From Actinomycetota bacterium (GTDB lineage Bacteria; Actinomycetota; Thermoleophilia; Solirubrobacterales; 70-9), in the NCBI GenBank assembly GCA_018268675.1, contig JAFDWB010000089.1:62001-126000 (forward strand): DNA of 64,000 nucleotides, given 5' to 3'. Shown piece after piece: positions 1 through 64,000 of this stretch. Positions within the stretch are counted from its first letter, which is position 1. Each line of letters opens with the position of its first letter. The notes below the pieces were generated by a model. It saw only the letters and a program-made list of their open reading frames with translations, was not told the origin of the DNA and made no database searches. The position numbers were made by a program, and so were the translations under genes.

Positions 1-404
1 TCGAGCGCCGCCCGCGCCCGCCGCCGCTCGCGCCGGCCCGACAGCCACCAGCTACCCTCGTAGCCGCCGTCGAGGGCGAGGTTGTCGACCACGTCGAGGT
101 CGCCGACCAGGCCCAGGTCCTGGTGGATGAAGTGCGCGCCCGGGGCCCCGGCGGGCGCGCCCAGCTCGAACGGCCGGCCGTGCATCGACGCCGACCAGCC
201 CGGCTCCGGCCGGTGGTACCCGGCGAGGATCTTGATCAGCGTCGACTTGCCCGACCCGTTCGGCCCGAGCAGGGCGTGGATCTCTCCACGCCGCAGCTCG
301 AGGTCGACGTCGTCGAGCGCCCGCTGTCCCTGGAAGACCTTGGAGACGCCCTCCAGGGACAGCGAGACGGTTGCGCTCGGGGCGGTGGCGTCAGCCGCCC
401 ACAT
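1..404 (-). CDS. Sugar ABC transporter ATP-binding protein (N-terminal part, cut by window edge)
   Basis: About 134 N-terminal residues are visible; the frame runs off the window. The sequence has the Walker A motif GPNGSGKST near residue 48, followed by an HQDLGLV-type Q-loop, as in RbsA/MglA-like ATPases that energise uptake of sugars or related polar solutes. The ATG at 404 overlaps the end of the binding-protein gene by 14 bases, so the two are translationally coupled. The signature and Walker B motifs would lie outside the window. Substrate unknown; the neighbouring monooxygenase genes suggest it may not be a classical sugar. Confidence 0.85.
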
Positions 405-1557
405 GCCAGGCCTTGAGGAAGGCCGCCGGCACCCCGGGGGTGTCGGCAACGCCCTTTTCGGAGGCGTTCGACGAGTTGACGATCCGGTGCCAACCGGCGG
501 GGTAGTCTTCGAAGGAGACCCCCTGTTCGATCCGCGCGATCGCGTCGATCGCCCGGTAGCCGCTCGCCGCCGTCTCCTCCGCGATCTGGGTCCATTCGCC
601 CCCGGTCTGGATTTCCTTCAGGTTGGTCGGATGGGGGACGCGGGCGCCGATTTTCACGCCCTTGATGCCCGCCGCGGCGAGCGCCTGCGGCACCCCGGTG
701 GCGAAGTCGGAGATCGCGAAGATCGCGTATTCGGTTTCCGGGTGGGCCTGCAGGTAGCTGACCACCTGGCTCGGGATCGCTTTGCCGATCTGCAAGGCCG
801 AGACCTTCAGCACTTCGAAGGAGCCGCCGGCCGCTTCGATCTGCTTCGCGTAGCCTTCTTCGACCGGCCCCATCAGCGTCTGCGGATCCCAGACGAAGAC
901 CGACTTGGCTTCGGCGCCGCCTTCGGCGAGCACCGCGTCACCGAGCAGTTCGCCGCTGACCTTGAGCTGCGGAGCGCCGTTGAAGACCGCCTTCAGGGCG
1001 CCGCCGGGGGCGTCCCAGGCGGCGATCGCCACCGCGGGGATCTTCTTCGCTTCGACTTCGGCGAGCTGCTTCTTGATGTTGGTGTTCGGGAAGAGGCCGG
1101 TGTAGACGATCGCTTCCGGTTCGCTCTGGAGCATGCTTTCCCAGGTCGACGCATACGATTCGGGCGTCACTTCGGCGACGTATGACTTGGTCTTCCAGCC
1201 GAGCGCGGCGGCCGCTTCTTCGGCGGCTTTGGTCGTTTCCTGGCAGGACGGGAAGCCGCAGGTGAGGACGGCGACGAATTTGCCCGCGGCGGGCTTCTTC
1301 GGCAGCGGCGCGACCTTGATCGCGGGCTGTGGTTTCGCCATCTTTTCGACTTCGGCTTTCGCCGCTTCGACCGCCGCCGCGCCGGAGGAGGCCGCGCCGC
1401 CGCCGCTTTCCGAGGCGGTGGTTTCCGACCCACTCGTCGTGGTGGTTTCGCTGCTCGACGATTCACTGCTGCCGCAGGCGCTCAGGGCGACCGCGGCGAC
1501 CAGCGCGAACAACACCGCCAACGGCACCAAGGCCCTCGTTCGACCACGCATCTCCAT
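391..1557 (-). CDS. ABC transporter periplasmic-binding-type lipoprotein
   Basis: A solute-binding protein of the sugar-binding Peripla_BP_4 type that would deliver its ligand to the ATPase/permease encoded downstream. The N-terminus has a basic stretch, a hydrophobic segment and the lipobox LSAC, followed by a Ser/Thr/Gly-rich linker typical of actinobacterial lipoproteins anchored outside the membrane. The ATG at 1557 (or 1551, two codons later) was chosen because an AGGAG Shine-Dalgarno sequence lies just upstream; a longer frame to 1647 would run through the promoter. The ligand cannot be read from the sequence. Confidence 0.85.
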
Positions 1558-1580
1558 CTCACTCCTCTCTGAATTCTCCG

Positions 1581-1667
1581 CAGAATTCTGCAATGCAGTT
1601 CGATATTCCCGACAGCAGACACTAGACGTAGTCCCCGTCTGCGTCAAGGAACAAGATTCGATATTCC
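1581..1667 (-). promoter_or_regulatory. Bracketed promoter of the binding-protein operon
   Basis: Reading leftward, a -35 box TTGACG (1647-1642) and a -10 box TAGTGT (1624-1619) are separated by exactly 17 bases. The 11-base direct repeat TTCGATATTCC occurs at 1599-1609 and 1657-1667, one copy on each side of the core promoter. A perfect palindrome CAGAATTCTG lies at 1581-1590, and a related CCAGAATTCG overlaps the upstream repeat. This looks like a repressor or dual-regulator site; the IclR gene at 7751 is the natural candidate. Confidence 0.65.
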
Positions 1668-1678
1668 AGAATTCGCTC

Positions 1679-3013
1679 TTATGTATCGGCGAACCGGTTG
1701 CGCGGCCGCGACAGCCCCAGCGACTCGCGCAGGGTGGCGCCCTCGTACTCGCGGTGGAACAGCCCGCGCCGCTGCAGCTCCGGGATCACCCGCCCGGTGA
1801 AGAGGTCCATCGAGGTCGGCATGTCGGCGAAGGTGACGTTGAAGCCGTCCGCCGCCCCGGCGTCGAGCCAGGCTTCGATCCGGTCGGCGATCTGCGTCGG
1901 CGTTCCTGCGATCGAGCCGAACCCGAGCGCGGCCGGGATCAGACCGCCGATCGTGAGGCCCTCGCGCTCGGCCTTCTCGACGAAGAACCGCTGCACCGAG
2001 GTGGTGCCGACGGCGGTGCCGATCTCCGGCAGCGGGCCGTCGCGGGGCAGGCCGGTGAGGTCGGTCTCGAGGAATGCGGAGAGCAGCTCGATCCCGACCC
2101 GCGGGTCGGCCAGCTCGTCCAGGCGCGCCGCCCGCTCGGCCGCCTCGGCCTCGGTCTCCCCCAGCACCAGGGTCAGCGACGGCAGCACCCTGAGGCCGTC
2201 GGGGTCGCGGCCGTGCGCCGCGGCGGCGGCGCGGATCTCCTCGCGGAACTCGCGCGCCCGCTCGGGCGTCGGTTGGATCGTGAAGATCAGCTCGCCGAAG
2301 CGCGCGGCGAAGTCGCGCCCGGTCGCCGAGGAGCCCGCCTGGGCGATCACCGGGTGCCCCTGCGGCGGGCGGGCGACGTTGAGCGGCCCGGTGACCGCGA
2401 CGTGCTCGCCGCGGATCGCCGCCGTGTGGAGCTTGGCCGGGTCGAAGGCGCGGCCCGACTCCTTGTCGAGCTCGAAGGCGTCGTCCTCGTAGCTGTCCCA
2501 GAGCGCCTGCACCGCGTCGACGAACTCGATCCCGCGGGCATAGCGCTCGGCGTGCGGGACGTGCTCGTCGCGGCCGAAGTGCTTGGCACCGGTGGGGAAG
2601 CCGCCGGTGACGATGTTCCAGCCCGCGCGGCCGCCGCTGATGTGGTCGAGCGAGGCGAGGCGGCGGGCGACGTGGTAGGGCTCGTCGTAGGTCGTGTTGG
2701 CGGTGAGGACGAGGCCGATCCGCTCGGTCCGCATCGCCAGCGCGGCGATCAACGTGAACGGCTCGAGCCGCGTCCCGGCGCCGGTGCGGGCGAGCGCCTC
2801 GGGGCTGATCTCGAGCCGGAAGCCGAGCGCGTCGGCGAGGAAGAAGGCGTGGAACTTGGCCCGTTCAGCCGCCTGGACGAGGCCGACCACGGTGGCCAGG
2901 TCCATCGCCCCGTCGGCGGGGCTCTCCGGCAGGCGCCAGGCGCCCGGGTGCATCCCGTTCCACTCCGGGGTGAAGAGGAGGAGCGCCTGTCGCCTGGTGT
3001 CGCCGGCCGCCAT
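1679..3013 (-). CDS. Flavin-dependent monooxygenase, NtaA/SnaA/DszA type
   Basis: About 444 residues of the bacterial luciferase-like superfamily, in the subgroup that uses reduced FMN supplied by a separate reductase to oxygenate nitrilotriacetate, dibenzothiophene sulfone and similar xenobiotics. Recognisable parts are the N-terminal LLFTPEWNGMHPGAWR segment, SGGRAGWNIVT near residue 125, and QAGSS in the flavin-binding region. It is clearly paralogous to the protein at 5744-7081. The ATG at 3013 follows the stop of the ThDP enzyme gene by 8 bases, so they are in one operon. The flavin reductase at 7205 is the likely partner. Substrate unknown. Confidence 0.88.
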   Translation of the reverse strand: MAAGDTRRQALLLFTPEWNGMHPGAWRLPESPADGAMDLATVVGLVQAAERAKFHAFFLADALGFRLEISPEALARTGAGTRLEPFTLIAALAMRTERIGLVLTANTTYDEPYHVARRLASLDHISGGRAGWNIVTGGFPTGAKHFGRDEHVPHAERYARGIEFVDAVQALWDSYEDDAFELDKESGRAFDPAKLHTAAIRGEHVAVTGPLNVARPPQGHPVIAQAGSSATGRDFAARFGELIFTIQPTPERAREFREEIRAAAAAHGRDPDGLRVLPSLTLVLGETEAEAAERAARLDELADPRVGIELLSAFLETDLTGLPRDGPLPEIGTAVGTTSVQRFFVEKAEREGLTIGGLIPAALGFGSIAGTPTQIADRIEAWLDAGAADGFNVTFADMPTSMDLFTGRVIPELQRRGLFHREYEGATLRESLGLSRPRNRFADT

Positions 3014-3021
3014 CGCCCGCC

Positions 3022-4719
3022 TCAGTAGCCGACGTAGGGAGAGGCGGACGTCTTCGGCTCGCGCCGACAGCGCGCGTCGAGGACCAGCGGCGCGCTCAGC
3101 GGCAGGCGCTCGGCGAGCGCCGCCTCGAGCTCCTCCGGCGTGCGCACCGTGACCCCGTCGACGCCGAGCGAGCGAGCGAGGTCGGCGAACTCGACCTCCC
3201 AGCCGAAATTCATCTCGAGCCCCGCCTCGATCACCGCCGGCGAGCGGGCGGCGAGGCTGGCGCGCATGCTCGACCAGCCGCCGTTGTTCAGCACCACCGC
3301 CAGCAGCGGCGCCCCGGCGACCTGGGCGGTCCAGATCGCCTGCACGCCGAACATGAAGCCGCCGTCGCCGACGATGCCGACCGTCGGCCGGGCCGGATCG
3401 GCGAGCTGGGCGCCGACCGCGGCGGGCAGCCCCCACCCCTGGCAGCTGCCGGAGGCGGAGAGGTAGAGCTCGCCGCGGGGGACCGGGAAGAACTCGCGGA
3501 CCAGGCGCACCGCGGTCGTGCTGTGGTCGAGCAGCAGGGTCTCCTCGGGGAGGTGCGCGCGCAGGATCGAGACCACCTCGGCGATGCTCATCGGCACCTC
3601 GCCGCGGACCGCCTCGGCTTTCGCCAGGATCGGGGCGCGCTCCTCGGCGATCAGCCGCTCGACCTCGGCCCGGCGCTCCGCCGCCCGCGCGGACGCGCCG
3701 GGGTCGGCCTCGAGCCGCGCCTCGACCGCGCCCGCCAGCGCGCGGGCGGCGGGCCCGGCCGGCAGCATCGCCGCCAGCTCGACCTCGACCACCTTGTTCA
3801 GCTCGCGGTCGGAGGACCCGATCCAGACGTGGCGCTTCGGCGCCCCGGCGGCGAGGATCTCGCCGTGGAAGGCCTCGTAGGTGTTGACGCCGACGTGGGC
3901 GACGAGGTCGACGCGGGCGAACAGGTCGACCGCCTCGGCGACCGAGCCCGCGAAGAGCGGATGGCGGCTCGGGGCGGGCAGGGTCGGCGGCTCGGGCTCG
4001 GCGACCACCGGGATGCCCCGGCGCTCGGCGAGCGCCAGCAGCGCCTCGGAGCCCCCTTCGACGATCGCGTCGCGGCCGACCACCAGGCACGGGAGCTCGG
4101 CAGCGGCGAAGAGGTCCGCGATCCGCCCCAGCTCGGGCGAGTCGGCGGCGGGCGGCGGGCTCAGCCGCACCGTCTCGGCGGGCGGCGCGTACTCGACCTC
4201 GGCGCCCCAGTAGTCGACCGGGATCGCGACGAAGGTCGGGCCGCAGGGCGGCGTGGTGGCGATCGCGTGGGCGCGCCGCAGCGCCTCCGGCACGCGGTCC
4301 GGGGTCGGCGGCATCCAGGCCCACTTGGTGACCGGCCGCATCGCCGCGACGATGTCTTCGATCTCCGCCCGGTGGTCGGCGCCGACCGCCCAGGACTCGG
4401 CCTGGGTCGCGGTCACCACCATCGGCACGCGGTCCCGCTGGGAGAGGAAGATCGAGCTCGCCGCGTTCAGCGTGCCGGTGCTCATGTAGAGGTTCAGGAA
4501 CGGCACCTTGCCGCTCGCCCGCGCCCAGCCGTCGGCGACCGCCGCCAGCGGGAACTCGTGCAGGCCGGTGACGTAGCGCAGGCCGGGGACCTTCGGCAGC
4601 TCCTCGAGCAGCGGGTAGATGCCGCGCCCGGGGATCGAGAAGAGAACCTCGCCGCCGAGGTCGACGATCGAGCGCAGGGTCGCCTCGGCGCAGTTGACCC
4701 GGGTCGCCGTCGCGTTCAC
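3022..4719 (-). CDS. ThDP-dependent decarboxylase/acetolactate-synthase-like enzyme
   Basis: About 565 residues with the three-domain layout of the acetolactate synthase/benzoylformate decarboxylase family: an N-terminal pyrimidine-binding domain containing the catalytic Glu in HEFPLAAVADGWA, a middle domain, and a C-terminal pyrophosphate-binding domain with the GDGGF...NN motif. It probably cleaves or decarboxylates a 2-oxo acid; the absence of a regulatory subunit gene argues against biosynthetic acetolactate synthase. The GTG start at 4719 overlaps the epimerase stop as GTGA. It sits between two monooxygenase genes, which suggests a ring- or chain-cleavage pathway. Confidence 0.8.
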   Translation of the reverse strand: MNATATRVNCAEATLRSIVDLGGEVLFSIPGRGIYPLLEELPKVPGLRYVTGLHEFPLAAVADGWARASGKVPFLNLYMSTGTLNAASSIFLSQRDRVPMVVTATQAESWAVGADHRAEIEDIVAAMRPVTKWAWMPPTPDRVPEALRRAHAIATTPPCGPTFVAIPVDYWGAEVEYAPPAETVRLSPPPAADSPELGRIADLFAAAELPCLVVGRDAIVEGGSEALLALAERRGIPVVAEPEPPTLPAPSRHPLFAGSVAEAVDLFARVDLVAHVGVNTYEAFHGEILAAGAPKRHVWIGSSDRELNKVVEVELAAMLPAGPAARALAGAVEARLEADPGASARAAERRAEVERLIAEERAPILAKAEAVRGEVPMSIAEVVSILRAHLPEETLLLDHSTTAVRLVREFFPVPRGELYLSASGSCQGWGLPAAVGAQLADPARPTVGIVGDGGFMFGVQAIWTAQVAGAPLLAVVLNNGGWSSMRASLAARSPAVIEAGLEMNFGWEVEFADLARSLGVDGVTVRTPEELEAALAERLPLSAPLVLDARCRREPKTSASPYVGY

Positions 4720-5747
4720 GAGCGCACCTCGGCCGCCGCGCCGGTCACCTCGGCCGCGTCCCTGATCCCCGCCGCCAGGTCGTAGGCGGCGGTGAAGCCG
4801 AGCGCCTGCGCGGCGGCGCGGGTGTCGAGCACGCCGGCGTAGTTGGCGACCAGGTGGCCGCGCTCGACGTCCTCGCCGGGCGCGTCGTCGTCGACCACCT
4901 CGATCTCCGGCACCGCCACCCCGGCCGCGCCGATCGCCGCGACCACGTCGCCCACCGAGGAGCCGACCCCGGTGCCGATGTTGAAGACGCGCCCGCTGCC
5001 GTCCTCGGCGGCGGTCGCCAGCTGCACCGCGCGGCCGACGTCGCGGTTGTAGACGAACTCGTCGAGCAGCTCGTGGTAGGCGAGGCGGGTGTAGCGGGCC
5101 TCGACCACGCGCCCTTCGATCGCGGCGCCGATCAGCCCCGCCGGCGCCTTGCCCGCGCCGCGCTTGAAGGGCCCGTAGGTGCTGGCGAAGCGCAGGGCCA
5201 CGAAGTCGAGCCCGAGGTGCTCGGCGTAATAGCGGCCGAGCTGCTCGGCGGCCAGCTTGGTGATCCCGTAGACGTCGGTCGGCCGACACTCGAAGCTCTC
5301 CGGGACCGGCTCGTAGTCGGGATGGCCGTGGGGGCCGGCGAAGGGCGCGTAGGCCGACTTCGAGCTGGCGTAGACGACCCGCGGGATCTCCAGCACGCGG
5401 GCGGCCTCGAGCAGGTTGACGGTGCCGTCGACGATCGTCCGCACCCCGAGCGGCGGGTTCGGCCGCTCGACGTAGGCGGCGTCCATCTGCCACGGCTTGG
5501 CGCTGGCGAGGTGGGCGATCACCTCGGGGCGGGCGCGCCGCAGCGCCGCGACCAGCTCCAGCGGCTGGGCGACGTCGGCCTCGACCCACTCGATCTCCTC
5601 GGCCAGCTCACCGAGGATCGCGCGGCCGAGCGAGGTGACGCCGCGGGTGAGGACCACCGGCTCGTCGCCGGCGGCGGCGATCTCGCGCACCGCCCAGGCG
5701 CCGATGATGCCGGTGCCGCCGGTGACCAGGATCCGCCGGCCGCTCAC
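4716..5747 (-). CDS. NAD-dependent epimerase/dehydratase family protein
   Basis: About 343 residues of the extended short-chain dehydrogenase family. The Rossmann motif TGGTGIIG is at the N-terminus, and the catalytic YGITK is near residue 160, preceded by the conserved SSKSAY strand. Members act on nucleotide sugars or on hydroxy/keto groups of small metabolites; no clear substrate motif is visible. GTGA overlaps at both ends couple it to the flanking monooxygenase and ThDP enzyme, so it likely performs a redox step in the same catabolic route rather than cell-wall sugar biosynthesis. Confidence 0.82.
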   Translation of the reverse strand: MSGRRILVTGGTGIIGAWAVREIAAAGDEPVVLTRGVTSLGRAILGELAEEIEWVEADVAQPLELVAALRRARPEVIAHLASAKPWQMDAAYVERPNPPLGVRTIVDGTVNLLEAARVLEIPRVVYASSKSAYAPFAGPHGHPDYEPVPESFECRPTDVYGITKLAAEQLGRYYAEHLGLDFVALRFASTYGPFKRGAGKAPAGLIGAAIEGRVVEARYTRLAYHELLDEFVYNRDVGRAVQLATAAEDGSGRVFNIGTGVGSSVGDVVAAIGAAGVAVPEIEVVDDDAPGEDVERGHLVANYAGVLDTRAAAQALGFTAAYDLAAGIRDAAEVTGAAAEVRS

Positions 5748-7081
5748 TTGACGGCCTCGCCCGCGAAGACGCTCGCCGGGCGCTCGAGCCCGAGGTTCTC
5801 GCGCAGGGTGCGGCCGCGGTACTCGGTCTGGAAGACGCCGCGCCGCTGCAGCTCGGGGACCACCTCGGCGCAGAACAGGTCCATCGACTCCGGCATGTCG
5901 GCGAAGGTGACGTTGAAGCCGTCGCAGGCCCCCTCCCGCACCCACTCCTCGATGTGGTCGGCGATCGTCCGCGGCGAGCCACCGACCGCACCCCAGCGGA
6001 GCATGAAGCTGATCAGCTCGCGGATCGTCAGGTCGTCGTCGCGGGCCTTGTCGACGAAGAATTTCTGCACCGTCTTCGTCCCCAGCTCGGTCTCCGGGAT
6101 GTCGGGCAGCGGGCCGTCGACATCGTGGCCGGAGAGGTCGTGGTCGATCATGCTGGAGAGGAGCTCGACGCCGACCTCGGGCGGCACCAGCGCGTCCATC
6201 TGGTCGAACTTGCGCTGCGCCTCGGCGTCGGTCGGCGCGACCACCAGGGTGAGCGCCGGGAGGATCAGGATCGAGTCCGGGCGGCGGCCGTAGGCGGCGA
6301 CCTTCGCGCGCATCCCTTCGCGGAAGGCGCGCGCTTTCGCCACCGTCGGCTGGAGCGTGAACATCACCTCGGCGAAGCGGGCGGCGAAGTCCTGGCCGAC
6401 CGGCGAGGAGCCCGCCTGGGCGAGCACCGGGTGCCCCTGGAGCGGCCGGGCGACGTTGAGCGGGCCCTCGAGCGAGATGTGGGCGCCGGCACGTCTGGCG
6501 ACGTGGAGCTTGTCGACGTCGAAGAAGACGCCCGACTCCTTGTCGCGGGGGAAGGCGTCGTCGTCGAAGCTGTCCCACAGCTCGAGCACCGCTTCGACGA
6601 ACTCGATCCCGCGCTCGTAGCGCAGGTCGTGCGCCATCAGCTCGTCGCGGCCGAAGTGGCGGGCGACGCCTTTGGTCCCGGTGGTGACGATGTTCCAGCC
6701 CGCGCGGCCGCCGGAGAGGTGGTCGAGTGAAGCGAAGCGGCGGGCGACCATGTAGGGCTCCTCGTAGGTCGTCCCCGCGGTCATGATCAGGCCGAGGCGC
6801 TCGGTCACCATCGCCATCGCCGCCATCAGGGTGAAGGGCTCGAAGCGGGCGGCGGTGCCGGTGCGGGCGAGGCCGGGGAGGCCGATGTCGAGGCGGAACC
6901 CGGTCGGGTCGGCGAGGAAGAAGCCGTGGAACTTGGCCGCCTCGGCCTGCTGCACGATCGACTTGACGACCGCGAGGTCCATCGCCCCGTCGGTGGGCGT
7001 CCCGTCGAGGCGCCATGCCCCCGGATGCATGCCGTTCCACTCCGGCGTGAAGAGCAGAACGGCCTGGCGTGTATCGCTCAT
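5744..7081 (-). CDS. Flavin-dependent monooxygenase, NtaA/SnaA/DszA type (second copy)
   Basis: About 445 residues, closely related along its whole length to the product of 1679-3013: same N-terminal LLFTPEWNGMHPGAW segment, same SGGRAGWNIVTTG and QAGSS segments. It is the first gene of the leftward operon, and an AAAGAGGGAG Shine-Dalgarno sequence precedes the ATG at 7081. Two such enzymes in one operon may catalyse consecutive oxygenations or act on two substrates. It needs FMNH2, for which the divergently transcribed flavin reductase is the obvious source. Confidence 0.88.
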   Translation of the reverse strand: MSDTRQAVLLFTPEWNGMHPGAWRLDGTPTDGAMDLAVVKSIVQQAEAAKFHGFFLADPTGFRLDIGLPGLARTGTAARFEPFTLMAAMAMVTERLGLIMTAGTTYEEPYMVARRFASLDHLSGGRAGWNIVTTGTKGVARHFGRDELMAHDLRYERGIEFVEAVLELWDSFDDDAFPRDKESGVFFDVDKLHVARRAGAHISLEGPLNVARPLQGHPVLAQAGSSPVGQDFAARFAEVMFTLQPTVAKARAFREGMRAKVAAYGRRPDSILILPALTLVVAPTDAEAQRKFDQMDALVPPEVGVELLSSMIDHDLSGHDVDGPLPDIPETELGTKTVQKFFVDKARDDDLTIRELISFMLRWGAVGGSPRTIADHIEEWVREGACDGFNVTFADMPESMDLFCAEVVPELQRRGVFQTEYRGRTLRENLGLERPASVFAGEAVK

Positions 7082-7121
7082 CTCCCTCTTTCCCCGTAGG
7101 ATTGTTGCGTCTTGCAGATCA

Positions 7122-7185
7122 CTGTTCTGCTGAGCGAGCATATTTGCCGCCCCTGGTAAAGTCAACAATGCAGAACAGAATTCTG
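7122..7185. promoter_or_regulatory. Divergent control region with bracketed promoter and palindromic operator
   Basis: Reading leftward toward the monooxygenase gene, -35 TTGACT (7165-7160) and -10 TATGCT (7142-7137) are 17 bases apart. An exact inverted repeat, CTGTTCTGC at 7122-7130 and GCAGAACAG at 7170-7178, flanks this core on both sides. The palindrome CAGAATTCTG at 7176-7185 is identical to the one upstream of the binding-protein gene. The shared layout suggests one regulator for both, probably the IclR protein encoded two genes away on the other side. Confidence 0.65.
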
Positions 7186-7204
7186 GACAGCATACGGAGA
7201 TCGA

Positions 7205-7744
7205 TTGACCTCGAACGGGGAGACAGGCAGGGTGGGAGCGCCGGCGGCGGAGGAGTTCCGCGACGTGATCGGCCACTTCGCCAGCGGCGTGACCGTGATC
7301 ACGACCAGCGCCGACGGCGAGCCGCTGGGCACGACGGCGAGCGCCGTCACCTCGCTCTCGCTCGAACCGCCGATGCTCCTCGTCTGCCTCAAACAGGACT
7401 CGGCGACCGGGGCGGCGATCGCCCGCGGCGGCCGCTTCGCGGTCAACATCCTGCACGAGGGCCAGGCCGAGCTGGCACGGCGCTTCGCCACCAAGGGGCC
7501 GGGCAAGTTCGACGGCGTGGCGGTCCTCGAGGGCGCGGCCGGGATGCCGCTGATCGCCGACGCCCTCGCCCAGGTGGAGTGCGAGGTGGCCGAGGAGGTC
7601 GTCGGCGGCACCCACTCCGTCTTCCTCGCCCACGTGCTGGGCGCGGCGGCGGCGGGCGGGCGGCCACTCGCCTACTTCCGCGGGCGCTTCGGCCGCCTCC
7701 GGCCGGCGGTAGAGTCCGACGCCCCGGATCGGGCAGGAAGCTGA
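7205..7744 (+). CDS. NAD(P)H:FMN oxidoreductase (flavin reductase domain)
   Basis: About 179 residues of the NtaB/HpaC/DszD flavin-reductase family, whose members pass free reduced FMN to two-component monooxygenases. The family core is seen in FRDVIGHFASGVTVIT and in TTASAVTSLSLEPPMLL, followed by FAVNIL. The TTG start at 7205 has GGAG five bases upstream; a GTG at 7232 also has a purine-rich sequence before it, so the start is uncertain by nine codons. The gene is divergent from the monooxygenase operon and upstream of iclR by 6 bases. Confidence 0.88.
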   Translation: MTSNGETGRVGAPAAEEFRDVIGHFASGVTVITTSADGEPLGTTASAVTSLSLEPPMLLVCLKQDSATGAAIARGGRFAVNILHEGQAELARRFATKGPGKFDGVAVLEGAAGMPLIADALAQVECEVAEEVVGGTHSVFLAHVLGAAAAGGRPLAYFRGRFGRLRPAVESDAPDRAGS

Positions 7745-7750
7745 GAGCGG

Positions 7751-8533
7751 ATGGCATCGAAAGCTGAGGCAGCGGAGAAACCGACCTACCCGATCGGCTC
7801 GGTCGACAGCGCCCTGCGCCTGCTGCTGCTGGTCGGCGAACACAAGCAGCTGCGGATCGCCGACGCGGCCGAGGAGCTCGGCGTCGCCCGCTCGACCGCG
7901 CACCGGCTGATGCAGATGCTCCAGTTCCACGGCTTCGTCAAACAGGACGAGGACTCGCGCGCCTACCGCGCCGGGCCGGTGCTCTTCAACATGGGCCTGC
8001 AGGTCGTGCGGAACCTCGACATCCGCCGCCACGCGCGGCCGGCGATCGAGGCGACCGCCGCCGAGCTGGGCGAGACCGTCCTCCTCTTCGTCCTCCAACA
8101 GGACGGCCACATCGCCTGCATCGACGGGGTCGAGAGCGAGAAATGGCTGCGGATCGGCAACCGGATCGGCGCCGTCCTGCCCGCCCACCAGACCGCCTGC
8201 GGCCTCGCCCTCCTCGCCGAGTACGAGCCCGAGCAGCTGAACCAGATCTACCCCGAGCATCACCTCGCCAACGGCGACGGCGCCGCGATCACCTGGAAGG
8301 AGTTCGAGAAGCGGCTGAAAGCGACGCGCAAGCTCGGGTACGCGGTGCAGAAAGGCGAGCTGGAGGCCGACGTCAGCGCCGTCGGGGCGGCGATCCGCGA
8401 CGAACGCGGGCACGCGAGCTTCGCCGTCAGCATCGCCATCCCGACCTCGAGGCTGGGCTCGGACTCGGGCCGCAAGCTGGGGGAAGCCGCGATTGCCTGC
8501 GCCGGACGGATCACCGCCGAGCTGCCCTGGTAG
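7751..8533 (+). CDS. IclR-family transcriptional regulator
   Basis: About 260 residues with the IclR layout: an N-terminal winged helix-turn-helix (residues about 18-75, with IADAAEELGVARSTAHRLM) and a C-terminal effector-binding domain. It lies 6 bases downstream of the flavin reductase gene and probably controls the divergent monooxygenase operon and the ABC importer, both of which have CAGAATTCTG near their promoters. Effector unknown; an aromatic or other pathway intermediate is likely by family habit. Confidence 0.9.
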   Translation: MASKAEAAEKPTYPIGSVDSALRLLLLVGEHKQLRIADAAEELGVARSTAHRLMQMLQFHGFVKQDEDSRAYRAGPVLFNMGLQVVRNLDIRRHARPAIEATAAELGETVLLFVLQQDGHIACIDGVESEKWLRIGNRIGAVLPAHQTACGLALLAEYEPEQLNQIYPEHHLANGDGAAITWKEFEKRLKATRKLGYAVQKGELEADVSAVGAAIRDERGHASFAVSIAIPTSRLGSDSGRKLGEAAIACAGRITAELPW

Positions 8534-9707
8534 GGCGACCGCGCCTCGCTCGGCGGTCGAGTTCGACCACCACGACCCGCGGCTCGGCGCGGAGGAGGTG
8601 TGGGCGGCCTACGCGAGGCTGAGCGCCGAGTGCCCGGTGGCGTGGTCGGAGGCACACGGCGGCTTCTGGGTGGTCACCGGGTTCGAGGAGGCGCGGGCGG
8701 CGGCCCGCGACCACGGGCGCTTCTCCTCCGCCGAGGGGCACCTGATCCCGATGCGGGGGCCGGGACGCTCGATCCCGATCGACTTCGACCCGCCGCTCCA
8801 CGCGGCCTACCGCGAGCCGATGATGGCGGTGCTCGACCGCGGGCGCGTGCGCGAGCTGGAGGGGCCGATCCGCGAGCTGGTCGGGGAGCGACTCGGGGCG
8901 ATGGTCGCCCGCGGCCGCGGGGAGGTCGTCGCCGAGCTGGCCCTGCCGCTGCCGCTGCTCGTGCTGAGCGAGCTGCTCGGGCTCTCCGAGGCGACCCTCG
9001 CGGCGCTGCGGCCGGTGACCGAGCGGATGTGGGAGCGGGTCGAGACCGAGGACCTCGCCGCGGCGCGGACCGAGATCGTCGCCCTCCTCGACACGGAGAT
9101 CGACCGGCAACTCGACTCCGGCGCGACGGGCGCGATCGCCACCCTGGCTGGGGCCGAGGTCGAGGGCCGCCCGTTGCGGCGCGACGAGCTGCAGCGGATG
9201 CTCACCACCTTCGTGGTCGCCGGCCACGAGACCACCATGCACGCGATCGGCAACCTCTTCTTCGACCTCGCCTCGAACCCCGAGGTCCAGGCCGCCGTGC
9301 GCGCGGACCCGGGCCTGGGCCCCGCGATCGTCGAGGAGAGCCTCCGCCTGCGGGCGCCGAGCCACGGCTTCGCCCGCACCCTCACCGGCGACGCCGACCT
9401 CGGCGGCACCCGCCTCCGGGCCGGCGACCAGGCCCTGCTCGTCTTCGCCGCCGCCAACCGCGACCCGCGCCGCTACCCCTCCCCCGCCTCCTTCCTCCCC
9501 GGCCGCCCCGAGCGCGGCCACCTCGCCTTCGGCGCCGGCATCCACCACTGCGCCGGCGCCTTCCTCGCCCGCCTCGAGCTCCGCACCATCACCGACCTCC
9601 TCGCCGCCCTTCCCGCCTTCCACCTCGACGGCGAGCCCGTCTTCTCCGGCCTCGAGGGCGGCCACCACATGGGCCCGCGCAGCCTCCCGATCGCCTTCGC
9701 CGGCTGA
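8493..9707 (+). CDS. Cytochrome P450
   Basis: About 404 residues, usual for a soluble bacterial P450. The oxygen-binding I-helix motif AGHETT, the K-helix ExxR (ESLR), and the haem loop FGAGIHHCAG with the axial Cys near residue 353 are all present. It needs ferredoxin and ferredoxin reductase partners, which are not encoded here. The annotated TTG start overlaps the end of iclR by about 40 bases, and I see no better in-frame start before the conserved region, so the N-terminus is uncertain. It is probably co-transcribed with the reductase and regulator. Confidence 0.9.
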   Translation: MPAPDGSPPSCPGRATAPRSAVEFDHHDPRLGAEEVWAAYARLSAECPVAWSEAHGGFWVVTGFEEARAAARDHGRFSSAEGHLIPMRGPGRSIPIDFDPPLHAAYREPMMAVLDRGRVRELEGPIRELVGERLGAMVARGRGEVVAELALPLPLLVLSELLGLSEATLAALRPVTERMWERVETEDLAAARTEIVALLDTEIDRQLDSGATGAIATLAGAEVEGRPLRRDELQRMLTTFVVAGHETTMHAIGNLFFDLASNPEVQAAVRADPGLGPAIVEESLRLRAPSHGFARTLTGDADLGGTRLRAGDQALLVFAAANRDPRRYPSPASFLPGRPERGHLAFGAGIHHCAGAFLARLELRTITDLLAALPAFHLDGEPVFSGLEGGHHMGPRSLPIAFAG

Positions 9708-9749
9708 CGCCTCACGGCGCGCCCGGCCTTCCGGTGTGGCCCCCCGTGA

Positions 9750-9788
9750 GTTCGCACTTAGCAACACATGGTGTGGCTAAGTGCGAAC
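9750..9788. repeat. Type A hairpin element (copy A1)
   Basis: Perfect 13-base arms (GTTCGCACTTAGC and its complement) with a nested ACAC/GTGT stem in the loop. It is flanked outward by CCCCG/CGGGG, and the left flank reads TGAGTTCGCA as in copies at 46801 and 53488. It lies 43 bases after the P450 stop. There is no T-tract, so a simple intrinsic terminator is not obvious. Confidence 0.75.
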
Positions 9789-9810
9789 GCGGGGCTGCCT
9801 CCACCCGCCG

Positions 9811-9849
9811 GCTGTTCCTTTTGCCCATATCTTGGGCATAAGGAACAGC
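9811..9849. repeat. Type B hairpin element (copy B1)
   Basis: Seventeen-base arms beginning GCTGTTCCTT with a single mismatch and a five-base loop. The core TTCCTT/AAGGAA is shared with hairpins at 28058 and 46746. It is the middle element of an A-B-C series between the P450 gene and the kinase gene. Confidence 0.75.
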
Positions 9850-9890
9850 TGACCGGGGTCGCCGCGGGCGCCCCCGGCCGGCGCGGCCAA

Positions 9891-9942
9891 GGCGCGGCCA
9901 TCCCCCTCATAACCAGCCGAGCGTGAGGGGGATGGCCGCGCC
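9891..9942. repeat. Type C hairpin element (copy C1)
   Basis: Perfect 19-base arms (GGCGCGGCCATCCCCCTCA and its complement) around a 14-base loop containing ACCAGCCGAGC. The arms match those at 46957-47009 exactly, and the loop is nearly the same (ACCAGCTGAAGC). A third copy at 46657 carries the loop in the opposite orientation. No coding gene is seen in 9708-10091. Confidence 0.75.
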
Positions 9943-9987
9943 GGCGGGTACCAGCCGGACGGTGGAGGAATCCGTTTCGGTCCTTTA

Positions 9988-10001
9988 GGAAACTGGTTTA
10001 C
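9988..10001 (+). promoter_or_regulatory. Probable LacI-type operator upstream of kinase/enolase genes
   Basis: GGAAACTGGTTTAC differs at two of 14 positions from the perfect palindrome GGAAACCGGTTTCC found at 14897-14910. The centre and symmetry are those of LacI/GalR-family operators. It lies about 90 bases upstream of the kinase start, suggesting that this operon and the divergent one at 14.9 kb belong to one regulon. No cognate regulator gene is adjacent. Confidence 0.6.
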
Positions 10002-10091
10002 CATCGGTCGATCGCGGAGGTTTCGAGACAGTCTTCGGTCGCGGCGGGGCCGCGGGGGTGGGAGCGGGAGACCGGGTGGATCGGGGCTCAT

Positions 10092-11039
10092 ATGGTGCGG
10101 CGGGGGCTAGTCGGCGACGGCGAGGCTGTCGCCGTCGTGCCTTTGCGAGGCGGGGTCTCGGCGGAGATCTTCGAGGTACGGGCGGGTGCAAGGGCGTTCG
10201 TCCTCAAGCGCGCGCTTCCGCGGCTGGAAGTCGCGGACGACTGGCGGGCCGACCCGCGGCGGGTGATCGTCGAGGGGCGGGCACTGGAGCTGGCCCACTC
10301 GATCGCGCCCGCGGCGGCGCCGCGGGTGGCCGACCTCGACGAGGAGCGGGCCGTGTTATGCATGGAGCGGGCGCCCGACTCGATGGTCGACTGGCGTTCG
10401 ATGCTGCTGGAGGGCGTGGTCGACGTCGCGGTCGCCGAGCGGCTCGGAGAGGCGCTGGCCGACTGGCATCGGGAGACGGCAGGCTCGGCGGCGGCACGCG
10501 AGCGCTTCGCCGATCGCTCGCACTTCGAGGACCTGCGCCTCGATCCCTTCTACGCGACCGTGGCCGCGCGGTACCCGCAGGTCGCCGCCCCCGTCGGCGC
10601 CGCCGCCGAGTGCCTGCGGGGCGTCTCCGCCTGCCTCGTCCACGGCGACTTCTCGCCGAAGAACGTGCTCGCCGACGGCGAACGGGTCTGGGTGCTCGAC
10701 TGGGAGGTCGCCCACTACGGGGCGCCGGTCTTCGACCTGGCCTTCCTCCTCGCCCACCTCCGCCTGAAGTCGATCCACCTCCCCCTTGCCGCCGAGGAGC
10801 ACCTCGCGGCGGCCGCGGCGTTCCTGTGCGCCTACGCCCGATGCGGCGGGCCCGTCGACCCCGAGGATCCCGACCTCCCGACCCAGATCGGCTGCCTGCT
10901 GTTGGCCCGCGTGGGCGGCAAGTCGCCGGCCCGCTACCTGACCGAAGAGCAGCGCGCGCTCGCCGCCGAGGTCGGGCTCGCCCTGCTTTCCGACGGCCGG
11001 CCGGCCGGGCCGCTCGGAGCCTGGGAGGCGCTCGGATGA
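10092..11039 (+). CDS. Aminoglycoside-phosphotransferase-fold small-molecule kinase
   Basis: About 315 residues with the kinase-fold motifs of the APH/choline-kinase superfamily: the N-terminal lobe Lys in FVLKRAL, the catalytic loop HGDFSPKNVL near residue 190, and the metal-binding DWE shortly after. Family members phosphorylate hydroxyl groups of small molecules (choline, methylthioribose, hydroxylysine, homoserine, aminoglycosides). Its stop overlaps the start of the enolase-like gene (ATGA), so phosphorylation followed by an enolase-type dehydration or elimination is an attractive inference. Resistance is unlikely given the metabolic context. Confidence 0.8.
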   Translation: MVRRGLVGDGEAVAVVPLRGGVSAEIFEVRAGARAFVLKRALPRLEVADDWRADPRRVIVEGRALELAHSIAPAAAPRVADLDEERAVLCMERAPDSMVDWRSMLLEGVVDVAVAERLGEALADWHRETAGSAAARERFADRSHFEDLRLDPFYATVAARYPQVAAPVGAAAECLRGVSACLVHGDFSPKNVLADGERVWVLDWEVAHYGAPVFDLAFLLAHLRLKSIHLPLAAEEHLAAAAAFLCAYARCGGPVDPEDPDLPTQIGCLLLARVGGKSPARYLTEEQRALAAEVGLALLSDGRPAGPLGAWEALG

Positions 11040-12376
11040 GCACCGACACGAGGATCGAGTCGGTGCTCGCCTGGGAGGCGCTGGACTCGCGCGGGAACCC
11101 GACCGTCGGCACGGAGGTCCGCCTGCGCGGCGGCGGCCGGGGCACGGCGATCGTCCCCGCGGGCGCCTCCACCGGCTCCCACGAGGCGCGCGAGCTGCGC
11201 GACGGCGGCACCCGCCACGGCGGCCGGGGCGTGCGGCGGGCCGTCGCCAACGTGGGCACCGAGATCGGCCCCGCGGTGCGTGGGCTCGACGCCGCCGACC
11301 AGGCCGCGGTCGACCGGATCGCGCGCGAGGTCGACGGCACCGCCGACCTCGGCCGGCTGGGCGCCAACGCGATCCTCGCCGTCTCCCTCGCCAACCAGCT
11401 CGCCGCCGCCGACGGCCTGCGCGAGCCGCTCTACCGCCTGCTCGGCGACGGCGCACCGCCGCTCCTGCCGATGCCGATGGTCAACATCGTGTCCGGCGGC
11501 GCCCACGCCGGCTGGTCGATGGACGTGCAGGACATCCTCGCCGTACCGCTCGGCGCGAGCAGCCTCGCCGAGGCGATCGAGTGGGCCGCCCGGGTGCGCC
11601 GCGCGGCCGCCGAGCTGGTCGCCGCGCGAGACCTCACCGCCGCGCTGGTCGCCGACGAGGGCGGGCTCGGGCCGCCACTGCCGGGCGCGCGGGCGGGGCT
11701 CGAGATCGTCACCGCGGCGATCGAGCGCAGCGGCCTGACGCCGCTCGCCGACGTCGCCATCGCGGTCGACGTCGCCGCCACGCAGCTGGTCGGTCCGGGC
11801 GGGTACCGGCTCGGCGAGCGCGGCACCGTCATCGATTCCGAGCGGGTGATCGCGACGATCGCCGAGTGGGCGCGCGCCTTTCCGATCGTCTCGGTCGAGG
11901 ACCCGCTCGGCGAGGAGGACTGGGACGGCTGGACCCGCGCCCGCGACGCGCTCGCCGGCCTTCAGGTCCTCGGCGACGACCTCTTCGCCACCGACCTCTC
12001 CCGCCTGCGCCGCGGGATCGCCGCCGGGGCAGCCGACGCGGTGCTGGTCAAGCCCAACCAGAACGGCACCGTCAGCGGGACGAAGGCGGTGGTCGAGGAG
12101 GCGCGCCAGGCCGGGCTGGCGACGGTCATCTCGGCCCGCTCGGGGGACACCGAGGACAGCTGGCTGGCGGACTTCGCGGTCGGCTGGCGCACCGGCCAGA
12201 TCAAGGTCGGCTCGACCATGCGCGCGGAGCGGACCGCGAAGTGGAACCGGCTGCTGCAGATCGAGGCCGAGCTCGGTGGCGCGGCGGAGTTCGCCGGGCG
12301 GGCGGCGCTCGAGCTCCGGGTGCGGGCGCCCCGGGCCGGGCTCAGCCGCGGACCGAGAAGCTCGAGCGCCGGTTGA
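11036..12376 (+). CDS. Divergent enolase paralogue
   Basis: About 446 residues, enolase family over its whole length: GASTG at 43-47, His157 in GGAHAG, Glu208 in DEGG, metal ligands Asp244, Glu288 and the GDDLF Asp, catalytic Lys339 in KPNQ, and Lys390 in GQIK. Two usually invariant positions differ: QE is QD (Asp166, the catalytic-site Glu of glycolytic enolase), and the SHRSGET motif reads SARSGDT, replacing the active-site His with Ala367. The phosphate-binding Arg-Ser is kept. It may act on a different phosphorylated hydroxy acid, possibly the product of the coupled kinase. The 3' end overlaps the convergent oxidase gene by 35 bases. Confidence 0.88.
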   Translation: MSTDTRIESVLAWEALDSRGNPTVGTEVRLRGGGRGTAIVPAGASTGSHEARELRDGGTRHGGRGVRRAVANVGTEIGPAVRGLDAADQAAVDRIAREVDGTADLGRLGANAILAVSLANQLAAADGLREPLYRLLGDGAPPLLPMPMVNIVSGGAHAGWSMDVQDILAVPLGASSLAEAIEWAARVRRAAAELVAARDLTAALVADEGGLGPPLPGARAGLEIVTAAIERSGLTPLADVAIAVDVAATQLVGPGGYRLGERGTVIDSERVIATIAEWARAFPIVSVEDPLGEEDWDGWTRARDALAGLQVLGDDLFATDLSRLRRGIAAGAADAVLVKPNQNGTVSGTKAVVEEARQAGLATVISARSGDTEDSWLADFAVGWRTGQIKVGSTMRAERTAKWNRLLQIEAELGGAAEFAGRAALELRVRAPRAGLSRGPRSSSAG

Positions 12377-13649
12377 TCTCCCGCAGCCGCGAGTAGGGGG
12401 CGAGGCTGAGCTCGAAACCGGTGTAGCGGCCCGCGACGCGCACCGGGTCGGTGTCGTGGTCCTGCCCGCCCTCGACCCGCTCGACCAGCTCGGCGATCAG
12501 GCCGCCGACCACCGGCGCCGCCTTGAACTGGTGGCCGCTGGTGCCGATCGCCATGTAGAAGCCGCCGAGGCTCGAGCGGTCGTAGATCGGCAGCCAGTCG
12601 TCGGACACGTCGTAGACGTCGACCACGCCGAGGCGCGCGTTGGGGATCCGCAGGCCCGGCAGCCGGCGGGCGAGCCGGTACACCTGCGCCTCCCAGACGG
12701 CCTCGGTGACGTGGCGATCGAAGTCGGCGGGGTCCTCGACCCAGGTCCGGGGATCGCACTCCGGGTCCTCGCTGCCGACCAGGATGTGGTTGGCGGTGGT
12801 GGGCCGGAAGTAGATGCCCTGGTCGCCGTCGGAGATCACGCAGCCCTCGCGCTCGAAGTCGAACCCGGCCGGCGCGGGCACGTGGTGAACCTCCTGGCGC
12901 AGCGGGCGCGTGCCGACGTTCATCTCCTCGAGTACGCCCGCCATCGCGTTCACCGGGCCCGACCAGGGACCGGCCGCGTTGACCACGACCGCCGCGTCGA
13001 GGCGCCGCCCGTCGGCCAGGGTCACCCCGGCCACGCGGTCGCCGGCGCGGTTCACCGCCACGACCTCCTGGCGGAACTCGAAGCGGGCTCCCGCCGCCTC
13101 CGCCGCCACCTGCAGGTTGTGGGCGACGAGCTGGGGGTCGTCGAGATAGCCGGCGCCGGGGTCGAGGATCGCCCCCTCGATCCGCCCCTCCGGCGGCTCG
13201 CGGAAGGCCGGGTCGGCGGGCAGGCACGGCGGCCAGAACTCGCCGAGGTCGAGGATCGGCAGCCGTCGCCCGACCTCGTCCGCGTCCAGCTCCTCGTACT
13301 CGACGCCGAGCTCCCCGTAGCAGTCGACCACCTTCTCGTGGTGCCCGTCGCGGGCCTTGAGGAGGAGCGAGCCGCACTGCACGAACCGCGCCAGGCCGCG
13401 CTCGTCGGCGACGCCGAGGTAGCCGCCCCAGTCGGACCAGTGCCCGTAACCCTCGCAGGCGAGGGCGACGCCGTCGCGCGAGGAGTAGTAGCTGCGGGCG
13501 ATCGTCGAGGAGTTGCCGGTCGCCCCGTAGCCGGCCGCCGGGAGCTTGTCGAGGCAGAGCGGGCGCCGCCCGCGCCGCGCCAGCTCGAGCGCGATCGCGG
13601 TGCCGATCACCCCCGCCCCGACGATGATCGTGTCCTGGTCCCGCGCCAT
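12342..13649 (-). CDS. FAD-dependent amino-acid oxidase/dehydrogenase-like protein (DAO family)
   Basis: About 435 residues of the DAO fold shared by D-amino-acid dehydrogenase, sarcosine and glycine oxidases. The FAD-binding GAGVIG dinucleotide motif is at residues 11-16, a C-terminal IGTSGHQFKAAP segment closes the flavin site, and there is no signal peptide, so it is cytoplasmic. It is transcribed leftward just after the M29 peptidase gene (8-base gap). It probably oxidises an amine or amino acid in the same pathway as the threonine enzymes, but the exact substrate cannot be told from the sequence. Confidence 0.82.
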   Translation of the reverse strand: MARDQDTIIVGAGVIGTAIALELARRGRRPLCLDKLPAAGYGATGNSSTIARSYYSSRDGVALACEGYGHWSDWGGYLGVADERGLARFVQCGSLLLKARDGHHEKVVDCYGELGVEYEELDADEVGRRLPILDLGEFWPPCLPADPAFREPPEGRIEGAILDPGAGYLDDPQLVAHNLQVAAEAAGARFEFRQEVVAVNRAGDRVAGVTLADGRRLDAAVVVNAAGPWSGPVNAMAGVLEEMNVGTRPLRQEVHHVPAPAGFDFEREGCVISDGDQGIYFRPTTANHILVGSEDPECDPRTWVEDPADFDRHVTEAVWEAQVYRLARRLPGLRIPNARLGVVDVYDVSDDWLPIYDRSSLGGFYMAIGTSGHQFKAAPVVGGLIAELVERVEGGQDHDTDPVRVAGRYTGFELSLAPYSRLREINRRSSFSVRG

Positions 13650-13657
13650 CCGTTCCC

Positions 13658-14878
13658 TCAGACCTGCCAGCTCCCTTCCCGCAGCAGCGGGACCTCGCGG
13701 CCGCCCCGGGTGATCCCGGTCGCGTCGACCTCCTCACCGCCGATCATGAAGTCGATGTGGGTCGCCGAGCTGTTCACCCGCCCGACGTCCTCGACGCCGA
13801 CGACGGACGGGAAGCCGTGCCCGAACGCCACGTGGCTCGAGGCATTCTCGTCGAGCAGGGTGTCGTAGAAGATCGCGTCGCGGTGGCCGACCCGGGCCTC
13901 GCCGCCGACCAGCGCCAGCTCGCCCAGCCGGCGCGCCCCTTCGTCGAGCGAGGTCAGCGCCCGCAGCGTCTCGCCGCGGCCGTCGTCGGCCTCGATCCGC
14001 ACCGCGTGCCCGCGATCGAAGGTGACCTCGATGCCGGTGAACACCATCCCCGCATTGAACAGCGGCATCGTCGCCCGGACGACGCCCTCGACGCGATCCG
14101 GGTCCGGGCTCGTGTACACCTCCTCGGTCGGCAGGTTGGAGGCGTGGGAGACGCCCTCGACCGTGGTGAATTCGCCCAGCGCCCAGCGGCTCGACGGCAG
14201 CATGCCGATCGTGAGGTCGGTGCCCGGGCCCTCGTACCGCACCTGGTCGAGGTCGAGCGCGTTGATCTTGGCGACGATCTCGCCGAGCTCGGCGAAGCGC
14301 TCTTCCCAGGCGCGCACCGGGTCGGGCGCGTCGAGGCGGCAGACGTATTCGACGTCCTCCCACAGCAGGTCGAGGGCCGCGTCGGGCTCGAGGTCGGGGT
14401 GGACCATCGCCGCCCAGCCGGGGGTCGGGCAGGGCACCATCGTCCAGGCCGTCGTCCGCTCCCGGACCACCTGGCCGAACTCGGGCACCCGCGGCAGCAT
14501 GTCGCGACCCGCGAGCGCCGGGTCGACGTCCTCCATCAGCCGCGGCGCGATCGGCCCGCGCAGGGACACCCGCGCCGCCCGTTCGCGCCCGAGCGCCACC
14601 TCCCACTCGCCGAGCCAGGCGGGGACGAAGTCGAGTGAATCGGGGTCCGCGTGCAGGGCGCGGGCGTGCTTCATGTAGGGGTCGAAGCACATCAGGTCGA
14701 CGAATTTCGCCCCTCGCGCGTAGGCCTGCTCGGCGATCTCACGCGCCAGGTACTCCTTTCCCGGTTCGGACTGGATCGCGACGATCTGGCCGGGCTGGAC
14801 GTTGGCGCCGAAGCGGACCGTGAGGTCGGCGAGCGCGCGGATCAACTGGGTGCGGTCGGGTGCGGTGGCTTCTGGCAT
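13658..14878 (-). CDS. M29-family aminopeptidase (aminopeptidase T/AmpS-like)
   Basis: About 406 residues of the thermophilic-aminopeptidase (M29) metallopeptidase family. Characteristic motifs are NLPTEEVYTSPD in the middle and the C-terminal HIDFMIGGEEVD, which contributes metal ligands. It releases N-terminal residues from peptides, or may cleave an amino-acid conjugate. The ATG at 14878 lies 19 bases from a palindromic operator embedded in its promoter, and it is first in a two-gene leftward operon with the FAD oxidase. Confidence 0.85.
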   Translation of the reverse strand: MPEATAPDRTQLIRALADLTVRFGANVQPGQIVAIQSEPGKEYLAREIAEQAYARGAKFVDLMCFDPYMKHARALHADPDSLDFVPAWLGEWEVALGRERAARVSLRGPIAPRLMEDVDPALAGRDMLPRVPEFGQVVRERTTAWTMVPCPTPGWAAMVHPDLEPDAALDLLWEDVEYVCRLDAPDPVRAWEERFAELGEIVAKINALDLDQVRYEGPGTDLTIGMLPSSRWALGEFTTVEGVSHASNLPTEEVYTSPDPDRVEGVVRATMPLFNAGMVFTGIEVTFDRGHAVRIEADDGRGETLRALTSLDEGARRLGELALVGGEARVGHRDAIFYDTLLDENASSHVAFGHGFPSVVGVEDVGRVNSSATHIDFMIGGEEVDATGITRGGREVPLLREGSWQV

Positions 14879-14886
14879 GCTCCGGT

Positions 14887-14915
14887 ACGATATCTTGGAA
14901 ACCGGTTTCCTGCAA
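14887..14915 (-). promoter_or_regulatory. Promoter with palindromic LacI-type operator in the spacer
   Basis: Reading leftward, -35 TTGCAG (14915-14910) and -10 TATCGT (14892-14887) are 17 bases apart, and the perfect 14-base palindrome GGAAACCGGTTTCC (14897-14910) fills the spacer. Binding there would block RNA polymerase. It lies between the divergent M29 peptidase and threonine dehydrogenase genes and may also control the latter, whose own promoter I cannot place confidently. Confidence 0.7.
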
Positions 14916-14989
14916 TACTCCCGAATCGCGATGACGACCCCCCATCCCCCCTTCGCCGCCACGACCGCCGCCGATGATGCGAGGGCGCG

Positions 14990-16024
14990 GTGAAGGCGCT
15001 GGTCAAGGAGCGCGCCGCGCCCGGGCTCTGGATGCGCGACGTCGAGACGCCGGCCGTCGGCCGTGACGACGTCCTCATCCGCGTGCTGCGGACCGGCATC
15101 TGCGGCACCGACCTGCACATCCACGACTGGGACGAGTGGGCGGCGCGGACGGTGCCGACGCCGCTCGTGATCGGCCACGAGTTCGTCGGCGAGATCGTCG
15201 AGATCGGCCCCGAGGTGCGCGGCCACCAGGTCGGCGAGATCGTCAGCGGCGAGGGGCACATCGTCTGCGGCCGCTGCCGCAACTGCATGGCGGGCCGGCG
15301 CCACCTCTGCTCGCACACCCGCGGCCTCGGGGTCGAACGGCCGGGCGCCTTCGCCGAGTTCGTCGCCCTCCCGGAGGCCAACATCTGGCACCACTCCGAC
15401 GCCATCGACCGCGACCTCGCGGCGATCTTCGACCCCTTCGGCAACGCCGTGCACACGGCGATGGCCTTCCCGGTGCTGGGCGAAGACGTCCTGATCACCG
15501 GCGCCGGGCCGATCGGGATCATGGCCGCGGCCGTGGTCCGCCACGCGGGCGCCCGCCACGTCGTCATCACCGACGTCAACCCGGCCCGGCTGCAGCTGGC
15601 CGAACGGATCGGCGTGACCCGCGCGGTCGACGTCCGCACCGAGGCGCTCGCCGACGTGCAGCGGGAGCTCGGCATGCAGGAGGGCTTCGACGTGGGCCTC
15701 GAGATGTCGGGCAGCGGCGGCGCCTTCGGCGACCTGCTCGAGCAGATGTGCCACGGCGGCCACGTGGCGCTGCTCGGGATCCCGCCCGGCGCCCTCTCGA
15801 TCGACTGGAACCGGGTCGTCTTCAAGGGCCTGACGCTGAAGGGCATCTACGGCCGCGAGATGTTCGAGACCTGGTACCTGATGACGGTGATGGTCGAATC
15901 GGGGCTCGACATCGAGCCGGTCATCACCCACCGCTTCGCCGCCGCCGACCACGAGGAGGCGTTCGCGACGGCGGCGGCGGGCGGCGCCGGGAAGGTCGTC
16001 CTCGACTGGGAAGCGATCCGATGA
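14990..16024 (+). CDS. tdh: L-threonine 3-dehydrogenase (zinc-dependent)
   Basis: About 344 residues of the medium-chain dehydrogenase family. The catalytic-zinc region is [13 protein letters not shown] with downstream GHE, the structural-zinc Cys cluster is [15 protein letters not shown], and the NAD site is GAGPIG. The sequence, including GDVV-type and [11 protein letters not shown] segments, is typical of Tdh, which oxidises threonine to 2-amino-3-oxobutyrate. The coupled downstream gene encodes the enzyme that cleaves that product. GTG start; part of the putative LacI-type regulon. Confidence 0.93.
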
Positions 16025-17196
16025 CGGCGCTCCGGGAGCTGCGGGCGGAGCTCTCGGAGATCGAGCGCGCCGGGCTCTACAAGCGCGAGCGACCGCTCGC
16101 GACGCCGCAGGAGGCGCGGATCGCGCTCGGCCGCTCGCGGCCGGTGCTGAACCTCTGCGCCAACGACTATCTCGGCCTCGCCGACCACCCTGAGGTCGTC
16201 GCCGCCGCGCGTGAGGGCCTCGAGCGCTGGGGCTTCGGGCTCGCCTCGGTGCGCTTCATCTGCGGCACCCAGGAGATCCACCTCGAGCTCGAGCGGCGCA
16301 TCTCCGCCTTCCTCGGGACCGAGGACACGATCCTCTACGGCTCCTGCTTCGACGCCAACGGAGGGCTCTTCGACGTGCTCCTCGACGAGCGCGACGCGGT
16401 CGTCTCCGACGCCCTCAACCACGCCTCGATCATCGACGGGATCCGGCTCTGCAAGGCGCGCCGGCTGCGCTACCGCAACGGCGATCTGAAGGGCCTCGAG
16501 GCGCGCCTGCGCGAAGCCTCCGGCGCCCGCCGGATCCTGATCGCGACCGACGGCGTCTTCTCGATGGACGGGTACCTGGCACGCCTCGACGCGATCTGCG
16601 ACCTCGCCCGGCGCCACGGCGCCCTGGTCATGGTCGACGACTCCCACGCCGTCGGCGTCGTCGGAGCGGGCGGCCGCGGCACCCCCGAGCACTTCGGCGT
16701 CGCCGACCGCGTCGACGTCGTCACCGGCACCCTCGGCAAGGCCCTGGGCGGCGCCACCGGCGGATACACCAGCGGCCGCCGCGAGATCGTCGACCTCCTC
16801 CGCCAGCGCTCCCGCCCCTACCTCTTCTCCAACAGCCTCGCGCCCCCCGTCGTCGCCGCCTCCCTCAAGGTCCTCGACCTGATCGAAGACGGCGAGCCCC
16901 GCCGCGCCCGCCTCCACCGCAACACCGGAAGGTTCCGCGCCGCCATGGCCGCCGCCGGCTTCGACCTCCTCCCCGGCGAGCACCCGATCGTCCCCGTCAT
17001 GTTCGGTGACGCCCCCGCCGCAGTCGCGACCGCCGACCGCCTGCTCGACCTCGGCCTCTACGTCACCGCCTTCTCCTACCCCGTCGTCCCCCACGACGAG
17101 GCCCGGATCCGCACCCAGCTCTCCGCCGCCCACAGCGACGAGGACATCGACTTCGCGGTCGAGTGCTTCACCCGCGCGGGCGGCCCGCGGCGCTGA
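16021..17196 (+). CDS. kbl: 2-amino-3-ketobutyrate CoA ligase (glycine C-acetyltransferase)
   Basis: About 391 residues of the alpha-oxoamine synthase family. The PLP Lys is Lys240 in GTLGKALGG, the LCANDYLGL segment is near the N-terminus, and DDSHAVGV carries the cofactor-binding Asp and His. It converts 2-amino-3-oxobutyrate and CoA to glycine and acetyl-CoA. The start overlaps tdh as ATGA, the standard arrangement of the threonine degradation pathway, so substrate channelling between the two is likely. Confidence 0.95.
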
Positions 17197-17227
17197 CCGG
17201 GTCCGGGCGCGCGGTGATAATGCATCG

Positions 17228-19258
17228 ATGATCTCGTCCAAAGCGTGGCGCCTCGCGCCGCTCACCTGTGCCCTGGCCCTCTTCCTCCTCCTTGCCGCAG
17301 GCCGGGCGGAGGCGGCGACGACGTATACGCCCAACCGCTTCGACGACCCGCTCGTGCCGGCGAAATCGTGCACGCCGCCGGTGCCGGTCGGCGGCTGCTC
17401 GCTGCGGGGGGCGATCGAATCGGCGCAGGCGGGGGACACGGTGCAGCTCGGCGCCGGCACCTACACGCTCGAACGGGGCTCGCTGAAGCTGCCGAAGGCG
17501 ATCACGATCATCGGCGCCGGGCCCGGGGCGACGACGATCCGCCAGACCGGGCTCGACCGCGTGATCGAGATCGAAAACCAGGCCGGGCTGACGATGAGCG
17601 GCGTCACGATCACCGGCGGCCACCTGATCGGCCAGACGGGCGCTGGCGGGGCGAGCGCGGGCGCCGATGGCGAACCTGGTGAAGGCGTCTACGGCGCCGG
17701 GATCGACGCGGGCGGGGCGGTCAAACTCACCGACGTCGTCGTCACCGGGAACCAGGCGTTCGGCGGGGACGGCGGCAATGGGGCGGCCGGTACGGCGGGC
17801 CCCGGCGGCGAAGGGGGGCGAGGCGGTTACGCCGACGGCGCCGGGATCAGCGGCGGCAGCGCGCTGACGCTCGTGCGGGTGACCGTGTCGAACAACATCG
17901 CCCAGGGCGGCGCCGGCGGCGTCGGGGGAAGCGGCGGGTCCAGCTTCCCGGGTGGCAAGGGTGGGGCGTCCGGGTCCACGGGCGGGGTCGGCATCAGCAT
18001 GGGAGGCAGCTCCTCGTTGACCGTCACCGACAGCGCGATCACCGGCAACCACGGCAGCTCCGGCAAGGGCGGCGCCGGCGGTGCCGGGGGCACGCTCGCC
18101 GGCGCCGGTGGCGCGGGCGGCCAGGGCGAATCCTCCGACGGGGGCGGACTGTTCTCGAACGGAACCGTGAAGCTCACCAACGTCACCTTCACCGGCAACT
18201 CGGCGAGCGGCGCCGATGGCGGTGACGGCGGCGCGGCCAGGAGTCTCACCCTCCCCAGCGTGGGCGGCGCAGGTGGCTATGGGTGGGGCGGCTCCGGCGG
18301 CGCGGTCGCCCTGATGAACGGCGCCGCCGGCCAGTTCGCCTCGGTGACGATCGACGGCAACGAAGCGGGTATCGCCACCGCGAGCAAAGGCGGTACGGGC
18401 AGCGACGGTGGCGCGGCCGGCGCGAACGGCGGCAAGTCCGGGACGTCGGGCGGCAACCTCTTCGTCTACAACGCCTCGCTGACGATCCGCGACACGATCG
18501 TCGCCGACGGCACGGCCGAAGCGAGCAACGCCAACTGCAACATCCGCGGCGGTGGCACCCTGCTGAGCGCCGGCCACAACCTCGAGGACCACAGCCAGTG
18601 CATCGCCGCGCCGGCGAGCGGGGATCTGCTCGGCGTTCCGGCGGGCCTCGCCCCGCTCGCCGACAACGGCGGCCCGACCCAGACGATGGCCCTGCAGCCA
18701 GGCAGCGCCGCGATCGGCGCCGGCGAACCGAGCTGCGTCGACGCCACCGGCAAACCGCTCGCCACCGACCAACGCGGCCTGCCCCGCTACGCGCCGTGCG
18801 ACATCGGCGCCTTCCAGGTGCAGCCGACGCCTCCACCGGTACCGACCCCCGGGCCGTCTGGCCAGGGCCCGTCGGGCTCCCCGCCGCCGACGCCGGTGCT
18901 GAGCCACCTCGCGCTCTCACACGCCACCAAGGCACGGGGCGCCATGAGGTGGACGATCGCGTTCGACCTGAGCACCCCCGCGCACGTCACCTTCGCGCTC
19001 GCACGGAGCCGCCCCGGCGTCCTGGTGGGCGGCAAGTGCATCCACCCGGCCGGACACAAGAAGGGCAAGGCGTGCTCGCGCTGGACCAAGGCGGGCGGCG
19101 GCCCGCCCGCGGTCGACGCGCACCAGGGCGCCAACTCAGTCGCCTGGAGCCCGAGTCGCCTCGCGCCCGGCAAGTACCGACTGACCGCCACTCCGTCCGG
19201 TGGCGCCCCCGCCTCCAAGGCGTTCGTCGTCGCCGCCCCCCGCGCGCCGCGGAGCTGA
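17228..19258 (+). CDS. Secreted Gly-rich right-handed beta-helix protein
   Basis: About 676 residues. A cleavable signal peptide (hydrophobic core ALALFLLLAAG, AEA cleavage site) is followed by a CSLRGAIESAQAGDTVQL segment and parallel beta-helix rungs of the TNVTFTGNSA type, then Gly-rich loops, a choice-of-anchor-Q-like section (DNGGPTQTMAL, DQRG, CDIGAFQ), a Pro-rich linker (PTPPPVPTPGP) and a C-terminal beta-sandwich-like domain. It is likely an extracellular or surface adhesin/polysaccharide-interacting protein; no catalytic residues are recognised. The ATG is 31 bases after kbl, with TAATGC close upstream, so it may have its own promoter. Confidence 0.75.
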   Translation: MISSKAWRLAPLTCALALFLLLAAGRAEAATTYTPNRFDDPLVPAKSCTPPVPVGGCSLRGAIESAQAGDTVQLGAGTYTLERGSLKLPKAITIIGAGPGATTIRQTGLDRVIEIENQAGLTMSGVTITGGHLIGQTGAGGASAGADGEPGEGVYGAGIDAGGAVKLTDVVVTGNQAFGGDGGNGAAGTAGPGGEGGRGGYADGAGISGGSALTLVRVTVSNNIAQGGAGGVGGSGGSSFPGGKGGASGSTGGVGISMGGSSSLTVTDSAITGNHGSSGKGGAGGAGGTLAGAGGAGGQGESSDGGGLFSNGTVKLTNVTFTGNSASGADGGDGGAARSLTLPSVGGAGGYGWGGSGGAVALMNGAAGQFASVTIDGNEAGIATASKGGTGSDGGAAGANGGKSGTSGGNLFVYNASLTIRDTIVADGTAEASNANCNIRGGGTLLSAGHNLEDHSQCIAAPASGDLLGVPAGLAPLADNGGPTQTMALQPGSAAIGAGEPSCVDATGKPLATDQRGLPRYAPCDIGAFQVQPTPPPVPTPGPSGQGPSGSPPPTPVLSHLALSHATKARGAMRWTIAFDLSTPAHVTFALARSRPGVLVGGKCIHPAGHKKGKACSRWTKAGGGPPAVDAHQGANSVAWSPSRLAPGKYRLTATPSGGAPASKAFVVAAPRAPRS

Positions 19259-19320
19259 TGAAGGGCTGATCCAAGGCCCCTGCCCTTGCAAGCTGGCGCC
19301 CGAGGCCGTCGCGATCACGC

Positions 19321-19359
19321 TGAGTGAATTTGCCCCCTATACGGTGGAAATCTCACTCA
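19321..19359. terminator. Imperfect hairpin between convergent genes
   Basis: TGAGTGA at 19321-19327 pairs with TCACTCA at 19353-19359, continued inward by ATTT/AAAT with small bulges; a second GC hairpin (CCCGGG...CCCGGG) follows at about 19368-19385. This 250-base stretch between the beta-helix gene and uppP holds no gene I can support and most likely terminates transcription from both sides. Confidence 0.5.
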
Positions 19360-19511
19360 ACGCGTTCCCGGGTCCCCATCCCGGGGCTCCTCGCACGCAC
19401 CCCTCACGTCTCGCCCGAGACCATTGCGGACGGCCACAAGCCGCTCGCGCCCGCCGGGCGAGTCGGCGTCGGCGGTGAAGCCCCTCGTCGACCTGGTCAC
19501 CGGCGATCCGC

Positions 19512-20495
19512 CTAGAAGGCGGCGAAGCGAATGAAGCTGATGCCGCCGGCGATCAGGCAGTAGATCGCGAACGGGGTGAGGGTGTGGCGCTCGAAGTAGC
19601 GGACCAGGAAGCGGACGGAGATGTAGGCGGCGACGCCGCAGACGACGAAGCCGACGGCGACCTGGCCGTGGATGTGTTCGCCCGCGCTGCCGAAGAGGCT
19701 GGGGACCTTGAGCACGCCGGCGGCGAGGATCACCGGCGTCGCCAGAAGGAAGGCGAAGCGGGCGGCGTCCTCGTGGGAGAGACCTTTCCAGAGGCCGCCG
19801 ACCATCGTCACCCCCGAGCGGCTGATGCCGGCGAGGAGGGCGAAGGTCTGGAAGGCGCCGATGATCAGGCCGTCGAGATAGGGCATGCCGGAGAGGCGGA
19901 CGTCGGAGCGGTAGGCCTCCTCGACCTCCTCCGCCGAGCGCGAGCCGCTGGCGCCGTGGGTGGGGTGCGGCTCCGCCGGGACCACCGGCACGATCGCCGG
20001 CGGCGACGCCTCGGCGCGGCGGCGCAGGCGCTCGCCGGCGAGGAGGATCAGGCCGTTGACGAAGAGGAAGGCGCTCGCGGCGACGGGCTTGGCGAAGATC
20101 GTGCGGAAGACGTGCTCGAGCGCCAGCCCGGTGATCCCGACCGGGATCGTCGCCAGGATGATCATCCAGGCGAGGCGCTCGTCGGAGTCGGCCGCGCTGA
20201 AGCGACGCTCGCGCACGGTGCGACCGGCGCTGCGGAAGAAGCCGCGCACGATCCGCACCCAATCGGCGCGGAAGAAGAAGAGCAGCGCCAACGCGGTGGC
20301 GACGTGGAGGGCGACGATGAAGGCGAGGTAGAACGAGGCCTCGCTGCTGGCCTGGGAGGACTGCGTCACCAGCGTCTCCCATTCGCCGCCGATCCAGGCC
20401 GGGACGAGCACCGAGTGGCCGAGGCTCGACACCGGGAAAAGCTCGGTGACGCCCTGGACGAGGGCGATCACGATCGCCTGTAGATAGGTCAACAT
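19512..20495 (-). CDS. uppP: Undecaprenyl-diphosphate phosphatase
   Basis: About 327 residues, integral membrane. It recycles undecaprenyl pyrophosphate to the monophosphate carrier needed for peptidoglycan and other wall polymers. Family motifs are the N-terminal QGVTELFPVSSLGH (normally ELLPISSSGH) and the central GISRSGVT, which holds the phosphate-binding Arg. Multiple hydrophobic segments follow. A non-conserved loop of about 40 residues (EASPPAIVP...EEVEEAY) makes it longer than the E. coli protein. It is transcribed alone and not obviously linked to its neighbours. Confidence 0.93.
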   Translation of the reverse strand: MLTYLQAIVIALVQGVTELFPVSSLGHSVLVPAWIGGEWETLVTQSSQASSEASFYLAFIVALHVATALALLFFFRADWVRIVRGFFRSAGRTVRERRFSAADSDERLAWMIILATIPVGITGLALEHVFRTIFAKPVAASAFLFVNGLILLAGERLRRRAEASPPAIVPVVPAEPHPTHGASGSRSAEEVEEAYRSDVRLSGMPYLDGLIIGAFQTFALLAGISRSGVTMVGGLWKGLSHEDAARFAFLLATPVILAAGVLKVPSLFGSAGEHIHGQVAVGFVVCGVAAYISVRFLVRYFERHTLTPFAIYCLIAGGISFIRFAAF

Positions 20496-20640
20496 TCAGC
20501 GACTCCTCGCGATCTGTTCATGGGCGGGCCGGGGGCTGCGGTCGTCTGGCCTGGGTTCGGTCATCGGTACCGGGGAGCAGTAGCGTAAATCCGCCGTCAA
20601 GTTGTGAGGATTCGGGGATCGAAGTGGCCGCCGAGGCCGG

Positions 20641-21405
20641 TTGAGTCATAATCCGGGGATCGTCACCACTCACACTAATAACTCGGATCGCACCAACTCC
20701 AAACAGCAATCGACCCGTACGGTCGGGCGCGCGCTGGCGTTGCTGTCGACGGTCGCCGAGGGGACTACCGGTAACACCCTGACGGAGCTCGCCCGCGCGG
20801 TCGACCTCTCCCCCAGCACCGCGAGCCGGCTGCTCGGGACGCTTGCGCAACACGGGTTCGTGCGGCGGGACGAGAACTCCCGTTACGGGGTCGGGCCGCG
20901 GATGAAGCAGATCGCCGCCGCGACCTTGCGGGAGGAGCCGCTGTACGACCTGGTCGGCCCGCACCTGCTGTCGCTGGCGGCGGAAACCGGTGAGACCGCG
21001 AACCTCGGGGTGGCGACCCAGGACGGCCGGGTGCTCTACCTGCGGCAGGTGTCGAGCGGGCAGCTGGTGCAGACGGCGACCTGGACGGGACGCACCATTC
21101 CACTCGAGTCGACGGCACTGGGGCGGGCGCTCAGCGGCGAGGCGTCCACCGACGGCTACGTCACCTCGCACCGCGACGACAGCGACATCGTCGCCGTCTC
21201 CTCGCCGATCGTGAACCATGACGGCGAGATCGTCGGCGCGATCAGCGTCAACGCCCCCGACTACCGCACCACCGACAGCTCGATCCGCTCCTTCGGCAGG
21301 GCCCTGATGTCACACGCCCACGAGATCTCCCTCGCCCTCGGCGCCCCGGCCGACTTCTTCACCCACTCCGAGGACACAGAGGGCGACGAGCCAGACGCCG
21401 GCTGA
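20641..21405 (+). CDS. IclR-family transcriptional regulator
   Basis: About 254 residues with an N-terminal helix-turn-helix (LTELARAVDLSPSTASRLL, about residues 45-65) and an IclR effector domain. The TTG start at 20641 is the only in-frame start I see before the DNA-binding domain. A near-direct repeat (TTCGGGGATCG about 20611 and ATCCGGGGATCG about 20651) precedes and overlaps the start and might be its own operator. It is convergent with the oligopeptide-type ABC operon, which is a plausible but unproven target. Confidence 0.85.
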   Translation: MSHNPGIVTTHTNNSDRTNSKQQSTRTVGRALALLSTVAEGTTGNTLTELARAVDLSPSTASRLLGTLAQHGFVRRDENSRYGVGPRMKQIAAATLREEPLYDLVGPHLLSLAAETGETANLGVATQDGRVLYLRQVSSGQLVQTATWTGRTIPLESTALGRALSGEASTDGYVTSHRDDSDIVAVSSPIVNHDGEIVGAISVNAPDYRTTDSSIRSFGRALMSHAHEISLALGAPADFFTHSEDTEGDEPDAG

Positions 21406-21442
21406 CGCCCCCTCCGCGCGCCCGACGCCCGCACCCCGGCGC

Positions 21443-21481
21443 GTTCGCACTTATCTACAACTGTTGTGGCCAACTGCGAAC
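21443..21481. repeat. Type A hairpin element (degenerate copy A2)
   Basis: GTTCGCA (21443-21449) pairs with TGCGAAC (21475-21481). An imperfect middle contains the nested palindrome ACAAC-TG-TTGT. The arm sequence matches A1 at 9750 (GTTCGCACTTA). It lies 37 bases after the iclR stop, between convergent genes. Confidence 0.6.
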
Positions 21482-21522
21482 TCACCGGCCCGGCCGAGGG
21501 CCATGGCGCGGGGCGACAGCCC

Positions 21523-21570
21523 GTCCGGAGGCTCCAGCCGGCCTGGGGGAAGCCGGCCGAGCCCCCGGAC
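21523..21570. terminator. Long GC hairpin downstream of the ABC ATPase gene
   Basis: GTCCGG-GGCTC-GCCGGC arms pair across an 8-base loop with one mismatch and a small bulge. It ends 6 bases beyond the leftward ABC ATPase stop codon, so it is well placed to terminate that operon and the convergent iclR transcript. It lacks a T-tract. Confidence 0.55.
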
Positions 21571-21576
21571 CGACCC

Positions 21577-23373
21577 TTACCCCGCCTTCGCCGCCAGCAG
21601 TGACTTCGTGTACGGGTCCTGGGGGTTGTGTAACACCTCCTCTCGCGTCCCTTCCTCCACCACCCGGCCCGCGCTGAGGACGACGATCGACTGGGCGATC
21701 ATGCGTACCAGTTGCAGGTCATGAGTGATGAACAGCATCGCCATCTCGGAGTCACGTTGGAGGTCGGCGAGGAGGTTCACGATCGAGGCCTGGACCGAGA
21801 CGTCGAGGGCCGAGGTGACCTCGTCGCAGATCAGGACCCGCGGCTCGGCCATCAGCGCCCGGGCGATCGCCACCCGCTGGCGCTCGCCACCCGAGAGCTC
21901 GTGCGGGTACCGGGCCGCGTACTGCTCGCCGAGCTCCATCCGGGCCAGCGCCTCCACCGCCCTCCCCCGCGCGGCGCGGGCGTCGAGGCCGAGAAAGGTG
22001 CGTCCCGGTTGGGCGACGATGTCGCCGATCCGCCGGCGCGGGTTGAGCGAGGAATAAGGGTTCTGGAACACGTACTGGATCGCCTGGCGCACCGCCACCG
22101 GGCGCCTGCCCGCCGCCGCCGCGATCGGCGCGCCGTCGTACTCGACCACGCCGCGGTAATCGGTGTGGAGGCCGGCCAGGCAACGCGCGAGGGTCGTCTT
22201 GCCGCTGCCAGACTCGCCGACCAGCGCCACACAGGTCCCCGGCGGCAGCGTCACCGTGACGTCGTCCAGCACCTCGACCCGGCCGTGCGCCGCCCGCTCG
22301 ACCTCCACCCGCGCCACCGGCGCGACGACCGCGCTCGCGCGGCGCTCCAGCTTCACCAGCGGCGCCGCCCGGTGCAGGCGCGCGACCTCCTCGACCCGCA
22401 GGCAACGGGCCGCGTGGCCGGGCGCGACCTCGCGCAGGTCCGGGATCTCGGCCCGGCAGCGGTCCTCCACATAAGGGCAGCGCGGCGCGAAGTCGCAGCC
22501 GACCCGGTGGGCGCGGGGCGGCGGGCTCTGGCCGGGGATGCCGACGAGGCGGTGTTCGCCCTCGGCCCGCGGCACCGCGGCGAGGAGGCCGAGCGCGTAA
22601 GGGTGGCGCGCGCTCTGCGCGAGGTCGGCGACGGTGCCGGTCTCGACGATCCGCCCCGCGTACATCACCGCCAGCCGGTCGGCCACTTCGAGCAGCAGCT
22701 CGAGGTCGTGGCTGACGAACACCATCGCCGTGCCGTGCTCGGAGCGGAGCGTCCGGATCGTCTCGATGATCCGCGCCTGGGTCGCCACGTCGAGGCCGGT
22801 CGTCGGCTCGTCGAGGACGACCACCGCGGGCTGGTTGGCGAACGCCATCGCCAGGGCGAAGCGCTGCTGCTGGCCGCCGGAGAGCTCGTGCGGGTAGCGG
22901 CGCAGGAAGCGCACGTCGCTCGGCAGGTCGACTTCCCCGAGTAGCCGGGCGGCGCGGGCGCGGCGCGCCTTGCGGTCCCCCAACCCGTGCACCGCGAGCA
23001 GCTCGTCCAACTGCGGGCCGAGCCGGTAGCCGGGGTCGAGCGAGGCCCCCGGATCCTGCGGCACGTAGGAGATCAGGGAGCCGCGGCGGGCACGCAGGTC
23101 GCCCTCGGAGCAGTGCAGCATGTCCTGTTCGCCGACCGCGACCGAACCCGCGGTGACGCGCATCCCGGTCCGGCAGTGGCCGAGCAGCGCCAGCCCCAGC
23201 GTCGTCTTCCCCGAGCCGGTCTCGCCGACCAGGCCGAGGATCTCCCCGCGCGCCAGCGAGAGCGAGACGCGGGAGAGGACCGAGCTCTCGCCGACGTCGA
23301 TGGTCAGGTCGCTGACCGCGGCGGCGGCCGGCTCGACCGCCTTCGAGGAGCGCGGCACGCTCGGGGCGCTCAT
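21577..23373 (-). CDS. Oligopeptide-type ABC transporter, fused dual ATPase (OppD-OppF-like)
   Basis: About 598 residues made of two complete ABC ATPase halves. The first has Walker A GETGSGKTT, signature LSGGQQQR and Walker B VVVLDEPTTGLD. The second has GESGSGKTT, LSGGERQR and VLICDEVTSALD. Between them is the CDFAPRCPY...DRCRAEIP Cys cluster typical of OppD/DppD C-termini. Fusion of D and F subunits is common in actinobacteria. The ATG start overlaps the permease stop (ATGA). It powers the DppB/DppC-type permeases encoded upstream. Confidence 0.92.
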   Translation of the reverse strand: MSAPSVPRSSKAVEPAAAAVSDLTIDVGESSVLSRVSLSLARGEILGLVGETGSGKTTLGLALLGHCRTGMRVTAGSVAVGEQDMLHCSEGDLRARRGSLISYVPQDPGASLDPGYRLGPQLDELLAVHGLGDRKARRARAARLLGEVDLPSDVRFLRRYPHELSGGQQQRFALAMAFANQPAVVVLDEPTTGLDVATQARIIETIRTLRSEHGTAMVFVSHDLELLLEVADRLAVMYAGRIVETGTVADLAQSARHPYALGLLAAVPRAEGEHRLVGIPGQSPPPRAHRVGCDFAPRCPYVEDRCRAEIPDLREVAPGHAARCLRVEEVARLHRAAPLVKLERRASAVVAPVARVEVERAAHGRVEVLDDVTVTLPPGTCVALVGESGSGKTTLARCLAGLHTDYRGVVEYDGAPIAAAAGRRPVAVRQAIQYVFQNPYSSLNPRRRIGDIVAQPGRTFLGLDARAARGRAVEALARMELGEQYAARYPHELSGGERQRVAIARALMAEPRVLICDEVTSALDVSVQASIVNLLADLQRDSEMAMLFITHDLQLVRMIAQSIVVLSAGRVVEEGTREEVLHNPQDPYTKSLLAAKAG

Positions 23374-24266
23374 CCCTGCCCCCCGTGCTCGCGCCGCCGC
23401 GCCGCGGTGGCGAGGCCGTCGGTGAGCAGGCTCACCCCGATCACGAACAGCCCGAGCACGACCGCGGGCGCGATCACCGCCCACGGCTGGATCGTCAGGC
23501 CGCCCTGGTTGACGTAGATCATCCGCCCCCAGTTGACCCCGGTGCCGCCGAAGCCGAGATACCCGAGCGAGGCGAGGGTCACGGTCGAGATCGCGAAGCG
23601 CACGCCGAGCTCGACCGAGCAGGGCGTGGTGATGTTGGGCAGGATCTCGGCGAACAGCATCCGCGGGCGGGAGAGGCCGATCGCCTCCGCGTAGGCGATG
23701 AAGTTCTCCTCCACCACGCGCAGCGTCGCGGCGCGGGCGACGCGCGCGGTGAGCGGCACGTGGAAGGCGGCGACGATCAGGGTGAGGACGACCGGGCTCG
23801 GGCCGATCCGCGTCAGCACGAGCAGGATCAGGACGATCTGCGGCAGCGCCAGCGCGGTGTCGTTGGCGCGGGCGACGAAGCGGCTGAAGCGCGAGGAGGA
23901 GAGCCCGGTCGCCATGCCGACGATCGTCCCCACGGCGACGCCGATGATCGTCGCCAGCAGCGCCTCGAGCAGGATCGCGCGGCCGCCGGCGAGGACCTGG
24001 CTGACGACGTCGTGGCCGACCGCGTCGGCGCCCAGCGGCAGGCCGGGGCCGGGCGGCGCGTAGGGGGCGGCGACGAAGGCTTCCGGGTCGTTCGGGGCGA
24101 TCGCCGGACCGATGATCGCGATCACGAGGACCACGGTGGCGAGCGCCAGCCCGAGGCGCGTCCGCCAGAGCCGCAGCGCGACCCGGATCAGGCCGCCCGA
24201 GGCGCCGGTGGGCGGCGCCAGCGCGAGCGGCTCGGCCTCGTCGAACAGGGCGGGCGTGGTGCTCAC
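23370..24266 (-). CDS. Oligopeptide-type ABC transporter permease (DppC-like)
   Basis: About 298 residues. A cytoplasmic N-terminus and first transmembrane helix are followed by a periplasmic segment containing PLGADAVGHDVVSQVL (the PLGTDxxGRDxxS family signature in variant form). The binding-protein-dependent permease domain has an EAA-type loop (AEAIGLSRPRMLFAEILPN). It pairs with the DppB-like subunit encoded upstream to form the channel. Overlapping start/stop codons on both sides show a coupled operon. Confidence 0.92.
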   Translation of the reverse strand: MSTTPALFDEAEPLALAPPTGASGGLIRVALRLWRTRLGLALATVVLVIAIIGPAIAPNDPEAFVAAPYAPPGPGLPLGADAVGHDVVSQVLAGGRAILLEALLATIIGVAVGTIVGMATGLSSSRFSRFVARANDTALALPQIVLILLVLTRIGPSPVVLTLIVAAFHVPLTARVARAATLRVVEENFIAYAEAIGLSRPRMLFAEILPNITTPCSVELGVRFAISTVTLASLGYLGFGGTGVNWGRMIYVNQGGLTIQPWAVIAPAVVLGLFVIGVSLLTDGLATAARRREHGGQG

Positions 24267-25306
24267 AGGCGGGTCCGCAGTTTCGGCGTCAGCATGATCA
24301 CGATCACGTCGGAGAGGATGTAGAGGAGGACCGCGGCGGTGGCCAGCAGCATCGTGATCGCCTGGACCACCGGCAGGTCACGTTGGGAGACGGCTTCGAC
24401 CAGGGCGAGGCCGAGACCGGGGTAGGAGAACACGGTCTCGACCGCGACGATCCCGCCGGTCAGGTAGATCAGGATGATCGTCGCCACCTGGACCGCCGGG
24501 GCGGCCGAGTTGCGCAGTCCGTGCCGCCAGATCACCCGCCGCTCGGGCACACCGTTGAGGCGCGCCCAGCTCACGTACTCGGTCTCCAGCACCTCGATCA
24601 TCGTCGCCCGCACCATCTGGGTCAGGTACGGCAGCGCGCCCAACACCAGGGCGAGCACCGGCAATACCAGCAGTTCGGGCTGTTCCCAGGCGGATTCGCT
24701 CGGGTTCAGGGTGGAGACCGCCGGCAGCACGTGGAACACACTGGTCGCGAAGAACACCACGACGAATACCGCGATCACGAACTCGGGCAGCGCCATCAGC
24801 ACCAGGACGCTGCTCGAGATCACCGTGTCGAGGAGCCCGCCGCGCCGCCGCGCCGCCGTCAGCCCGAGCACGAAGGCGAGCGGGAAGGCGATCACCGAGG
24901 TGAGGACGACGAGGGCGAGCGAGTTCTGGGCGCGGCCGCCGACGATGCTGCCCACGGTCAGGTTCCGGTTGGCGAGCGAGTTGCCGAGGTTGCCGCCGAG
25001 CAGGTTGCCGAGCCAGCTCAGGTACTCGTGGATCACCGAGTGGTTGAGCCCGAGCTGTTCGCGCAGGTGTTCGACCGCTTCCGGGGTGGCGTTGCGGCCG
25101 AGGACCGCGGTCGCGACGTTGCCGGGCAGCGCCTGGGTGAAGAAGAACACCGCGACCGAGATCACGAACAGCATCACCAGGCCGGTCAAGAGCCGGCCCG
25201 CGATCAGCCGCGCCATCGGGCCGGTGAGTGCCCGCTTCAGTGACTCGAGGCGCCGCCCGGGCGCCGCCTCAGGACTTGAATCCCATTTCGCGGTAGCGGA
25301 AGTCAC
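24263..25306 (-). CDS. Oligopeptide-type ABC transporter permease (DppB-like)
   Basis: About 347 residues with the DppB/OppB layout: one N-terminal helix, the LREQLGLNHSVIHEYLSWLGNLLGGNLG periplasmic family segment (residues about 85-112), and a C-terminal permease domain with the EAA loop (YVSWARLNGVPERRVIWRHGLRN). The GTG start at 25306 lies inside the last 38 bases of the binding-protein gene, and I see no equally good later start. Confidence 0.92.
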   Translation of the reverse strand: MTSATAKWDSSPEAAPGRRLESLKRALTGPMARLIAGRLLTGLVMLFVISVAVFFFTQALPGNVATAVLGRNATPEAVEHLREQLGLNHSVIHEYLSWLGNLLGGNLGNSLANRNLTVGSIVGGRAQNSLALVVLTSVIAFPLAFVLGLTAARRRGGLLDTVISSSVLVLMALPEFVIAVFVVVFFATSVFHVLPAVSTLNPSESAWEQPELLVLPVLALVLGALPYLTQMVRATMIEVLETEYVSWARLNGVPERRVIWRHGLRNSAAPAVQVATIILIYLTGGIVAVETVFSYPGLGLALVEAVSQRDLPVVQAITMLLATAAVLLYILSDVIVIMLTPKLRTRL

Positions 25307-26903
25307 TCCCCGCCTCGCCGTTCGGGTACGGCCGGTAGCCCGTCACCCCCGCGGAGTAACCGGTGACGTAGTCGTGAAACTGGGTGACCACGTAGGGGCC
25401 GCGTTCGTAGGAGATTTCCTGCATGCGATGGACGATCTGCTTGCGCTTTTCGTCGTCTTTCTGGGCTGCCGCTTCTTCGAAGAGCTTTTCGTATTCGGCG
25501 TCTTTGAAGTGGGTGTTGTTGTAGGGGGCGGTGGGCGCTTCGGTGAGGGCGGCCTGGTCAAGGATGCTGAGCGACCCCCACAGTGACAGGGAGAGCGGAT
25601 AGGTCCCGTACTGGGGGCCGTAGAAGGTCGCCTCGTCGACCTGGCGGAATTCGACCTTGAAGCCGGCCGGGGCGACCTGCTGGACCAGCACTTCGTTCTG
25701 CCGGTTGGCCATCGGCAGGATCGGCGCGCCGGTCAGCTGCACGGCGAGCTCTTCCTGGCCCGCGGCCTTGAGCAGCGATTTCGCTTTTTCGATGTCCTGT
25801 TCGCGCTGCGGGAGCGAGTGGTTGTACTCCGGGTCGAAGGGGCCGAAGTAGTCGTTGGCGATGACCGCGTGGCCGGCGTAGACCTGGGAGATCAGCTGCT
25901 TGCGGTTGACGGCGAGGCGCAGGGCCTGGCGCACGCGCACGTCGTTGAACGGCGGCTTCGAGCAGTCCATCGGCCAGGTCAGGGTGGCGCTCGAGGGGTA
26001 GACGAACACGTTGAACTTGCTGCCGCCTTGTTCGACCACCGGGATCAGGGTGGGATCGAGGTCGGGCGCGACGTCCACCTGCCCGCCGACCAACCCGTTG
26101 ACCTGCGCCGTGCCGGTGGGGAAGTTGACGAACGACAGTTCGTCGATGTAGGGCTGGTTCGGCACCCAGTAGTCGCTGAACGCTTCGAACGTCGCCCGCT
26201 GGCCGGCGGTGTAGGAGGAGAGTTTGAAGGCCCCCGACCCGATCGGTTCCTTGGCGTTGAAGCCGACCGGGACGATCGACTGGTTGAAGCTCGTCATCGT
26301 GTCCGGGAAGTACATCGCGGGCCGCTTGAACTGCATGCGGATCGTGCGGCTGTCGAGCTTCTTGATGTTGTTCGGGTCGATGAATTCGATTTCGCCGACG
26401 TTGTAGAGGCCGGGCGGCTTGAGGATCCGCTGGAAGGTGTAGATGAGGTCGTCGGCGGTGACCGGTTTGCCGTCGTGCCAGTGCGCCTGGCGCAGGCGCA
26501 CCACCCATTTGTCCGGCGCTTCGCAGTGGATTTCTTCGGCGAGCTGGTTGACCAGCAGGCCGTGGGTGTCGTAACTGGTGAGGGTGTCGTAGAGCTGCTT
26601 GCAGATCGCCGCCGAGGAGGTGGTCGAGGCTTCCGCCGGGTCGAGCGTGTCGCTGGTGCTCATGCCGGGGATCGCGACCCGGAGGGTGCCGCCCTTTTTC
26701 GGGGTCGTGCGCCCGCCCGCGGCGCCGCTGACGGTGCTCGCGTTGCCGCCGGTGGCGGTCGTCGACGAGCTCCCTCCGCAGGCCTCGAGGAGGGTGGGGA
26801 GGGCGAGCGCGCCTGCGCCCGCCGCCATCCCCTTGAGCATCAGTGCCCGTCGGTTCATCGCCCGCGCGGCAAGGTGGCCTGAATTTCGAGTCATCTCTTT
26901 CAC
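25269..26903 (-). CDS. Oligopeptide-type ABC transporter substrate-binding lipoprotein (family 5)
   Basis: About 544 residues. A basic N-terminus with MNRRALMLKG (twin-arginine-like), a hydrophobic run and the lipobox LEAC lead into a Ser/Thr/Gly linker and a DppA/OppA-type binding domain (GGTLRVAIPG at its beginning, a WHDGKPVTADD segment near residue 160). The GTG at 26903 follows AAGGAGG closely; the ATG at 26894 is an alternative. The ligand may be a peptide, but family 5 proteins also bind opines, nickel, sugars and other compounds. The DUF3830 neighbour hints at an unusual substrate. Confidence 0.88.
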   Translation of the reverse strand: MKEMTRNSGHLAARAMNRRALMLKGMAAGAGALALPTLLEACGGSSSTTATGGNASTVSGAAGGRTTPKKGGTLRVAIPGMSTSDTLDPAEASTTSSAAICKQLYDTLTSYDTHGLLVNQLAEEIHCEAPDKWVVRLRQAHWHDGKPVTADDLIYTFQRILKPPGLYNVGEIEFIDPNNIKKLDSRTIRMQFKRPAMYFPDTMTSFNQSIVPVGFNAKEPIGSGAFKLSSYTAGQRATFEAFSDYWVPNQPYIDELSFVNFPTGTAQVNGLVGGQVDVAPDLDPTLIPVVEQGGSKFNVFVYPSSATLTWPMDCSKPPFNDVRVRQALRLAVNRKQLISQVYAGHAVIANDYFGPFDPEYNHSLPQREQDIEKAKSLLKAAGQEELAVQLTGAPILPMANRQNEVLVQQVAPAGFKVEFRQVDEATFYGPQYGTYPLSLSLWGSLSILDQAALTEAPTAPYNNTHFKDAEYEKLFEEAAAQKDDEKRKQIVHRMQEISYERGPYVVTQFHDYVTGYSAGVTGYRPYPNGEAGSDFRYREMGFKS

Positions 26904-26949
26904 CACTCCTCCTTGTGCTTCAGTCGGTCTCCCCTTCACCCCCTGCGTC

Positions 26950-27381
26950 TCAGTCGTCGTCGATGAGTGCGAAGTGGATGTTGGCCCCGGGCTCGATCCA
27001 GCAGCGCATGCCGATCAGCTCGAGCTTGTCGTGGCCCTCGATCACCTCGCCGATCGAGGAGACCGGGAGCGGCTCCGAGGCCAGGTCGTTGCCGTAGACG
27101 ATCGACATCTGCTGGCGCGGGCTGTAGAACGACACCGCGCCGCGGACCTCGCCTTTGTCCTCTTCCCGTTCGGGGCCGAAGTCCTCCGGGTAGTAGATGT
27201 TCTCCCAGGGGGCCATGATCTTGGTCGGGATCTGCAGGAGGTCGCCGACGATCTTGCCGTGGGCGATCACCGAGGAGAACGGCAGCGCCTCGCGGATCTT
27301 CTCCGTCAGCATCGGGGCCTTGTCCTCCCAGATCTCGATGACGGCGACGTCCTCGCCTTCGACGTTGACCTGCATCTTCAT
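26950..27381 (-). CDS. DUF3830 family protein (cyclophilin-like fold)
   Basis: About 143 residues, recognised by family resemblance as DUF3830. These are small cytoplasmic proteins with a cyclophilin-like barrel, often encoded with ABC importers or hydrolases. Family-like segments are PFSSVIAHGKIVGD, IYYPEDFGPE and the C-terminal WIEPGANIHFALI. No signal peptide. The ATG at 27381 overlaps the upstream gene (ATGA). Catalytic activity is not established for the family; a role as binding partner or enzyme for the imported substrate is inferred from the operon. Confidence 0.7.
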   Translation of the reverse strand: MKMQVNVEGEDVAVIEIWEDKAPMLTEKIREALPFSSVIAHGKIVGDLLQIPTKIMAPWENIYYPEDFGPEREEDKGEVRGAVSFYSPRQQMSIVYGNDLASEPLPVSSIGEVIEGHDKLELIGMRCWIEPGANIHFALIDDD

Positions 27382-27929
27382 TTGACGGCGCCTTTCTCGT
27401 TGCGCTGGATCCATGCCTCGAGCCCGTTGACGCGGAGGAAGCCGCTGGAGACACCCCAGGGCATGACCATGTCGACCCAGGTGTGGAGGCGGTTCACGTA
27501 CGTCATCACCGCCTGGGTGGCGAGGCAGAATTCCTCGATCGTCTCGCAGGCGTTGACCGCGCCGACGTACTCTTTCACCAGGCTCGCGGCGTGCGGCAGG
27601 CCGACGAAGTCGAACATGTTGGCCTTGTACTGGACCAGCTCGTCGATGTACCGCTGCAAGGTGTGGAGATCGGCGCCACCCTCGACGGCGGCCAGCTGCC
27701 AGGCGAACCACAGCGTCTCGTCGGTCAGCGTCCGCAGCTCGTTCTCGGCGAAGATCAGGGTCGTCAGGTAAGTCCCCTTCGCTCCCGTACCGCGCGGAAT
27801 TTCGCCCCTTCCCATCGCCCTGACCTCCTCGGGCGGAGTCGTCCAGATCACGTCACATTCGCGGTTGAGTTTCTCGATCACCGCGTCGACGGAATCGACT
27901 TCCGTCCTGATCTCTGCCTTGCTCGGCAC
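27378..27929 (-). CDS. Unrecognised protein, first gene of the DUF3830-ABC operon
   Basis: About 183 residues, soluble, predicted largely helical; I do not recognise its family. Notable segments are ECDVIWTTPPEEV near residue 28, TLIFAENELRTLTDETLWFAWQ in the middle, and a C-terminal MTYVNRLHTWVDMVMPWGVSSGFL rich in aromatic residues. The GTG at 27929 was chosen because GGGAG lies six bases upstream; a longer frame to 28001 would read through the promoter. It is translationally coupled to the DUF3830 gene, so the two may form a complex. Confidence 0.6.
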   Translation of the reverse strand: MPSKAEIRTEVDSVDAVIEKLNRECDVIWTTPPEEVRAMGRGEIPRGTGAKGTYLTTLIFAENELRTLTDETLWFAWQLAAVEGGADLHTLQRYIDELVQYKANMFDFVGLPHAASLVKEYVGAVNACETIEEFCLATQAVMTYVNRLHTWVDMVMPWGVSSGFLRVNGLEAWIQRNEKGAVK

Positions 27930-27972
27930 AGCGGGCTCCCTTCTTGAAAGTCGGTGAAGGCTGTCAACAGTC

Positions 27973-28032
27973 AACCTAACCCGCACTTCTCTGGCTGTCA
28001 AGGAGCGAATTCAATTTTCAAGCAGTGAAAAT
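27973..28032 (-). promoter_or_regulatory. Promoter of the DUF3830-ABC operon with inverted repeat
   Basis: Reading leftward, -35 TTGACA (28001-27996) and -10 TAGGTT (27978-27973) are separated by 17 bases, one of the best sigma70-like promoters in the window. A perfect inverted repeat ATTTTCA-agcag-TGAAAAT at 28014-28032 sits directly upstream of the -35 box, a position suited to an activator or a repressor. Confidence 0.7.
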
Positions 28033-28057
28033 AGGACGCGGACCGCCTCGACCGCCG

Positions 28058-28096
28058 GCCGTTCCTTATGGTCGCCTGGCGACCATAAGGAACGGC
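28058..28096. repeat. Type B hairpin element (copy B2)
   Basis: Two perfect 19-base arms, GCCGTTCCTTATGGTCGCC and its complement, meet at a single central T. The TTCCTT/AAGGAA core is shared with B1 and B3. It lies 62 bases beyond the stop of the leftward membrane-protein gene and upstream of the next operon's promoter, so it may insulate the two. Confidence 0.7.
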
Positions 28097-28158
28097 TGAC
28101 GGCCGCCCTGGGACGCCGCGCGCGCCCCGGGCCGGCGCGAGCGCAAGCCGGCGCAGCC

Positions 28159-29073
28159 CTACTGCCCGGCGCTCGCCGCCACCGGCTCCGCACCTGCGGC
28201 GACGGACTCGGGCGCCCAGCGGCGCCAGGCCGAGACCGCGGCGGCATAGGCGAGGACGGCGAGGATGGTGCAGGCGCTGACCACGGTGCCGGCGGCGGTG
28301 GCGGTGACGAGGTTGGTCGAGCCGAGGGCGGCGGCGGTGGCGGCGGGGCCCGTGCCGACGCCGAGGGGCAGGAGGCCGACGGCGCCCATCGTGAAGAGGA
28401 CCAGGCAGACGTGGGCGGGGTCGGTCGGGAGGTCGAAGCCACCGAGGACGATCAGGGTGCGCAGGAACGCCATCGCGGTGAAGGCGGCGACGACGAGCGC
28501 GAGACGGTTGCGCAGGCCCGGGTGGGCGAGGACGCCGAGGCCTGCCGCGAGCTTGTGCCCGCGGAAACGCCCGTAGAGGAGGCGCAGCGCGGCGAGGACG
28601 GCGAAGGCGCCGGCGAGCATCGCCCACGGCGACCAGGCCGGGATCGTGCCGACCGCGGTCGAGCCGATCGCCGCCAGCACGGCCGAGGCGCACACCTCGA
28701 ACATCACGATCGGCGCGTCGGCGAGCGCGATCTGCGAGGCGGCCGGCGCCTCCTCGCCGCCGAAGCGCCGCAGCAGCGCGACGCGCGCCGGCAGCGCCGC
28801 CTGTCCCTGCACGGTGCCGGCGAGGAAGGCGCCCGCGTTGGCCGCGTGGACGGTCGGGTGGTCGACCCGCCCGGCGCCGGCCGCCCGCAGCGTCGTCCGC
28901 CACGCCTCGGTGCGCAGCACCAGCGTCAGCAGATGGGCCAGGGTCGCCGCGACGATCACCCAGGCTGGCACCGACACGATCGCCGCCAGCAGCGCGTCAC
29001 CGTGCGTCCAGAGCAGGTACCCGACGACGGCGAGGCCGGCGAGCGGGACCAGGCGCGACAGGGTCTTGCGCAT
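28159..29073 (-). CDS. LPG-synthase-TM-like (UPF0104) integral membrane protein
   Basis: About 304 residues with roughly eight hydrophobic segments and short loops, resembling the transmembrane flippase-like domain of lysylphosphatidylglycerol synthases and the UPF0104 family. There is no aminoacyl-transferase domain. LPLGVGTGPAATAAALG near residue 235 resembles the conserved PGGxGxxE-type loop but lacks the acidic residue. The role may be lipid translocation or membrane modification, but this is inferred from the fold only. It is transcribed alone. Confidence 0.65.
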   Translation of the reverse strand: MRKTLSRLVPLAGLAVVGYLLWTHGDALLAAIVSVPAWVIVAATLAHLLTLVLRTEAWRTTLRAAGAGRVDHPTVHAANAGAFLAGTVQGQAALPARVALLRRFGGEEAPAASQIALADAPIVMFEVCASAVLAAIGSTAVGTIPAWSPWAMLAGAFAVLAALRLLYGRFRGHKLAAGLGVLAHPGLRNRLALVVAAFTAMAFLRTLIVLGGFDLPTDPAHVCLVLFTMGAVGLLPLGVGTGPAATAAALGSTNLVTATAAGTVVSACTILAVLAYAAAVSAWRRWAPESVAAGAEPVAASAGQ

Positions 29074-29123
29074 GGACCGAGAATCCCCCCGGTCGATGAA
29101 GAGCGGATGAGAAGTGGGCGGGC

Positions 29124-29501
29124 CTAGTACGACCGGTACCGCACCCGACGCGAGTCGTCGTCGGGCATCACCAGGTTAAGCAGCCCGTTGACGATGCTGA
29201 CGATGATCGCCGCCAGCACGCCCCACCAGAAGGTGCGGATCTCGAAGTCCGGCACGATCCAGTCGGTCAGGTACAGCATCAGCACGTTGATCAGGAAGTA
29301 GAAGAGGCCGAGCGTCAAGACGATGAAGGGGATCGAGAGGATCGCCAGGATCGGCTTCACCCAGGCGTTGACGAGCGTGAAGACGGCGGCGGCGATGAAG
29401 AGCGTCCACCACTGGCTGCCGTAGCTGATGCCGGAGAGGATCCAGGCGGCGACGAAGAGGGCGACGACGTTGCAGACCCAGCGGACGAGCAGCTTCTGCA
29501 T
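29124..29501 (-). CDS. Phage-holin-4/YvlD-like small membrane protein
   Basis: About 125 residues with four hydrophobic segments. It contains the FTLVNAWVKPILAILSIPF segment typical of the YvlD/phage_holin_4 family, found widely in non-phage chromosomes with no proven function. The ATG overlaps the stop of the upstream zinc-finger gene (ATGA). Despite the family name, nothing here indicates a prophage. Confidence 0.85.
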   Translation of the reverse strand: MQKLLVRWVCNVVALFVAAWILSGISYGSQWWTLFIAAAVFTLVNAWVKPILAILSIPFIVLTLGLFYFLINVLMLYLTDWIVPDFEIRTFWWGVLAAIIVSIVNGLLNLVMPDDDSRRVRYRSY

Positions 29502-29857
29502 CAGGGGTGAAGCTTCGACTGCCAGTCGGACGGCACCGCGCCCTGCGGTCCCGGCACCCCTTGGTCGAGCGGATGGGCCTCGGGTGGCGTCAGCTCCGGG
29601 CCTTCGAAGAACTGGCCGGAGCGGTAGTCGTAGAACCAGTCCTCGCCGGGCTCGAAGCTGCGGATCACCGGGTGGCCGGTTTCCTCCTGGTGGCGGGTGG
29701 CGTGCTGTTCGGGCGAGTTGTCGCAGCAGCCGACATGCCCGCACTGCGCGCAGCGACGCAGGTGCAGCCACCAACCGCCGGCCGCGGTGCACTCCGCACA
29801 GCCCACGCCGCTCGGCGGGGCGCTCACGTCGATGTCGCCAGGCTCGATGCTCGCCAC
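29501..29857 (-). CDS. UBP-type zinc finger protein
   Basis: About 118 residues. The N-terminal half carries the Cys/His pattern of the UBP (ZnF-UBP) domain: CAEC, CAQCGHVGCC, HATRH and H in TGHPV. In bacteria, short stand-alone versions occur in actinobacteria with unknown partners. The C-terminal part is Pro-rich and ends DWQSKLHP. It is coupled to the small membrane protein gene by a 1-base overlap of stop and start. Confidence 0.85.
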   Translation of the reverse strand: MASIEPGDIDVSAPPSGVGCAECTAAGGWWLHLRRCAQCGHVGCCDNSPEQHATRHQEETGHPVIRSFEPGEDWFYDYRSGQFFEGPELTPPEAHPLDQGVPGPQGAVPSDWQSKLHP

Positions 29858-29941
29858 TTTCCCTCCTCGGTTCGGGCCCTGAGCCTAGCGCGCGGCCGTG
29901 CCGGGCCCGGGGACTTCCCGCGCGCCGCCGGGAGGCGACGC

Positions 29942-30223
29942 TCAGCCGCGCACGAGACGGCCGACGGCACCCATCAGCTCGTCCGTCTTCTCGGCGCGAT
30001 CCTCGGCGTCGCCCTCGACCATGCAGTGGCGGACGTGGTCGTCGAGGAGGCCGAGGGCGACCCCTTGGAGGGCGGCCTCGGCAGCCTGGATCTGGGTGAG
30101 GACGTCGATGCAGTAGCGCTCTTCCTCGACCATCTTGGCCACTCCGCGCACCTGCCCCTCGACGCGCGAGAGGCGCTTCAGCAGCTGATCCTTGGAGGCG
30201 GTGTATCCGGGCGTCGTGCTCAT
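29942..30223 (-). CDS. CsoR/FrmR-family metal- or aldehyde-sensing repressor
   Basis: About 93 residues, all-helical, with the family signature RLSRVEGQVRGV and the sensing residues Cys38, His63 and Cys67 (C-H-C, the copper(I) pattern of CsoR). A matching palindromic operator sits directly upstream of the ATG at 30223, so autoregulation is likely. Unusually, no copper ATPase or chaperone gene is adjacent, so its other targets are probably elsewhere. Confidence 0.85.
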   Translation of the reverse strand: MSTTPGYTASKDQLLKRLSRVEGQVRGVAKMVEEERYCIDVLTQIQAAEAALQGVALGLLDDHVRHCMVEGDAEDRAEKTDELMGAVGRLVRG

Positions 30224-30234
30224 GCTCGGAATAG

Positions 30235-30249
30235 TACCCCCTGCGGGTA
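30235..30249. promoter_or_regulatory. CsoR-type operator
   Basis: TACCCCCTGCGGGTA is a near-perfect inverted repeat (TACCC/GGGTA arms), the form bound by CsoR/RcnR-type tetramers. It lies 12 bases upstream of the csoR-like start codon, between it and the VOC gene stop. Confidence 0.7.
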
Positions 30250-30264
30250 TCGGCGCGGGCGAGC

Positions 30265-30621
30265 CTACGGCGCGTAGCGGCGGTGGAGCATCAGCGAGTT
30301 GCCCTCGGTGTCGCTGAAGAAGGCCATGTTGCAGACGCCGGTGTCCTGCTCGCCGGCGAACTCGACGCCGCGGGCCTCGAGCTCCTTCTTGGCCTCGGCG
30401 ACGTCGTTCACGCGCAGGGCGATCGGGGCGGTGTGCGGCGCGAACTCCTGGCCCATCACGGTGGGATCGACCAGGTAGAGAGAGACGTTGCCGGTCTCGA
30501 TCTCCGGCCACCCATCGTCCCAGTCAGGGCTGTGGAGCCGGAGGACGTCGCGGTAGAAGGCCTTGGCCCGGGCCATGTCGGTGACCGGGACCGAGACGAA
30601 GTCGGTGCGTTCGAATTCCAT
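30265..30621 (-). CDS. Glyoxalase/VOC superfamily protein
   Basis: About 118 residues, a single VOC module pair: FVSVPVTDMARAKAFYRDVLRL at the N-terminus and ARGVEFAG...MAFFSDTEGNSLMLHRR at the C-terminus, with likely metal ligands among His/Glu of these strands. Such proteins include glyoxalases, dioxygenases and antibiotic-binding proteins, so the reaction is open. It is upstream of the CsoR gene in the same direction. Confidence 0.85.
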   Translation of the reverse strand: MEFERTDFVSVPVTDMARAKAFYRDVLRLHSPDWDDGWPEIETGNVSLYLVDPTVMGQEFAPHTAPIALRVNDVAEAKKELEARGVEFAGEQDTGVCNMAFFSDTEGNSLMLHRRYAP

Positions 30622-30666
30622 GCCCTCATTCTGCCGTCGCGGGGGGTCGGCCCGCGCCGCGGGGCG

Positions 30667-31671
30667 TCAGCCGGCGGGCGCGCGGGCGAGGCCGAGGCGG
30701 GTGGTGACCTCGGCGGCGATGCGGGCGGGGTCGGGGAGGAAGGCGTCCTCGAGGGTCGGGCTGTAAGGGATCGGGGTCTCGGGGCAGGTGATGGTCCAGG
30801 CGTCGTCGAGGTCGTGAAGGCCCTCGGCGGTGAGGATGCCGAGGAGGTTCGCGGCCCAGCCGCCGATGAGGGGGCCCTCCTCGACCACCACCACGCGGTT
30901 GGTCTTCGCCACCGAACGCAGGACGGTCGCGGTGTCGAGGGGACGGAGGCTGCGCATGTCGACAACCTCGCAATCGATCCCGCGCTCCGCCAGCTCCGCC
31001 GCCGCCCGCAGGCAGTCGCGCACGCCCTTCGAGACCGAGACCAGGGTCACGTCGCCGCCCTCGCGCACCACCGCGGCCTCCCCGAGCGGCAGGGTCTCGA
31101 CCTCCGAGACCGGGTCGACCACCGAGTAGAGGCGCTTGTGCTCGAGGAAGGCGACCGGGTTGTCGTCGCGGATCGCGGCGCGCAGCAGCGCGTAGGCGTC
31201 GCCGGCCGTCGCGGGGGCGACGACTTTCAGCCCCGGCACCCCCTGCAGCCACGGCACCGGCGTCTGCGAGTGCATCGCGCCGAAGTTGCCGCCCGCGCCC
31301 ATCGCCGAGCGCACCACCAGCGGGCAGGGCGCCTGCTCGCCGGACACGTACCAGTACTTCGCCGCCTGGTTCACCAGGCTGTCCATCGCCAGCGGCAGGA
31401 AGTCGGCGAACATGATCTCGAGGACCGGCCGCAGGCCGGTGACCGCGGCGCCGAAGGCCCCCGCGGCCAGCGCCAGCTCGGAGATCGGCGTGTCGAAGAC
31501 GCGCTCGCCGAAGCGCTTCCGCAGCCCCGGCGTCACCGCGAAGACGCCGCCCGCCGCGGCCACGTCCTCGCCGAAGAAGACGACCGCCGGGTCGCGCTCC
31601 ATCTCCGCCGCGATCGCCTCGCGGACCGCGACCCGGAACTCGATCGTCTCGACGCCGTCGCCGCCGCTCAC
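30667..31671 (-). CDS. 2-oxoacid dehydrogenase E1 component, beta subunit
   Basis: About 334 residues of the transketolase-like pyrimidine-binding plus C-terminal domains found in E1 beta of pyruvate, branched-chain or acetoin dehydrogenases. Typical segments are FFGEDVAAAGGVFAVT near residue 32, FDTPISE with the catalytic-site Glu, and FADFLPLAMDSLVNQAAK. The GTG start overlaps the alpha-subunit stop (GTGA). It is the last gene of the long operon, and no E2 or E3 follows. Confidence 0.9.
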   Translation of the reverse strand: MSGGDGVETIEFRVAVREAIAAEMERDPAVVFFGEDVAAAGGVFAVTPGLRKRFGERVFDTPISELALAAGAFGAAVTGLRPVLEIMFADFLPLAMDSLVNQAAKYWYVSGEQAPCPLVVRSAMGAGGNFGAMHSQTPVPWLQGVPGLKVVAPATAGDAYALLRAAIRDDNPVAFLEHKRLYSVVDPVSEVETLPLGEAAVVREGGDVTLVSVSKGVRDCLRAAAELAERGIDCEVVDMRSLRPLDTATVLRSVAKTNRVVVVEEGPLIGGWAANLLGILTAEGLHDLDDAWTITCPETPIPYSPTLEDAFLPDPARIAAEVTTRLGLARAPAG

Positions 31672-32609
31672 GCGAACTCCCTCCCCCCGGCCGCGGGATC
31701 GGGGAACGGCGCCGCCAGCCCCCGCGCGACGACCTCCTCCAGCTCCCCCGCCACCTCGGCGTCGATCTCATCGAGGCGCTCCGGCTCGACGCCCCAGTGC
31801 TCCGCCAGCGCCCGCCGCGCCAGGACCAGCGGGTCGCGCCCCTTCCACGCGTCCAGCTCCCCCGGCTTGCGGTACCTCCCCGGGTCCGAGCGCGAGTGGC
31901 CGACGAAGCGGTAGGTCAGCGTCTCCAGGAACGCCGGCCCGCGCCCCGAGCGCGCGTGATCGATCGCCTCGCCCGCCGCCTCGCGCACGGCGAAGACGTC
32001 GTTGCCGTCGACCTTCTGCGTTGGGATCCCCATCGCCATCGGCCGCGCGGCGATCGCCCCCGCGGTCACCGCCTCGATTGGCGTGAACTCCATATAGAGG
32101 TTGTTCTCGCAGACGAAGACGACCGGCAGCCGCTCCACCTGGGCCCAGTTGAGGCACTCGTGGAAGTAGGCCTGGTTGGCGGTCCCGTCGCCGAAGAAGG
32201 CGACCGCCACCGCGCCCGTACCGCGCAGCTTCTGCGTCAGCGCCGCGCCCGTCGCCGCCCCGATCGAGCCGCCGACGATGCCGAAGCAGCCGATCAACCC
32301 GTGCTCGACGTCGACCACGTTCATCGACCCGGCCCGCCCGCCGCAGGCCCCGCTCGCCCGCCCGAGCAGCTCGTCCATCAGCTTCTGCGGCGAGACCCCG
32401 AGCGCCAGCGCGTGGCCGTGCCCGCGGTAGGTCCCCGCCACCTTGTCGCCATCGCGGAGCATCGAGCAGACCCCCACCCCGCTCGCCTCCTGCCCCGAGT
32501 AGAGGTGCGTGGTCCCGTGCACGTTGCCCTGCTGGAACTGGGACTGGACGGTGTCCTCGAAGGTGCGGATCAGGCGCATCCGCCGGTAGAGGTCGCGGGC
32601 GTCAGCCAC
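31668..32609 (-). CDS. 2-oxoacid dehydrogenase E1 component, alpha subunit
   Basis: About 313 residues. It has the ThDP pyrophosphate site GDGTANQ...NN near residues 140-170, and the GHSRSDPGRYRKPGE segment typical of acetoin/pyruvate dehydrogenase E1 alpha. The GTG at 32609 is preceded by GGGAG at a good distance. Together with the beta subunit it would decarboxylate a 2-oxo acid, or cleave a diketone such as acetoin, and transfer the fragment to a lipoyl-E2 that must be encoded elsewhere. Confidence 0.9.
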   Translation of the reverse strand: MADARDLYRRMRLIRTFEDTVQSQFQQGNVHGTTHLYSGQEASGVGVCSMLRDGDKVAGTYRGHGHALALGVSPQKLMDELLGRASGACGGRAGSMNVVDVEHGLIGCFGIVGGSIGAATGAALTQKLRGTGAVAVAFFGDGTANQAYFHECLNWAQVERLPVVFVCENNLYMEFTPIEAVTAGAIAARPMAMGIPTQKVDGNDVFAVREAAGEAIDHARSGRGPAFLETLTYRFVGHSRSDPGRYRKPGELDAWKGRDPLVLARRALAEHWGVEPERLDEIDAEVAGELEEVVARGLAAPFPDPAAGGREFA

Positions 32610-32620
32610 GGCCCACTCCC

Positions 32621-33883
32621 TCAGCCGGCCCGCGACCCGGCCTTCGCGACCGCCTCGATCGCGACCCCGATCGCGGCGGGGATCAACCCGATCTCCTCCG
32701 CGGTGATCGTCAGCGGCGGCGAGATGCCCAGCGAGGTCCCGAGCGGCCGCGTGATCACGCCCTCCGCGCGGGTCGCTTCGAACACTGCCGGGACCGTGAT
32801 CCCGGCGCCGATCGCCTCCGGCGCCAGCTCCACCGCCGCCATCAGCCCGAGCCCGGCGCGCACCTCCGACACCTCGTCCAGCTCGGTCAGCGGCGCCAGC
32901 GCGTCGGCGAGCACCCCCTCCAGCTCGCGCGAGCGCGCCAGCAGCCCCTCGCGCTCGATGATGTCGAGGTTCACCAGCGCCGCCGCGCAGCAGGCGGGGT
33001 GACCGGAGTACGTCTGCCCGGTGCGGAAATAATCGCCGTCGCCGGTCCAGAAAGGCGCCGCGAGGCGGCCCGCGGCGATCACCCCGCCGAGCGGCTGATA
33101 CCCGCTCGTCACGCCCTTGGCGAAGACGATCATGTCCGGCTCGACGCCGAAGCGCTCCGCCGCGAACCAGTGCCCGAGCCGGCCGAAGGCGCAGATCACC
33201 TCGTCGAGGACGAAGAGGACGCCGGTCTCCGCGCAGAGCGCCGCGACCCCCTCGATGTACCCCGCGGGCGGCGGCAGCACCCCGCCCGCGCCGACCACCG
33301 GCTCGACGAAGACCGCGGCGACGCGCTCCGACCCGAGCCGCTCGATCTCCGCCCGCAGATCGTCGAGCGAGTCGTAGGCCACCCGCGACACCCCGCCGAC
33401 CAGCGGCCCGATGTCCTGCAGGTTGGCCTCGATGCCGCCGATCGTGGTGCCGAAGCCGCCCGCGCCGTGGAAGGCCGAGGCGCGCCCGATCAGGTGGTTG
33501 CGCTCCGGCGCCCCTTCCACCGCCCAGAAGCGCCGCGCCAGCTTCGCCGCGGTCTCGATCCCGTCGCCGCCGCCCGGGGTGAGGAACACGTGCCCGTCGG
33601 CCACCGGCGCCAGCCCCGCCAGCCGGTCGGCGAGCTCCAGCGCGGGACGGTTCGCGTAGTCGTTGAAGATGTTGTAGGAGTCGAGCTTCACCAGCTGCTC
33701 GCGGACCGCGTCGGCGATCTCCACTCGCCCGTGGCCGACGTTCACGTACCAGAGGCTCCCGGTCGCGTCGAGGAGCCGCTGCCCGTCCTCGGTCCAGACC
33801 CAGACGCCCTCCGCGCGGTCGACCACGAACTCGCGCCCGGCGACCGTCGCCATGTTCGTGAAGGGGTGCCAAAGTCGGGTCAT
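32621..33883 (-). CDS. Class III PLP-dependent aminotransferase (omega-transaminase type)
   Basis: About 420 residues of aminotransferase class III. The PLP Lys is Lys256 in FAKGVTSGYQPLGG, preceded by the LDEVICAFGRLG segment with the cofactor-binding Asp. The N-terminus LWHPFTNMA resembles beta-alanine/pyruvate or taurine-type omega transaminases, which move an amino group from a terminal carbon to pyruvate or 2-oxoglutarate. The start overlaps the transketolase gene by four bases (ATGA). It probably performs one of two transaminations in the pathway. Confidence 0.9.
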   Translation of the reverse strand: MTRLWHPFTNMATVAGREFVVDRAEGVWVWTEDGQRLLDATGSLWYVNVGHGRVEIADAVREQLVKLDSYNIFNDYANRPALELADRLAGLAPVADGHVFLTPGGGDGIETAAKLARRFWAVEGAPERNHLIGRASAFHGAGGFGTTIGGIEANLQDIGPLVGGVSRVAYDSLDDLRAEIERLGSERVAAVFVEPVVGAGGVLPPPAGYIEGVAALCAETGVLFVLDEVICAFGRLGHWFAAERFGVEPDMIVFAKGVTSGYQPLGGVIAAGRLAAPFWTGDGDYFRTGQTYSGHPACCAAALVNLDIIEREGLLARSRELEGVLADALAPLTELDEVSEVRAGLGLMAAVELAPEAIGAGITVPAVFEATRAEGVITRPLGTSLGISPPLTITAEEIGLIPAAIGVAIEAVAKAGSRAG

Positions 33884-34929
33884 CGCATCGCTCCTTGGGG
33901 ATCGCCCGGCCGCCGCAGCAGCTCGCGCGCCGCGTCGGTGACGCCGTCGGCGTCCAGCCGGTAGTGCTTGTAGAGATGGGTCGGCGGGCCGATCAGCGCG
34001 TACTCGTCGGCGGGCATCCCGAGCCGCGAGAAACGGGCCCGGACCCCGGCGTCGACCAGCGCGTCGGCGCAGGCGCTCGCCACGCCGCCGTAGACGTTGT
34101 GCTCCTCGGCGACCAGGACCGCGCCGGTGCGCTCGGCCGCGGCGCAGAGGGTCGCCGCGTCGAACGGCCGCACCGTGTGGGCGTCGAGCACCGTCGCCTC
34201 CACCCCGTCCTCGGCGGCGAGCCGCTCCGCCGCCGCCAGCGAAGCGGCGACGGTGAGCCCGTTGGCGACGATCGTCAGGTCGCCGCCCTCGCGCAGCGTC
34301 GCGATCCGGCCGACCGCGAAGGCGCCCGGGTCCGCGGCGAGCCGCGCCGCGTAGACGTCGGGGTCGCGCCCGCGGCCGAGGCGGAAGTACACCGGCCCCG
34401 GCTCGTCCACGGTCTGGCGCAGCGCCGCCCGCAGCGAGGCCGCGTCGCAGGGGCAGACGACGGTCATCCCGGCGATCGAGCGCAGCACGCCGAGGTCCTC
34501 GGTGGCGTGGTGGGAGGTGCCGTAGAAGCCGAGCGAGATGCCGGCGTGGTGGGCCAGCACCCGCACGGGCAGGCCCGGGTAGGCGAGGTCGGTGCGCAGC
34601 TGCTCGGCGGCGAGCAGGCCGACGAAGCTGGCGAAGGTTGCGACGTAGGGGACGAGGCCGAAGGTCGCCATCCCGGCCGCCATCGTGACCATGTTCTGCT
34701 CGGCGATGCCGACGTTGAAGAAGCGCTCCGGGTGGCGCTGCTCGAACTCGACCGTGCGGTTGGAGTACTTGAGGTCGGCGGTGAGCACGACGATCCGCTC
34801 GTCGGCGTCGGCGATCGCCGCCAGCTCCTCGCCGGCGACGAAGGACTCGGCGAGCCGGTAGGAGACCGCCATGTCCCAGCTGTCGGGGTCCTTCAACTCG
34901 ACCGGCGGCGGGGTCGGCAGCTCACGCAT
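33880..34929 (-). CDS. Transketolase-like C-terminal subunit
   Basis: About 349 residues with the pyrimidine-binding and C-terminal domains of split transketolases: the catalytic Glu in FFNVGIAEQNMV, and the FASFVGLLAAEQLRTDLAY segment. It pairs with the N-terminal subunit encoded just upstream (8-base overlap). Split transketolases in catabolic operons often act on a specific ketose or deoxy-ketose rather than in the pentose phosphate pathway. Confidence 0.9.
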   Translation of the reverse strand: MRELPTPPPVELKDPDSWDMAVSYRLAESFVAGEELAAIADADERIVVLTADLKYSNRTVEFEQRHPERFFNVGIAEQNMVTMAAGMATFGLVPYVATFASFVGLLAAEQLRTDLAYPGLPVRVLAHHAGISLGFYGTSHHATEDLGVLRSIAGMTVVCPCDAASLRAALRQTVDEPGPVYFRLGRGRDPDVYAARLAADPGAFAVGRIATLREGGDLTIVANGLTVAASLAAAERLAAEDGVEATVLDAHTVRPFDAATLCAAAERTGAVLVAEEHNVYGGVASACADALVDAGVRARFSRLGMPADEYALIGPPTHLYKHYRLDADGVTDAARELLRRPGDPQGAMR

Positions 34930-35758
34930 CGGCGTCCAGCTCCTCCATCGCGGTCGCGGCGTCGGCCGGCGCCAGGTACCCGAGGTGCCAGGTCCGCGAC
35001 CCTTCCATCCAGCTGATCCCCTTCCCCTTGACCGTGTTCGCGACCAGGCAGCGAGGGCGGGCGGGCGCGTCGGCCCGGTAGCGCTCGAACGCTTCGCGGA
35101 CGGCGTCGACGTCGTGCCCGTCGAGCTCCTCGACCTCCCAGCCGAACGCCGCGAAGCGGGCCGCGATCGGTTCGATCGGCATCGTCTCCTCGGTGGTCCC
35201 GTCGAGCCCCATCCCGTTGCGGTCGACGATCGCGCAGAGGTTGCCGAGCCCGAACGCGGCGGCGGTCTGGGCCGCTTCCCAGATCTGCCCCTCGTTCAGC
35301 TCCTGGTCGCCGAGCAGGACGTACACGCGGGTGTCCTCGAAGCCGCGGAGCTTCGCCGCCTGCGCCATCCCGGTGCCGATCGAGAGCCCGTGCCCGAGCG
35401 AGCCGCTGGAGAAGTCGACGCCGGCGACGCGCCGCATGTCCGGGTGGTCGCCGAGCGGGTTGCCCAGCCGGGTGTACTCGTCCAGGACCTCCTCGGCGAT
35501 GTAGCCGCGTTCGGCCAGCAGCGGGTAGACGCCGACCGCGCAGTGGCCCTTGGAGAGGATCAGGCGGTCGCGCTCCTCCCAGTCGGGGTCCTCGGAGAGC
35601 CGCAGCACGCCCGAGTAGAGGACGCCGAGCAGCTCGGCGCAGGAGAAGACGCTGGTGTAGTGGCCGCTCTTGGCGACGCCGACGAGGCGGACCGTCTCGC
35701 GGCGGACAAGGGCCGCCCGCCCGCGCGCGTCGTCGGGTGCCAGCTGCTCAATCGCCAT
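34922..35758 (-). CDS. Transketolase-like N-terminal subunit
   Basis: About 278 residues, the pyrophosphate/metal-binding half of a split transketolase. SGHYTSVFSCAELLGVLY near residue 31, SKGHCAVGVYPLLAE, and the ThDP motif GDQELNEGQIWEAA (normally GDGExxEG, here with Gln in place of the second Gly) are visible; the downstream asparagine of the motif is in DRNG. The GDQ variant occurs in some split enzymes. The context suggests ketol transfer on a catabolic intermediate. Confidence 0.9.
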   Translation of the reverse strand: MAIEQLAPDDARGRAALVRRETVRLVGVAKSGHYTSVFSCAELLGVLYSGVLRLSEDPDWEERDRLILSKGHCAVGVYPLLAERGYIAEEVLDEYTRLGNPLGDHPDMRRVAGVDFSSGSLGHGLSIGTGMAQAAKLRGFEDTRVYVLLGDQELNEGQIWEAAQTAAAFGLGNLCAIVDRNGMGLDGTTEETMPIEPIAARFAAFGWEVEELDGHDVDAVREAFERYRADAPARPRCLVANTVKGKGISWMEGSRTWHLGYLAPADAATAMEELDADA

Positions 35759-36650
35759 AGTCGACGCTCCGGGTGAAGCGGGGGTCGTCGTGCCAGTCCC
35801 AGTAGGTGGCGCGGATGCGGGCGCTCAGCGAGCCGACGCCACCCGCCCCGACCGGCCGGCCGTCGAGCTCGGCGACCGGCATCACGCCGCCCGCGGTGCT
35901 GGTGAGGAAGATCTCTTCGGTCTCATAGAGGGCGCTCACCGGGACCTCGCCGACGCGCGCCGGGATCCCCAGCTCGGTGGCGATGTCGAGGACCGTCTGC
36001 CGGGTGATGCCCTCGAGCACGCCGCGGGCCGGCGTCGCCAGCGCCCCGTCGCGGACGACGAAGACGTTCACCCCCGGCCCCTCGGTGACGTTGCCGTCGC
36101 CGTCGGTCAGGATCGGCAGCACCGCGCCGCGGTCGTAGGCCTCGAACAGGCCGCGGACGAAGTCCCCCCACATGAAGTTCTTCACCGTCGGGTCGATCGC
36201 CCCCGGGGAGACGCGCACGGTGTCGCGGGCGACGACGACCTTCGACCCCACCTCCTGCTGCTCGGGCCGCTGGATCCACACGTAGGGGATCGCGTAGGCG
36301 TAGAGGCGGTTCTCGAAGCGGCGCGGGTCGCGCTCGCCGGGCGTCGGCACGCCGCGGGTGATCACGGTCTCGACGTAGGCCTCGCGCAGCCCGCTGCGGG
36401 CGACCACCTGCTCGAGGATCTCCTCGGTCTCGGCGCGGCTCATCGGCGAGCGCAGTCGCACCCGCTCGCAGCCGCGCTCGAGCCGGTCGAGGTGGTCGTC
36501 GAGCCGGAAGAACTTCCCGCCCCAGACGGCGACCACGTCGTAGGTGAGGTCGGAGCGGACGAAGCCGGTGTCGAGGATCGGGATCCGGGCCTCGGCGATC
36601 GGCAGGTAGGAGCCTTCGATCCAGGCGCAGCCCTGGGGGGCCTCACTCAT
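35748..36650 (-). CDS. Class IV PLP-dependent aminotransferase (branched-chain/D-amino-acid type)
   Basis: About 300 residues of fold type IV. PLP Lys lies in the DPTVKNFMWGDFVRG segment near residue 160, a TEGPGVNVFVV segment near 190 and the TSTAGGVMPVAELDG segment near 255 form the cofactor phosphate site. Members are branched-chain and D-amino-acid transaminases, amine:pyruvate transaminases and 4-amino-4-deoxychorismate lyases. Its presence beside a class III transaminase suggests two distinct amino groups are removed or exchanged in this route. Confidence 0.88.
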   Translation of the reverse strand: MSEAPQGCAWIEGSYLPIAEARIPILDTGFVRSDLTYDVVAVWGGKFFRLDDHLDRLERGCERVRLRSPMSRAETEEILEQVVARSGLREAYVETVITRGVPTPGERDPRRFENRLYAYAIPYVWIQRPEQQEVGSKVVVARDTVRVSPGAIDPTVKNFMWGDFVRGLFEAYDRGAVLPILTDGDGNVTEGPGVNVFVVRDGALATPARGVLEGITRQTVLDIATELGIPARVGEVPVSALYETEEIFLTSTAGGVMPVAELDGRPVGAGGVGSLSARIRATYWDWHDDPRFTRSVDYGD

Positions 36651-37425
36651 AGAAGGCGCGCGGCGCGATCTTCAGCCGCTCCTCGTAATCGAGGTCGTGG
36701 GAGGTGATCAGGAAGGCGTCGTGCTCGCGCTCGAGCGCCTCGACCCGCTCCCAGGTGTCGAGGATCGCGGCCTCGTCCCACAGCACCGCCGGCGGGTGCC
36801 GGATCCGCATCTTGTCGAGCAGGTAGGCGGCGTCGGCGAGCAGGAAGATCGCCTGCCCGTCGTCGAGCCGCACCAGCAGCGACTGGTGCCCCTTGGTGTG
36901 GCCCGGGGTCGGGACCAGGGTCAGCCGGCCGTCGCCGAACACGTCGGTCTCGCCCTCGACCAGGCGCCATTCGGTGACCGGCGCGAAGTCGTCGGCGATG
37001 TAGATGTCGCGCTGCTCCTCGGAGGGATCTTCGGCGAACTCGAGCTCCTCCCGCTGCACCATCACCGGCGTCTCCGGGAAGGCGTAGAGCCCGCCCGCGT
37101 GGTCGAAGTGCAGGTGGGACGCGATCACCAGGTCGATGTCGGCGGGCTCGAGGCCGATCCGCGCCAGCACCGGCTCGATCGCGTCCTCCGGGTCGAGCTT
37201 GACGACGAAGTCCTCCGCCGCCGCGCCCATCCTCGCCACCGCGTCGGTGCCGAGCTGCGGGTGTGCCCCGGTGTCGAAGAGCACCACGCCCTCCGGGTGC
37301 TTCACCACGTAGACGAAGTAGGGGTTGTAGACCATCTCCCCGGCCCGCTCGTCGAGCGGGTCGAAGGTCCCCCAGTCGGTCAGGTCGCCGCCGGCGTGGA
37401 GGGCGTGGATCTGCACGTCGCCCAT
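36643..37425 (-). CDS. Metallo-beta-lactamase-fold hydrolase, AHL-lactonase-like
   Basis: About 260 residues. The zinc motif is SHLHFDHAGG near residues 103-112, with later His in TPGHTKGH and Asp in LLADAAY. The overall pattern, including VLFDTGAHPQL, matches N-acyl-homoserine lactonases (AttM/AiiA) and related lactonases. In a catabolic operon it more likely opens a lactone or lactam pathway intermediate than quenches quorum signals, but both remain possible. Confidence 0.85.
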   Translation of the reverse strand: MGDVQIHALHAGGDLTDWGTFDPLDERAGEMVYNPYFVYVVKHPEGVVLFDTGAHPQLGTDAVARMGAAAEDFVVKLDPEDAIEPVLARIGLEPADIDLVIASHLHFDHAGGLYAFPETPVMVQREELEFAEDPSEEQRDIYIADDFAPVTEWRLVEGETDVFGDGRLTLVPTPGHTKGHQSLLVRLDDGQAIFLLADAAYLLDKMRIRHPPAVLWDEAAILDTWERVEALEREHDAFLITSHDLDYEERLKIAPRAFYE

Positions 37426-37432
37426 GCCGGCC

Positions 37433-38923
37433 TCACCGGTCCTCGGGCGCGATCACCGTCTCCGGCGGGATCGCCGACGGGTAGGGCTGCTCGGGCCCCT
37501 CGACCAGGAACACCTTGCCGATCCGGGCCAGCACCTCGCTGCGGTTGCGGGCCAGCCAGGCGGTGACGATCACGCCGATGATCAGCCAGCCGAGCGCCAC
37601 GAACGGCAGCCAGCTGTACGGCGGCACCGGCCGCGGGTAGAACGTGCCGACCAGCGGGATGCCGAAGATGACGATCGCCAGCAGCGGGAAGAGCAGGTGC
37701 TTGATCGGGTTGAACTCGCCGCGGTACTTGGTCAGGAAGGCGACGATCATGGTCACGCTGACGCTGATGAAGAGGATGATCAGCGAGATCCCGGAGACCG
37801 CCCCGATGTAGGCGAAGGCGAGGAAGCCACCTTCGGCGATCGTCACCGGCAGGCCGATCGCCAGGGCGATCACGGTGATCGCGGCGACCGCGTAGCCGGG
37901 GGTGCCGTAGCGCGAGAGCGACGCGAGTTTGGAGGGCAGCATCCGCTCGCGGCCCATCGCGAAGGCGAGCCGCACGGCCGCGTTGAAGGCGGCGATGACG
38001 AAGCCCAGGGTGCTCAGCGCGACGACCAGGTCGACCAGCCAGAGGATGCTCGGGCTCCAGAACGCTTCGGTCAGGAAGCCGAGCTGCGAGGGGTTCGTGG
38101 TGAACGCTTCGATCTGGGAGGGAGCGACGCCGTGGAGCTCGGCGTAGCTGACGAAGAGATAGAAGGCGCCGACCAGGATCACGGCGCCGAAGATCCCGCG
38201 CGGGACGTTGCGCCGCGGGTCTTTGGTCTCCTCGCCGAGCACGGCCCCCGACTCGAAGCCGCTGAAGATGACCACCGTGTAGACCATGCCGAGGGTGATG
38301 TCGCTGAACTGCCCGTGCAGCGTGTTGGAGGGGTCGAAGAGGTGGATGCCGCTCGGGCCGGGGCCGCCCTTGAAGAGGATCGTGGCGGCGAGGGCGACGA
38401 TCACGCCGATCTCGATCACGAGCACGATCACGTCGACCGCGGTCGAGGTGGCGATGCCGCGGAAGGCGAGCCCGGCGACGATCGCGAGGACGATCAGCAG
38501 GAGGATGTTTTCGTTGATCGACCAGCCGAAGGCGCTGGAGAAGAATTCGGAGCTGAAGGTGCCGACCGCGCCGATCCCCGACGGCACCCAGAGGATGTAG
38601 GCGAAGACCATCATCCAGCCGGAGACGAAGCCGACCTTGGAGCCGAGGATCGCCGAGTTGTAGGTGTAGAAGGAGCCCGCGCTCGGGAGCTTGCGGGCGA
38701 GCTGGGCGACGCTGTTCGAGGCGAGCAGGGCGCCGAGGAACGAGAGCAGGACGACGAACGGGGTGGCGAACCCGGCGAACGAGATCGCGGCGACCAGCCC
38801 GAGGGCGATCGAGGCCGCCGGCCCCATGAAGGCGGCGGTGAAGGCGATGACCCGAACGAGCCCGATCGAGTCCTTGGCCAGTTGCTGCGGTGCCTCAGAC
38901 GAGGTCGAATCGACGACGGACAT
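37433..38923 (-). CDS. APC-family amino acid/amine permease
   Basis: About 496 residues with about twelve transmembrane segments. The first helix contains AFMGPAASIALGL (unwound substrate site of APC proteins), and FSGFESGAVLGEETKDPRRNVPRG is the classic loop after helix 6. It is the first gene of the leftward operon, with GGAGGG eight bases before the ATG and a strong promoter. The imported amino acid or amine is presumably what the transaminases act on. Confidence 0.92.
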   Translation of the reverse strand: MSVVDSTSSEAPQQLAKDSIGLVRVIAFTAAFMGPAASIALGLVAAISFAGFATPFVVLLSFLGALLASNSVAQLARKLPSAGSFYTYNSAILGSKVGFVSGWMMVFAYILWVPSGIGAVGTFSSEFFSSAFGWSINENILLLIVLAIVAGLAFRGIATSTAVDVIVLVIEIGVIVALAATILFKGGPGPSGIHLFDPSNTLHGQFSDITLGMVYTVVIFSGFESGAVLGEETKDPRRNVPRGIFGAVILVGAFYLFVSYAELHGVAPSQIEAFTTNPSQLGFLTEAFWSPSILWLVDLVVALSTLGFVIAAFNAAVRLAFAMGRERMLPSKLASLSRYGTPGYAVAAITVIALAIGLPVTIAEGGFLAFAYIGAVSGISLIILFISVSVTMIVAFLTKYRGEFNPIKHLLFPLLAIVIFGIPLVGTFYPRPVPPYSWLPFVALGWLIIGVIVTAWLARNRSEVLARIGKVFLVEGPEQPYPSAIPPETVIAPEDR

Positions 38924-38996
38924 ACCTGGATCCCTCCTGTGGATTCACTTCCCGATGAATTCCCTGTAGTGCGTCTCCCGACCACACAACGGCGCT

Positions 38997-39034
38997 TTTA
39001 TATCGCATGCTAGGCGCAGTGTCCACATCGTGGA
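38997..39034. promoter_or_regulatory. Promoter and operator of the APC-transaminase-E1 operon
   Basis: Reading leftward, -35 TGGACA (39025-39020) and -10 TATAAA (39002-38997) are 17 bases apart. The 13-base inverted repeat TCCAC-atc-GTGGA at 39022-39034 overlaps the -35 box, as expected for an IclR repressor site. A rightward -10-like TATTCT (39039-39044) lies eight bases before the GTG at 39052, compatible with a leaderless iclR transcript. Confidence 0.65.
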
Positions 39035-39891
39035 TTGGTATTCTGCCGTCCGTGCCGACACGGAGCGCCGTCCGCGCAGAGATCGATGGCCGGCCGGAAG
39101 CCTCGGTCGGGGTGCTGGCCAAGGCGGTCCGGGTGCTCGACCTGCTGGCGGGCCGGCGGGAGGCGTCGGCGGCCGAGCTCGCCGACACCCTGGGCGAGCC
39201 GCGCAGCTCGGTCCACCGCCTGCTCACCGCGCTCGCCGAACTCGACCTGGTCGAGCCCGGCTCCCAGCGCGGCACCTACCGCCTCGGGCTGAAACTGCTG
39301 CGCCTCGGCACCGCGGTGATCGCGCGCCTCGACGTGCGGCTGGCGGCGATGCCGGTGATGGAACGAATCCACGACGACACCGAGGAGACCGTGTTCCTCT
39401 GCCTGCGGCGCGGCCGCGACGCGGTCTGCATCGAACGGATCGACGGCCGGCGCGCGGCGGTGATGGACCTGAAGCTCGGCGGCAGCCTGCCGATCCACGA
39501 GGGCTCCGGCCCGCGCTCGCTGCTGGCGTTCGCCCCGCGCTCGGAGTGGGACGCCTACATCCAGGGCAACTCCCTCTACGACAGCCAGACCGACTCAGAG
39601 CTCGCGCCGGAGGATCTGATCGCCAGCCTCGAGGAGGCGCGTCGGGTCGGCGCGGTGGTCAACCGCGACGTGTTCCCGCCCGGGTTCGCGACGATCGGGG
39701 CGCCGATCTACGACCACCGCGGCGAGCCCTTCGCGGCGCTCTCGGTCAGCGGCGTGCGCGACGCGATCCTCGGCGACAACGAGGCGCGCGTCTTCCAGAT
39801 GGTGACCAGCGGGGCGCACGAGATCTCGCGCGCCCTCGGCTATGACCGGGTCCACGAGCAGAGCGCTGTTCGGCATCGGGTCGCTGACTGA
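39007..39891 (+). CDS. IclR-family transcriptional regulator
   Basis: About 294 residues from the ATG at 39007, or about 279 from the GTG at 39052, which fits the local promoter better. Winged helix-turn-helix ASAAELADTLGEPRSSVHRLL, then an IclR effector domain with the usual ...PPGFATIGAPIYDHRGEPFAALSVSG core. Divergent from the eight-gene operon and overlapping the kinase gene by about 50 bases, it very likely controls both sides. Confidence 0.88.
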   Translation: MLGAVSTSWIGILPSVPTRSAVRAEIDGRPEASVGVLAKAVRVLDLLAGRREASAAELADTLGEPRSSVHRLLTALAELDLVEPGSQRGTYRLGLKLLRLGTAVIARLDVRLAAMPVMERIHDDTEETVFLCLRRGRDAVCIERIDGRRAAVMDLKLGGSLPIHEGSGPRSLLAFAPRSEWDAYIQGNSLYDSQTDSELAPEDLIASLEEARRVGAVVNRDVFPPGFATIGAPIYDHRGEPFAALSVSGVRDAILGDNEARVFQMVTSGAHEISRALGYDRVHEQSAVRHRVAD

Positions 39892-40912
39892 GCGCGGCAC
39901 GCCGGTCACGCCGGCGGCGGCGGAGCGGCTCGCGGTCGAGCAGTGGGGGATCGCGGGCGCGGCGACCTCGCTGCCGGCGGAAATCGACGAGAACTTCCGG
40001 ATCGACGTGGGCGGCGAGGGCGCGCCCGAGGGCTCCTTCCTGCTGAAGGCGCTGCCCGCCGACCAGGACGCGGCGACCGCCGACCTCGTCACCGCGGTAC
40101 TGCTCCACCTGGAGGGGCGCCCGGGGGTCGCCGCGCAGCGCCTGGTGCCGACGCTCGCCGGCCGGCCGCTGGCCGAGTTCACCGACGCCGACGGGGTCGC
40201 GCGGCGGGCGCGGATGACGACCTTCCTCGAGGGCCCGGTGCTGCGCTCGGTGGTGATCGACGCGGAGCTGCGCCGGGCGCTCGGGGCGACGCTCGCGCGG
40301 CTGGCGCTGGCGCTGCGCGACTTCGACCACCCGGGCGCCGACCGCGACCTCTCCTGGGACCTCCGCCACGCCGGCCGGATGAGCGCGATGCTGGCGGAGC
40401 TCGCGCCGAGCCCGCGGCGGGAGCGTCTGGCGGAGGCCCTGCGGAGCTTCGACGCGGAGGTCGTGCCGCGGCTCGACCGCCTCCCGGTCCAGGTCGTCCA
40501 CAACGACCTCAGCCGTGACAACGCCGTGCTCACCGCGGACGGCCGGCTCGGCGTGATCGACTTCGGCGACGTGGTGCGGACCCAGCGCGTGAACGACCTG
40601 GCGGTGGCGATGGCCGACCACGTCGAGGCGGCCGCCGATCCCTTCGGCCCGGCGCTCGACGTCGCCGCCGGGTATCTCGCGGTGGCGTCGCTCGACGCCG
40701 AGGAGCTCGACCTCCTCTACCCGCTGGTCCGCACCCGGACGGTGACCCGGATCGTCGCCGGCGAGTGGCGCGCCTCGCGCTTCCCCGCCAACCGCGAGTA
40801 CCTGGCGCGGAACGTGGAGCGGCTCGAGGGCGTCCTCGAGGCCCTGCCCGAGCGGCCCTCCGCCGCCGACTCCGAGCGGCTCGCGACGCTCGCCGCGGAG
40901 GCCGGACGGTGA
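39842..40912 (+). CDS. Hydroxylysine-kinase-like phosphotransferase (APH fold)
   Basis: About 356 residues. The catalytic loop VVHNDLSRDNAV and the metal-binding VIDFGD near residues 220-245, followed by RVNDLAVAMAD, match the group containing hydroxylysine kinase and related bacterial proteins that are often fused to, or encoded beside, class III phospho-lyases. It would phosphorylate a hydroxyl group of an amino alcohol or hydroxy-amino acid. Its stop overlaps the next start as GTGA. The ATG lies inside the end of iclR. Confidence 0.8.
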   Translation: MTGSTSRALFGIGSLTERGTPVTPAAAERLAVEQWGIAGAATSLPAEIDENFRIDVGGEGAPEGSFLLKALPADQDAATADLVTAVLLHLEGRPGVAAQRLVPTLAGRPLAEFTDADGVARRARMTTFLEGPVLRSVVIDAELRRALGATLARLALALRDFDHPGADRDLSWDLRHAGRMSAMLAELAPSPRRERLAEALRSFDAEVVPRLDRLPVQVVHNDLSRDNAVLTADGRLGVIDFGDVVRTQRVNDLAVAMADHVEAAADPFGPALDVAAGYLAVASLDAEELDLLYPLVRTRTVTRIVAGEWRASRFPANREYLARNVERLEGVLEALPERPSAADSERLATLAAEAGR

Positions 40913-42177
40913 GCGACGGCGCCCGCCGTGAAGAGCTGCTGGCGCGGCGGCGGGCGGCGCTCGGCCCCGCCTACCGGCACTTCTACGAGGACCCGGTCGA
41001 GGTCGTCCGCGGCGAGGGCACGCGGCTCTACGACGCCGACGGGATCGAGTACCTCGACGCCTACAACAACGTCCCCTGCGTCGGCCACTCCAACCCGCGC
41101 GTGGTGGCGGCGATCGCCGAGCAGGCGGCGCGCCTCAACACCCACACCCGGTACCTGGCCGAGCCGATCCTCGCCTACTCGGAGCGGCTGCTGGCGAGCC
41201 TGGGCGCGCCGCTCGGCCATGTGATGTTCACCTGCAGCGGCAGCGAGGCCGTCGACGTGGCGCTGCGGCTGGCGCGCTTCGAGACCGGCCGCGCGGGCGT
41301 CGTCGCCACCGCCAACGCCTACCACGGCACGACGACGGCAAGCGCCGAGGTCTCCCCCTCGCTCGGGCCGGCGGTGGCGCCCGGGCCCACGGTCCGCCTC
41401 ATCGCCGCGCCCTCCCCGGAGGCGACCGACGCCGAGGCGGAGGGCCGCCGGATGGCGGCCCACCTCGCCGCGGCGGTCGCCGACCTCGAGGCGGCGGGCC
41501 ACGGCTTCGCCGCCTTCGTCTGCGACTCGATCTTCTCCAGCGACGGCATCCGCCCCGGCCCGGTCGGCCTCCTCCGCCCCCTCGCCGAGGAGGTCCGCCG
41601 CCAGGGCGGCCTCTTCGTCGCCGACGAGGTCCAGACCGGCTTCGCCCGGACCGGCGAGGAGATGTGGGGCTTCCGCCGCCACGGCATCGAGCCCGACCTC
41701 GTCACCCTCGGCAAGCCGATGGGCAACGGCATGCCGATCGCCGCCACCGCCGCCCGTGCCGACCTCCTCGATCGCTTCGGCCGCGAGACCCGCTTCTTCA
41801 GCACCTTCGGCGGCAACTCGGTCTCGATCGCCGCCGCCACCGCCGTCCTCGACGAGATCGAAGCCCAAGACCTCCAACAGAACGCCCTCACCGTCGGCAC
41901 CTACCTCCTGGCGGGGCTCACCGCCCTGGCCCACCGCTCCCCCCACCTCGCGAACCCCCGCGGCGCCGGCCTCTTCCTCGCCGTCGACATCCCCGACCCC
42001 GACGCGACCGGCACCCCCGCCCGCCTCCTCGAGGCCCTCCGCGACCGCCGCGTCCTCGCCGGCCTGACCGGCCCCGCGGCCGACACCCTGAAGATCCGCC
42101 CACCCCTGGTGTTCTCCCAGACCGACGCCGACCGCCTCCTCGCAGCGCTCGACCAGGCGCTCGCCGATCTATCTTGA
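40909..42177 (+). CDS. Class III PLP enzyme, probable amino-alcohol-phosphate phospho-lyase
   Basis: About 422 residues of aminotransferase class III with the YNNVPCVGHSNP N-terminal segment characteristic of the ethanolamine-phosphate/5-phosphohydroxylysine phospho-lyase group, and PLP Lys in TLGKPMGNGMP. These enzymes eliminate ammonia and phosphate, leaving an aldehyde. Coupling to the kinase gene reproduces the hydroxylysine (or ethanolamine) two-step route. Distinguishing a phospho-lyase from a true transaminase needs biochemistry. Confidence 0.82.
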   Translation: MSDGARREELLARRRAALGPAYRHFYEDPVEVVRGEGTRLYDADGIEYLDAYNNVPCVGHSNPRVVAAIAEQAARLNTHTRYLAEPILAYSERLLASLGAPLGHVMFTCSGSEAVDVALRLARFETGRAGVVATANAYHGTTTASAEVSPSLGPAVAPGPTVRLIAAPSPEATDAEAEGRRMAAHLAAAVADLEAAGHGFAAFVCDSIFSSDGIRPGPVGLLRPLAEEVRRQGGLFVADEVQTGFARTGEEMWGFRRHGIEPDLVTLGKPMGNGMPIAATAARADLLDRFGRETRFFSTFGGNSVSIAAATAVLDEIEAQDLQQNALTVGTYLLAGLTALAHRSPHLANPRGAGLFLAVDIPDPDATGTPARLLEALRDRRVLAGLTGPAADTLKIRPPLVFSQTDADRLLAALDQALADLS

Positions 42178-42276
42178 TCTGAGCCCGCGTTTCTCGAGCC
42201 GCCATCGGGAACGGAGGCGTGCCTTGTTTAGAATCGCCGCGCATGGGAGGGTCGCGACGGAAACCGACGAAGCACA

Positions 42277-42396
42277 TTGACCCACCCACCCAGATTGGGT
42301 ACTCTGCCGTCACACACATCGTGCTGGGCATCCCCCAGCACTTGGGCGGCCCGTCGGGGCCGCCCGTCCTCCAAGACCGCCCACCGGCGGTCTTGG
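42277..42396 (+). ncRNA. Promoter plus structured leader RNA of the DUF3800 fragment
   Basis: A sigma70-like promoter, -35 TTGACC (42277-42282) and -10 TACTCT (42300-42305) with a 17-base spacer, is followed by three perfect stem-loops in tandem: 42321-42341 (8-bp stem), 42344-42365 (9-bp stem, loop GTCG) and 42371-42396 (11-bp stem, loop CACC). The start codon is 16 bases after the last stem. Structured RNAs have been described beside DUF3800 genes in comparative surveys, so a cis-regulatory or small RNA is plausible; the last stem might also act as a terminator. Confidence 0.6.
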
Positions 42397-42411
42397 CTAT
42401 TTAGGGCTCCG

Positions 42412-42732
42412 ATGCAGCTCTGCTACGTGGACGAGTCGGGCACCGCCGAGACGCTGGTCGAATCCGACCCCGACCAGCAACCGGTGATCGTCGTCGCGGG
42501 CGTCTCGCTCCCGGAGCGGGACCTCACCAAGATCACCCACGAGTGGATCAAGCTCAAGACGCGGTTTCATCCGAGCATCGCCGATTCAGGAAATGGCTGG
42601 CTCGACGCGATCCTCAAAGAAGTCAAGGGGGCCAAGCTGCGAAACGGCTTCCGCGGCGAGTCATCCCAGCGCCGACGCAAACAGGCGGTCGGCGTGATCG
42701 ATGGGACTGGAGCATCGCTGATCCAGGGGCGG
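42412..42732 (+). pseudogene. Truncated DUF3800 gene
   Basis: The first roughly 100 residues from the ATG at 42412 match the N-terminus of DUF3800 proteins: CYVDESGT with the acidic active-site-like residues, VIVVAGVSLPE, WLDAILKEVKGAKLR, and KQAVGVIDGT. The homology ends near 42710, and the frame then runs on through the shadow of the MoxR gene to 43113. Normal family members are about 250 residues, so more than half is missing. The break point is immediately upstream of the moxR start, suggesting a deletion or rearrangement scar. Confidence 0.65.
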
Positions 42733-42758
42733 CTTGGACGGTCCGCAATACTGGCTTC

Positions 42759-43706
42759 ATGGCCACGTTGCGTGCCGTTCGGTTTTCCGATGCCGGCGTC
42801 GCCGAGTGGGGCGAGCGGTTGGCTCAGGGCATTGCACGGGGGATGCAGCTGGACCGGGAGATGCTGCAGGTGGTGCTGTGCACGCTGCTGGCCGGCGGGC
42901 ACCTGCTGCTCGAGGACCGGCCGGGAGTCGGGAAGACGCAGCTGGCCCGCAGCCTGGCCGCCAGCATCGACGGGCGGTTCGCGCGGATCCAGGGAACCGT
43001 CGACCTCCTGCCCAGCGATGTTCTCGGGACGACGATCTGGCGGGCGAGCACGGAGGCGTTCGAGTTCCATCCCGGACCGATCTTCGCCAACGTGGTGCTG
43101 GTCGACGAGCTGAACCGGGCGACGCCGAAAACGCAGTCGGGGCTGCTCGAGGCGATGGCCGAGCTGCAGGTGACGGTCGAAGGGCGGGCGCACCCGCTGC
43201 CGCGGCCGTTCACGGTGATCGCGACGCAGAACCCGACCGCGGGCTTCGACGGCACCTACGCGCTGCCGCCGGCCGAGCTCGACCGGTTCATGACCCGGCT
43301 CTCGCTGGGCTACCCCTCAGCCGGGGCCGAGGCCGACCTTCTCCACTCCCCGCCGCCGCCCGCGCTGCCGCCGGTCGCCGACCTCGCCGAGGCCTCGGCG
43401 GCGATCGCCGCGGTCGCCGAGGTGGAGGCGCGCCGGCCGCTGCTCGAGTACATCGTCTCCCTGCTCGAGGCGACCCGGCGCCACCCGCTGAGCGAGGCCG
43501 GGGCGAGCCCGCGGGGCGGCCTCATGCTGCTCGCCGCCGCCCGCGCCCGCGCGGCGCTCGAGGGGCGCGACTTCGTCGTCCCCGACGACGTGCAGGCGCT
43601 CGCCGGGCCGGTCCTCGCCCACCGGATCCAGACGGTCGGCGGCGCTGCCGCCGAGGCGCAGCTGACGATCGTCGACGACGCCCTGGAGGAAGTGCCGGCG
43701 CGATGA
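42759..43706 (+). CDS. MoxR-family AAA+ ATPase
   Basis: About 315 residues. Walker A DRPGVGKTQLA near residue 50, Walker B VVLVDELNRATPKTQSGLLEAMAE, sensor 1 in VIATQNP and a C-terminal lid domain. MoxR proteins are chaperone-like ATPases that act with DUF58 and transglutaminase or von Willebrand proteins encoded alongside. The ATG at 42759 starts the conserved protein; upstream reading frame belongs to the DUF3800 remnant. The stop overlaps the DUF58 start (ATGA). Confidence 0.92.
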   Translation: MATLRAVRFSDAGVAEWGERLAQGIARGMQLDREMLQVVLCTLLAGGHLLLEDRPGVGKTQLARSLAASIDGRFARIQGTVDLLPSDVLGTTIWRASTEAFEFHPGPIFANVVLVDELNRATPKTQSGLLEAMAELQVTVEGRAHPLPRPFTVIATQNPTAGFDGTYALPPAELDRFMTRLSLGYPSAGAEADLLHSPPPPALPPVADLAEASAAIAAVAEVEARRPLLEYIVSLLEATRRHPLSEAGASPRGGLMLLAAARARAALEGRDFVVPDDVQALAGPVLAHRIQTVGGAAAEAQLTIVDDALEEVPAR

Positions 43707-44671
43707 GGCGGGGGCTCGCGACCGCGCTGCTCGGGGTCGTCCTGCTCCTCGCCGCGGCCGTGCTTGGCTCGGTCGCGCTCTTCGCCTTCGCCCTCGGCCT
43801 CCTGCTGGTCACCGGCGGCTGCCGGGCGGCGGCCGGGCTCGGCGCGCGCCGGCTCGCGATCGAGCGGACCGTCGACGGGACCGAGGTGCTCGAGGGGCGG
43901 CCGATCACCTTCCGCTTCGCGGTCGACGGGCTGCGGGGGCTGCCGGTGCACGCCGAGGTCCGCGACGAGGACGGGGCCTGGCGACGGCTCGAGGGAGGAG
44001 CGTCGCGGCGGCTCACGATCGAGCGGCCGGGCGCCCACCTGGTCGGCCCTTCGGCGGTGCGGGTGCGCGACGACCTCGGCCTCTTCTGCCGCCACGGCAC
44101 CGCGGGCGACCCGGCGGTGGTGCTGGTGCTGCCGGCGCCGGCCGACGTCGGCGTCCAGCCGCGCCCGCAGGGGGCCGACCCGGGCGGTGACCCGGAGCCC
44201 GACGGCCTTCAGCCCTACGCGCGCGGCACCCCGGTCGGCCGCATCCACTGGCCGAGCGTCGCCCGGGCAGGCGAATGGCAGGAGCGCCGCGTCGTCACCG
44301 CGCCGCGGGGGGCGCCGCTGGTCGTCGTCGACCTCGCCGGGGCGCCGTCGGAGGAGGCGATCGATTGGACGCTGCGGGCGGCGGCGGGGCAGATCCACGG
44401 GCTGGCGCGGGCCGGCGGGTGCCGCGTCCTGCTGCCGGGGGAGCGGCTGCCGATCCAGGTCGAGAACGTGGTCGAGGGGTGGCCGGCGGTGCACCGGCGC
44501 CTGGCGGGGCTGCGGGGCGCCGCCGAGCGCGCCGCGCCCACGGCCCCGCCCGGCGCCGTCCACGTGCGGGCCGCGCACGCCCCGGCCCTCGGCGAATCCC
44601 GGCGGCTGCCCCCAGGGGTGGTGCCGCTCGAGCGATCGACCTTCGGCGATGGCGCCGGCCGTCGACCGTGA
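43703..44671 (+). CDS. DUF58 domain membrane protein
   Basis: About 322 residues. Two N-terminal transmembrane helices (residues about 5-45) anchor a cytoplasmic or external beta-rich region and the DUF58 core, with LQPYARGTPVGRIHWPSVARAGEW containing the conserved R-x-I-x-W motif, then a von Willebrand-A-like half. DUF58 proteins are regular partners of MoxR ATPases. It overlaps the following transglutaminase gene by 23 bases. Confidence 0.88.
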   Translation: MRRGLATALLGVVLLLAAAVLGSVALFAFALGLLLVTGGCRAAAGLGARRLAIERTVDGTEVLEGRPITFRFAVDGLRGLPVHAEVRDEDGAWRRLEGGASRRLTIERPGAHLVGPSAVRVRDDLGLFCRHGTAGDPAVVLVLPAPADVGVQPRPQGADPGGDPEPDGLQPYARGTPVGRIHWPSVARAGEWQERRVVTAPRGAPLVVVDLAGAPSEEAIDWTLRAAAGQIHGLARAGGCRVLLPGERLPIQVENVVEGWPAVHRRLAGLRGAAERAAPTAPPGAVHVRAAHAPALGESRRLPPGVVPLERSTFGDGAGRRP

Positions 44672-46628
44672 GCCCCGCTGGGGCGACGCCGCCGCGCTGA
44701 TCCTGCTCAGCGCCGGCGGCCTGGTGGCGTGGTGGGGCGACCTCGGCAGCGGCCTGCTGTGGCTGGCGCCGGTGATCGCGGTCGCGGCGCTGACGGCGGG
44801 CGGGCTGCTCGGCCCGCGGCCGGCGATCGTGCTCGCGGTGGCCTGGGTGCCGGGCGCGATCCTCGCCGCGGGGCAGCCGCTCGGGAGGCTGGCGCCGGCG
44901 GCGCTCGACACGACCACGGCCTCGCTGCGCATCGGCCTCGAGGCGCTGCCGTCGGTCGGCGACGCTACTCCGGTCGTGCAGGGCTGGGCGCTGGCCGCGG
45001 TGCTGCTCCTTGCCGGCACCTCGATCGGCCTCGCCGGGATTCTCTGGCGGCGGCCCGGCTGGGAGCGGACCGTGGCCGGCTTCGCGCTCCTGCTCGTGCC
45101 GCTCGCCGGAGCGGTCGCGCTGCAGCAGGCCCCGGACGCCGCCTGGGAGGGCGCGATCGTCCTCGTCGCCGTGGTCCTGCGGGTCGCGCGGGGGCGGCTC
45201 GTCCCGATCGTCGCCACCGCCACGACGGTCGGCGCGGTCGCCCTCTTCGGCGCTCAGGTGGCGGCGCCGCGGGCGGGCTGGCAGCCCTTCGGCCACGAAC
45301 ACCTGCCCCAGTTCCACGAACTCGACACCAGCCAGACCTACGGGCCGCTCGGCGACCGGCGGACCGGCGCGGTGATGCTCGACATCAACGCGGCGCGGCC
45401 GGCGCTGTGGCGGATGCAGGTGCTGGAAGCGTTCGACAACCGCCGCTGGCTTGTCTCCCGCGAAGGCGCCGAACTGCCCGAACCGGACGCGCGGCGGCAC
45501 ACGATCAGGGTGCAGGTGCGGGGGCTGCACAACCAGCTCGTCGTCTCGCCGGGCCGGATCATGGCGGTGCAGAGCCGCGCCGGCACGGTGCCGCAGCCCG
45601 GTGAAGGCGAGTCGCTGCTCAAACCGCCACACGAAGGCGAGACCTACCGCGTCGAAGCGGCGACGGTCCAGGCGTCGGTGGCGCGGCTCGCCCGCGTCCC
45701 GAGGCCTACCGGCCGACGCTACGAGGCGCTCACCCAGATCGGCCTCGGACCGCCGCCGCCCTCCTCCATCCCCTACCCGCTGGCCAAGCTCGCGACCGAC
45801 ATGCCGACCGTGCTGCGGGGAACCGACTGGGGCCACCTCTTCCACCTCTCCTGGCGTCTCTCGGCCGGGGTCCCGACCGAGCTCGGCGTCGTCCGCCGGG
45901 TCGAGGACTACCTGCTGCGCGGCGGTCGCTACCGCTACACGACCGAAGTCGGCACGCCGGGCCCCGAACCGCTGCTCGAATTCCTCTTCCACACCCACGC
46001 CGGGTACTGCCAGCACTTCGCCGGCGCCGCCGCGCTGATCCTCCGGATCGCCGGCGTGCCGAGCCGCGTCGCTGTCGGCTTCGCCACCGGGGAACAGATC
46101 GGCCACGACACCTGGGCGGTCCGCGACGAGGACGCCCACGCTTGGGTCGAAGTCTATTTCCCGGGGGTCGGCTGGGTCCCGTTCAACCCGACCCCTTCGG
46201 CCGCCGCCGCCGACATCTCCCCCGGCATCGACGTGCTCCAGGCCGGCGTCGCGCCCCCGACCGAAGGCGCCGGCACCCTCCCCCAGCTCCTCGGCGCCGC
46301 CGCCGCCCTCGCCCTCCTCCTCTTCGCCGGCACCCGCCTCGCCCGCCGCCACCGCGTCCCCCGCACCCGCCTCGGCGAGCTCCTCGTCCGCCTCGCCCCC
46401 GAGCCCTCCGGCCCCGGCACCACCCTCCGCGGCCTCCACCCGACCCTTACCGAGATCGGCCCCGCCACCGCCGACCTCGCCCTGCTCGCCGAGCGCGCCC
46501 GCTTCGCCGCCCCGACCCCCACCGAGCCTCCCCACCCCAACCTCATGGTCTGGCGCGCATTGATCGCCGACGTCGGCTTCCCCCGGGCGCTGGCGTTGAT
46601 GGCGCGCACCGTGGCGGGTCGGAGGTGA
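44649..46628 (+). CDS. Transglutaminase-like membrane protein (TgpA type)
   Basis: About 659 residues. About six N-terminal transmembrane helices (residues 10-200), an extracytoplasmic domain, then a transglutaminase-like core with Cys454 in HAGYCQHFAGAAALILR and His497 in DEDAHAWVEVYFPG. The third triad position, usually the Asp of DPT, reads FNPT. A single transmembrane helix (about residue 545) and cytoplasmic tail follow. With MoxR and DUF58 it forms the common three-gene envelope system of unknown substrate. The Asn may alter or abolish classical activity. Confidence 0.88.
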   Translation: MAPAVDREPRWGDAAALILLSAGGLVAWWGDLGSGLLWLAPVIAVAALTAGGLLGPRPAIVLAVAWVPGAILAAGQPLGRLAPAALDTTTASLRIGLEALPSVGDATPVVQGWALAAVLLLAGTSIGLAGILWRRPGWERTVAGFALLLVPLAGAVALQQAPDAAWEGAIVLVAVVLRVARGRLVPIVATATTVGAVALFGAQVAAPRAGWQPFGHEHLPQFHELDTSQTYGPLGDRRTGAVMLDINAARPALWRMQVLEAFDNRRWLVSREGAELPEPDARRHTIRVQVRGLHNQLVVSPGRIMAVQSRAGTVPQPGEGESLLKPPHEGETYRVEAATVQASVARLARVPRPTGRRYEALTQIGLGPPPPSSIPYPLAKLATDMPTVLRGTDWGHLFHLSWRLSAGVPTELGVVRRVEDYLLRGGRYRYTTEVGTPGPEPLLEFLFHTHAGYCQHFAGAAALILRIAGVPSRVAVGFATGEQIGHDTWAVRDEDAHAWVEVYFPGVGWVPFNPTPSAAAADISPGIDVLQAGVAPPTEGAGTLPQLLGAAAALALLLFAGTRLARRHRVPRTRLGELLVRLAPEPSGPGTTLRGLHPTLTEIGPATADLALLAERARFAAPTPTEPPHPNLMVWRALIADVGFPRALALMARTVAGRR

Positions 46629-46656
46629 AGCGGAGGAGGCCGGCTGCCGCCCCGGC

Positions 46657-46709
46657 GGCGCGCCCGTCCCCCTCATGCTTCGGCTGGTTATGAGGGCGAC
46701 GGGCGCGCC
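46657..46709. repeat. Type C hairpin element (copy C2, loop inverted)
   Basis: Nineteen-base arms starting GGCGCGCCCGTC with one mismatch enclose a 15-base loop TGCTTCGGCTGGTTA. The loop is the reverse complement of the C1/C3 loop type, showing that the element is inserted in the opposite orientation. It begins 28 bases after the transglutaminase stop. Confidence 0.72.
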
Positions 46710-46745
46710 TGGGTGCGCCGCTGGGATCAGGGAGCACCTGCCTTC

Positions 46746-46786
46746 CGGTGTTCCTTGCTTGCACATACGCCAAGTAAGGAACACCG
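46746..46786. repeat. Type B hairpin element (copy B3)
   Basis: Sixteen-base arms CGGTGTTCCTTGCTTG and CAAGTAAGGAACACCG pair with one G-T wobble around a nine-base loop. The TTCCTT/AAGGAA core is common to B1 and B2. Confidence 0.72.
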
Positions 46787-46800
46787 CAGCGGCCGACCCC

Positions 46801-46855
46801 CCCGGTGAGTTCGCAGAAACCCGCGCTATGCGCGGTGAAGTGCGAACTCACCGGG
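46801..46855. repeat. Type A hairpin element (copy A3)
   Basis: Perfect 15-base outer arms (CCCGGTGAGTTCGCA and its complement), an internal loop GAAAC opposite TGAAG, and an inner CCGCG/CGCGG stem capped by CTATG. The internal-loop sequences and inner stem are identical to those of A4 at 53488, nearly 7 kb away, although the cap differs. Confidence 0.78.
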
Positions 46856-46956
46856 CTCGGGCCGCACGCCCCCGCGACCGCGGGTTAGGACGACCGCGCT
46901 CCCTCTTCGCGCCTCCCGACCTCTGTGGCGACGACGCCCGGGCCGGTGCAAACCAA

Positions 46957-47009
46957 GGCGCGGCCATCCCCCTCATGACCAGCTGAAGCATGAGGGGGAT
47001 GGCCGCGCC
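46957..47009. repeat. Type C hairpin element (copy C3)
   Basis: Perfect 21-base arms with the same sequence as C1 and the loop ACCAGCTGAAG. Homology to C1 extends a few bases beyond the stem (CCAAGGCGCGGCC). It ends 30 bases from the stop of the convergent nucleotidyltransferase gene. No gene is seen in 46629-47039. Confidence 0.78.
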
Positions 47010-47039
47010 GTCGGGCGCCGGCCGGACCCGGCGCCATCC

Positions 47040-47834
47040 CTACGCGGCCCCGTCCCTTTCCACCTCTTCCGGCTCCTCGTACCACTGCTTGCGCTCGCCG
47101 ATGCGGGCGCGGAGCTTCCAGCGGCGGGACTTCGGGGCGTCCTCCATCGCCGCCGCGAGGCTCGCGACGCGGTCGGCGATCGCGGCGCGGCGGGAGTCGT
47201 CCAGCTCAAGCTCGGCAAGGGCGGCGCGGAGGCGGTCGAGGTTGAGCTCGAAGGTGTGCTGGAGGCCCCAGTCCTGGGCGGTGAGAGCGGCGATCCGGGA
47301 CGCGTTGATCGCGTCCGAGCCGTCCGCGGCACGGTCGGCGTCGACGACCTCGGCGCCGTCGAGGAGGGCGAAGGCGTCGCGCTGGTCCTTGCGATTCAGC
47401 TCGACGATCTGCAACTTCGTCATCAGCAGCTCGGCCGCCGGCAGGGTCGCCGCGCGCACCTCGAGCCGCTCCGCCAGCGGCAGCGGATGGCACATCTCGA
47501 AGCCGCCGACGAAGACGTCGATCTGGCGCCCGTGGCTCGGGTCGAAGAAGAGGAGCCGGCGCGCCCCGTTCAGGGCGTTGAACTGCTCGTCCGCGAGGTA
47601 GCCCGCCCCGACCAGCACCTCGGTCAGCCGGTCGCCGGCCCGCGAGGCGCAGATGAAGTCGAGATCGGCGATCTCGCGCTCGAAGATCGGGTCGAGCCGG
47701 TCCCCCAGCAGCAGCCGGATCGCCATCCCGCCGATCAGCCGCGCCGGCACCTCGGCCGCCGCGATCGCCGCCAGCAGCCGCTCCGCCTCGACCGCGAGGT
47801 CGGCCTCCGGCGCTCCCGCCGCCGCCGCGCTCAT
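47040..47834 (-). CDS. Nucleotidyltransferase-fold protein (AbiEii-like)
   Basis: About 264 residues. The N-terminal half has the pol-beta-type nucleotidyltransferase pattern: GGMAIRLLL near residue 38, then the metal-binding DLDF near 58, and DVFVGG near 105. The arrangement resembles AbiEii/UPF0157-type proteins that modify RNA or act as toxins, but no AbiEi-like antitoxin gene is adjacent. Instead it is coupled (ATGA) to a metallophosphoesterase gene. The function remains open. Confidence 0.7.
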   Translation of the reverse strand: MSAAAAGAPEADLAVEAERLLAAIAAAEVPARLIGGMAIRLLLGDRLDPIFEREIADLDFICASRAGDRLTEVLVGAGYLADEQFNALNGARRLLFFDPSHGRQIDVFVGGFEMCHPLPLAERLEVRAATLPAAELLMTKLQIVELNRKDQRDAFALLDGAEVVDADRAADGSDAINASRIAALTAQDWGLQHTFELNLDRLRAALAELELDDSRRAAIADRVASLAAAMEDAPKSRRWKLRARIGERKQWYEEPEEVERDGAA

Positions 47835-48808
47835 CCGACCACGAACTGGTAGTTGACCTTCTCCCCCTGCAAATGGACAAGGCAGCCGGAGATGCGGCCG
47901 GTGTGGTAATCGCTGCCGGGGTTGATCGAGAGCGTGCGCCCGAGGTGGGTCGCCGCCCGCGACTCGTGGACGTGCCCGTGCAGGGAGAGGACCGGCTGGT
48001 AGCGCTCGATCGCGTCGCGCACCGCGCGCGATCCGCACGGCGCCATCACAGGCTGTCCGGCGACCGTCACCACGGTCAGATTCTCGTCCAGTTCGGGCGC
48101 CGTGTCGAGGCCCGAGTCATACGGCGGCACGTGGAGGTTGAAGACGCAGCGGCCCATGTCGTCCACCTGCTCGGCGAGCGCGTCGATCCGCCGCGCCAGC
48201 TCGTCCTCCTCCAGCTCCCGCGGCGAGTCGAACGGGGTGCGATTCGAGTACCCGAGCGAGAGCATCGTGTAGCCCTCGAACTCGACCACGCGGTCGTCGC
48301 AGCCCTCGATCCGCGGCGCCGCCTCGATCGCCCCGTCGACCCCCTGCGGGTCGTCGTTCCCGGGCATCACGAAGCACCGCACCGCCGGGTCGGCGAGCCG
48401 CTCCGGCGCCAGCGCCAGCCATTCGGCGAACGTCTCCAGCATCACCTCCTCGAACCACGCTTCCCGCTCCTCCTCCGAGAGCGCGGCGACGCGGTCGACC
48501 TCCTCGCGGGTCATCTGGTGCGGATACATCCCGTTCGCCCGCACCTGTTCTTCGAGCCCGGCGATCTCCTCCTCGCCGTGGACCTCGACCCGCCGGCCGA
48601 AGAGGGTGGCGACGCTCGTCCCCGGCCCCTCCGCGACGATCGGGATCACCGCCTTGCCGGTCAGGTCGCCGCCCATCACCAGCACCCTGGCCTTGTAGAC
48701 CTCGGGGGCGCGGAGGAACTTCCGCCACAGGACCTCGGTGCCGTGGATGTCGGACGCGTAGTAGAGCCGCAGCCGCTCCTCGCTCTGCTTCCTGCCGAAG
48801 AGACCCAT
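47831..48808 (-). CDS. Calcineurin-like metallophosphoesterase
   Basis: About 325 residues with the two-metal phosphoesterase motifs in order: SDIHG near residue 22, MGGDLTG, PGNDDP, and the C-terminal LHGHVHES. It could hydrolyse phosphodiesters such as cyclic nucleotides or nucleic-acid ends. An ATG at 48808 with GGAG upstream is preferred to the GTG at 48814, which overlaps the permease stop. An insertion of about 90 residues between the second and third motifs (residues 60-150, acidic) is longer than in minimal family members. Confidence 0.85.
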   Translation of the reverse strand: MGLFGRKQSEERLRLYYASDIHGTEVLWRKFLRAPEVYKARVLVMGGDLTGKAVIPIVAEGPGTSVATLFGRRVEVHGEEEIAGLEEQVRANGMYPHQMTREEVDRVAALSEEEREAWFEEVMLETFAEWLALAPERLADPAVRCFVMPGNDDPQGVDGAIEAAPRIEGCDDRVVEFEGYTMLSLGYSNRTPFDSPRELEEDELARRIDALAEQVDDMGRCVFNLHVPPYDSGLDTAPELDENLTVVTVAGQPVMAPCGSRAVRDAIERYQPVLSLHGHVHESRAATHLGRTLSINPGSDYHTGRISGCLVHLQGEKVNYQFVVG

Positions 48809-48810
48809 CC

Positions 48811-50439
48811 TCACTCCGGCGGCAGTTCGGCGTGGGCGAGTTCGATGTCGATCCCCTGCGACCGCCGCACCGCCCGCGAGATGAAGTAGATCGCGAGGGC
48901 GACGATGTAGACGAGGACGGCGAGCTCGAGCTTGCCCGGGTTGGCGGAGAGGCTGGCGCCCGAGCCCGGGTCCCAGAGCAGGATCGCGATCGCGCCGGAG
49001 AAGCCGAGCAGCGCCAGGCCGCCGACCAGCGAGATCAGCGGGATGCCGGCGACGCGCCGGTTGTAGGGCGAGCTCTCCACCATCGCCCGCTGGGTGAACG
49101 GCAGGACGACGCCGGAGAGGGCGGTGAAGAGCATCGTGGTCGAGAGGCCGAGCAGCACCGAGAGCGTGGTGAACCAGGTGGTGAAGGCGTAGATCGCGGT
49201 GCTGGCGATGGCGAGCAGGCTGACCACCGCGATCGCGAAGATCGGCGAGTGCGAGCGCGGCTCAACATAAGAGAGTTTCTGCGGCATGATCCGGTCGAAC
49301 GACCAGGCGAACATGCTGCGGCTGACCAGCAGCATCGTCTGCGGCAGCCAGATCAGCAGGCCGGCGCTGAAGCCGGCGATGATGATCGTGCCCCAGACCG
49401 GGCTGCCGGAGGCGATCGCCATCAGCTCCGGGTACGCCGGGGCCGAGGTGAAGCCGTAGGCGGCCGGTTCGGCGAAGCCGAGCGCGCCGTTGGTGGCGTA
49501 GCCGACGATGTGGGTGTAGAGCGGGGTGAGGATCAGCAGCACGACCACGGCGACCGCGACGGCGCCCGGGATCGAGAGCATGTGCGTCCGCTTTTTCAGC
49601 CGGATCTCACCGGCGAAGTAGTTGCTCGAGTAGATGAAGCCGAAGATGAACCAGAAGACGGAGACCGATTTCAGCGTGGTCGTGAAGTTGAACCCCGACT
49701 GCGCGTAGCCCGCTTCGGTCGCCGAGTGCTGCATCGACTGGAAGGCGTGGGCGACGCCGAGGTTCTGGCCGTATTCGTTGAAGTTCGAGATGAAGCCGGT
49801 TTCGGAGCCAAACAGGCCGACCAGGGCCGGCAGCAGGAAGGCGCCGGTCATGTAGAGGACGAAGGCGCCCACCTGGAGCTTGAAGAAGAGGCGGACCCCG
49901 CCGATGACGAAGATCGCGGCCGAGACGAGCACGGCGACCGTCCCGGTGATGAAGAGGCCGGCTTCGGTCGAGAACCATTCGCCGAAGGAGACCCAGCCAC
50001 CCGAACCGGTGTACCCGGCCATCATGTGGGCGAACGCGCCGATCCCGTAGCTGGCGAAGTACGTCGTGTAGACGCCGTAGACGACCGCCAGCCAGAAGCA
50101 GTAGCTGGCGTTGGCGGCGAAGCCGATCGCCGGGTGCAGCGCGCGGCTGTTGAAGACGTAGTCGCCGCCGGTCCGCGGCATGATCTGCGCCAGCATCGCG
50201 TAGAGGAACGCCCCCGGCAGGCCGAGGCAGGCGGCGATCAGGAAGGCGAGGATCGCGTTCGAGCCGTCGTAGTAGAAGGAGTAGAGGAGCCAGAAGAAGC
50301 CGAACGTGAGGGCGACGCTCGACCACATCACGTTGTAGAACAGCGCGTCGACCGTGCGCCCCTCGCGCACCAGGCCGGTCGCTTTGCGGGTGAACAGCTC
50401 CGGCGACGCGGGGCGTCCACCGGTGTCGACCGCACTCAT
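48811..50439 (-). CDS. APC-family permease
   Basis: About 542 residues, about twelve transmembrane segments, APC superfamily. It is distinct from the permease at 37433: the N-terminal ATGLVREGRTVDALFYNVM and the SSNYFAGEIRLKKRTHM segment place it in a less characterised amino-acid/amine branch. It is co-directional with the nitrilase and ureohydrolase genes (4-base overlap), so the transported compound may be an amino acid, amide or guanidino compound they degrade. Confidence 0.88.
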   Translation of the reverse strand: MSAVDTGGRPASPELFTRKATGLVREGRTVDALFYNVMWSSVALTFGFFWLLYSFYYDGSNAILAFLIAACLGLPGAFLYAMLAQIMPRTGGDYVFNSRALHPAIGFAANASYCFWLAVVYGVYTTYFASYGIGAFAHMMAGYTGSGGWVSFGEWFSTEAGLFITGTVAVLVSAAIFVIGGVRLFFKLQVGAFVLYMTGAFLLPALVGLFGSETGFISNFNEYGQNLGVAHAFQSMQHSATEAGYAQSGFNFTTTLKSVSVFWFIFGFIYSSNYFAGEIRLKKRTHMLSIPGAVAVAVVVLLILTPLYTHIVGYATNGALGFAEPAAYGFTSAPAYPELMAIASGSPVWGTIIIAGFSAGLLIWLPQTMLLVSRSMFAWSFDRIMPQKLSYVEPRSHSPIFAIAVVSLLAIASTAIYAFTTWFTTLSVLLGLSTTMLFTALSGVVLPFTQRAMVESSPYNRRVAGIPLISLVGGLALLGFSGAIAILLWDPGSGASLSANPGKLELAVLVYIVALAIYFISRAVRRSQGIDIELAHAELPPE

Positions 50440-51236
50440 CTCGTTCCTCCTTTGGCGTGGTCCTTCGTTCGCACTTCAACCGGGAGCCGGGTCGGCTCGA
50501 AGCTCAGGTAGTCGGCGCGGGAGTCGGCGGCGCCGGCGGAGCCGACCTCGACCATGATGGTCTCCTCGCCGTCGCCGGCGGCGGCGTGGGTGACGATCCC
50601 GTCGGCGTCGACCGCACAGGTGCCGCCGACGAAGCGCATCCCTTCCTCGCTGCCGACGCGGTTCACGTAGAGGTGGGGGACACGGTTCTCGAGCGCCCGC
50701 GCCTGGGCGTGGAGGCGGTGTTCGCGGGCGAACGGCTCCATGTTGGCGGCGCAGGTGACGAGCAGGTCGGCGCCGGCGAGTGCCGCGGCGCGGGCGGGCT
50801 CGGGGAACTCGACGTCGAAGCAGACCAGCGGCGCGATCCGGCGCCCGGCCAGCTCGACGACCTCGAGCCAGGTGCCGGGACGGAAGACCTCGGCCTCGGC
50901 GCCGAACAGGTAGGTCTTGCGATAGACGGCGGCGAGCTCGCCGTCCGCGTCGATGCAGGCGACCGAGTCGTGGAGGCCGAGCGGGCCGCGCTCGACGAAG
51001 CCGACGAGAGCCGCGGTGCGCGCCTCCGCGCAGGCCGCCGCGATCGTCGCCAGCTCCTCGCCGTCGGGATCGCAGGCGATCTCCGCCGCGCCGCGCAACC
51101 GGTAGCCGCCGAGGGCGAGCTCCGGAAAGACGGCGAGCTCCGCCTCCGCCCCGGCGCGGATCGCGGCGGCGGCGCGGCGCGCGGCGGCCCCGGGGGACTC
51201 GCCCCCCGGGTCCTCTTGGACGAGCAGCGCGCGCAT
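50436..51236 (-). CDS. Carbon-nitrogen hydrolase (nitrilase superfamily)
   Basis: About 266 residues. The catalytic Glu-Lys-Cys triad is seen in FPELALGGY, YRKTYLFG and PLVCFDVEFPE. Members hydrolyse amides, N-carbamoyl amines and, rarely, nitriles. Next to a ureohydrolase gene, an N-carbamoyl or omega-amidase activity on a product of guanidino-compound breakdown is likely. The ATG at 51236 sits two bases from the neighbouring stop. Confidence 0.9.
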   Translation of the reverse strand: MRALLVQEDPGGESPGAAARRAAAAIRAGAEAELAVFPELALGGYRLRGAAEIACDPDGEELATIAAACAEARTAALVGFVERGPLGLHDSVACIDADGELAAVYRKTYLFGAEAEVFRPGTWLEVVELAGRRIAPLVCFDVEFPEPARAAALAGADLLVTCAANMEPFAREHRLHAQARALENRVPHLYVNRVGSEEGMRFVGGTCAVDADGIVTHAAAGDGEETIMVEVGSAGAADSRADYLSFEPTRLPVEVRTKDHAKGGTR

Positions 51237-51238
51237 CG

Positions 51239-52207
51239 TCAGATGCTCGCCCCGGCGTGGAACGCCATCGCCTCGACCGCGACGCGGACGCCCATCAGGC
51301 TCGTCGCCGCGGTCGCCTCGAGGCTCGGCGCGACCTCGACCACGTCGACGCCGACGAGGCCGCCCGCGGAGACGCCACGGACCAACTCGATCGCCTCGCG
51401 GCTGGTGAGCCCGCCGGGGGTCGGGCAGCAGGTGGCGGCGCCGTGGGCGGCGTCGAGGGAGTCGATGTCGAAGCTGAGGTAGACGCCGCCGGGCGCCGCG
51501 CGGGTGACCTCGCGGGCCTGGTCGACCGCCCACGCCGTCCCCTTCTCCCAGATCTCCTCGAGCCAGATCACGCGGATGCCCTGGTCGCGGCAGTACTGGA
51601 TCTCGGTGCGCGGGTTCATCCACCCCGACATCCCGATCAGGACGATGCGCGAGGGATCGAACCCGGCGTCGACGGCGCGGGTGATCGGGCAGCAGTGGTT
51701 CAGTTTCTCGCCGCCGACGTCGGGGGCGGTGTCGAGGTGGGTGTCGATCAGGATCAGCGCCGGGTCCTCGACGTGCTCGGCCACCGCCCAGGCGGCCGGG
51801 ATCGTCACCGAGTGGTCGCCGCCGAGGGTGACCGGGAGGGCGCCGGCGCGGAGGATCTCCAGCAGGTCGGCCTTGGCGCGGTCGAAGGTGACGGCGGGAT
51901 TGGCGAGGGCGAGATCGCAGTCGCCGCAGTCGACCGGCGAGAGCGCGTCGGCGATGTCGAAGTCGAGGGTCGCGTTGTAGGTGAGGAACTGGCAGGAGAC
52001 CTCGCGCATCCCGCGCGGGCCGTAGTTGGCGCCGGTGCGGCTGATCGAGGTCGAGTCGAAGGGGATCCCGTAGATCGCCGCCTTGGCGCCCGCCTCGCGG
52101 AGCGCGTCGGCGCTTGGGGCCACGTGCGGGAACGACATGAAGGACCCCGCCAGCCCCGAGTGCAGGAGGCTGTTCCACATCGTCCGATCAGCAGGTTCGG
52201 TCGCCAC
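51239..52207 (-). CDS. Ureohydrolase (agmatinase/arginase family)
   Basis: About 322 residues with the binuclear manganese motifs GGDHS near residue 123, DTHLD (usually DAHxD) near 147 and SFDIDSLD near 232. These enzymes release urea from agmatine, guanidinobutyrate, guanidinopropionate or arginine; the specificity loop cannot be assigned by eye. The GTG at 52207 has AAGGG upstream. It is the first gene of a leftward operon and divergent from a LacI regulator. Confidence 0.9.
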   Translation of the reverse strand: MATEPADRTMWNSLLHSGLAGSFMSFPHVAPSADALREAGAKAAIYGIPFDSTSISRTGANYGPRGMREVSCQFLTYNATLDFDIADALSPVDCGDCDLALANPAVTFDRAKADLLEILRAGALPVTLGGDHSVTIPAAWAVAEHVEDPALILIDTHLDTAPDVGGEKLNHCCPITRAVDAGFDPSRIVLIGMSGWMNPRTEIQYCRDQGIRVIWLEEIWEKGTAWAVDQAREVTRAAPGGVYLSFDIDSLDAAHGAATCCPTPGGLTSREAIELVRGVSAGGLVGVDVVEVAPSLEATAATSLMGVRVAVEAMAFHAGASI

Positions 52208-52253
52208 TTTGATCCCTTTCTCTCTCGCGCGCAGCCGTTCCCGGTGGCTGCCT

Positions 52254-52325
52254 AAGCGATTTTGCAGATGCTGCTGACACCTTATGCATAACCGCTTTTG
52301 CAAGTCAAGCGGTTTCGGCTAGATT
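52254..52325. promoter_or_regulatory. Divergent ureohydrolase/lacI control region with operator
   Basis: An inverted repeat AACCGCTT (52290-52297) and AAGCGGTT (52307-52314) surrounds TTGCAA (52298-52303), which is also the -35 of a rightward promoter with -10 TAGATT (52320-52325, 16-base spacer) eight bases before the lacI GTG. A related half-site AAGCGATTTTGCAG lies at about 52254. This is consistent with an autoregulated LacI protein that also represses the ureohydrolase operon. Confidence 0.65.
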
Positions 52326-52333
52326 TCTCGATC

Positions 52334-53353
52334 GTGAGGCAGCGGATCGGGATCAAGGAGGTGGCCGCGGCGGCCGGGGTGTCGACGACCACCGTGTCCC
52401 ACGCGCTGAGCGGCAAGGGGCGGCTGCCGGAGGGAACGCGGGCGCGGGTGCGGGAAGTCGCCGAGCAGCTCGGCTACCGGCCGAACGTGAGCGCGCGGAA
52501 GCTCGGCGGCGGGTCGACCGGGCTGCTGGCGCTGGCGGTGTCCCAGGTCGAGGACCTGACCTTCCAGCTCGGCGACTTCGACTACTTCGCGAGCCTGATC
52601 CGGGAGGCGACGACGGCCGCCCTCGACCGCGGCTACGCGCTGGCGATCGCCCCGGCGGCGGCCGCTGAGGACGCCCTCCACAAGATCCCCGCCGACGGCG
52701 CGCTGGTGGTCGACCCGGTCCCCGACGACGCCTCGATCGCCTACCTGCGCGGCCAGGGGGTCCCGATCGTCACCACCGGCCGGCTGCTGGACGACGGCGA
52801 CGGCTACTGGGTGGACAACGACCACGCCGCCGGGGTCGGCCGCGTCCTCGACCACCTCCACGCGGTCGGCGCGCGGCGGATCGCCCTCGTCGCGCCCCGC
52901 TCCTTCGCCTCCTACATCGTCGACGTGCGCGCCGGGTACGCCGGCTGGTGCGCCGCGCACGACTGCGAGGAGATCGTCGGCATCGCCCCCGATGTCACCG
53001 AGCAGGGTGGCTTCGCCGCGTCCTCCGCCCTCCTCTCCGACCCCGACCCGCCGGACGCCATCTACGCCGTCCTCGACCGCCTCGCGATCGGCGTCCTCCT
53101 CGCCGCGGCCGCCGCCGACGTCGACGTCCCCGGCGACCTCCGCGTCGCCGCCTGCACCGACTCCGTCGCCGCCCAGACCGCCCGCCCCCCGCTCACCACC
53201 CTCGGCCTCAACCCCGAGCAGATCGGCCGCGAAGCGATTGGCCTCCTGATCGACCTGGTCGAGGGCCTCCCCGTCTCCCCCGGCCACCGCCTCGTGCCGA
53301 CGACCCTGATCGAGCGCGAGTCGACGTTGGGGAGCCCAGCGCGGGCACGCTGA
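52334..53353 (+). CDS. LacI-family transcriptional regulator
   Basis: About 339 residues. N-terminal helix-turn-helix IGIKEVAAAAGVSTTTVSHALSG with hinge YRPNVSARKL, then a periplasmic-binding-fold effector domain. The GTG at 52334 gives the standard N-terminus; an upstream in-frame start at 52298 would lie in the promoter. LacI regulators usually sense sugars or nucleosides, so pairing with a ureohydrolase/nitrilase/APC operon is uncommon. Confidence 0.9.
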   Translation: MRQRIGIKEVAAAAGVSTTTVSHALSGKGRLPEGTRARVREVAEQLGYRPNVSARKLGGGSTGLLALAVSQVEDLTFQLGDFDYFASLIREATTAALDRGYALAIAPAAAAEDALHKIPADGALVVDPVPDDASIAYLRGQGVPIVTTGRLLDDGDGYWVDNDHAAGVGRVLDHLHAVGARRIALVAPRSFASYIVDVRAGYAGWCAAHDCEEIVGIAPDVTEQGGFAASSALLSDPDPPDAIYAVLDRLAIGVLLAAAAADVDVPGDLRVAACTDSVAAQTARPPLTTLGLNPEQIGREAIGLLIDLVEGLPVSPGHRLVPTTLIERESTLGSPARAR

Positions 53354-53390
53354 GGGCGCTTACCGGCTGGCGCCCGAAGCACAAGGGACG

Positions 53391-53440
53391 GGCCGTCTCG
53401 TCCACGGCCCGGGCGGGCTGTGGCCGTGGCCGAGACGGCC
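53391..53440. repeat. Long stem-loop downstream of lacI
   Basis: GGCCGTCTCGTCCACGGCC (53391-53409) pairs with its complement at 53422-53440 with one mismatch around a 12-base GC loop. It lies 37 bases beyond the lacI stop, in a position fit for termination. Confidence 0.65.
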
Positions 53441-53487
53441 GGGTCCGAGGGGAGAGGAAGGGCCCGCACGTGTACGAGGGACGCACG

Positions 53488-53544
53488 CCCCGATGAGTTC
53501 GCAGAAACCCGCGGATAGCGCGGTGAAGTGCGAACTCACCGGGG
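53488..53544. repeat. Type A hairpin element (copy A4)
   Basis: A CCCCG/CGGGG clamp, one A-C mismatch, then perfect TGAGTTCGCA/TGCGAACTCA arms, internal loop GAAAC opposite TGAAG, and the inner stem CCGCG/CGCGG capped by GATAG. Apart from the cap and the clamp it repeats A3 at 46801 almost base for base. Confidence 0.78.
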
Positions 53545-53849
53545 GAACGGGACGGTAGGCGTGGAGGAAGGGTCGCGGGGGAGTCACGAGACTCGCACGG
53601 GAGCGCCACGGGTCCGTCGCCGATGTGGGACCTCGTCACATGGACGTCGGGAAGGCCGGGGACCTCGCCCTCCTCGGGAGGACGCCCTCCGTCAGGCCGG
53701 GGAAAGGGGAGGTCCGTCACGGTTCCTCCCGTCTTCCTCAGACGCTTGGGACCTCGATCCCGGGCCTCCCGGGCGCTCCTCTCACAAGGGACGGTCACGG
53801 AAGTCCGACTTCGTGCCGTCCCTGTGCCGGGACCCTCACGGACCCCTCA

Positions 53850-53909
53850 CGTCCTGGGCGTCTCATGGGGGTCACAGCCCGCCAGGACCCCCATGAGACG
53901 CCCGGGACG
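53850..53909. repeat. Very long stem-loop near the 3' end of lutC
   Basis: Two 24-base arms, beginning CGTCCTGGGCGTCTC, pair with only one T-G wobble around a 12-base loop ACAGCCCGCCAG. It ends 37 bases from the lutC stop. The arms do not match types A, B or C, so it is a separate palindrome. Another hairpin (GGGACGG...CCGTCCC) lies at about 53788-53822. Confidence 0.7.
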
Positions 53910-53946
53910 CATCTCGGACGGCCGCCCCGACCCCGGACCCGGGGCG

Positions 53947-54618
53947 TCAGGGTCCCGGGGCCGCGACGATCAGCTCCAGGCGGCGGGGGCCGTGGACGCC
54001 CTCGACTCGTTTGAGCTCGATGTCGGAGGTGGCGGAGGGGCCGGAGATGAGGGTGATGGCGCGACGGGCGGCGATCGGGGTGGCGAGGCGGGCGATGGCC
54101 TCGGGGACGGTCTCGACGATCTGGTGGCTGCGGACGACGCAGACGTGGAGGTCGGGCAAGAGGGTGGCGGCGCGGCGGCCCTGGGCGGGGCCGGTGGCGA
54201 GGATGACGGTGCCGGTGACGGCGATCGCCAGCTCGCAGCCGCTGAGCACCCCGTCGCAGGCGGCGAGGTCGGGCCAGGCGAGGGGCGGGTCGTCGGCCAC
54301 GGGCTCGATCGCGTCCGGCACCCAAGCTCGGTCGAGTCCGTCGGGGACGACGACGCGCCGCGTCGCGTGGCGGGCACAGGCCGCACCGACCGCGGCGGCG
54401 ATCGCGGCGCCCTCGTCGGCGCAGACCGTGACCTCGGCCTGGTAATCGCCCGCGCGCTCGACGAAGAGCGCGAGCCGCGCCGCCACATCAAGCGTCCCGC
54501 CGCGCTCGTAGCGCGCCTCAGCCTCGGCCCCGTCCCGATCGAAGGCGAGCACCTCCCCCGCCGGCACGTCGGCGATCGCCGCCCGCACCCGCCCAAGCAC
54601 CACCTCCCGGTCGCTCAC
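53947..54618 (-). CDS. lutC: Lactate utilisation protein LutC
   Basis: About 223 residues of the LUD (DUF162) family. C-terminal segments ELAIAVTGTVILATG, LLPDLHVCVVRSHQIV and ISGPSATSDIE are diagnostic of LutC/YkgG. With LutA and LutB it forms the L-lactate-oxidising complex that feeds electrons to the respiratory chain. The GTG at 54618 follows a purine-rich sequence; an upstream in-frame extension would be translated from the adjacent palindrome and is unlikely. Confidence 0.9.
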   Translation of the reverse strand: MSDREVVLGRVRAAIADVPAGEVLAFDRDGAEAEARYERGGTLDVAARLALFVERAGDYQAEVTVCADEGAAIAAAVGAACARHATRRVVVPDGLDRAWVPDAIEPVADDPPLAWPDLAACDGVLSGCELAIAVTGTVILATGPAQGRRAATLLPDLHVCVVRSHQIVETVPEAIARLATPIAARRAITLISGPSATSDIELKRVEGVHGPRRLELIVAAPGP

Positions 54619-54632
54619 CGCTCGCCCCCGCG

Positions 54633-54678
54633 AGCTTCCGAGCTTTCCCGCCACATATGGCCGAAAAGCTCGGAAGCT
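54633..54678. repeat. Type D palindrome upstream of the lutC start (D1)
   Basis: AGCTTCCGAGCTTT and its complement form 14-bp outer arms, with a further GCCA/TGGC inner pairing around CATA. The element occupies the lutB-lutC gap and ends 14 bases before the lutC GTG. It is nearly the same palindrome as the one at 59445-59488. Confidence 0.75.
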
Positions 54679-54712
54679 TGGGTGGTGCGGCGGCTGGGGC
54701 GGGCCTCGCGGG

Positions 54713-56125
54713 TCATGGACGGCGGCCGCGCCACCAGTCGCCGAACGTCTCGGGCGGGGGCTCGGGGAGGTCGCGGACGGTGATCCAGGCAGCGAGCGGG
54801 CCGGGGACCAGGCGTCCCAGGACCGGGACCTTGGCGAGGACGCGCAGGGCGCGGAGCGCCAGGCGTTGGGCGCGACGGTACCGGGTCGTGGAGCCGAAGG
54901 CGTACGCCGCGGCCTTCATCGAGAGCCGCTCCGCCGCGTCCTTGGACCCGCCCGCCTCGCGCCGCACCACCTCGCCGCGCAGGTGCACGAGCACCGTCGG
55001 GATGTCGATCTTCACCGGGCAGACGTCGTAGCAGGCGCCACAGAGCGAGGAGGCCCATGGCAGCGTGGCGCCGCTCTCCAGGTCGGACAGCTGCGGAGTG
55101 AGGATCGCGCCGATCGGCCCTGGGTAGACCGACCCGTACGCGTGCCCCCCGGTCCGCTCGTACACCGGGCAGACGTTGAGGCAGGCCGAGCAGCGGATGC
55201 AGTGGAGCGCCTGCCGGCCGACCTCGTCGCGCAGCGCGTTCGTCCGCCCCGCGTCGAGCAGCACCAGGTGGAACCCCTCCGGCCCGTCCCCCGGCGTGAC
55301 CCCGGTCCAGAGCGACGTGTACGGGTTCATCCGCTCCGCGGTCGAGGAGCGCGGCAGCAGCTGCAGCATCACCTCCAGGTCGCTCAACCGCGGCAGCACC
55401 TTCTCGATCCCCATCACCGTGATCAGCGTCCGCGGCAGCGTCGTGCACATCCGCCCGTTTCCCTCTGACTCGACCACCCCGACCGTCCCCGTCTCGGCGA
55501 CCGCGAAGTTGGCGCCGCTGATCGCCACCTCGGCGCGCAGGAAGCGCTCCCGCAGGAACCGCCGCGCCGCCCCCGCGAGCGCCGCCGGGGTCTCGTCGAG
55601 CTCCCCCGGGTCGGGCAGCTCGCGCAGGAAGAGCTCGCGGATCTCGGCCCGGTTGCGGTGGATCGCGGGGACGAGGATGTGCGAGGAGGTGTCGCCGGCC
55701 AGCTGGTTGATCAGCTCCGCGAGATCGGTCTCGAGGACGTCGATCCCGCGCGCCGCGAGCGCGTCGTTGAGGCCGATCTCGTCGGTCGCCAGCGACTTCA
55801 CCTTGACCGCCTCGGCGCTGCCCGTCGCGGCGACGAGGTCGCCGACGATCCGGTTCGCCGCCGCCCCGTCGGGCGCCCAGTGGACCTGCCCGCCGGCCGC
55901 GATCACCGCCGCCTCGAGGTCCTCCAGGTGGCGGTCGAGGTGGCGCATCGCGCGCTCCTTGATCAGCCTCCCCGCCTCGCGCAGCTCCTCCCAGTCGGCC
56001 ACCTCGGCGACCGCCGCCGCCCGCTTGTCGCGGATCGCGTGGGTGGCGCCGCGCAGGTTGGCGCGCAGCTGCGAGTCGGCCACCGCCGCGCGCGCCGCCG
56101 CCGGGAAGCCGCCCGCCGGCGTCAT
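54713..56125 (-). CDS. lutB: Lactate utilisation iron-sulphur protein LutB
   Basis: About 470 residues. N-terminal LUD domain (SGANFAVAETGTVGVVESEGN near residue 205) and C-terminal ferredoxin-like region with two cysteine clusters, CIRCSACLNVCPVY and CGACYDVCPVKI, for two 4Fe-4S centres. It is the electron-transfer subunit of the LutABC lactate oxidase. The start overlaps the lutA stop by four bases. Confidence 0.95.
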   Translation of the reverse strand: MTPAGGFPAAARAAVADSQLRANLRGATHAIRDKRAAAVAEVADWEELREAGRLIKERAMRHLDRHLEDLEAAVIAAGGQVHWAPDGAAANRIVGDLVAATGSAEAVKVKSLATDEIGLNDALAARGIDVLETDLAELINQLAGDTSSHILVPAIHRNRAEIRELFLRELPDPGELDETPAALAGAARRFLRERFLRAEVAISGANFAVAETGTVGVVESEGNGRMCTTLPRTLITVMGIEKVLPRLSDLEVMLQLLPRSSTAERMNPYTSLWTGVTPGDGPEGFHLVLLDAGRTNALRDEVGRQALHCIRCSACLNVCPVYERTGGHAYGSVYPGPIGAILTPQLSDLESGATLPWASSLCGACYDVCPVKIDIPTVLVHLRGEVVRREAGGSKDAAERLSMKAAAYAFGSTTRYRRAQRLALRALRVLAKVPVLGRLVPGPLAAWITVRDLPEPPPETFGDWWRGRRP

Positions 56126-56862
56126 CGGCCCTCCACCGCGGCGAGGATCTCGGCCACGTGCACCGTCCGCACCCCGGTCCGCTGCCGCCGCAGCGCGCCG
56201 TCGATGTGCATCAGGCAGGAGGAGTCGGTCGCCGTGCAGACCTCCGCCCCGCTGTCGAGGACGGCGCGCACCTTGTCGGCCAGCATCGCCGCCGAGACGT
56301 CGGCGTTCTTCACCGCGAAGGTACCCCCGAAGCCGCAGCAGGTCTCCGCTTCGCCGAGCTCGCGCAGCTCGATCCCGCCGACGCCGCCCAGCAGCCGCAG
56401 CGGCGCCTCATCGAGCCGAAGCATCCGCAGCCCGTGGCAGCTCGGGTGGTAGACGACCCGGTGCGGGAAGAAGGCGCCGACGTCCTCGAGCCCGAGCTCG
56501 CCGACGAGGAACTCGCAGAGCTCGAACACGCGCGGGGAGAGCGCCGCCACCGCCTCGGCGAGCGCCGCGTCCCCGGCCTCGGCCGCGAGCCGCGGATAGT
56601 GGTCGCGCACCATCGCCACGCAGGAGCCGGACGGCGCGACGATCGCGTCGAGGTCGTCCCCGCCGAAGCACCGGGCGAAGCCGCGCACCAGCGGCAGGGC
56701 CTCCTCCTCGTACCCAGAGTTCGCGTGCATCTGCCCGCAGCAGGTCTGCTCCGCCGGGAACACGACGGTGTGCCCGAGGCGCTCCAGCACCGCGACCGTC
56801 GCCCTCCCGGTCGCCGGGAACAGCGTGTCGCCGAGGCAGGTGATGAAAAGCCCGACCCTCAT
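56122..56862 (-). CDS. lutA: Lactate utilisation protein LutA
   Basis: About 246 residues with the two CCG domains of LutA/GlpC/heterodisulfide reductase subunits: EQTCCGQMHANSGY near residue 40 and AETCCGFGG near residue 185, which bind iron-sulphur or haem-type centres. The ATG at 56862 begins the conserved MRVGLFITCLGD. The operon order lutA-lutB-lutC is standard. The pathway converts lactate from rhamnose breakdown to pyruvate. Confidence 0.94.
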   Translation of the reverse strand: MRVGLFITCLGDTLFPATGRATVAVLERLGHTVVFPAEQTCCGQMHANSGYEEEALPLVRGFARCFGGDDLDAIVAPSGSCVAMVRDHYPRLAAEAGDAALAEAVAALSPRVFELCEFLVGELGLEDVGAFFPHRVVYHPSCHGLRMLRLDEAPLRLLGGVGGIELRELGEAETCCGFGGTFAVKNADVSAAMLADKVRAVLDSGAEVCTATDSSCLMHIDGALRRQRTGVRTVHVAEILAAVEGR

Positions 56863-56891
56863 CCTCCGCCCAGTCTGCCCGGTCGGCGCGC

Positions 56892-58064
56892 CTAACGCGC
56901 TGACAGCGCGAGCGCCGCGGCGAACGCCTCGCGCACCTCCGCCGCCGTCCACGGCCGCGGCGACTGGGTGATGAAGAAGTCGGCCAGCGCCAGCTCGGTC
57001 AGCTCGTCGAGATCGGCCTCGGTGACGTCGAGCGAGCCGAGCACCGGGAAGTCGAGCTCGGCCAGCAGCGCCCGCACCGCACCGACCGCGCGGCTGCCGT
57101 CGCCGCGGCCGTCGTCCGGCACCCCCAGCGCATCGGCGACCCGCTCGAGCTGCTCCGGCACGACGCCGCGCTCGCGCTCCAGCGTCTCCGCCAGCACCAG
57201 CCCGACGGTGAGCCCGTGCGGCGCCCCGGTCCTGGTCCCGATCGCCTGCGCCAGCGAGTGCTCGGCGGCGCAATCGGAGATGTTCATCGTCAGCCCGGCG
57301 AGCAGGCTGGCGCAGGCCATCTCGGAGCGCGCCGCGGCGTCGGCGCCGTCGCGCCAGGCCGGGACCAGCGAGCGGCCGCCGAGCCGGATCGCCTCCAGCG
57401 CGATCGCGTCGCCGATCGGCGTCCGCGTCTTCGCCACCATCCCGGCGATCGCCTGGGCGATCGCGTCGACGCCGCTGAAGGAGGTGGTCGCGGGCGGCGC
57501 CGAGTGGGTGAGGACCGGGTCGACCAGCGCGTGGTCGGCACGCAGGTTCGGGCTCGCGATGCCGAACTTGGTGCCGGTGCGGTCATCGAAGACCACGGCG
57601 CCGCCGGAGACCTCCGAGCCCGTGCCCGCAGTCGTCGGCATCGCCACCAGCGGCAGCTCCGGCGGCGGGAACTCGCGCTCGGAGTCGACGAAGGCGGCGA
57701 AGTCGAGCCCCCGCTGGGCGCAGAGGCGCGCCGCCTTGGCGGTGTCGATCACCGAGCCGCCGCCGATCGCGACGACGATCCCGGCGCCGCTCCCCCGCAG
57801 CGCCGCGGCGGCGCGGTCGACATCGGTGCCGTGCGGCTCCCCCGGCCCCTTCGGGCTGCGGACGACCTCGACCCCGGCCCCGGCGAGTGCGCCGAGCGCC
57901 GCGGCGACCGCCGGGTTCAGCTCCTCGAGCCCCTCGTCGATGACCACCAGCGCCGTGCGCGCCTCGTGCTCGGCGACGATCCCGGGCAGCTCCAGCGCCA
58001 CGCCGTCGCCGAAGCGGACGCGGACCGGGAGGTAGTTGGAGAAGGCGGGGACGATCTCGGGCAC
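56892..58064 (-). CDS. Iron-containing (group III) alcohol dehydrogenase
   Basis: About 390 residues. NAD-binding GGGSVIDTAKA near residue 100, the PTTAGTGSEVS segment near 145, and metal-ligand histidines in AEHSLAQAIG and GAPHGL. Related to lactaldehyde reductase (FucO) and other diol or alcohol dehydrogenases. Its place between the aldehyde dehydrogenase and lutA genes suggests interconversion of lactaldehyde and propanediol or an equivalent step; exact substrate uncertain. Confidence 0.88.
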   Translation of the reverse strand: MPEIVPAFSNYLPVRVRFGDGVALELPGIVAEHEARTALVVIDEGLEELNPAVAAALGALAGAGVEVVRSPKGPGEPHGTDVDRAAAALRGSGAGIVVAIGGGSVIDTAKAARLCAQRGLDFAAFVDSEREFPPPELPLVAMPTTAGTGSEVSGGAVVFDDRTGTKFGIASPNLRADHALVDPVLTHSAPPATTSFSGVDAIAQAIAGMVAKTRTPIGDAIALEAIRLGGRSLVPAWRDGADAAARSEMACASLLAGLTMNISDCAAEHSLAQAIGTRTGAPHGLTVGLVLAETLERERGVVPEQLERVADALGVPDDGRGDGSRAVGAVRALLAELDFPVLGSLDVTEADLDELTELALADFFITQSPRPWTAAEVREAFAAALALSAR

Positions 58065-58067
58065 CGC

Positions 58068-59426
58068 TCAGCCCTCCGTCGACATGAAGACGTTCTTCAG
58101 CTCGGTGTAGGCCTCGGGGGCGTCGGCGCCGAGCTCCCGCCCGATCCCCGACTGCTTGAAGCCGCCAAACGGCGTCCCGAGCCGCACCGAGGTGTAGGAG
58201 TTGATCGCCAGCGCGCCCGCCTCGAGCCCGCGCGCGACCCGCAGCGCCCGGGCGCCGTCGCGGGTCCAGATCGAGCCCGCGAGCCCGTAGGGGGTGGCGT
58301 TGGCGCGGGCGATCGCCTCCTCCTCGCGGTCGAACGGGAGGATGCCGACGACCGGCCCGAAGATCTCCTCGCGCGCCGCGCGGTCCCCGTCGGCGAGCGG
58401 GTGCAGGACGGTCGGCGGGAACCAGTACCCGGGGCCGTCGGGGACGCTCCCCTGCATCGCGATCTGGGCGCCGGCGGTGTATTCGGCGACCGCGGTGCGG
58501 TGTCCGGCGGAGATCAGCGGGCCCATCTCGGTCTCCTCGTCGAGCGGGTCGCCGACGCGCATGCCCGCCACCGTGCGCTCGAGGCGCTCCAGGAAGGGCT
58601 CCAGCGCGACGCGCTCGACGAAGACCCGCGAGCGCGCGCAGCAGTCCTGGCCGGCGTTGCCGAAGACGCCCCCGGCGAGGCCCGCGGCGGCCTGGTCGAG
58701 GTCGGCGTCGGCGAAGACGATCGAGGGCGACTTGCCGCCGAGCTCGAGGCTGACGCGCTTGATCTGCCGCGCCGCCCGTTCGCCGACGTCGACGCCGACC
58801 GCGGTCGAGCCGGTGAGCGAGACCTTGGCCACGTCGGGGTGCTCGACCAGCGCCCGGCCCAGTTCGGAGCCGCTGCCGACGACGACGCTCAGGAGCCCCT
58901 CCGGGAGCCCCGCCTCGAGCCCGATCCGGCCCAGCTCGATCGCCGTCATCGGGGTGAGCGCGGCGGGCTTGTGGACGACCGCGTTGCCGGCCGCCAACGC
59001 CGGGGCGATCTTCCAGCTCGCGATCGTCAGCGGGAAGTTCCAGGGCGTGATCACGCCGACCACGCCGAGCGGCTCGCGGAAGGTCATGTCGACGCCGCCC
59101 GCGACCGGGATCGTCGTCCCGCCGAGGCGCTCCGGCGTCGCCGCGTAGTAGCGGAAGGTGGCGGCGGCGCCCGCGACCGCCCCGCGCGCGTCGCCGATCG
59201 GCATGCCGACGTTGCGGGCCTCGAGGCGCGCCAGCGTCGCCGCCTCGGCCTCGATCCCGGCCGCGATCGCGGCCAACGCCGCCCCCCGCGCGCTCGGCGC
59301 CAGCGACCACCAGTGCCGTTGCGCCGCCCGCGCCGCGTCGACGACCCGGTCGAGCTCCGCCGCCGCCGTCGTCCCGACCTCGGCGAGCACCTGCTCCGTC
59401 GCCGGTTCGATCACCGCCTGCGTCAT
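58068..59426 (-). CDS. NAD(P)-dependent aldehyde dehydrogenase
   Basis: About 452 residues. Cofactor-binding TPWNFP and LTGSTAVG, catalytic Glu in LELGGKSP, catalytic Cys in GQDC, and the C-terminal GGFKQSGIGRE. It is shorter at the N-terminus than usual. Candidate substrates are lactaldehyde (rhamnose route) or gamma-glutamyl-aminobutyraldehyde (PuuC role), given both kinds of neighbour. The ATG overlaps the puuD stop (ATGA), and a 44-bp palindrome ends 18 bases upstream. Confidence 0.9.
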   Translation of the reverse strand: MTQAVIEPATEQVLAEVGTTAAAELDRVVDAARAAQRHWWSLAPSARGAALAAIAAGIEAEAATLARLEARNVGMPIGDARGAVAGAAATFRYYAATPERLGGTTIPVAGGVDMTFREPLGVVGVITPWNFPLTIASWKIAPALAAGNAVVHKPAALTPMTAIELGRIGLEAGLPEGLLSVVVGSGSELGRALVEHPDVAKVSLTGSTAVGVDVGERAARQIKRVSLELGGKSPSIVFADADLDQAAAGLAGGVFGNAGQDCCARSRVFVERVALEPFLERLERTVAGMRVGDPLDEETEMGPLISAGHRTAVAEYTAGAQIAMQGSVPDGPGYWFPPTVLHPLADGDRAAREEIFGPVVGILPFDREEEAIARANATPYGLAGSIWTRDGARALRVARGLEAGALAINSYTSVRLGTPFGGFKQSGIGRELGADAPEAYTELKNVFMSTEG

Positions 59427-60235
59427 CGCGCCACCCCCTCGCGTGCTTCCGAGCTTTCCCGCCATATATGGCGGGAAAGCTCGGAAGCTTGGGCCGCGGC
59501 GGGGCGGGGGGACGGTGCGGCGGCGCTCACCAGGGCGGCGATCGTGGTGTCGAGGTCGAGCGCCTCCGGGTGCCACTGGACGCCGAGGGCGTGGCGGAGC
59601 GCGGGCCACTCGATCGCCTCGACCACGCCGTCGGGAACGGAGCGGGCGACGACGCGGCCGCCGTCGCCGACCCGGTCGACGCCCTGATGGTGGTGCGAGT
59701 TCACGGTCAGCGTGCCGGGCGCGCCGAGGAGCGAGTCCGCCTCGACCGAGACGTCATGGAAGGTGCGCTCGCCGAGGCTCCCCGGCAGCGGCCGGTGCTC
59801 GCCGAAGCCGGCGTCGATCAGGTGTTGGTGCAAGGTTCCTCCGGTGGCGACGTTCATGATCTGCAGGCCGCGGCAGATGCCGAGCACCGGCAGGTCGTGG
59901 GCAAAGGCGGTGCGGACGAGGGCCAGCTCGAACTCGTCGCGCTCCAGGTAGGTGGCCTCGGTCCGCTCGGTCGCGACCTGGCCGTAGGTGGCGGGGTCGA
60001 GGTCGGCGCCGCCGATCAGCAGCAGCGCGTCGATCCGGGCGACCAGCGCCTCGACGTCGGCCGCGGCGAGCGCTTCCGGCACCAGCCCGACCGGCAGGCC
60101 GCCGCCGCGCCGCACCGAGTCGAGATAGGTGCCGGCGACGAGGGCCGCGTCCTGGTCCCAGAAGCTCCAGGCGGCGCGCTCGCGGGCGGCGCAGATGCCG
60201 ACGATCGGCCGGCGCCCGGGCTCAGAGCCGCTCAT
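59423..60235 (-). CDS. puuD: Gamma-glutamyl-amine hydrolase, class I glutamine amidotransferase fold
   Basis: About 270 residues with the nucleophile Cys121 in GICRGLQ, and His222 and Glu224 in GVQWHPE. This is the PuuD-type hydrolase that releases glutamate from gamma-glutamyl-aminobutyrate or similar conjugates. The last 20 residues (ASELSRHIWRESSEAR and a few more) are encoded by a perfect DNA palindrome and have no counterpart in the family, so they look like an insertion-derived tail. The start overlaps the glutamine-synthetase-like gene by 14 bases. Confidence 0.88.
   Translation of the reverse strand: MSGSEPGRRPIVGICAARERAAWSFWDQDAALVAGTYLDSVRRGGGLPVGLVPEALAAADVEALVARIDALLLIGGADLDPATYGQVATERTEATYLERDEFELALVRTAFAHDLPVLGICRGLQIMNVATGGTLHQHLIDAGFGEHRPLPGSLGERTFHDVSVEADSLLGAPGTLTVNSHHHQGVDRVGDGGRVVARSVPDGVVEAIEWPALRHALGVQWHPEALDLDTTIAALVSAAAPSPRPAAAQASELSRHIWRESSEAREGVAR
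59445..59488. repeat. Type D palindrome inside the puuD 3' end (D2)
   Basis: A perfect 44-base palindrome with 22-base half-sites beginning GCTTCCGAGCTTTCCCG and no loop. It shares the AGCTTCCGAGCTTT... arm with D1 at 54633. It encodes residues about 250-264 of PuuD and ends 18 bases before the aldehyde dehydrogenase start codon, whose Shine-Dalgarno sequence GAGGGGG lies between. Confidence 0.82.
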
Positions 60236-61583
60236 AGCCCCGGATCCGCTCCCAGTCGGTGACCGCCGCGCGGTAGGCGTCGAGCTCGATCTCCGCCGCC
60301 CGCGCATAGTGATCGACGATCTCCGGCCCGAAGGCGCGCGCCGCCACCTCGCTGCCGCGGAACAGCGCCAGCGCGTCGTCCAGCTCCACCGGCAGCCGCG
60401 GCGCGTCGGAGGCGTAGGCGTCGCCCGCCAGCGGCGGCCCCGGCTCGAGCCCCTCCTCGACCCCGTGCAGCCCGGCGGCGATCATCGCCGCCAAGGCCAG
60501 GTAGGGATTGACGTCGCCGCCCGGCGCCCGGTGCTCGATCCGCAACGACCCGCCCGCCCCGACCACGCGGATCGCGCAGGTGCGGTTGTCGCGCCCCCAG
60601 GCGATCGCGGTCGGCGCGAAGGAGTGGCCGGCGTAGCGCTTGTAGGAGTTGACGTTGGGCGCGAAGAGCAGGGTCAGCTCCCGCATGCAGGCGAGCTGCC
60701 CGGCGAGGAAGCCGCGGAACACCGCCTCGTCGCGGGCGAACAGCGGGCCCTCGGCGTCGGCCAGCGAGAGGTGCAGGTGGCAGGAATTCCCCTCGCGCTC
60801 GTCCCACTTCGCCATGAAGGTCGCCGACACCCCCTCCTGGCCGGCGATTTCCTTCACCGCGTGCTTGAAGACGGAGTGGCCGTCGGCGGCGTCGAGGGGG
60901 GTCGAGTGGCGGAAGTTGATCTCGATCTGGCCGAGGTTCGCCTCCCCCTTGGCCGACTCCAGCTCGAGCCCCGAGCGCGGCATCTCGGCCGCCAACCGAT
61001 CGAGCAGCGGCCCGGCGGCGCGCATCCCCAGCAGCGAGTAGTCGATGTTGTAGTCGCTCACCGGTTGGAGGCCCCGGTAGCCGCGCTCGCGCGCCTCGCC
61101 GTAGCTCTCGCGGTTGACGATGAACTCGAGCTCGGTCGCGGCGCGGGCGCTCCAGCCGCGCTCGGCGAGCCGCTCCAACTGCCGCCGCAGGATCGCCCGC
61201 GGCGAGGGCGCGACCGGGTCGCCGCCGGGCCAGACCGGGTCGGCGAGGCAGATCGCGGTGCGCGGGCGCCAGGCGGCGAGCCGCAGCGTCGCCGGGTCGG
61301 CGATCAGCTGGAAGTCGCCGTGGCCAGTCTCCCAGCTCGAGGTCGAGAGCCCCTCCTGCGGCGCCATCTCGACTTCGACGCTGAGCAGGTAGCTGCAGGC
61401 GCCGGCGCCGTGGTCGAGCACGTCGGCGAGGAAGTAGGCCGCGCCGAGCTGCTTGCCCTGGAGCCGCCCCTGCATGTCGACGAAGGCGAGCAGGACCGTG
61501 TCCACCTCGCCCGCCGCGACCAGCGCGCGGAGCTCCTCGACCGACATGCGACCGTTTCCCTCGCCAGCCATTTGGTTTGACAT
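60222..61583 (-). CDS. Glutamine-synthetase-like gamma-glutamyl-amine ligase (PuuA type)
   Basis: About 453 residues of the type-I glutamine synthetase fold. N-terminal VDTVLLAFVDMQGRLQGKQ, metal-binding ELEF near residue 152, GQIEINFRH near 220, and the C-terminal NRTCAIRVVGAGGSLRIEHRAPGGDVNPYL carrying the phosphate-binding Arg. The sequence type is that of gamma-glutamylputrescine/ethanolamide synthetases rather than ammonia-assimilating GlnA. A start at ATG 61547 with GAGGGAAA upstream is an alternative that would place the inverted repeat at 61569-61595 in the leader. Confidence 0.85.
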   Translation of the reverse strand: MSNQMAGEGNGRMSVEELRALVAAGEVDTVLLAFVDMQGRLQGKQLGAAYFLADVLDHGAGACSYLLSVEVEMAPQEGLSTSSWETGHGDFQLIADPATLRLAAWRPRTAICLADPVWPGGDPVAPSPRAILRRQLERLAERGWSARAATELEFIVNRESYGEARERGYRGLQPVSDYNIDYSLLGMRAAGPLLDRLAAEMPRSGLELESAKGEANLGQIEINFRHSTPLDAADGHSVFKHAVKEIAGQEGVSATFMAKWDEREGNSCHLHLSLADAEGPLFARDEAVFRGFLAGQLACMRELTLLFAPNVNSYKRYAGHSFAPTAIAWGRDNRTCAIRVVGAGGSLRIEHRAPGGDVNPYLALAAMIAAGLHGVEEGLEPGPPLAGDAYASDAPRLPVELDDALALFRGSEVAARAFGPEIVDHYARAAEIELDAYRAAVTDWERIRGYERL

Positions 61584-61595
61584 TCATACCAAATG
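61569..61595. promoter_or_regulatory. Inverted repeat at the start of the PuuA-like gene
   Basis: CATTTGGT (61569-61576) and ACCAAATG (61588-61595) form perfect 8-base arms separated by 11 bases. This AT-rich site stands out from its GC-rich surroundings and resembles a GntR/FadR-type operator (TGGT...ACCA). It spans the 18-base gap after the aldolase gene and the first codons of the next gene, suggesting separate control of the downstream part. Confidence 0.6.
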
Positions 61596-61601
61596 ATTTG
61601 C

Positions 61602-63743
61602 TCAACGTGGGTACGCGGCCGCGACGCCGCCGTCCACGTTCAGCATGTTGCCGGTGGTCTTGCCGGAGCGCCGCGCCGAGGCGAAGTGAAGCACGGCGGC
61701 GGCGACGTCGGCCGGGTAGACGTTGACGCCCAGCGTCGTGCGCCGGCGATAATGCTCCTCCAGCTCCTCCGGCGCGATCCCGTAGGCGGCGGCGCGCTCC
61801 TCGCGCCAGTCCGATCCCCAGATGCGGGACCCCTGCAGGACCGCGTCGGGATTGACCGTGTTGACCCGGATCCCGGCCGGTCCCCCCTCCTCGGCGAGGC
61901 AGCGGGCGAGGTGGAGCTCGGCCGCCTTGGCGCTCGAGTAGGCGGCGGCGTTGCGCCCGGCGACGACCGCGTTCTTGGAGGCGACGAAGACGATCGAGCC
62001 GCCGAGCCCCTGCCGCGCGAGCAGCTCGAAGGCGGCGCGGGAGACGAGGAAGTAGCCGGTGGCGAGGATCCGGTGGTTGCGCTCCCATTCGGCCAGCGCC
62101 GTCTCCGCGATCGGCGCGCTGGAGGCGATCCCGGCGTTGGAGACGACCAGGTCGACGCCGCCGAACGCGGCCGTCGCGGCGGCGTAGGCGGCGGCCACGT
62201 CCTCCTCGCTGGTGACGTCGCCGCCGACACCGAGCCCCTCGTCGCCGAGGTCGGCGACCGCGTCGGCCGCCCCGGCAGCATCGAGGTCGAAGCCGACCAC
62301 GCACGCCCCCGCTCCCCCCAGGGCCGCCACCACGGCACGGCCGATCCCGCCCGCGGCGCCGGTGACGAACGCCACCTGGCCCTGGAGCTCGCCAGGCGGC
62401 GGCGCCAGCGAGAGCTTGTACAGCTCCAGCGGCCAGTACTCGACCGCGAAGCTCTCGGGTGCGGTCAGCGAGCTGAAGCCGCCGAGCGACTCGGCCCCCG
62501 CCATCACCTCGATCGCCCGCAGGTAGAGGTCGCGGGAGAGGCGCGAGGCCTTCACCGTCGTCCCCGCCGCGACCAGGCCGAGGTGTTGGATCAGCACCAC
62601 GCGGGGGTCGGGGTCGGCGGCGGCGTCGCCCTCGCCGGCGTGCGCGGCGAAGTAGGCCCGGTACTCCTCGCGGTAGGTCGCGGCGCGCTCGCGGATCCGC
62701 TCGGCCAGCACCACCGCGTCCTCGCTCGCCGGGTCGAACGGCACCCACAGCGGCACCCGCTTGGTGTGGACGAGGTGATCCGGGCAGGCGGCGCCGACCT
62801 GGGTCACGCGGGCGCCGTCGGCGGAGCCGACCAGCTCCAGCACCGGCGCGCTGGTGTCGACGGTGAGCAGCTTATTGCGCTCGCTGGAGAGCGCCCCGCG
62901 CGCGGCCGGCAGGATCTCCGCCAACAGCGCCCGGCGCCGCTCCTCGCTCACCGCAGCGGCGCCCGCCTCCGGCCCGCCGAAGCGCGGCGCCCCGGCGTTC
63001 CGCTCGTTGACCGCCGCGGCCGCTTCGTTGATCACGTCGATGGTCCGCCGGTAGGCCTCCTCGGCGCTGTCGCCCCAGACCACCAGCCCGTGCTTCCCCA
63101 GCACGACCAGCTCGAGGCCGGGGTCCGCGCGCGCCAGTTCACCGACCTGCTTGGCGAGGGCGAAGCCGGGGCGCACGTAAGGGACCCAGGCCGCTCGGGC
63201 CCCGAAGACCTCAGCCATGATCCGCTCGCCGTCGGCCGCCCCCGCGATCGCGTTGATCGCGTCAGGGTGGGTGTGGTGGACGTGGGCGGCGGGGACGAAG
63301 GCGTGCAGCAGGGTCTCGATCGAGCTCCGCGGCATCGCCGGGTCGAGCATGCAACGGCCGAGGTAGGCGACCATCTCCTCGTCGCTCATCGCCTCGCGCT
63401 CGAGCAGCGGCTCGATCTCGTCCAGGCGCAGGGCGGTGAAGTCACCCCGCCCCATCGTCGCCAGGTCGGAGCCGGAGCCCTTGACCCAGAGCGTGCGGAC
63501 CTCGCGCCCGGCATGGTCGACCGCGATCCCCTTGGCGGAGGTGTTGCCGCCGCCGTAGTTGGCGACCGCGCGGTCGGCGCCGAGCAGGTGCGAGGCGAGC
63601 ACGAGCTGCTCCAGCGGCTCCTCCGGCACCGCCCCGGCCGGCCACAACGACTCCGCCGGGTGAGCGATCTCCCCCTCCCCTCGACGCTTGTCTTCCATAC
63701 GAAGACAAGCGTCGAGGGGGTCAGGTGCCTCCTGGCCGCTCAC
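61602..63743 (-). CDS. rhaEW: Bifunctional rhamnulose-1-phosphate aldolase/short-chain dehydrogenase
   Basis: About 713 residues. The N-terminal part is a class II aldolase (GGNTSAKG near residue 66, zinc-binding [19 protein letters not shown]); the C-terminal part from about residue 455 is a short-chain dehydrogenase ([11 protein letters not shown], catalytic Tyr in [11 protein letters not shown]). This fusion is known from alternative rhamnose pathways, giving dihydroxyacetone phosphate and lactate via lactaldehyde. The GTG at 63743 overlaps the rhaI stop (GTGA); an ATG at 63752 is possible, and another at 63698 falls in the loop of a palindrome. Confidence 0.92.
63677..63719. repeat. Type E palindrome at the 5' end of the aldolase/dehydrogenase gene
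   Basis: Perfect 19-base arms (CCCCTCGACGCTTGTCTTC and complement) with the loop CATAC. It codes in frame for residues about 9-23 of the fusion protein, a segment not expected in the family, and its loop contains an ATG in frame with the gene. If that ATG is the true start, initiation would occur in the apical loop of the hairpin. Confidence 0.78.
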
Positions 63744-64000
63744 GCGTTCCATCCGGCCGAGACCGGGGCAGCGGCGCCGCGCTCGCGCACGATCCGCTCG
63801 ACATACCCCGATTCGCGCAGCGCCGCGACCGGGTCGGCGGCGCCGCCGGCGGCCTCCCGAACCCGGGCGCAGAGCTCGCGGACGTCGGCGCGGAAGGCCT
63901 CCAGCAGCACCTCGTGGGCGCCCAGCACGTCGCCTTCGGCCTGCGCCGCGGCGAGCGCCTCGCGGTCGACCAGCAGCGCCTTCGCGAACGCCTCCTGGAT
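63740..64000 (-). CDS. rhaI: L-rhamnose isomerase, C-terminal part (cut by window edge)
   Basis: About 86 C-terminal residues are visible, reading [16 protein letters not shown], then [15 protein letters not shown] and the end SAGWNA. This matches the C-terminus of the RhaI-type L-rhamnose isomerase, which converts rhamnose to rhamnulose. It is the most upstream gene visible of the leftward operon; rhamnulose kinase is not in the window. The stop overlaps the next start by GTGA. Confidence 0.75.

What the first reader, a model, noticed from the sequence alone, without database searches (positions are those of the whole stretch)
42277..42412. Three-hairpin leader RNA in front of a DUF3800 gene remnant
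A good promoter is followed by three tandem perfect stem-loops and then a DUF3800 start codon. RNA motifs associated with DUF3800 genes have been reported by comparative genomics, but I cannot say whether this is one of them. Here the RNA is intact while its gene is broken, so it may persist as an independent RNA or as an attenuator for the following envelope operon.
Basis: partly seen in the sequence, partly recalled or inferred. Interest (0 to 1): 0.62.

Follow-up and report, generated by a model that had tools for sequence, protein, structure and literature searches.

The report
Orphaned partner RNA of DUF3800 gene
The three hairpins are a stranded copy of a small RNA that, in several bacterial phyla and on small plasmids, sits next to an RNase-HII-like gene of unknown function (DUF3800); here most of the gene has been deleted, and the RNA matches no family in the public RNA library that was searched.

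Summary
In detail: a TTGACC-17-TACTCT promoter, three perfect hairpins (fold z -8) and the start of a DUF3800 gene cut after about 99 of 280 codons. The leader is a true structured RNA. The two closest intact DUF3800 genes have the same three stems with compensatory changes, and more distant relatives in Pseudomonadota, Myxococcota, Lentisphaerota, Planctomycetia, Synergistota and on plasmids carry the same core: P1, P2 (often GYCGAAC/GGGCGRC), RTCCT, P3, UUGUUU. In a 23-sequence alignment 14 of 18 pairs covary. None of the 4227 Rfam 15 families matches, although the same scan finds DUF3800-VI and DUF3800-VII beside other DUF3800 genes of this order. The RNA has its own promoter at a fixed distance and a terminator-like end. 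In two loci it is transcribed away from the gene, so it cannot be only a 5' leader there. DUF3800 models as an RNase HII fold (Z 11.4). Most likely the RNA is a trans-acting partner, probably inhibitor, of DUF3800, resembling AbiF/RCd22 and type III RNA antitoxins; activity is untested. The window copy is probably a relic. It is not the leader of the MoxR operon, whose sisters keep their own start region without it.

The parts
42277..42305 (+). predicted promoter of the RNA (TTGACC, 17 bp, TACTCT)
   Evidence: sequence; best-scoring site in the 130 nt before P2, none of 60 shuffles as good; relatives have a promoter at a consistent distance
42312..42402 (+). predicted RNA, about 90 nt: P1-P2-P3 and U-rich tail; start and end inferred, not measured
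   Evidence: fold z -8.0; best match of model R2 in the window, E 1.9e-5 for 174 kb
42321..42341 (+). hairpin P1
   Evidence: 3 of 5 lower pairs change on both sides among window, L044 and L045
42344..42365 (+). hairpin P2 (fully paired here; most relatives have a GAAC/GGGC internal loop)
42366..42370 (+). conserved RTCCT linker
   Evidence: loci listed and alignment
42371..42402 (+). hairpin P3 with U-rich tail (terminator-like)
   Evidence: 2 of 9 pairs change on both sides in the trio; 9 of 10 covary in the 23-sequence set
42412..42708 (+). DUF3800 remnant: first 99 codons, including the D7-E8 motif; the rest, including D156 and D204, is missing
   Evidence: PF12686 match; 66-67% identical to intact relatives up to residue 99
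42709..42727 (+). junction between the remnant and the MoxR upstream region
   Evidence: homology to DUF3800 ends at 42708; homology to sister MoxR loci begins near 42728

Best explanation
The leader is one copy of a conserved small RNA of about 80-100 nt that is the genetic partner of one DUF3800 subfamily. Shown by comparison: three hairpins under covariation; a sigma-70-type promoter at a fixed distance; a terminator-like 3' end; one copy per genome, next to the gene; transcription away from the gene in some loci; a protein with an RNase HII fold. Inferred: the RNA acts in trans by binding the protein, most likely holding a nuclease in check, with readthrough of P3 giving a little protein and much RNA, as in AbiF/RCd22. 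In the window a deletion removed the last two thirds of the gene and its later catalytic residues and joined the remnant to the region just before the MoxR gene. The RNA survives as a probably non-essential relic.
For: Same RNA before the two nearest intact genes. Covariation 14/18 pairs, 99.2% of cells paired, 0/500 shuffles. RNA at five plasmid loci that were found through the protein only, E 5e-13 to 7e-18. RNA on the opposite strand with its own promoter in L052 and L062. Promoter scores 7.4 against 6.2 +/- 0.09 in shuffles, with the -10 ending 19-27 nt before P2 in 21 of 27 loci. No further true copies in 27 genomes or records. RNase HII fold, pLDDT 93.5, Z 11.4, with D7, E8, D156 and D204 invariant in the 19-sequence set. 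AbiF/RCd22 has the same layout and acts in cis and in trans (PMC12373285). Sister MoxR loci lack the RNA.
Against: No transcript, binding or toxicity data. The three hairpins are not tandem repeats, unlike type III antitoxins. L048 and L049 lack the RNA. The family models also score ordinary terminators weakly, and the window copy does not pass E 0.001-0.01 in a whole-genome scan. In most loci the RNA could still act in cis as a leader. The Thiothrix copy L120 has lost D7 yet keeps the RNA, which fits either a tamed nuclease or simple decay.
Confidence: 0.6

Rival explanations
1. Cis-acting leader: the RNA is only a 5' UTR element that controls transcription or translation of DUF3800 through the P3 terminator and the Shine-Dalgarno site right after it.
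For: In most loci it lies directly before the start codon with GGGG after the tail. Rfam files DUF3800-VI as Cis-reg.
Against: In L052 and L062 it is encoded on the other strand with a promoter-like site of its own (in L062 that site scores no better than shuffles); in L056 it ends about 80 nt before the gene. P2 is strongly conserved although it is remote from the start codon.
Confidence: 0.2
2. Functional cofactor: DUF3800 uses the RNA as a guide or scaffold to act on nucleic acid targets, rather than being inhibited by it.
For: RNase H fold; DUF3800 proteins accompany some Cas12a2 and type VI loci (PMC10910872, PMC12669027).
Against: The only variable part, at the 5' end, is itself a small hairpin, so there is no obvious unpaired guide segment.
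Confidence: 0.15
3. The orphan copy in the window is still useful, for example as an antidote against incoming plasmids that carry DUF3800.
For: All three stems are perfect and the promoter is in place; related systems sit on small plasmids.
Against: The remnant frame also has no stop, so the deletion may simply be recent. Seen in one genome only.
Confidence: 0.12
4. Attenuator or leader of the following MoxR operon.
For: Same strand, about 350 nt upstream, no strong terminator in between.
Against: Three same-genus MoxR loci (83-87% identical) have unrelated DNA upstream and keep a conserved ATACT element 7-10 nt before the ATG.
Confidence: 0.03

Closest known systems
Rfam DUF3800 motifs: DUF3800-I (RF02969), DUF3800-VI (RF02915), DUF3800-VII (RF02967), DUF3800-IX (RF02968)
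   Same: structured RNAs found next to DUF3800 genes in bacteria
   Different: none of their models matches any copy of this RNA that was scanned, while DUF3800-VI and -VII are found beside other DUF3800 genes of the same order; this RNA goes with a different DUF3800 subfamily
AbiF with ncRNA RCd22 (abiF motif RF03085) of Clostridioides difficile
   Same: promoter, RNA of about 100 nt with conserved hairpins, Rho-independent terminator, then a gene whose product binds RNA
   Different: AbiF is an Abi_2 protein, not RNase H-like; the RNA sequences are unrelated; here no activity is known
Type III toxin-antitoxin systems (ToxIN, CptIN, TenpIN)
   Same: small RNA, terminator and nuclease-like gene in one short locus, often on plasmids
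   Different: no tandem repeats; the protein is RNase HII-like
RNase HII / RNase H2
   Same: fold, and an N-terminal Asp-Glu motif
   Different: 10-15% identity, extra helices, and a partner RNA

Membership tests
Rfam DUF3800 RNA families | match to the family's covariance model above its gathering score | tested here: not met
   no match in the window or in 12 related loci at gathering level, nor at E up to 10 on the consensus-like member L061; DUF3800-VI and -VII found as positive controls
DUF3800-associated RNA in the broad sense | conserved structured RNA adjacent to DUF3800 genes | tested here: met
   27 of 29 examined subfamily loci have it within about 200 nt of the gene; covariation
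DUF3800 motifs of Weinberg et al. 2017 that are not in Rfam | same consensus and structure | not testable with these tools
   the paper is not held
[quoted passage not shown]
   the order holds in most loci and P3 plus UUGUUU is terminator-like, but no toxin or antitoxin activity is shown
Type III toxin-antitoxin | antitoxin made of tandem nucleotide repeats | tested here: not met
   P1, P2 and P3 differ in sequence and there is one copy of each
Type III toxin-antitoxin | toxin neutralised by the RNA | not testable with these tools
   needs an experiment
RNase HII-like nuclease | RNase HII fold | tested here: met
   model pLDDT 93.5; the 24 best chains are all RNase HII, H2 or HIII, top Z 11.4, rmsd 3.7, 178 aligned
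RNase HII-like nuclease | conserved acidic residues fit for an active site | tested here: met
   D7, E8, D156 and D204 are invariant in the 19-sequence alignment; their geometry in the model was not measured and activity was not tested

The most novel reading that the evidence does not exclude
A new class of RNA-controlled nuclease system: an RNase HII-like protein kept silent by its own three-hairpin RNA, spread between phyla on small plasmids and in chromosomes, with orphan RNAs left behind that could protect against it.
Probability: 0.35. Interest if true: 0.8.

Novelty: new member of a known kind. Interest (0 to 1): 0.58.

Why it matters
DUF3800-associated RNAs were reported in 2017 (cited as such in PMC10910872), and no paper found here gives their function. 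This work defines an RNA family that is absent from Rfam 15, ties it to one DUF3800 subfamily, and shows loci where the RNA cannot be only a leader of the gene. It also points to compact plasmid loci (for example in Thiothrix) in which the RNA-protein pair can be tested directly.

Tried and rejected
Ordinary terminators or chance: rejected by covariation and by the independent plasmid loci. Known Rfam family: rejected. Extra solo copies of the RNA: the weak hits in other genomes are plain terminators without DUF3800. A DNA-pattern scan of viral contigs gave 52 matches; a hairpin-and-tail check left only the already known locus L065/L117. DNA similarity of the whole locus to relatives gave only short scattered matches. 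PADLOC and PHROGs give nothing solid for the protein. Phage records hold no close relative, and E. coli genomes hold no DNA match to the Klebsiella plasmid locus. The sequence search of solved structures gave only a doubtful partial match to 3-dehydroquinate synthase, which the fold comparison does not support.

Full report
What is there. The window (G000:C87:62001-126000) has, between an aminotransferase (ends 42177) and a MoxR ATPase gene (starts 42759), a promoter-like pair TTGACC-17-TACTCT, three perfect hairpins and a DUF3800 start. The fold is far more stable than shuffles (z -8.0). The DUF3800 frame matches PF12686 positions 1-44, and its homology to intact relatives ends at residue 99, so about two thirds of the gene are gone. 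In three same-genus genomes the MoxR region is 83-87% identical, but only from about window position 42728 onward, and the DNA upstream is unrelated. The remnant is therefore accessory DNA joined to the region just before the MoxR gene.

The leader belongs to the gene. The two closest intact DUF3800 genes (L015/L045 and L016/L044, Solirubrobacterales, 66-67% identical to the remnant) have the same P1-P2-P3 leader. Across only these three sequences all 66 cells of 22 pairs stay paired and five pairs change on both sides. A scan of 84,980 species genomes with the protein profile returned 21 loci with subfamily members, from Actinomycetota, Pseudomonadota, Myxococcota, Lentisphaerota, Planctomycetia, Synergistota and a Deltaproteobacterium; a viral-contig scan gave one more. 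All but L048 and L049 have the same core RNA: P2, mostly GYCGAAC..GGGCGRC, then RTCCT, a long P3 and UUGUUU.

Statistics. A covariance model of ten members finds the others; a 23-member alignment has 99.2% of cells paired and 14 of 18 pairs with changes on both sides, 0 of 500 shuffles as good (this alignment was fitted to the model, which flatters it, but the unfitted MAFFT alignment of ten gives 9 of 18 and 99.4%). Plasmid loci found only through the protein carry the RNA at E 5e-13 to 7e-18. It is a divergent member, and homology to L044/L045 is the stronger argument. Weak genome hits of these models are ordinary terminators, so the model score alone would not prove membership.

It is an RNA gene of its own. 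The best promoter in the 130 nt before P2 scores 7.4 on average against 6.2 (sd 0.09) in shuffles, and its -10 ends 19-27 nt before P2 in 21 of 27 loci and 38-39 nt before it in the window trio, which has a larger P1. The segment before P2 is enriched for a small hairpin (0 of 500 shuffles as good). In L052 (Rhizobium) and L062 (Rhizobiaceae) the RNA lies on the opposite strand and is transcribed away from DUF3800, so there it cannot be only the gene's leader. The RNA is single-copy in the genomes searched.

The protein. A 19-sequence alignment gives a model with pLDDT 93.5. Solved RNase HII, H2 and HIII chains fill the top of both fold comparisons (best Foldseek E 1.6e-4; best Z 11.4 over 178 residues). 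D7, E8, D156 and D204 are invariant. This agrees with, and narrows, the RNase H fold reported for DUF3800 (PMC10910872; PMC12669027). The window remnant keeps only D7-E8, so it should be inactive (inference). In the protein tree the L044/L045 pair is a long separate branch, matching its divergent P2 and P1.

What is known. Rfam 15 has DUF3800-I and -IX (PMC11701678; RF02969), -VI and -VII. The last two were found by the same scan next to other DUF3800 genes of this order, which shows that the tool works. The RNA described here matches none. The original 2017 paper is not held, so a published motif outside Rfam cannot be ruled out.

How it probably works. The layout of promoter, short structured RNA, terminator-like hairpin and nuclease-like gene is that of AbiF/RCd22, where most transcription stops before the toxin gene and RCd22 also neutralises the toxin in cis and in trans (PMC12373285), and of type III systems (PMC5086642). 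By analogy the RNA is most likely a binding partner and inhibitor of DUF3800. This step is inference. It is not filed as type III because the tandem-repeat feature is not met. In the window the gene is lost, so the RNA is probably a relic; an antidote role is possible but untested.

Noticed in passing
L059 and L064 (Synergistaceae, Deltaproteobacterium), about 90 nt before DUF3800: P2 appears flipped: the GGGC strand comes first and the GAAC strand second, as if the internal loop were kept while the hairpin loop moved to the other end.
   Followed up: partly
L120:5001-5030 (Thiothrix subterranea plasmid): DUF3800 with catalytic-motif Asp7 changed to Ala, while the near-identical Thiothrix unzii copy (L119) keeps Asp; both keep the RNA.
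   Followed up: no
L063 and L064: Two further loci with the RNA but a disrupted DUF3800 frame (frameshift near codon 56; foreign sequence after about codon 70). Both lie near metagenome contig ends, so errors are possible.
   Followed up: partly
L012:1222-1341: Two similar hairpins with a conserved GGCGTCGACCGNAGGGTNCATGGCC core just downstream of another DUF3800 gene; no match elsewhere in 41 related genomes or in viral contigs, and no Rfam match.
   Followed up: partly
L009:1425-1478 and L011:2321-2415: Rfam DUF3800-VI lies directly before one DUF3800 gene and DUF3800-VII lies after another in the same order, so several RNA types coexist here.
   Followed up: partly
L044:4266-4634: The intact relative sits a few hundred bases after a tmRNA gene, a common integration site; some other loci lie near tRNA genes.
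   Followed up: no
L121:2360-3013 (Acinetobacter pittii plasmid): A second, different DUF3800 gene on the same small plasmid.
   Followed up: no
window 42735-42761: Conserved ATACT element 7-10 nt before the MoxR ATG in all four same-genus loci, suggesting a leaderless or very short leader transcript.
   Followed up: no
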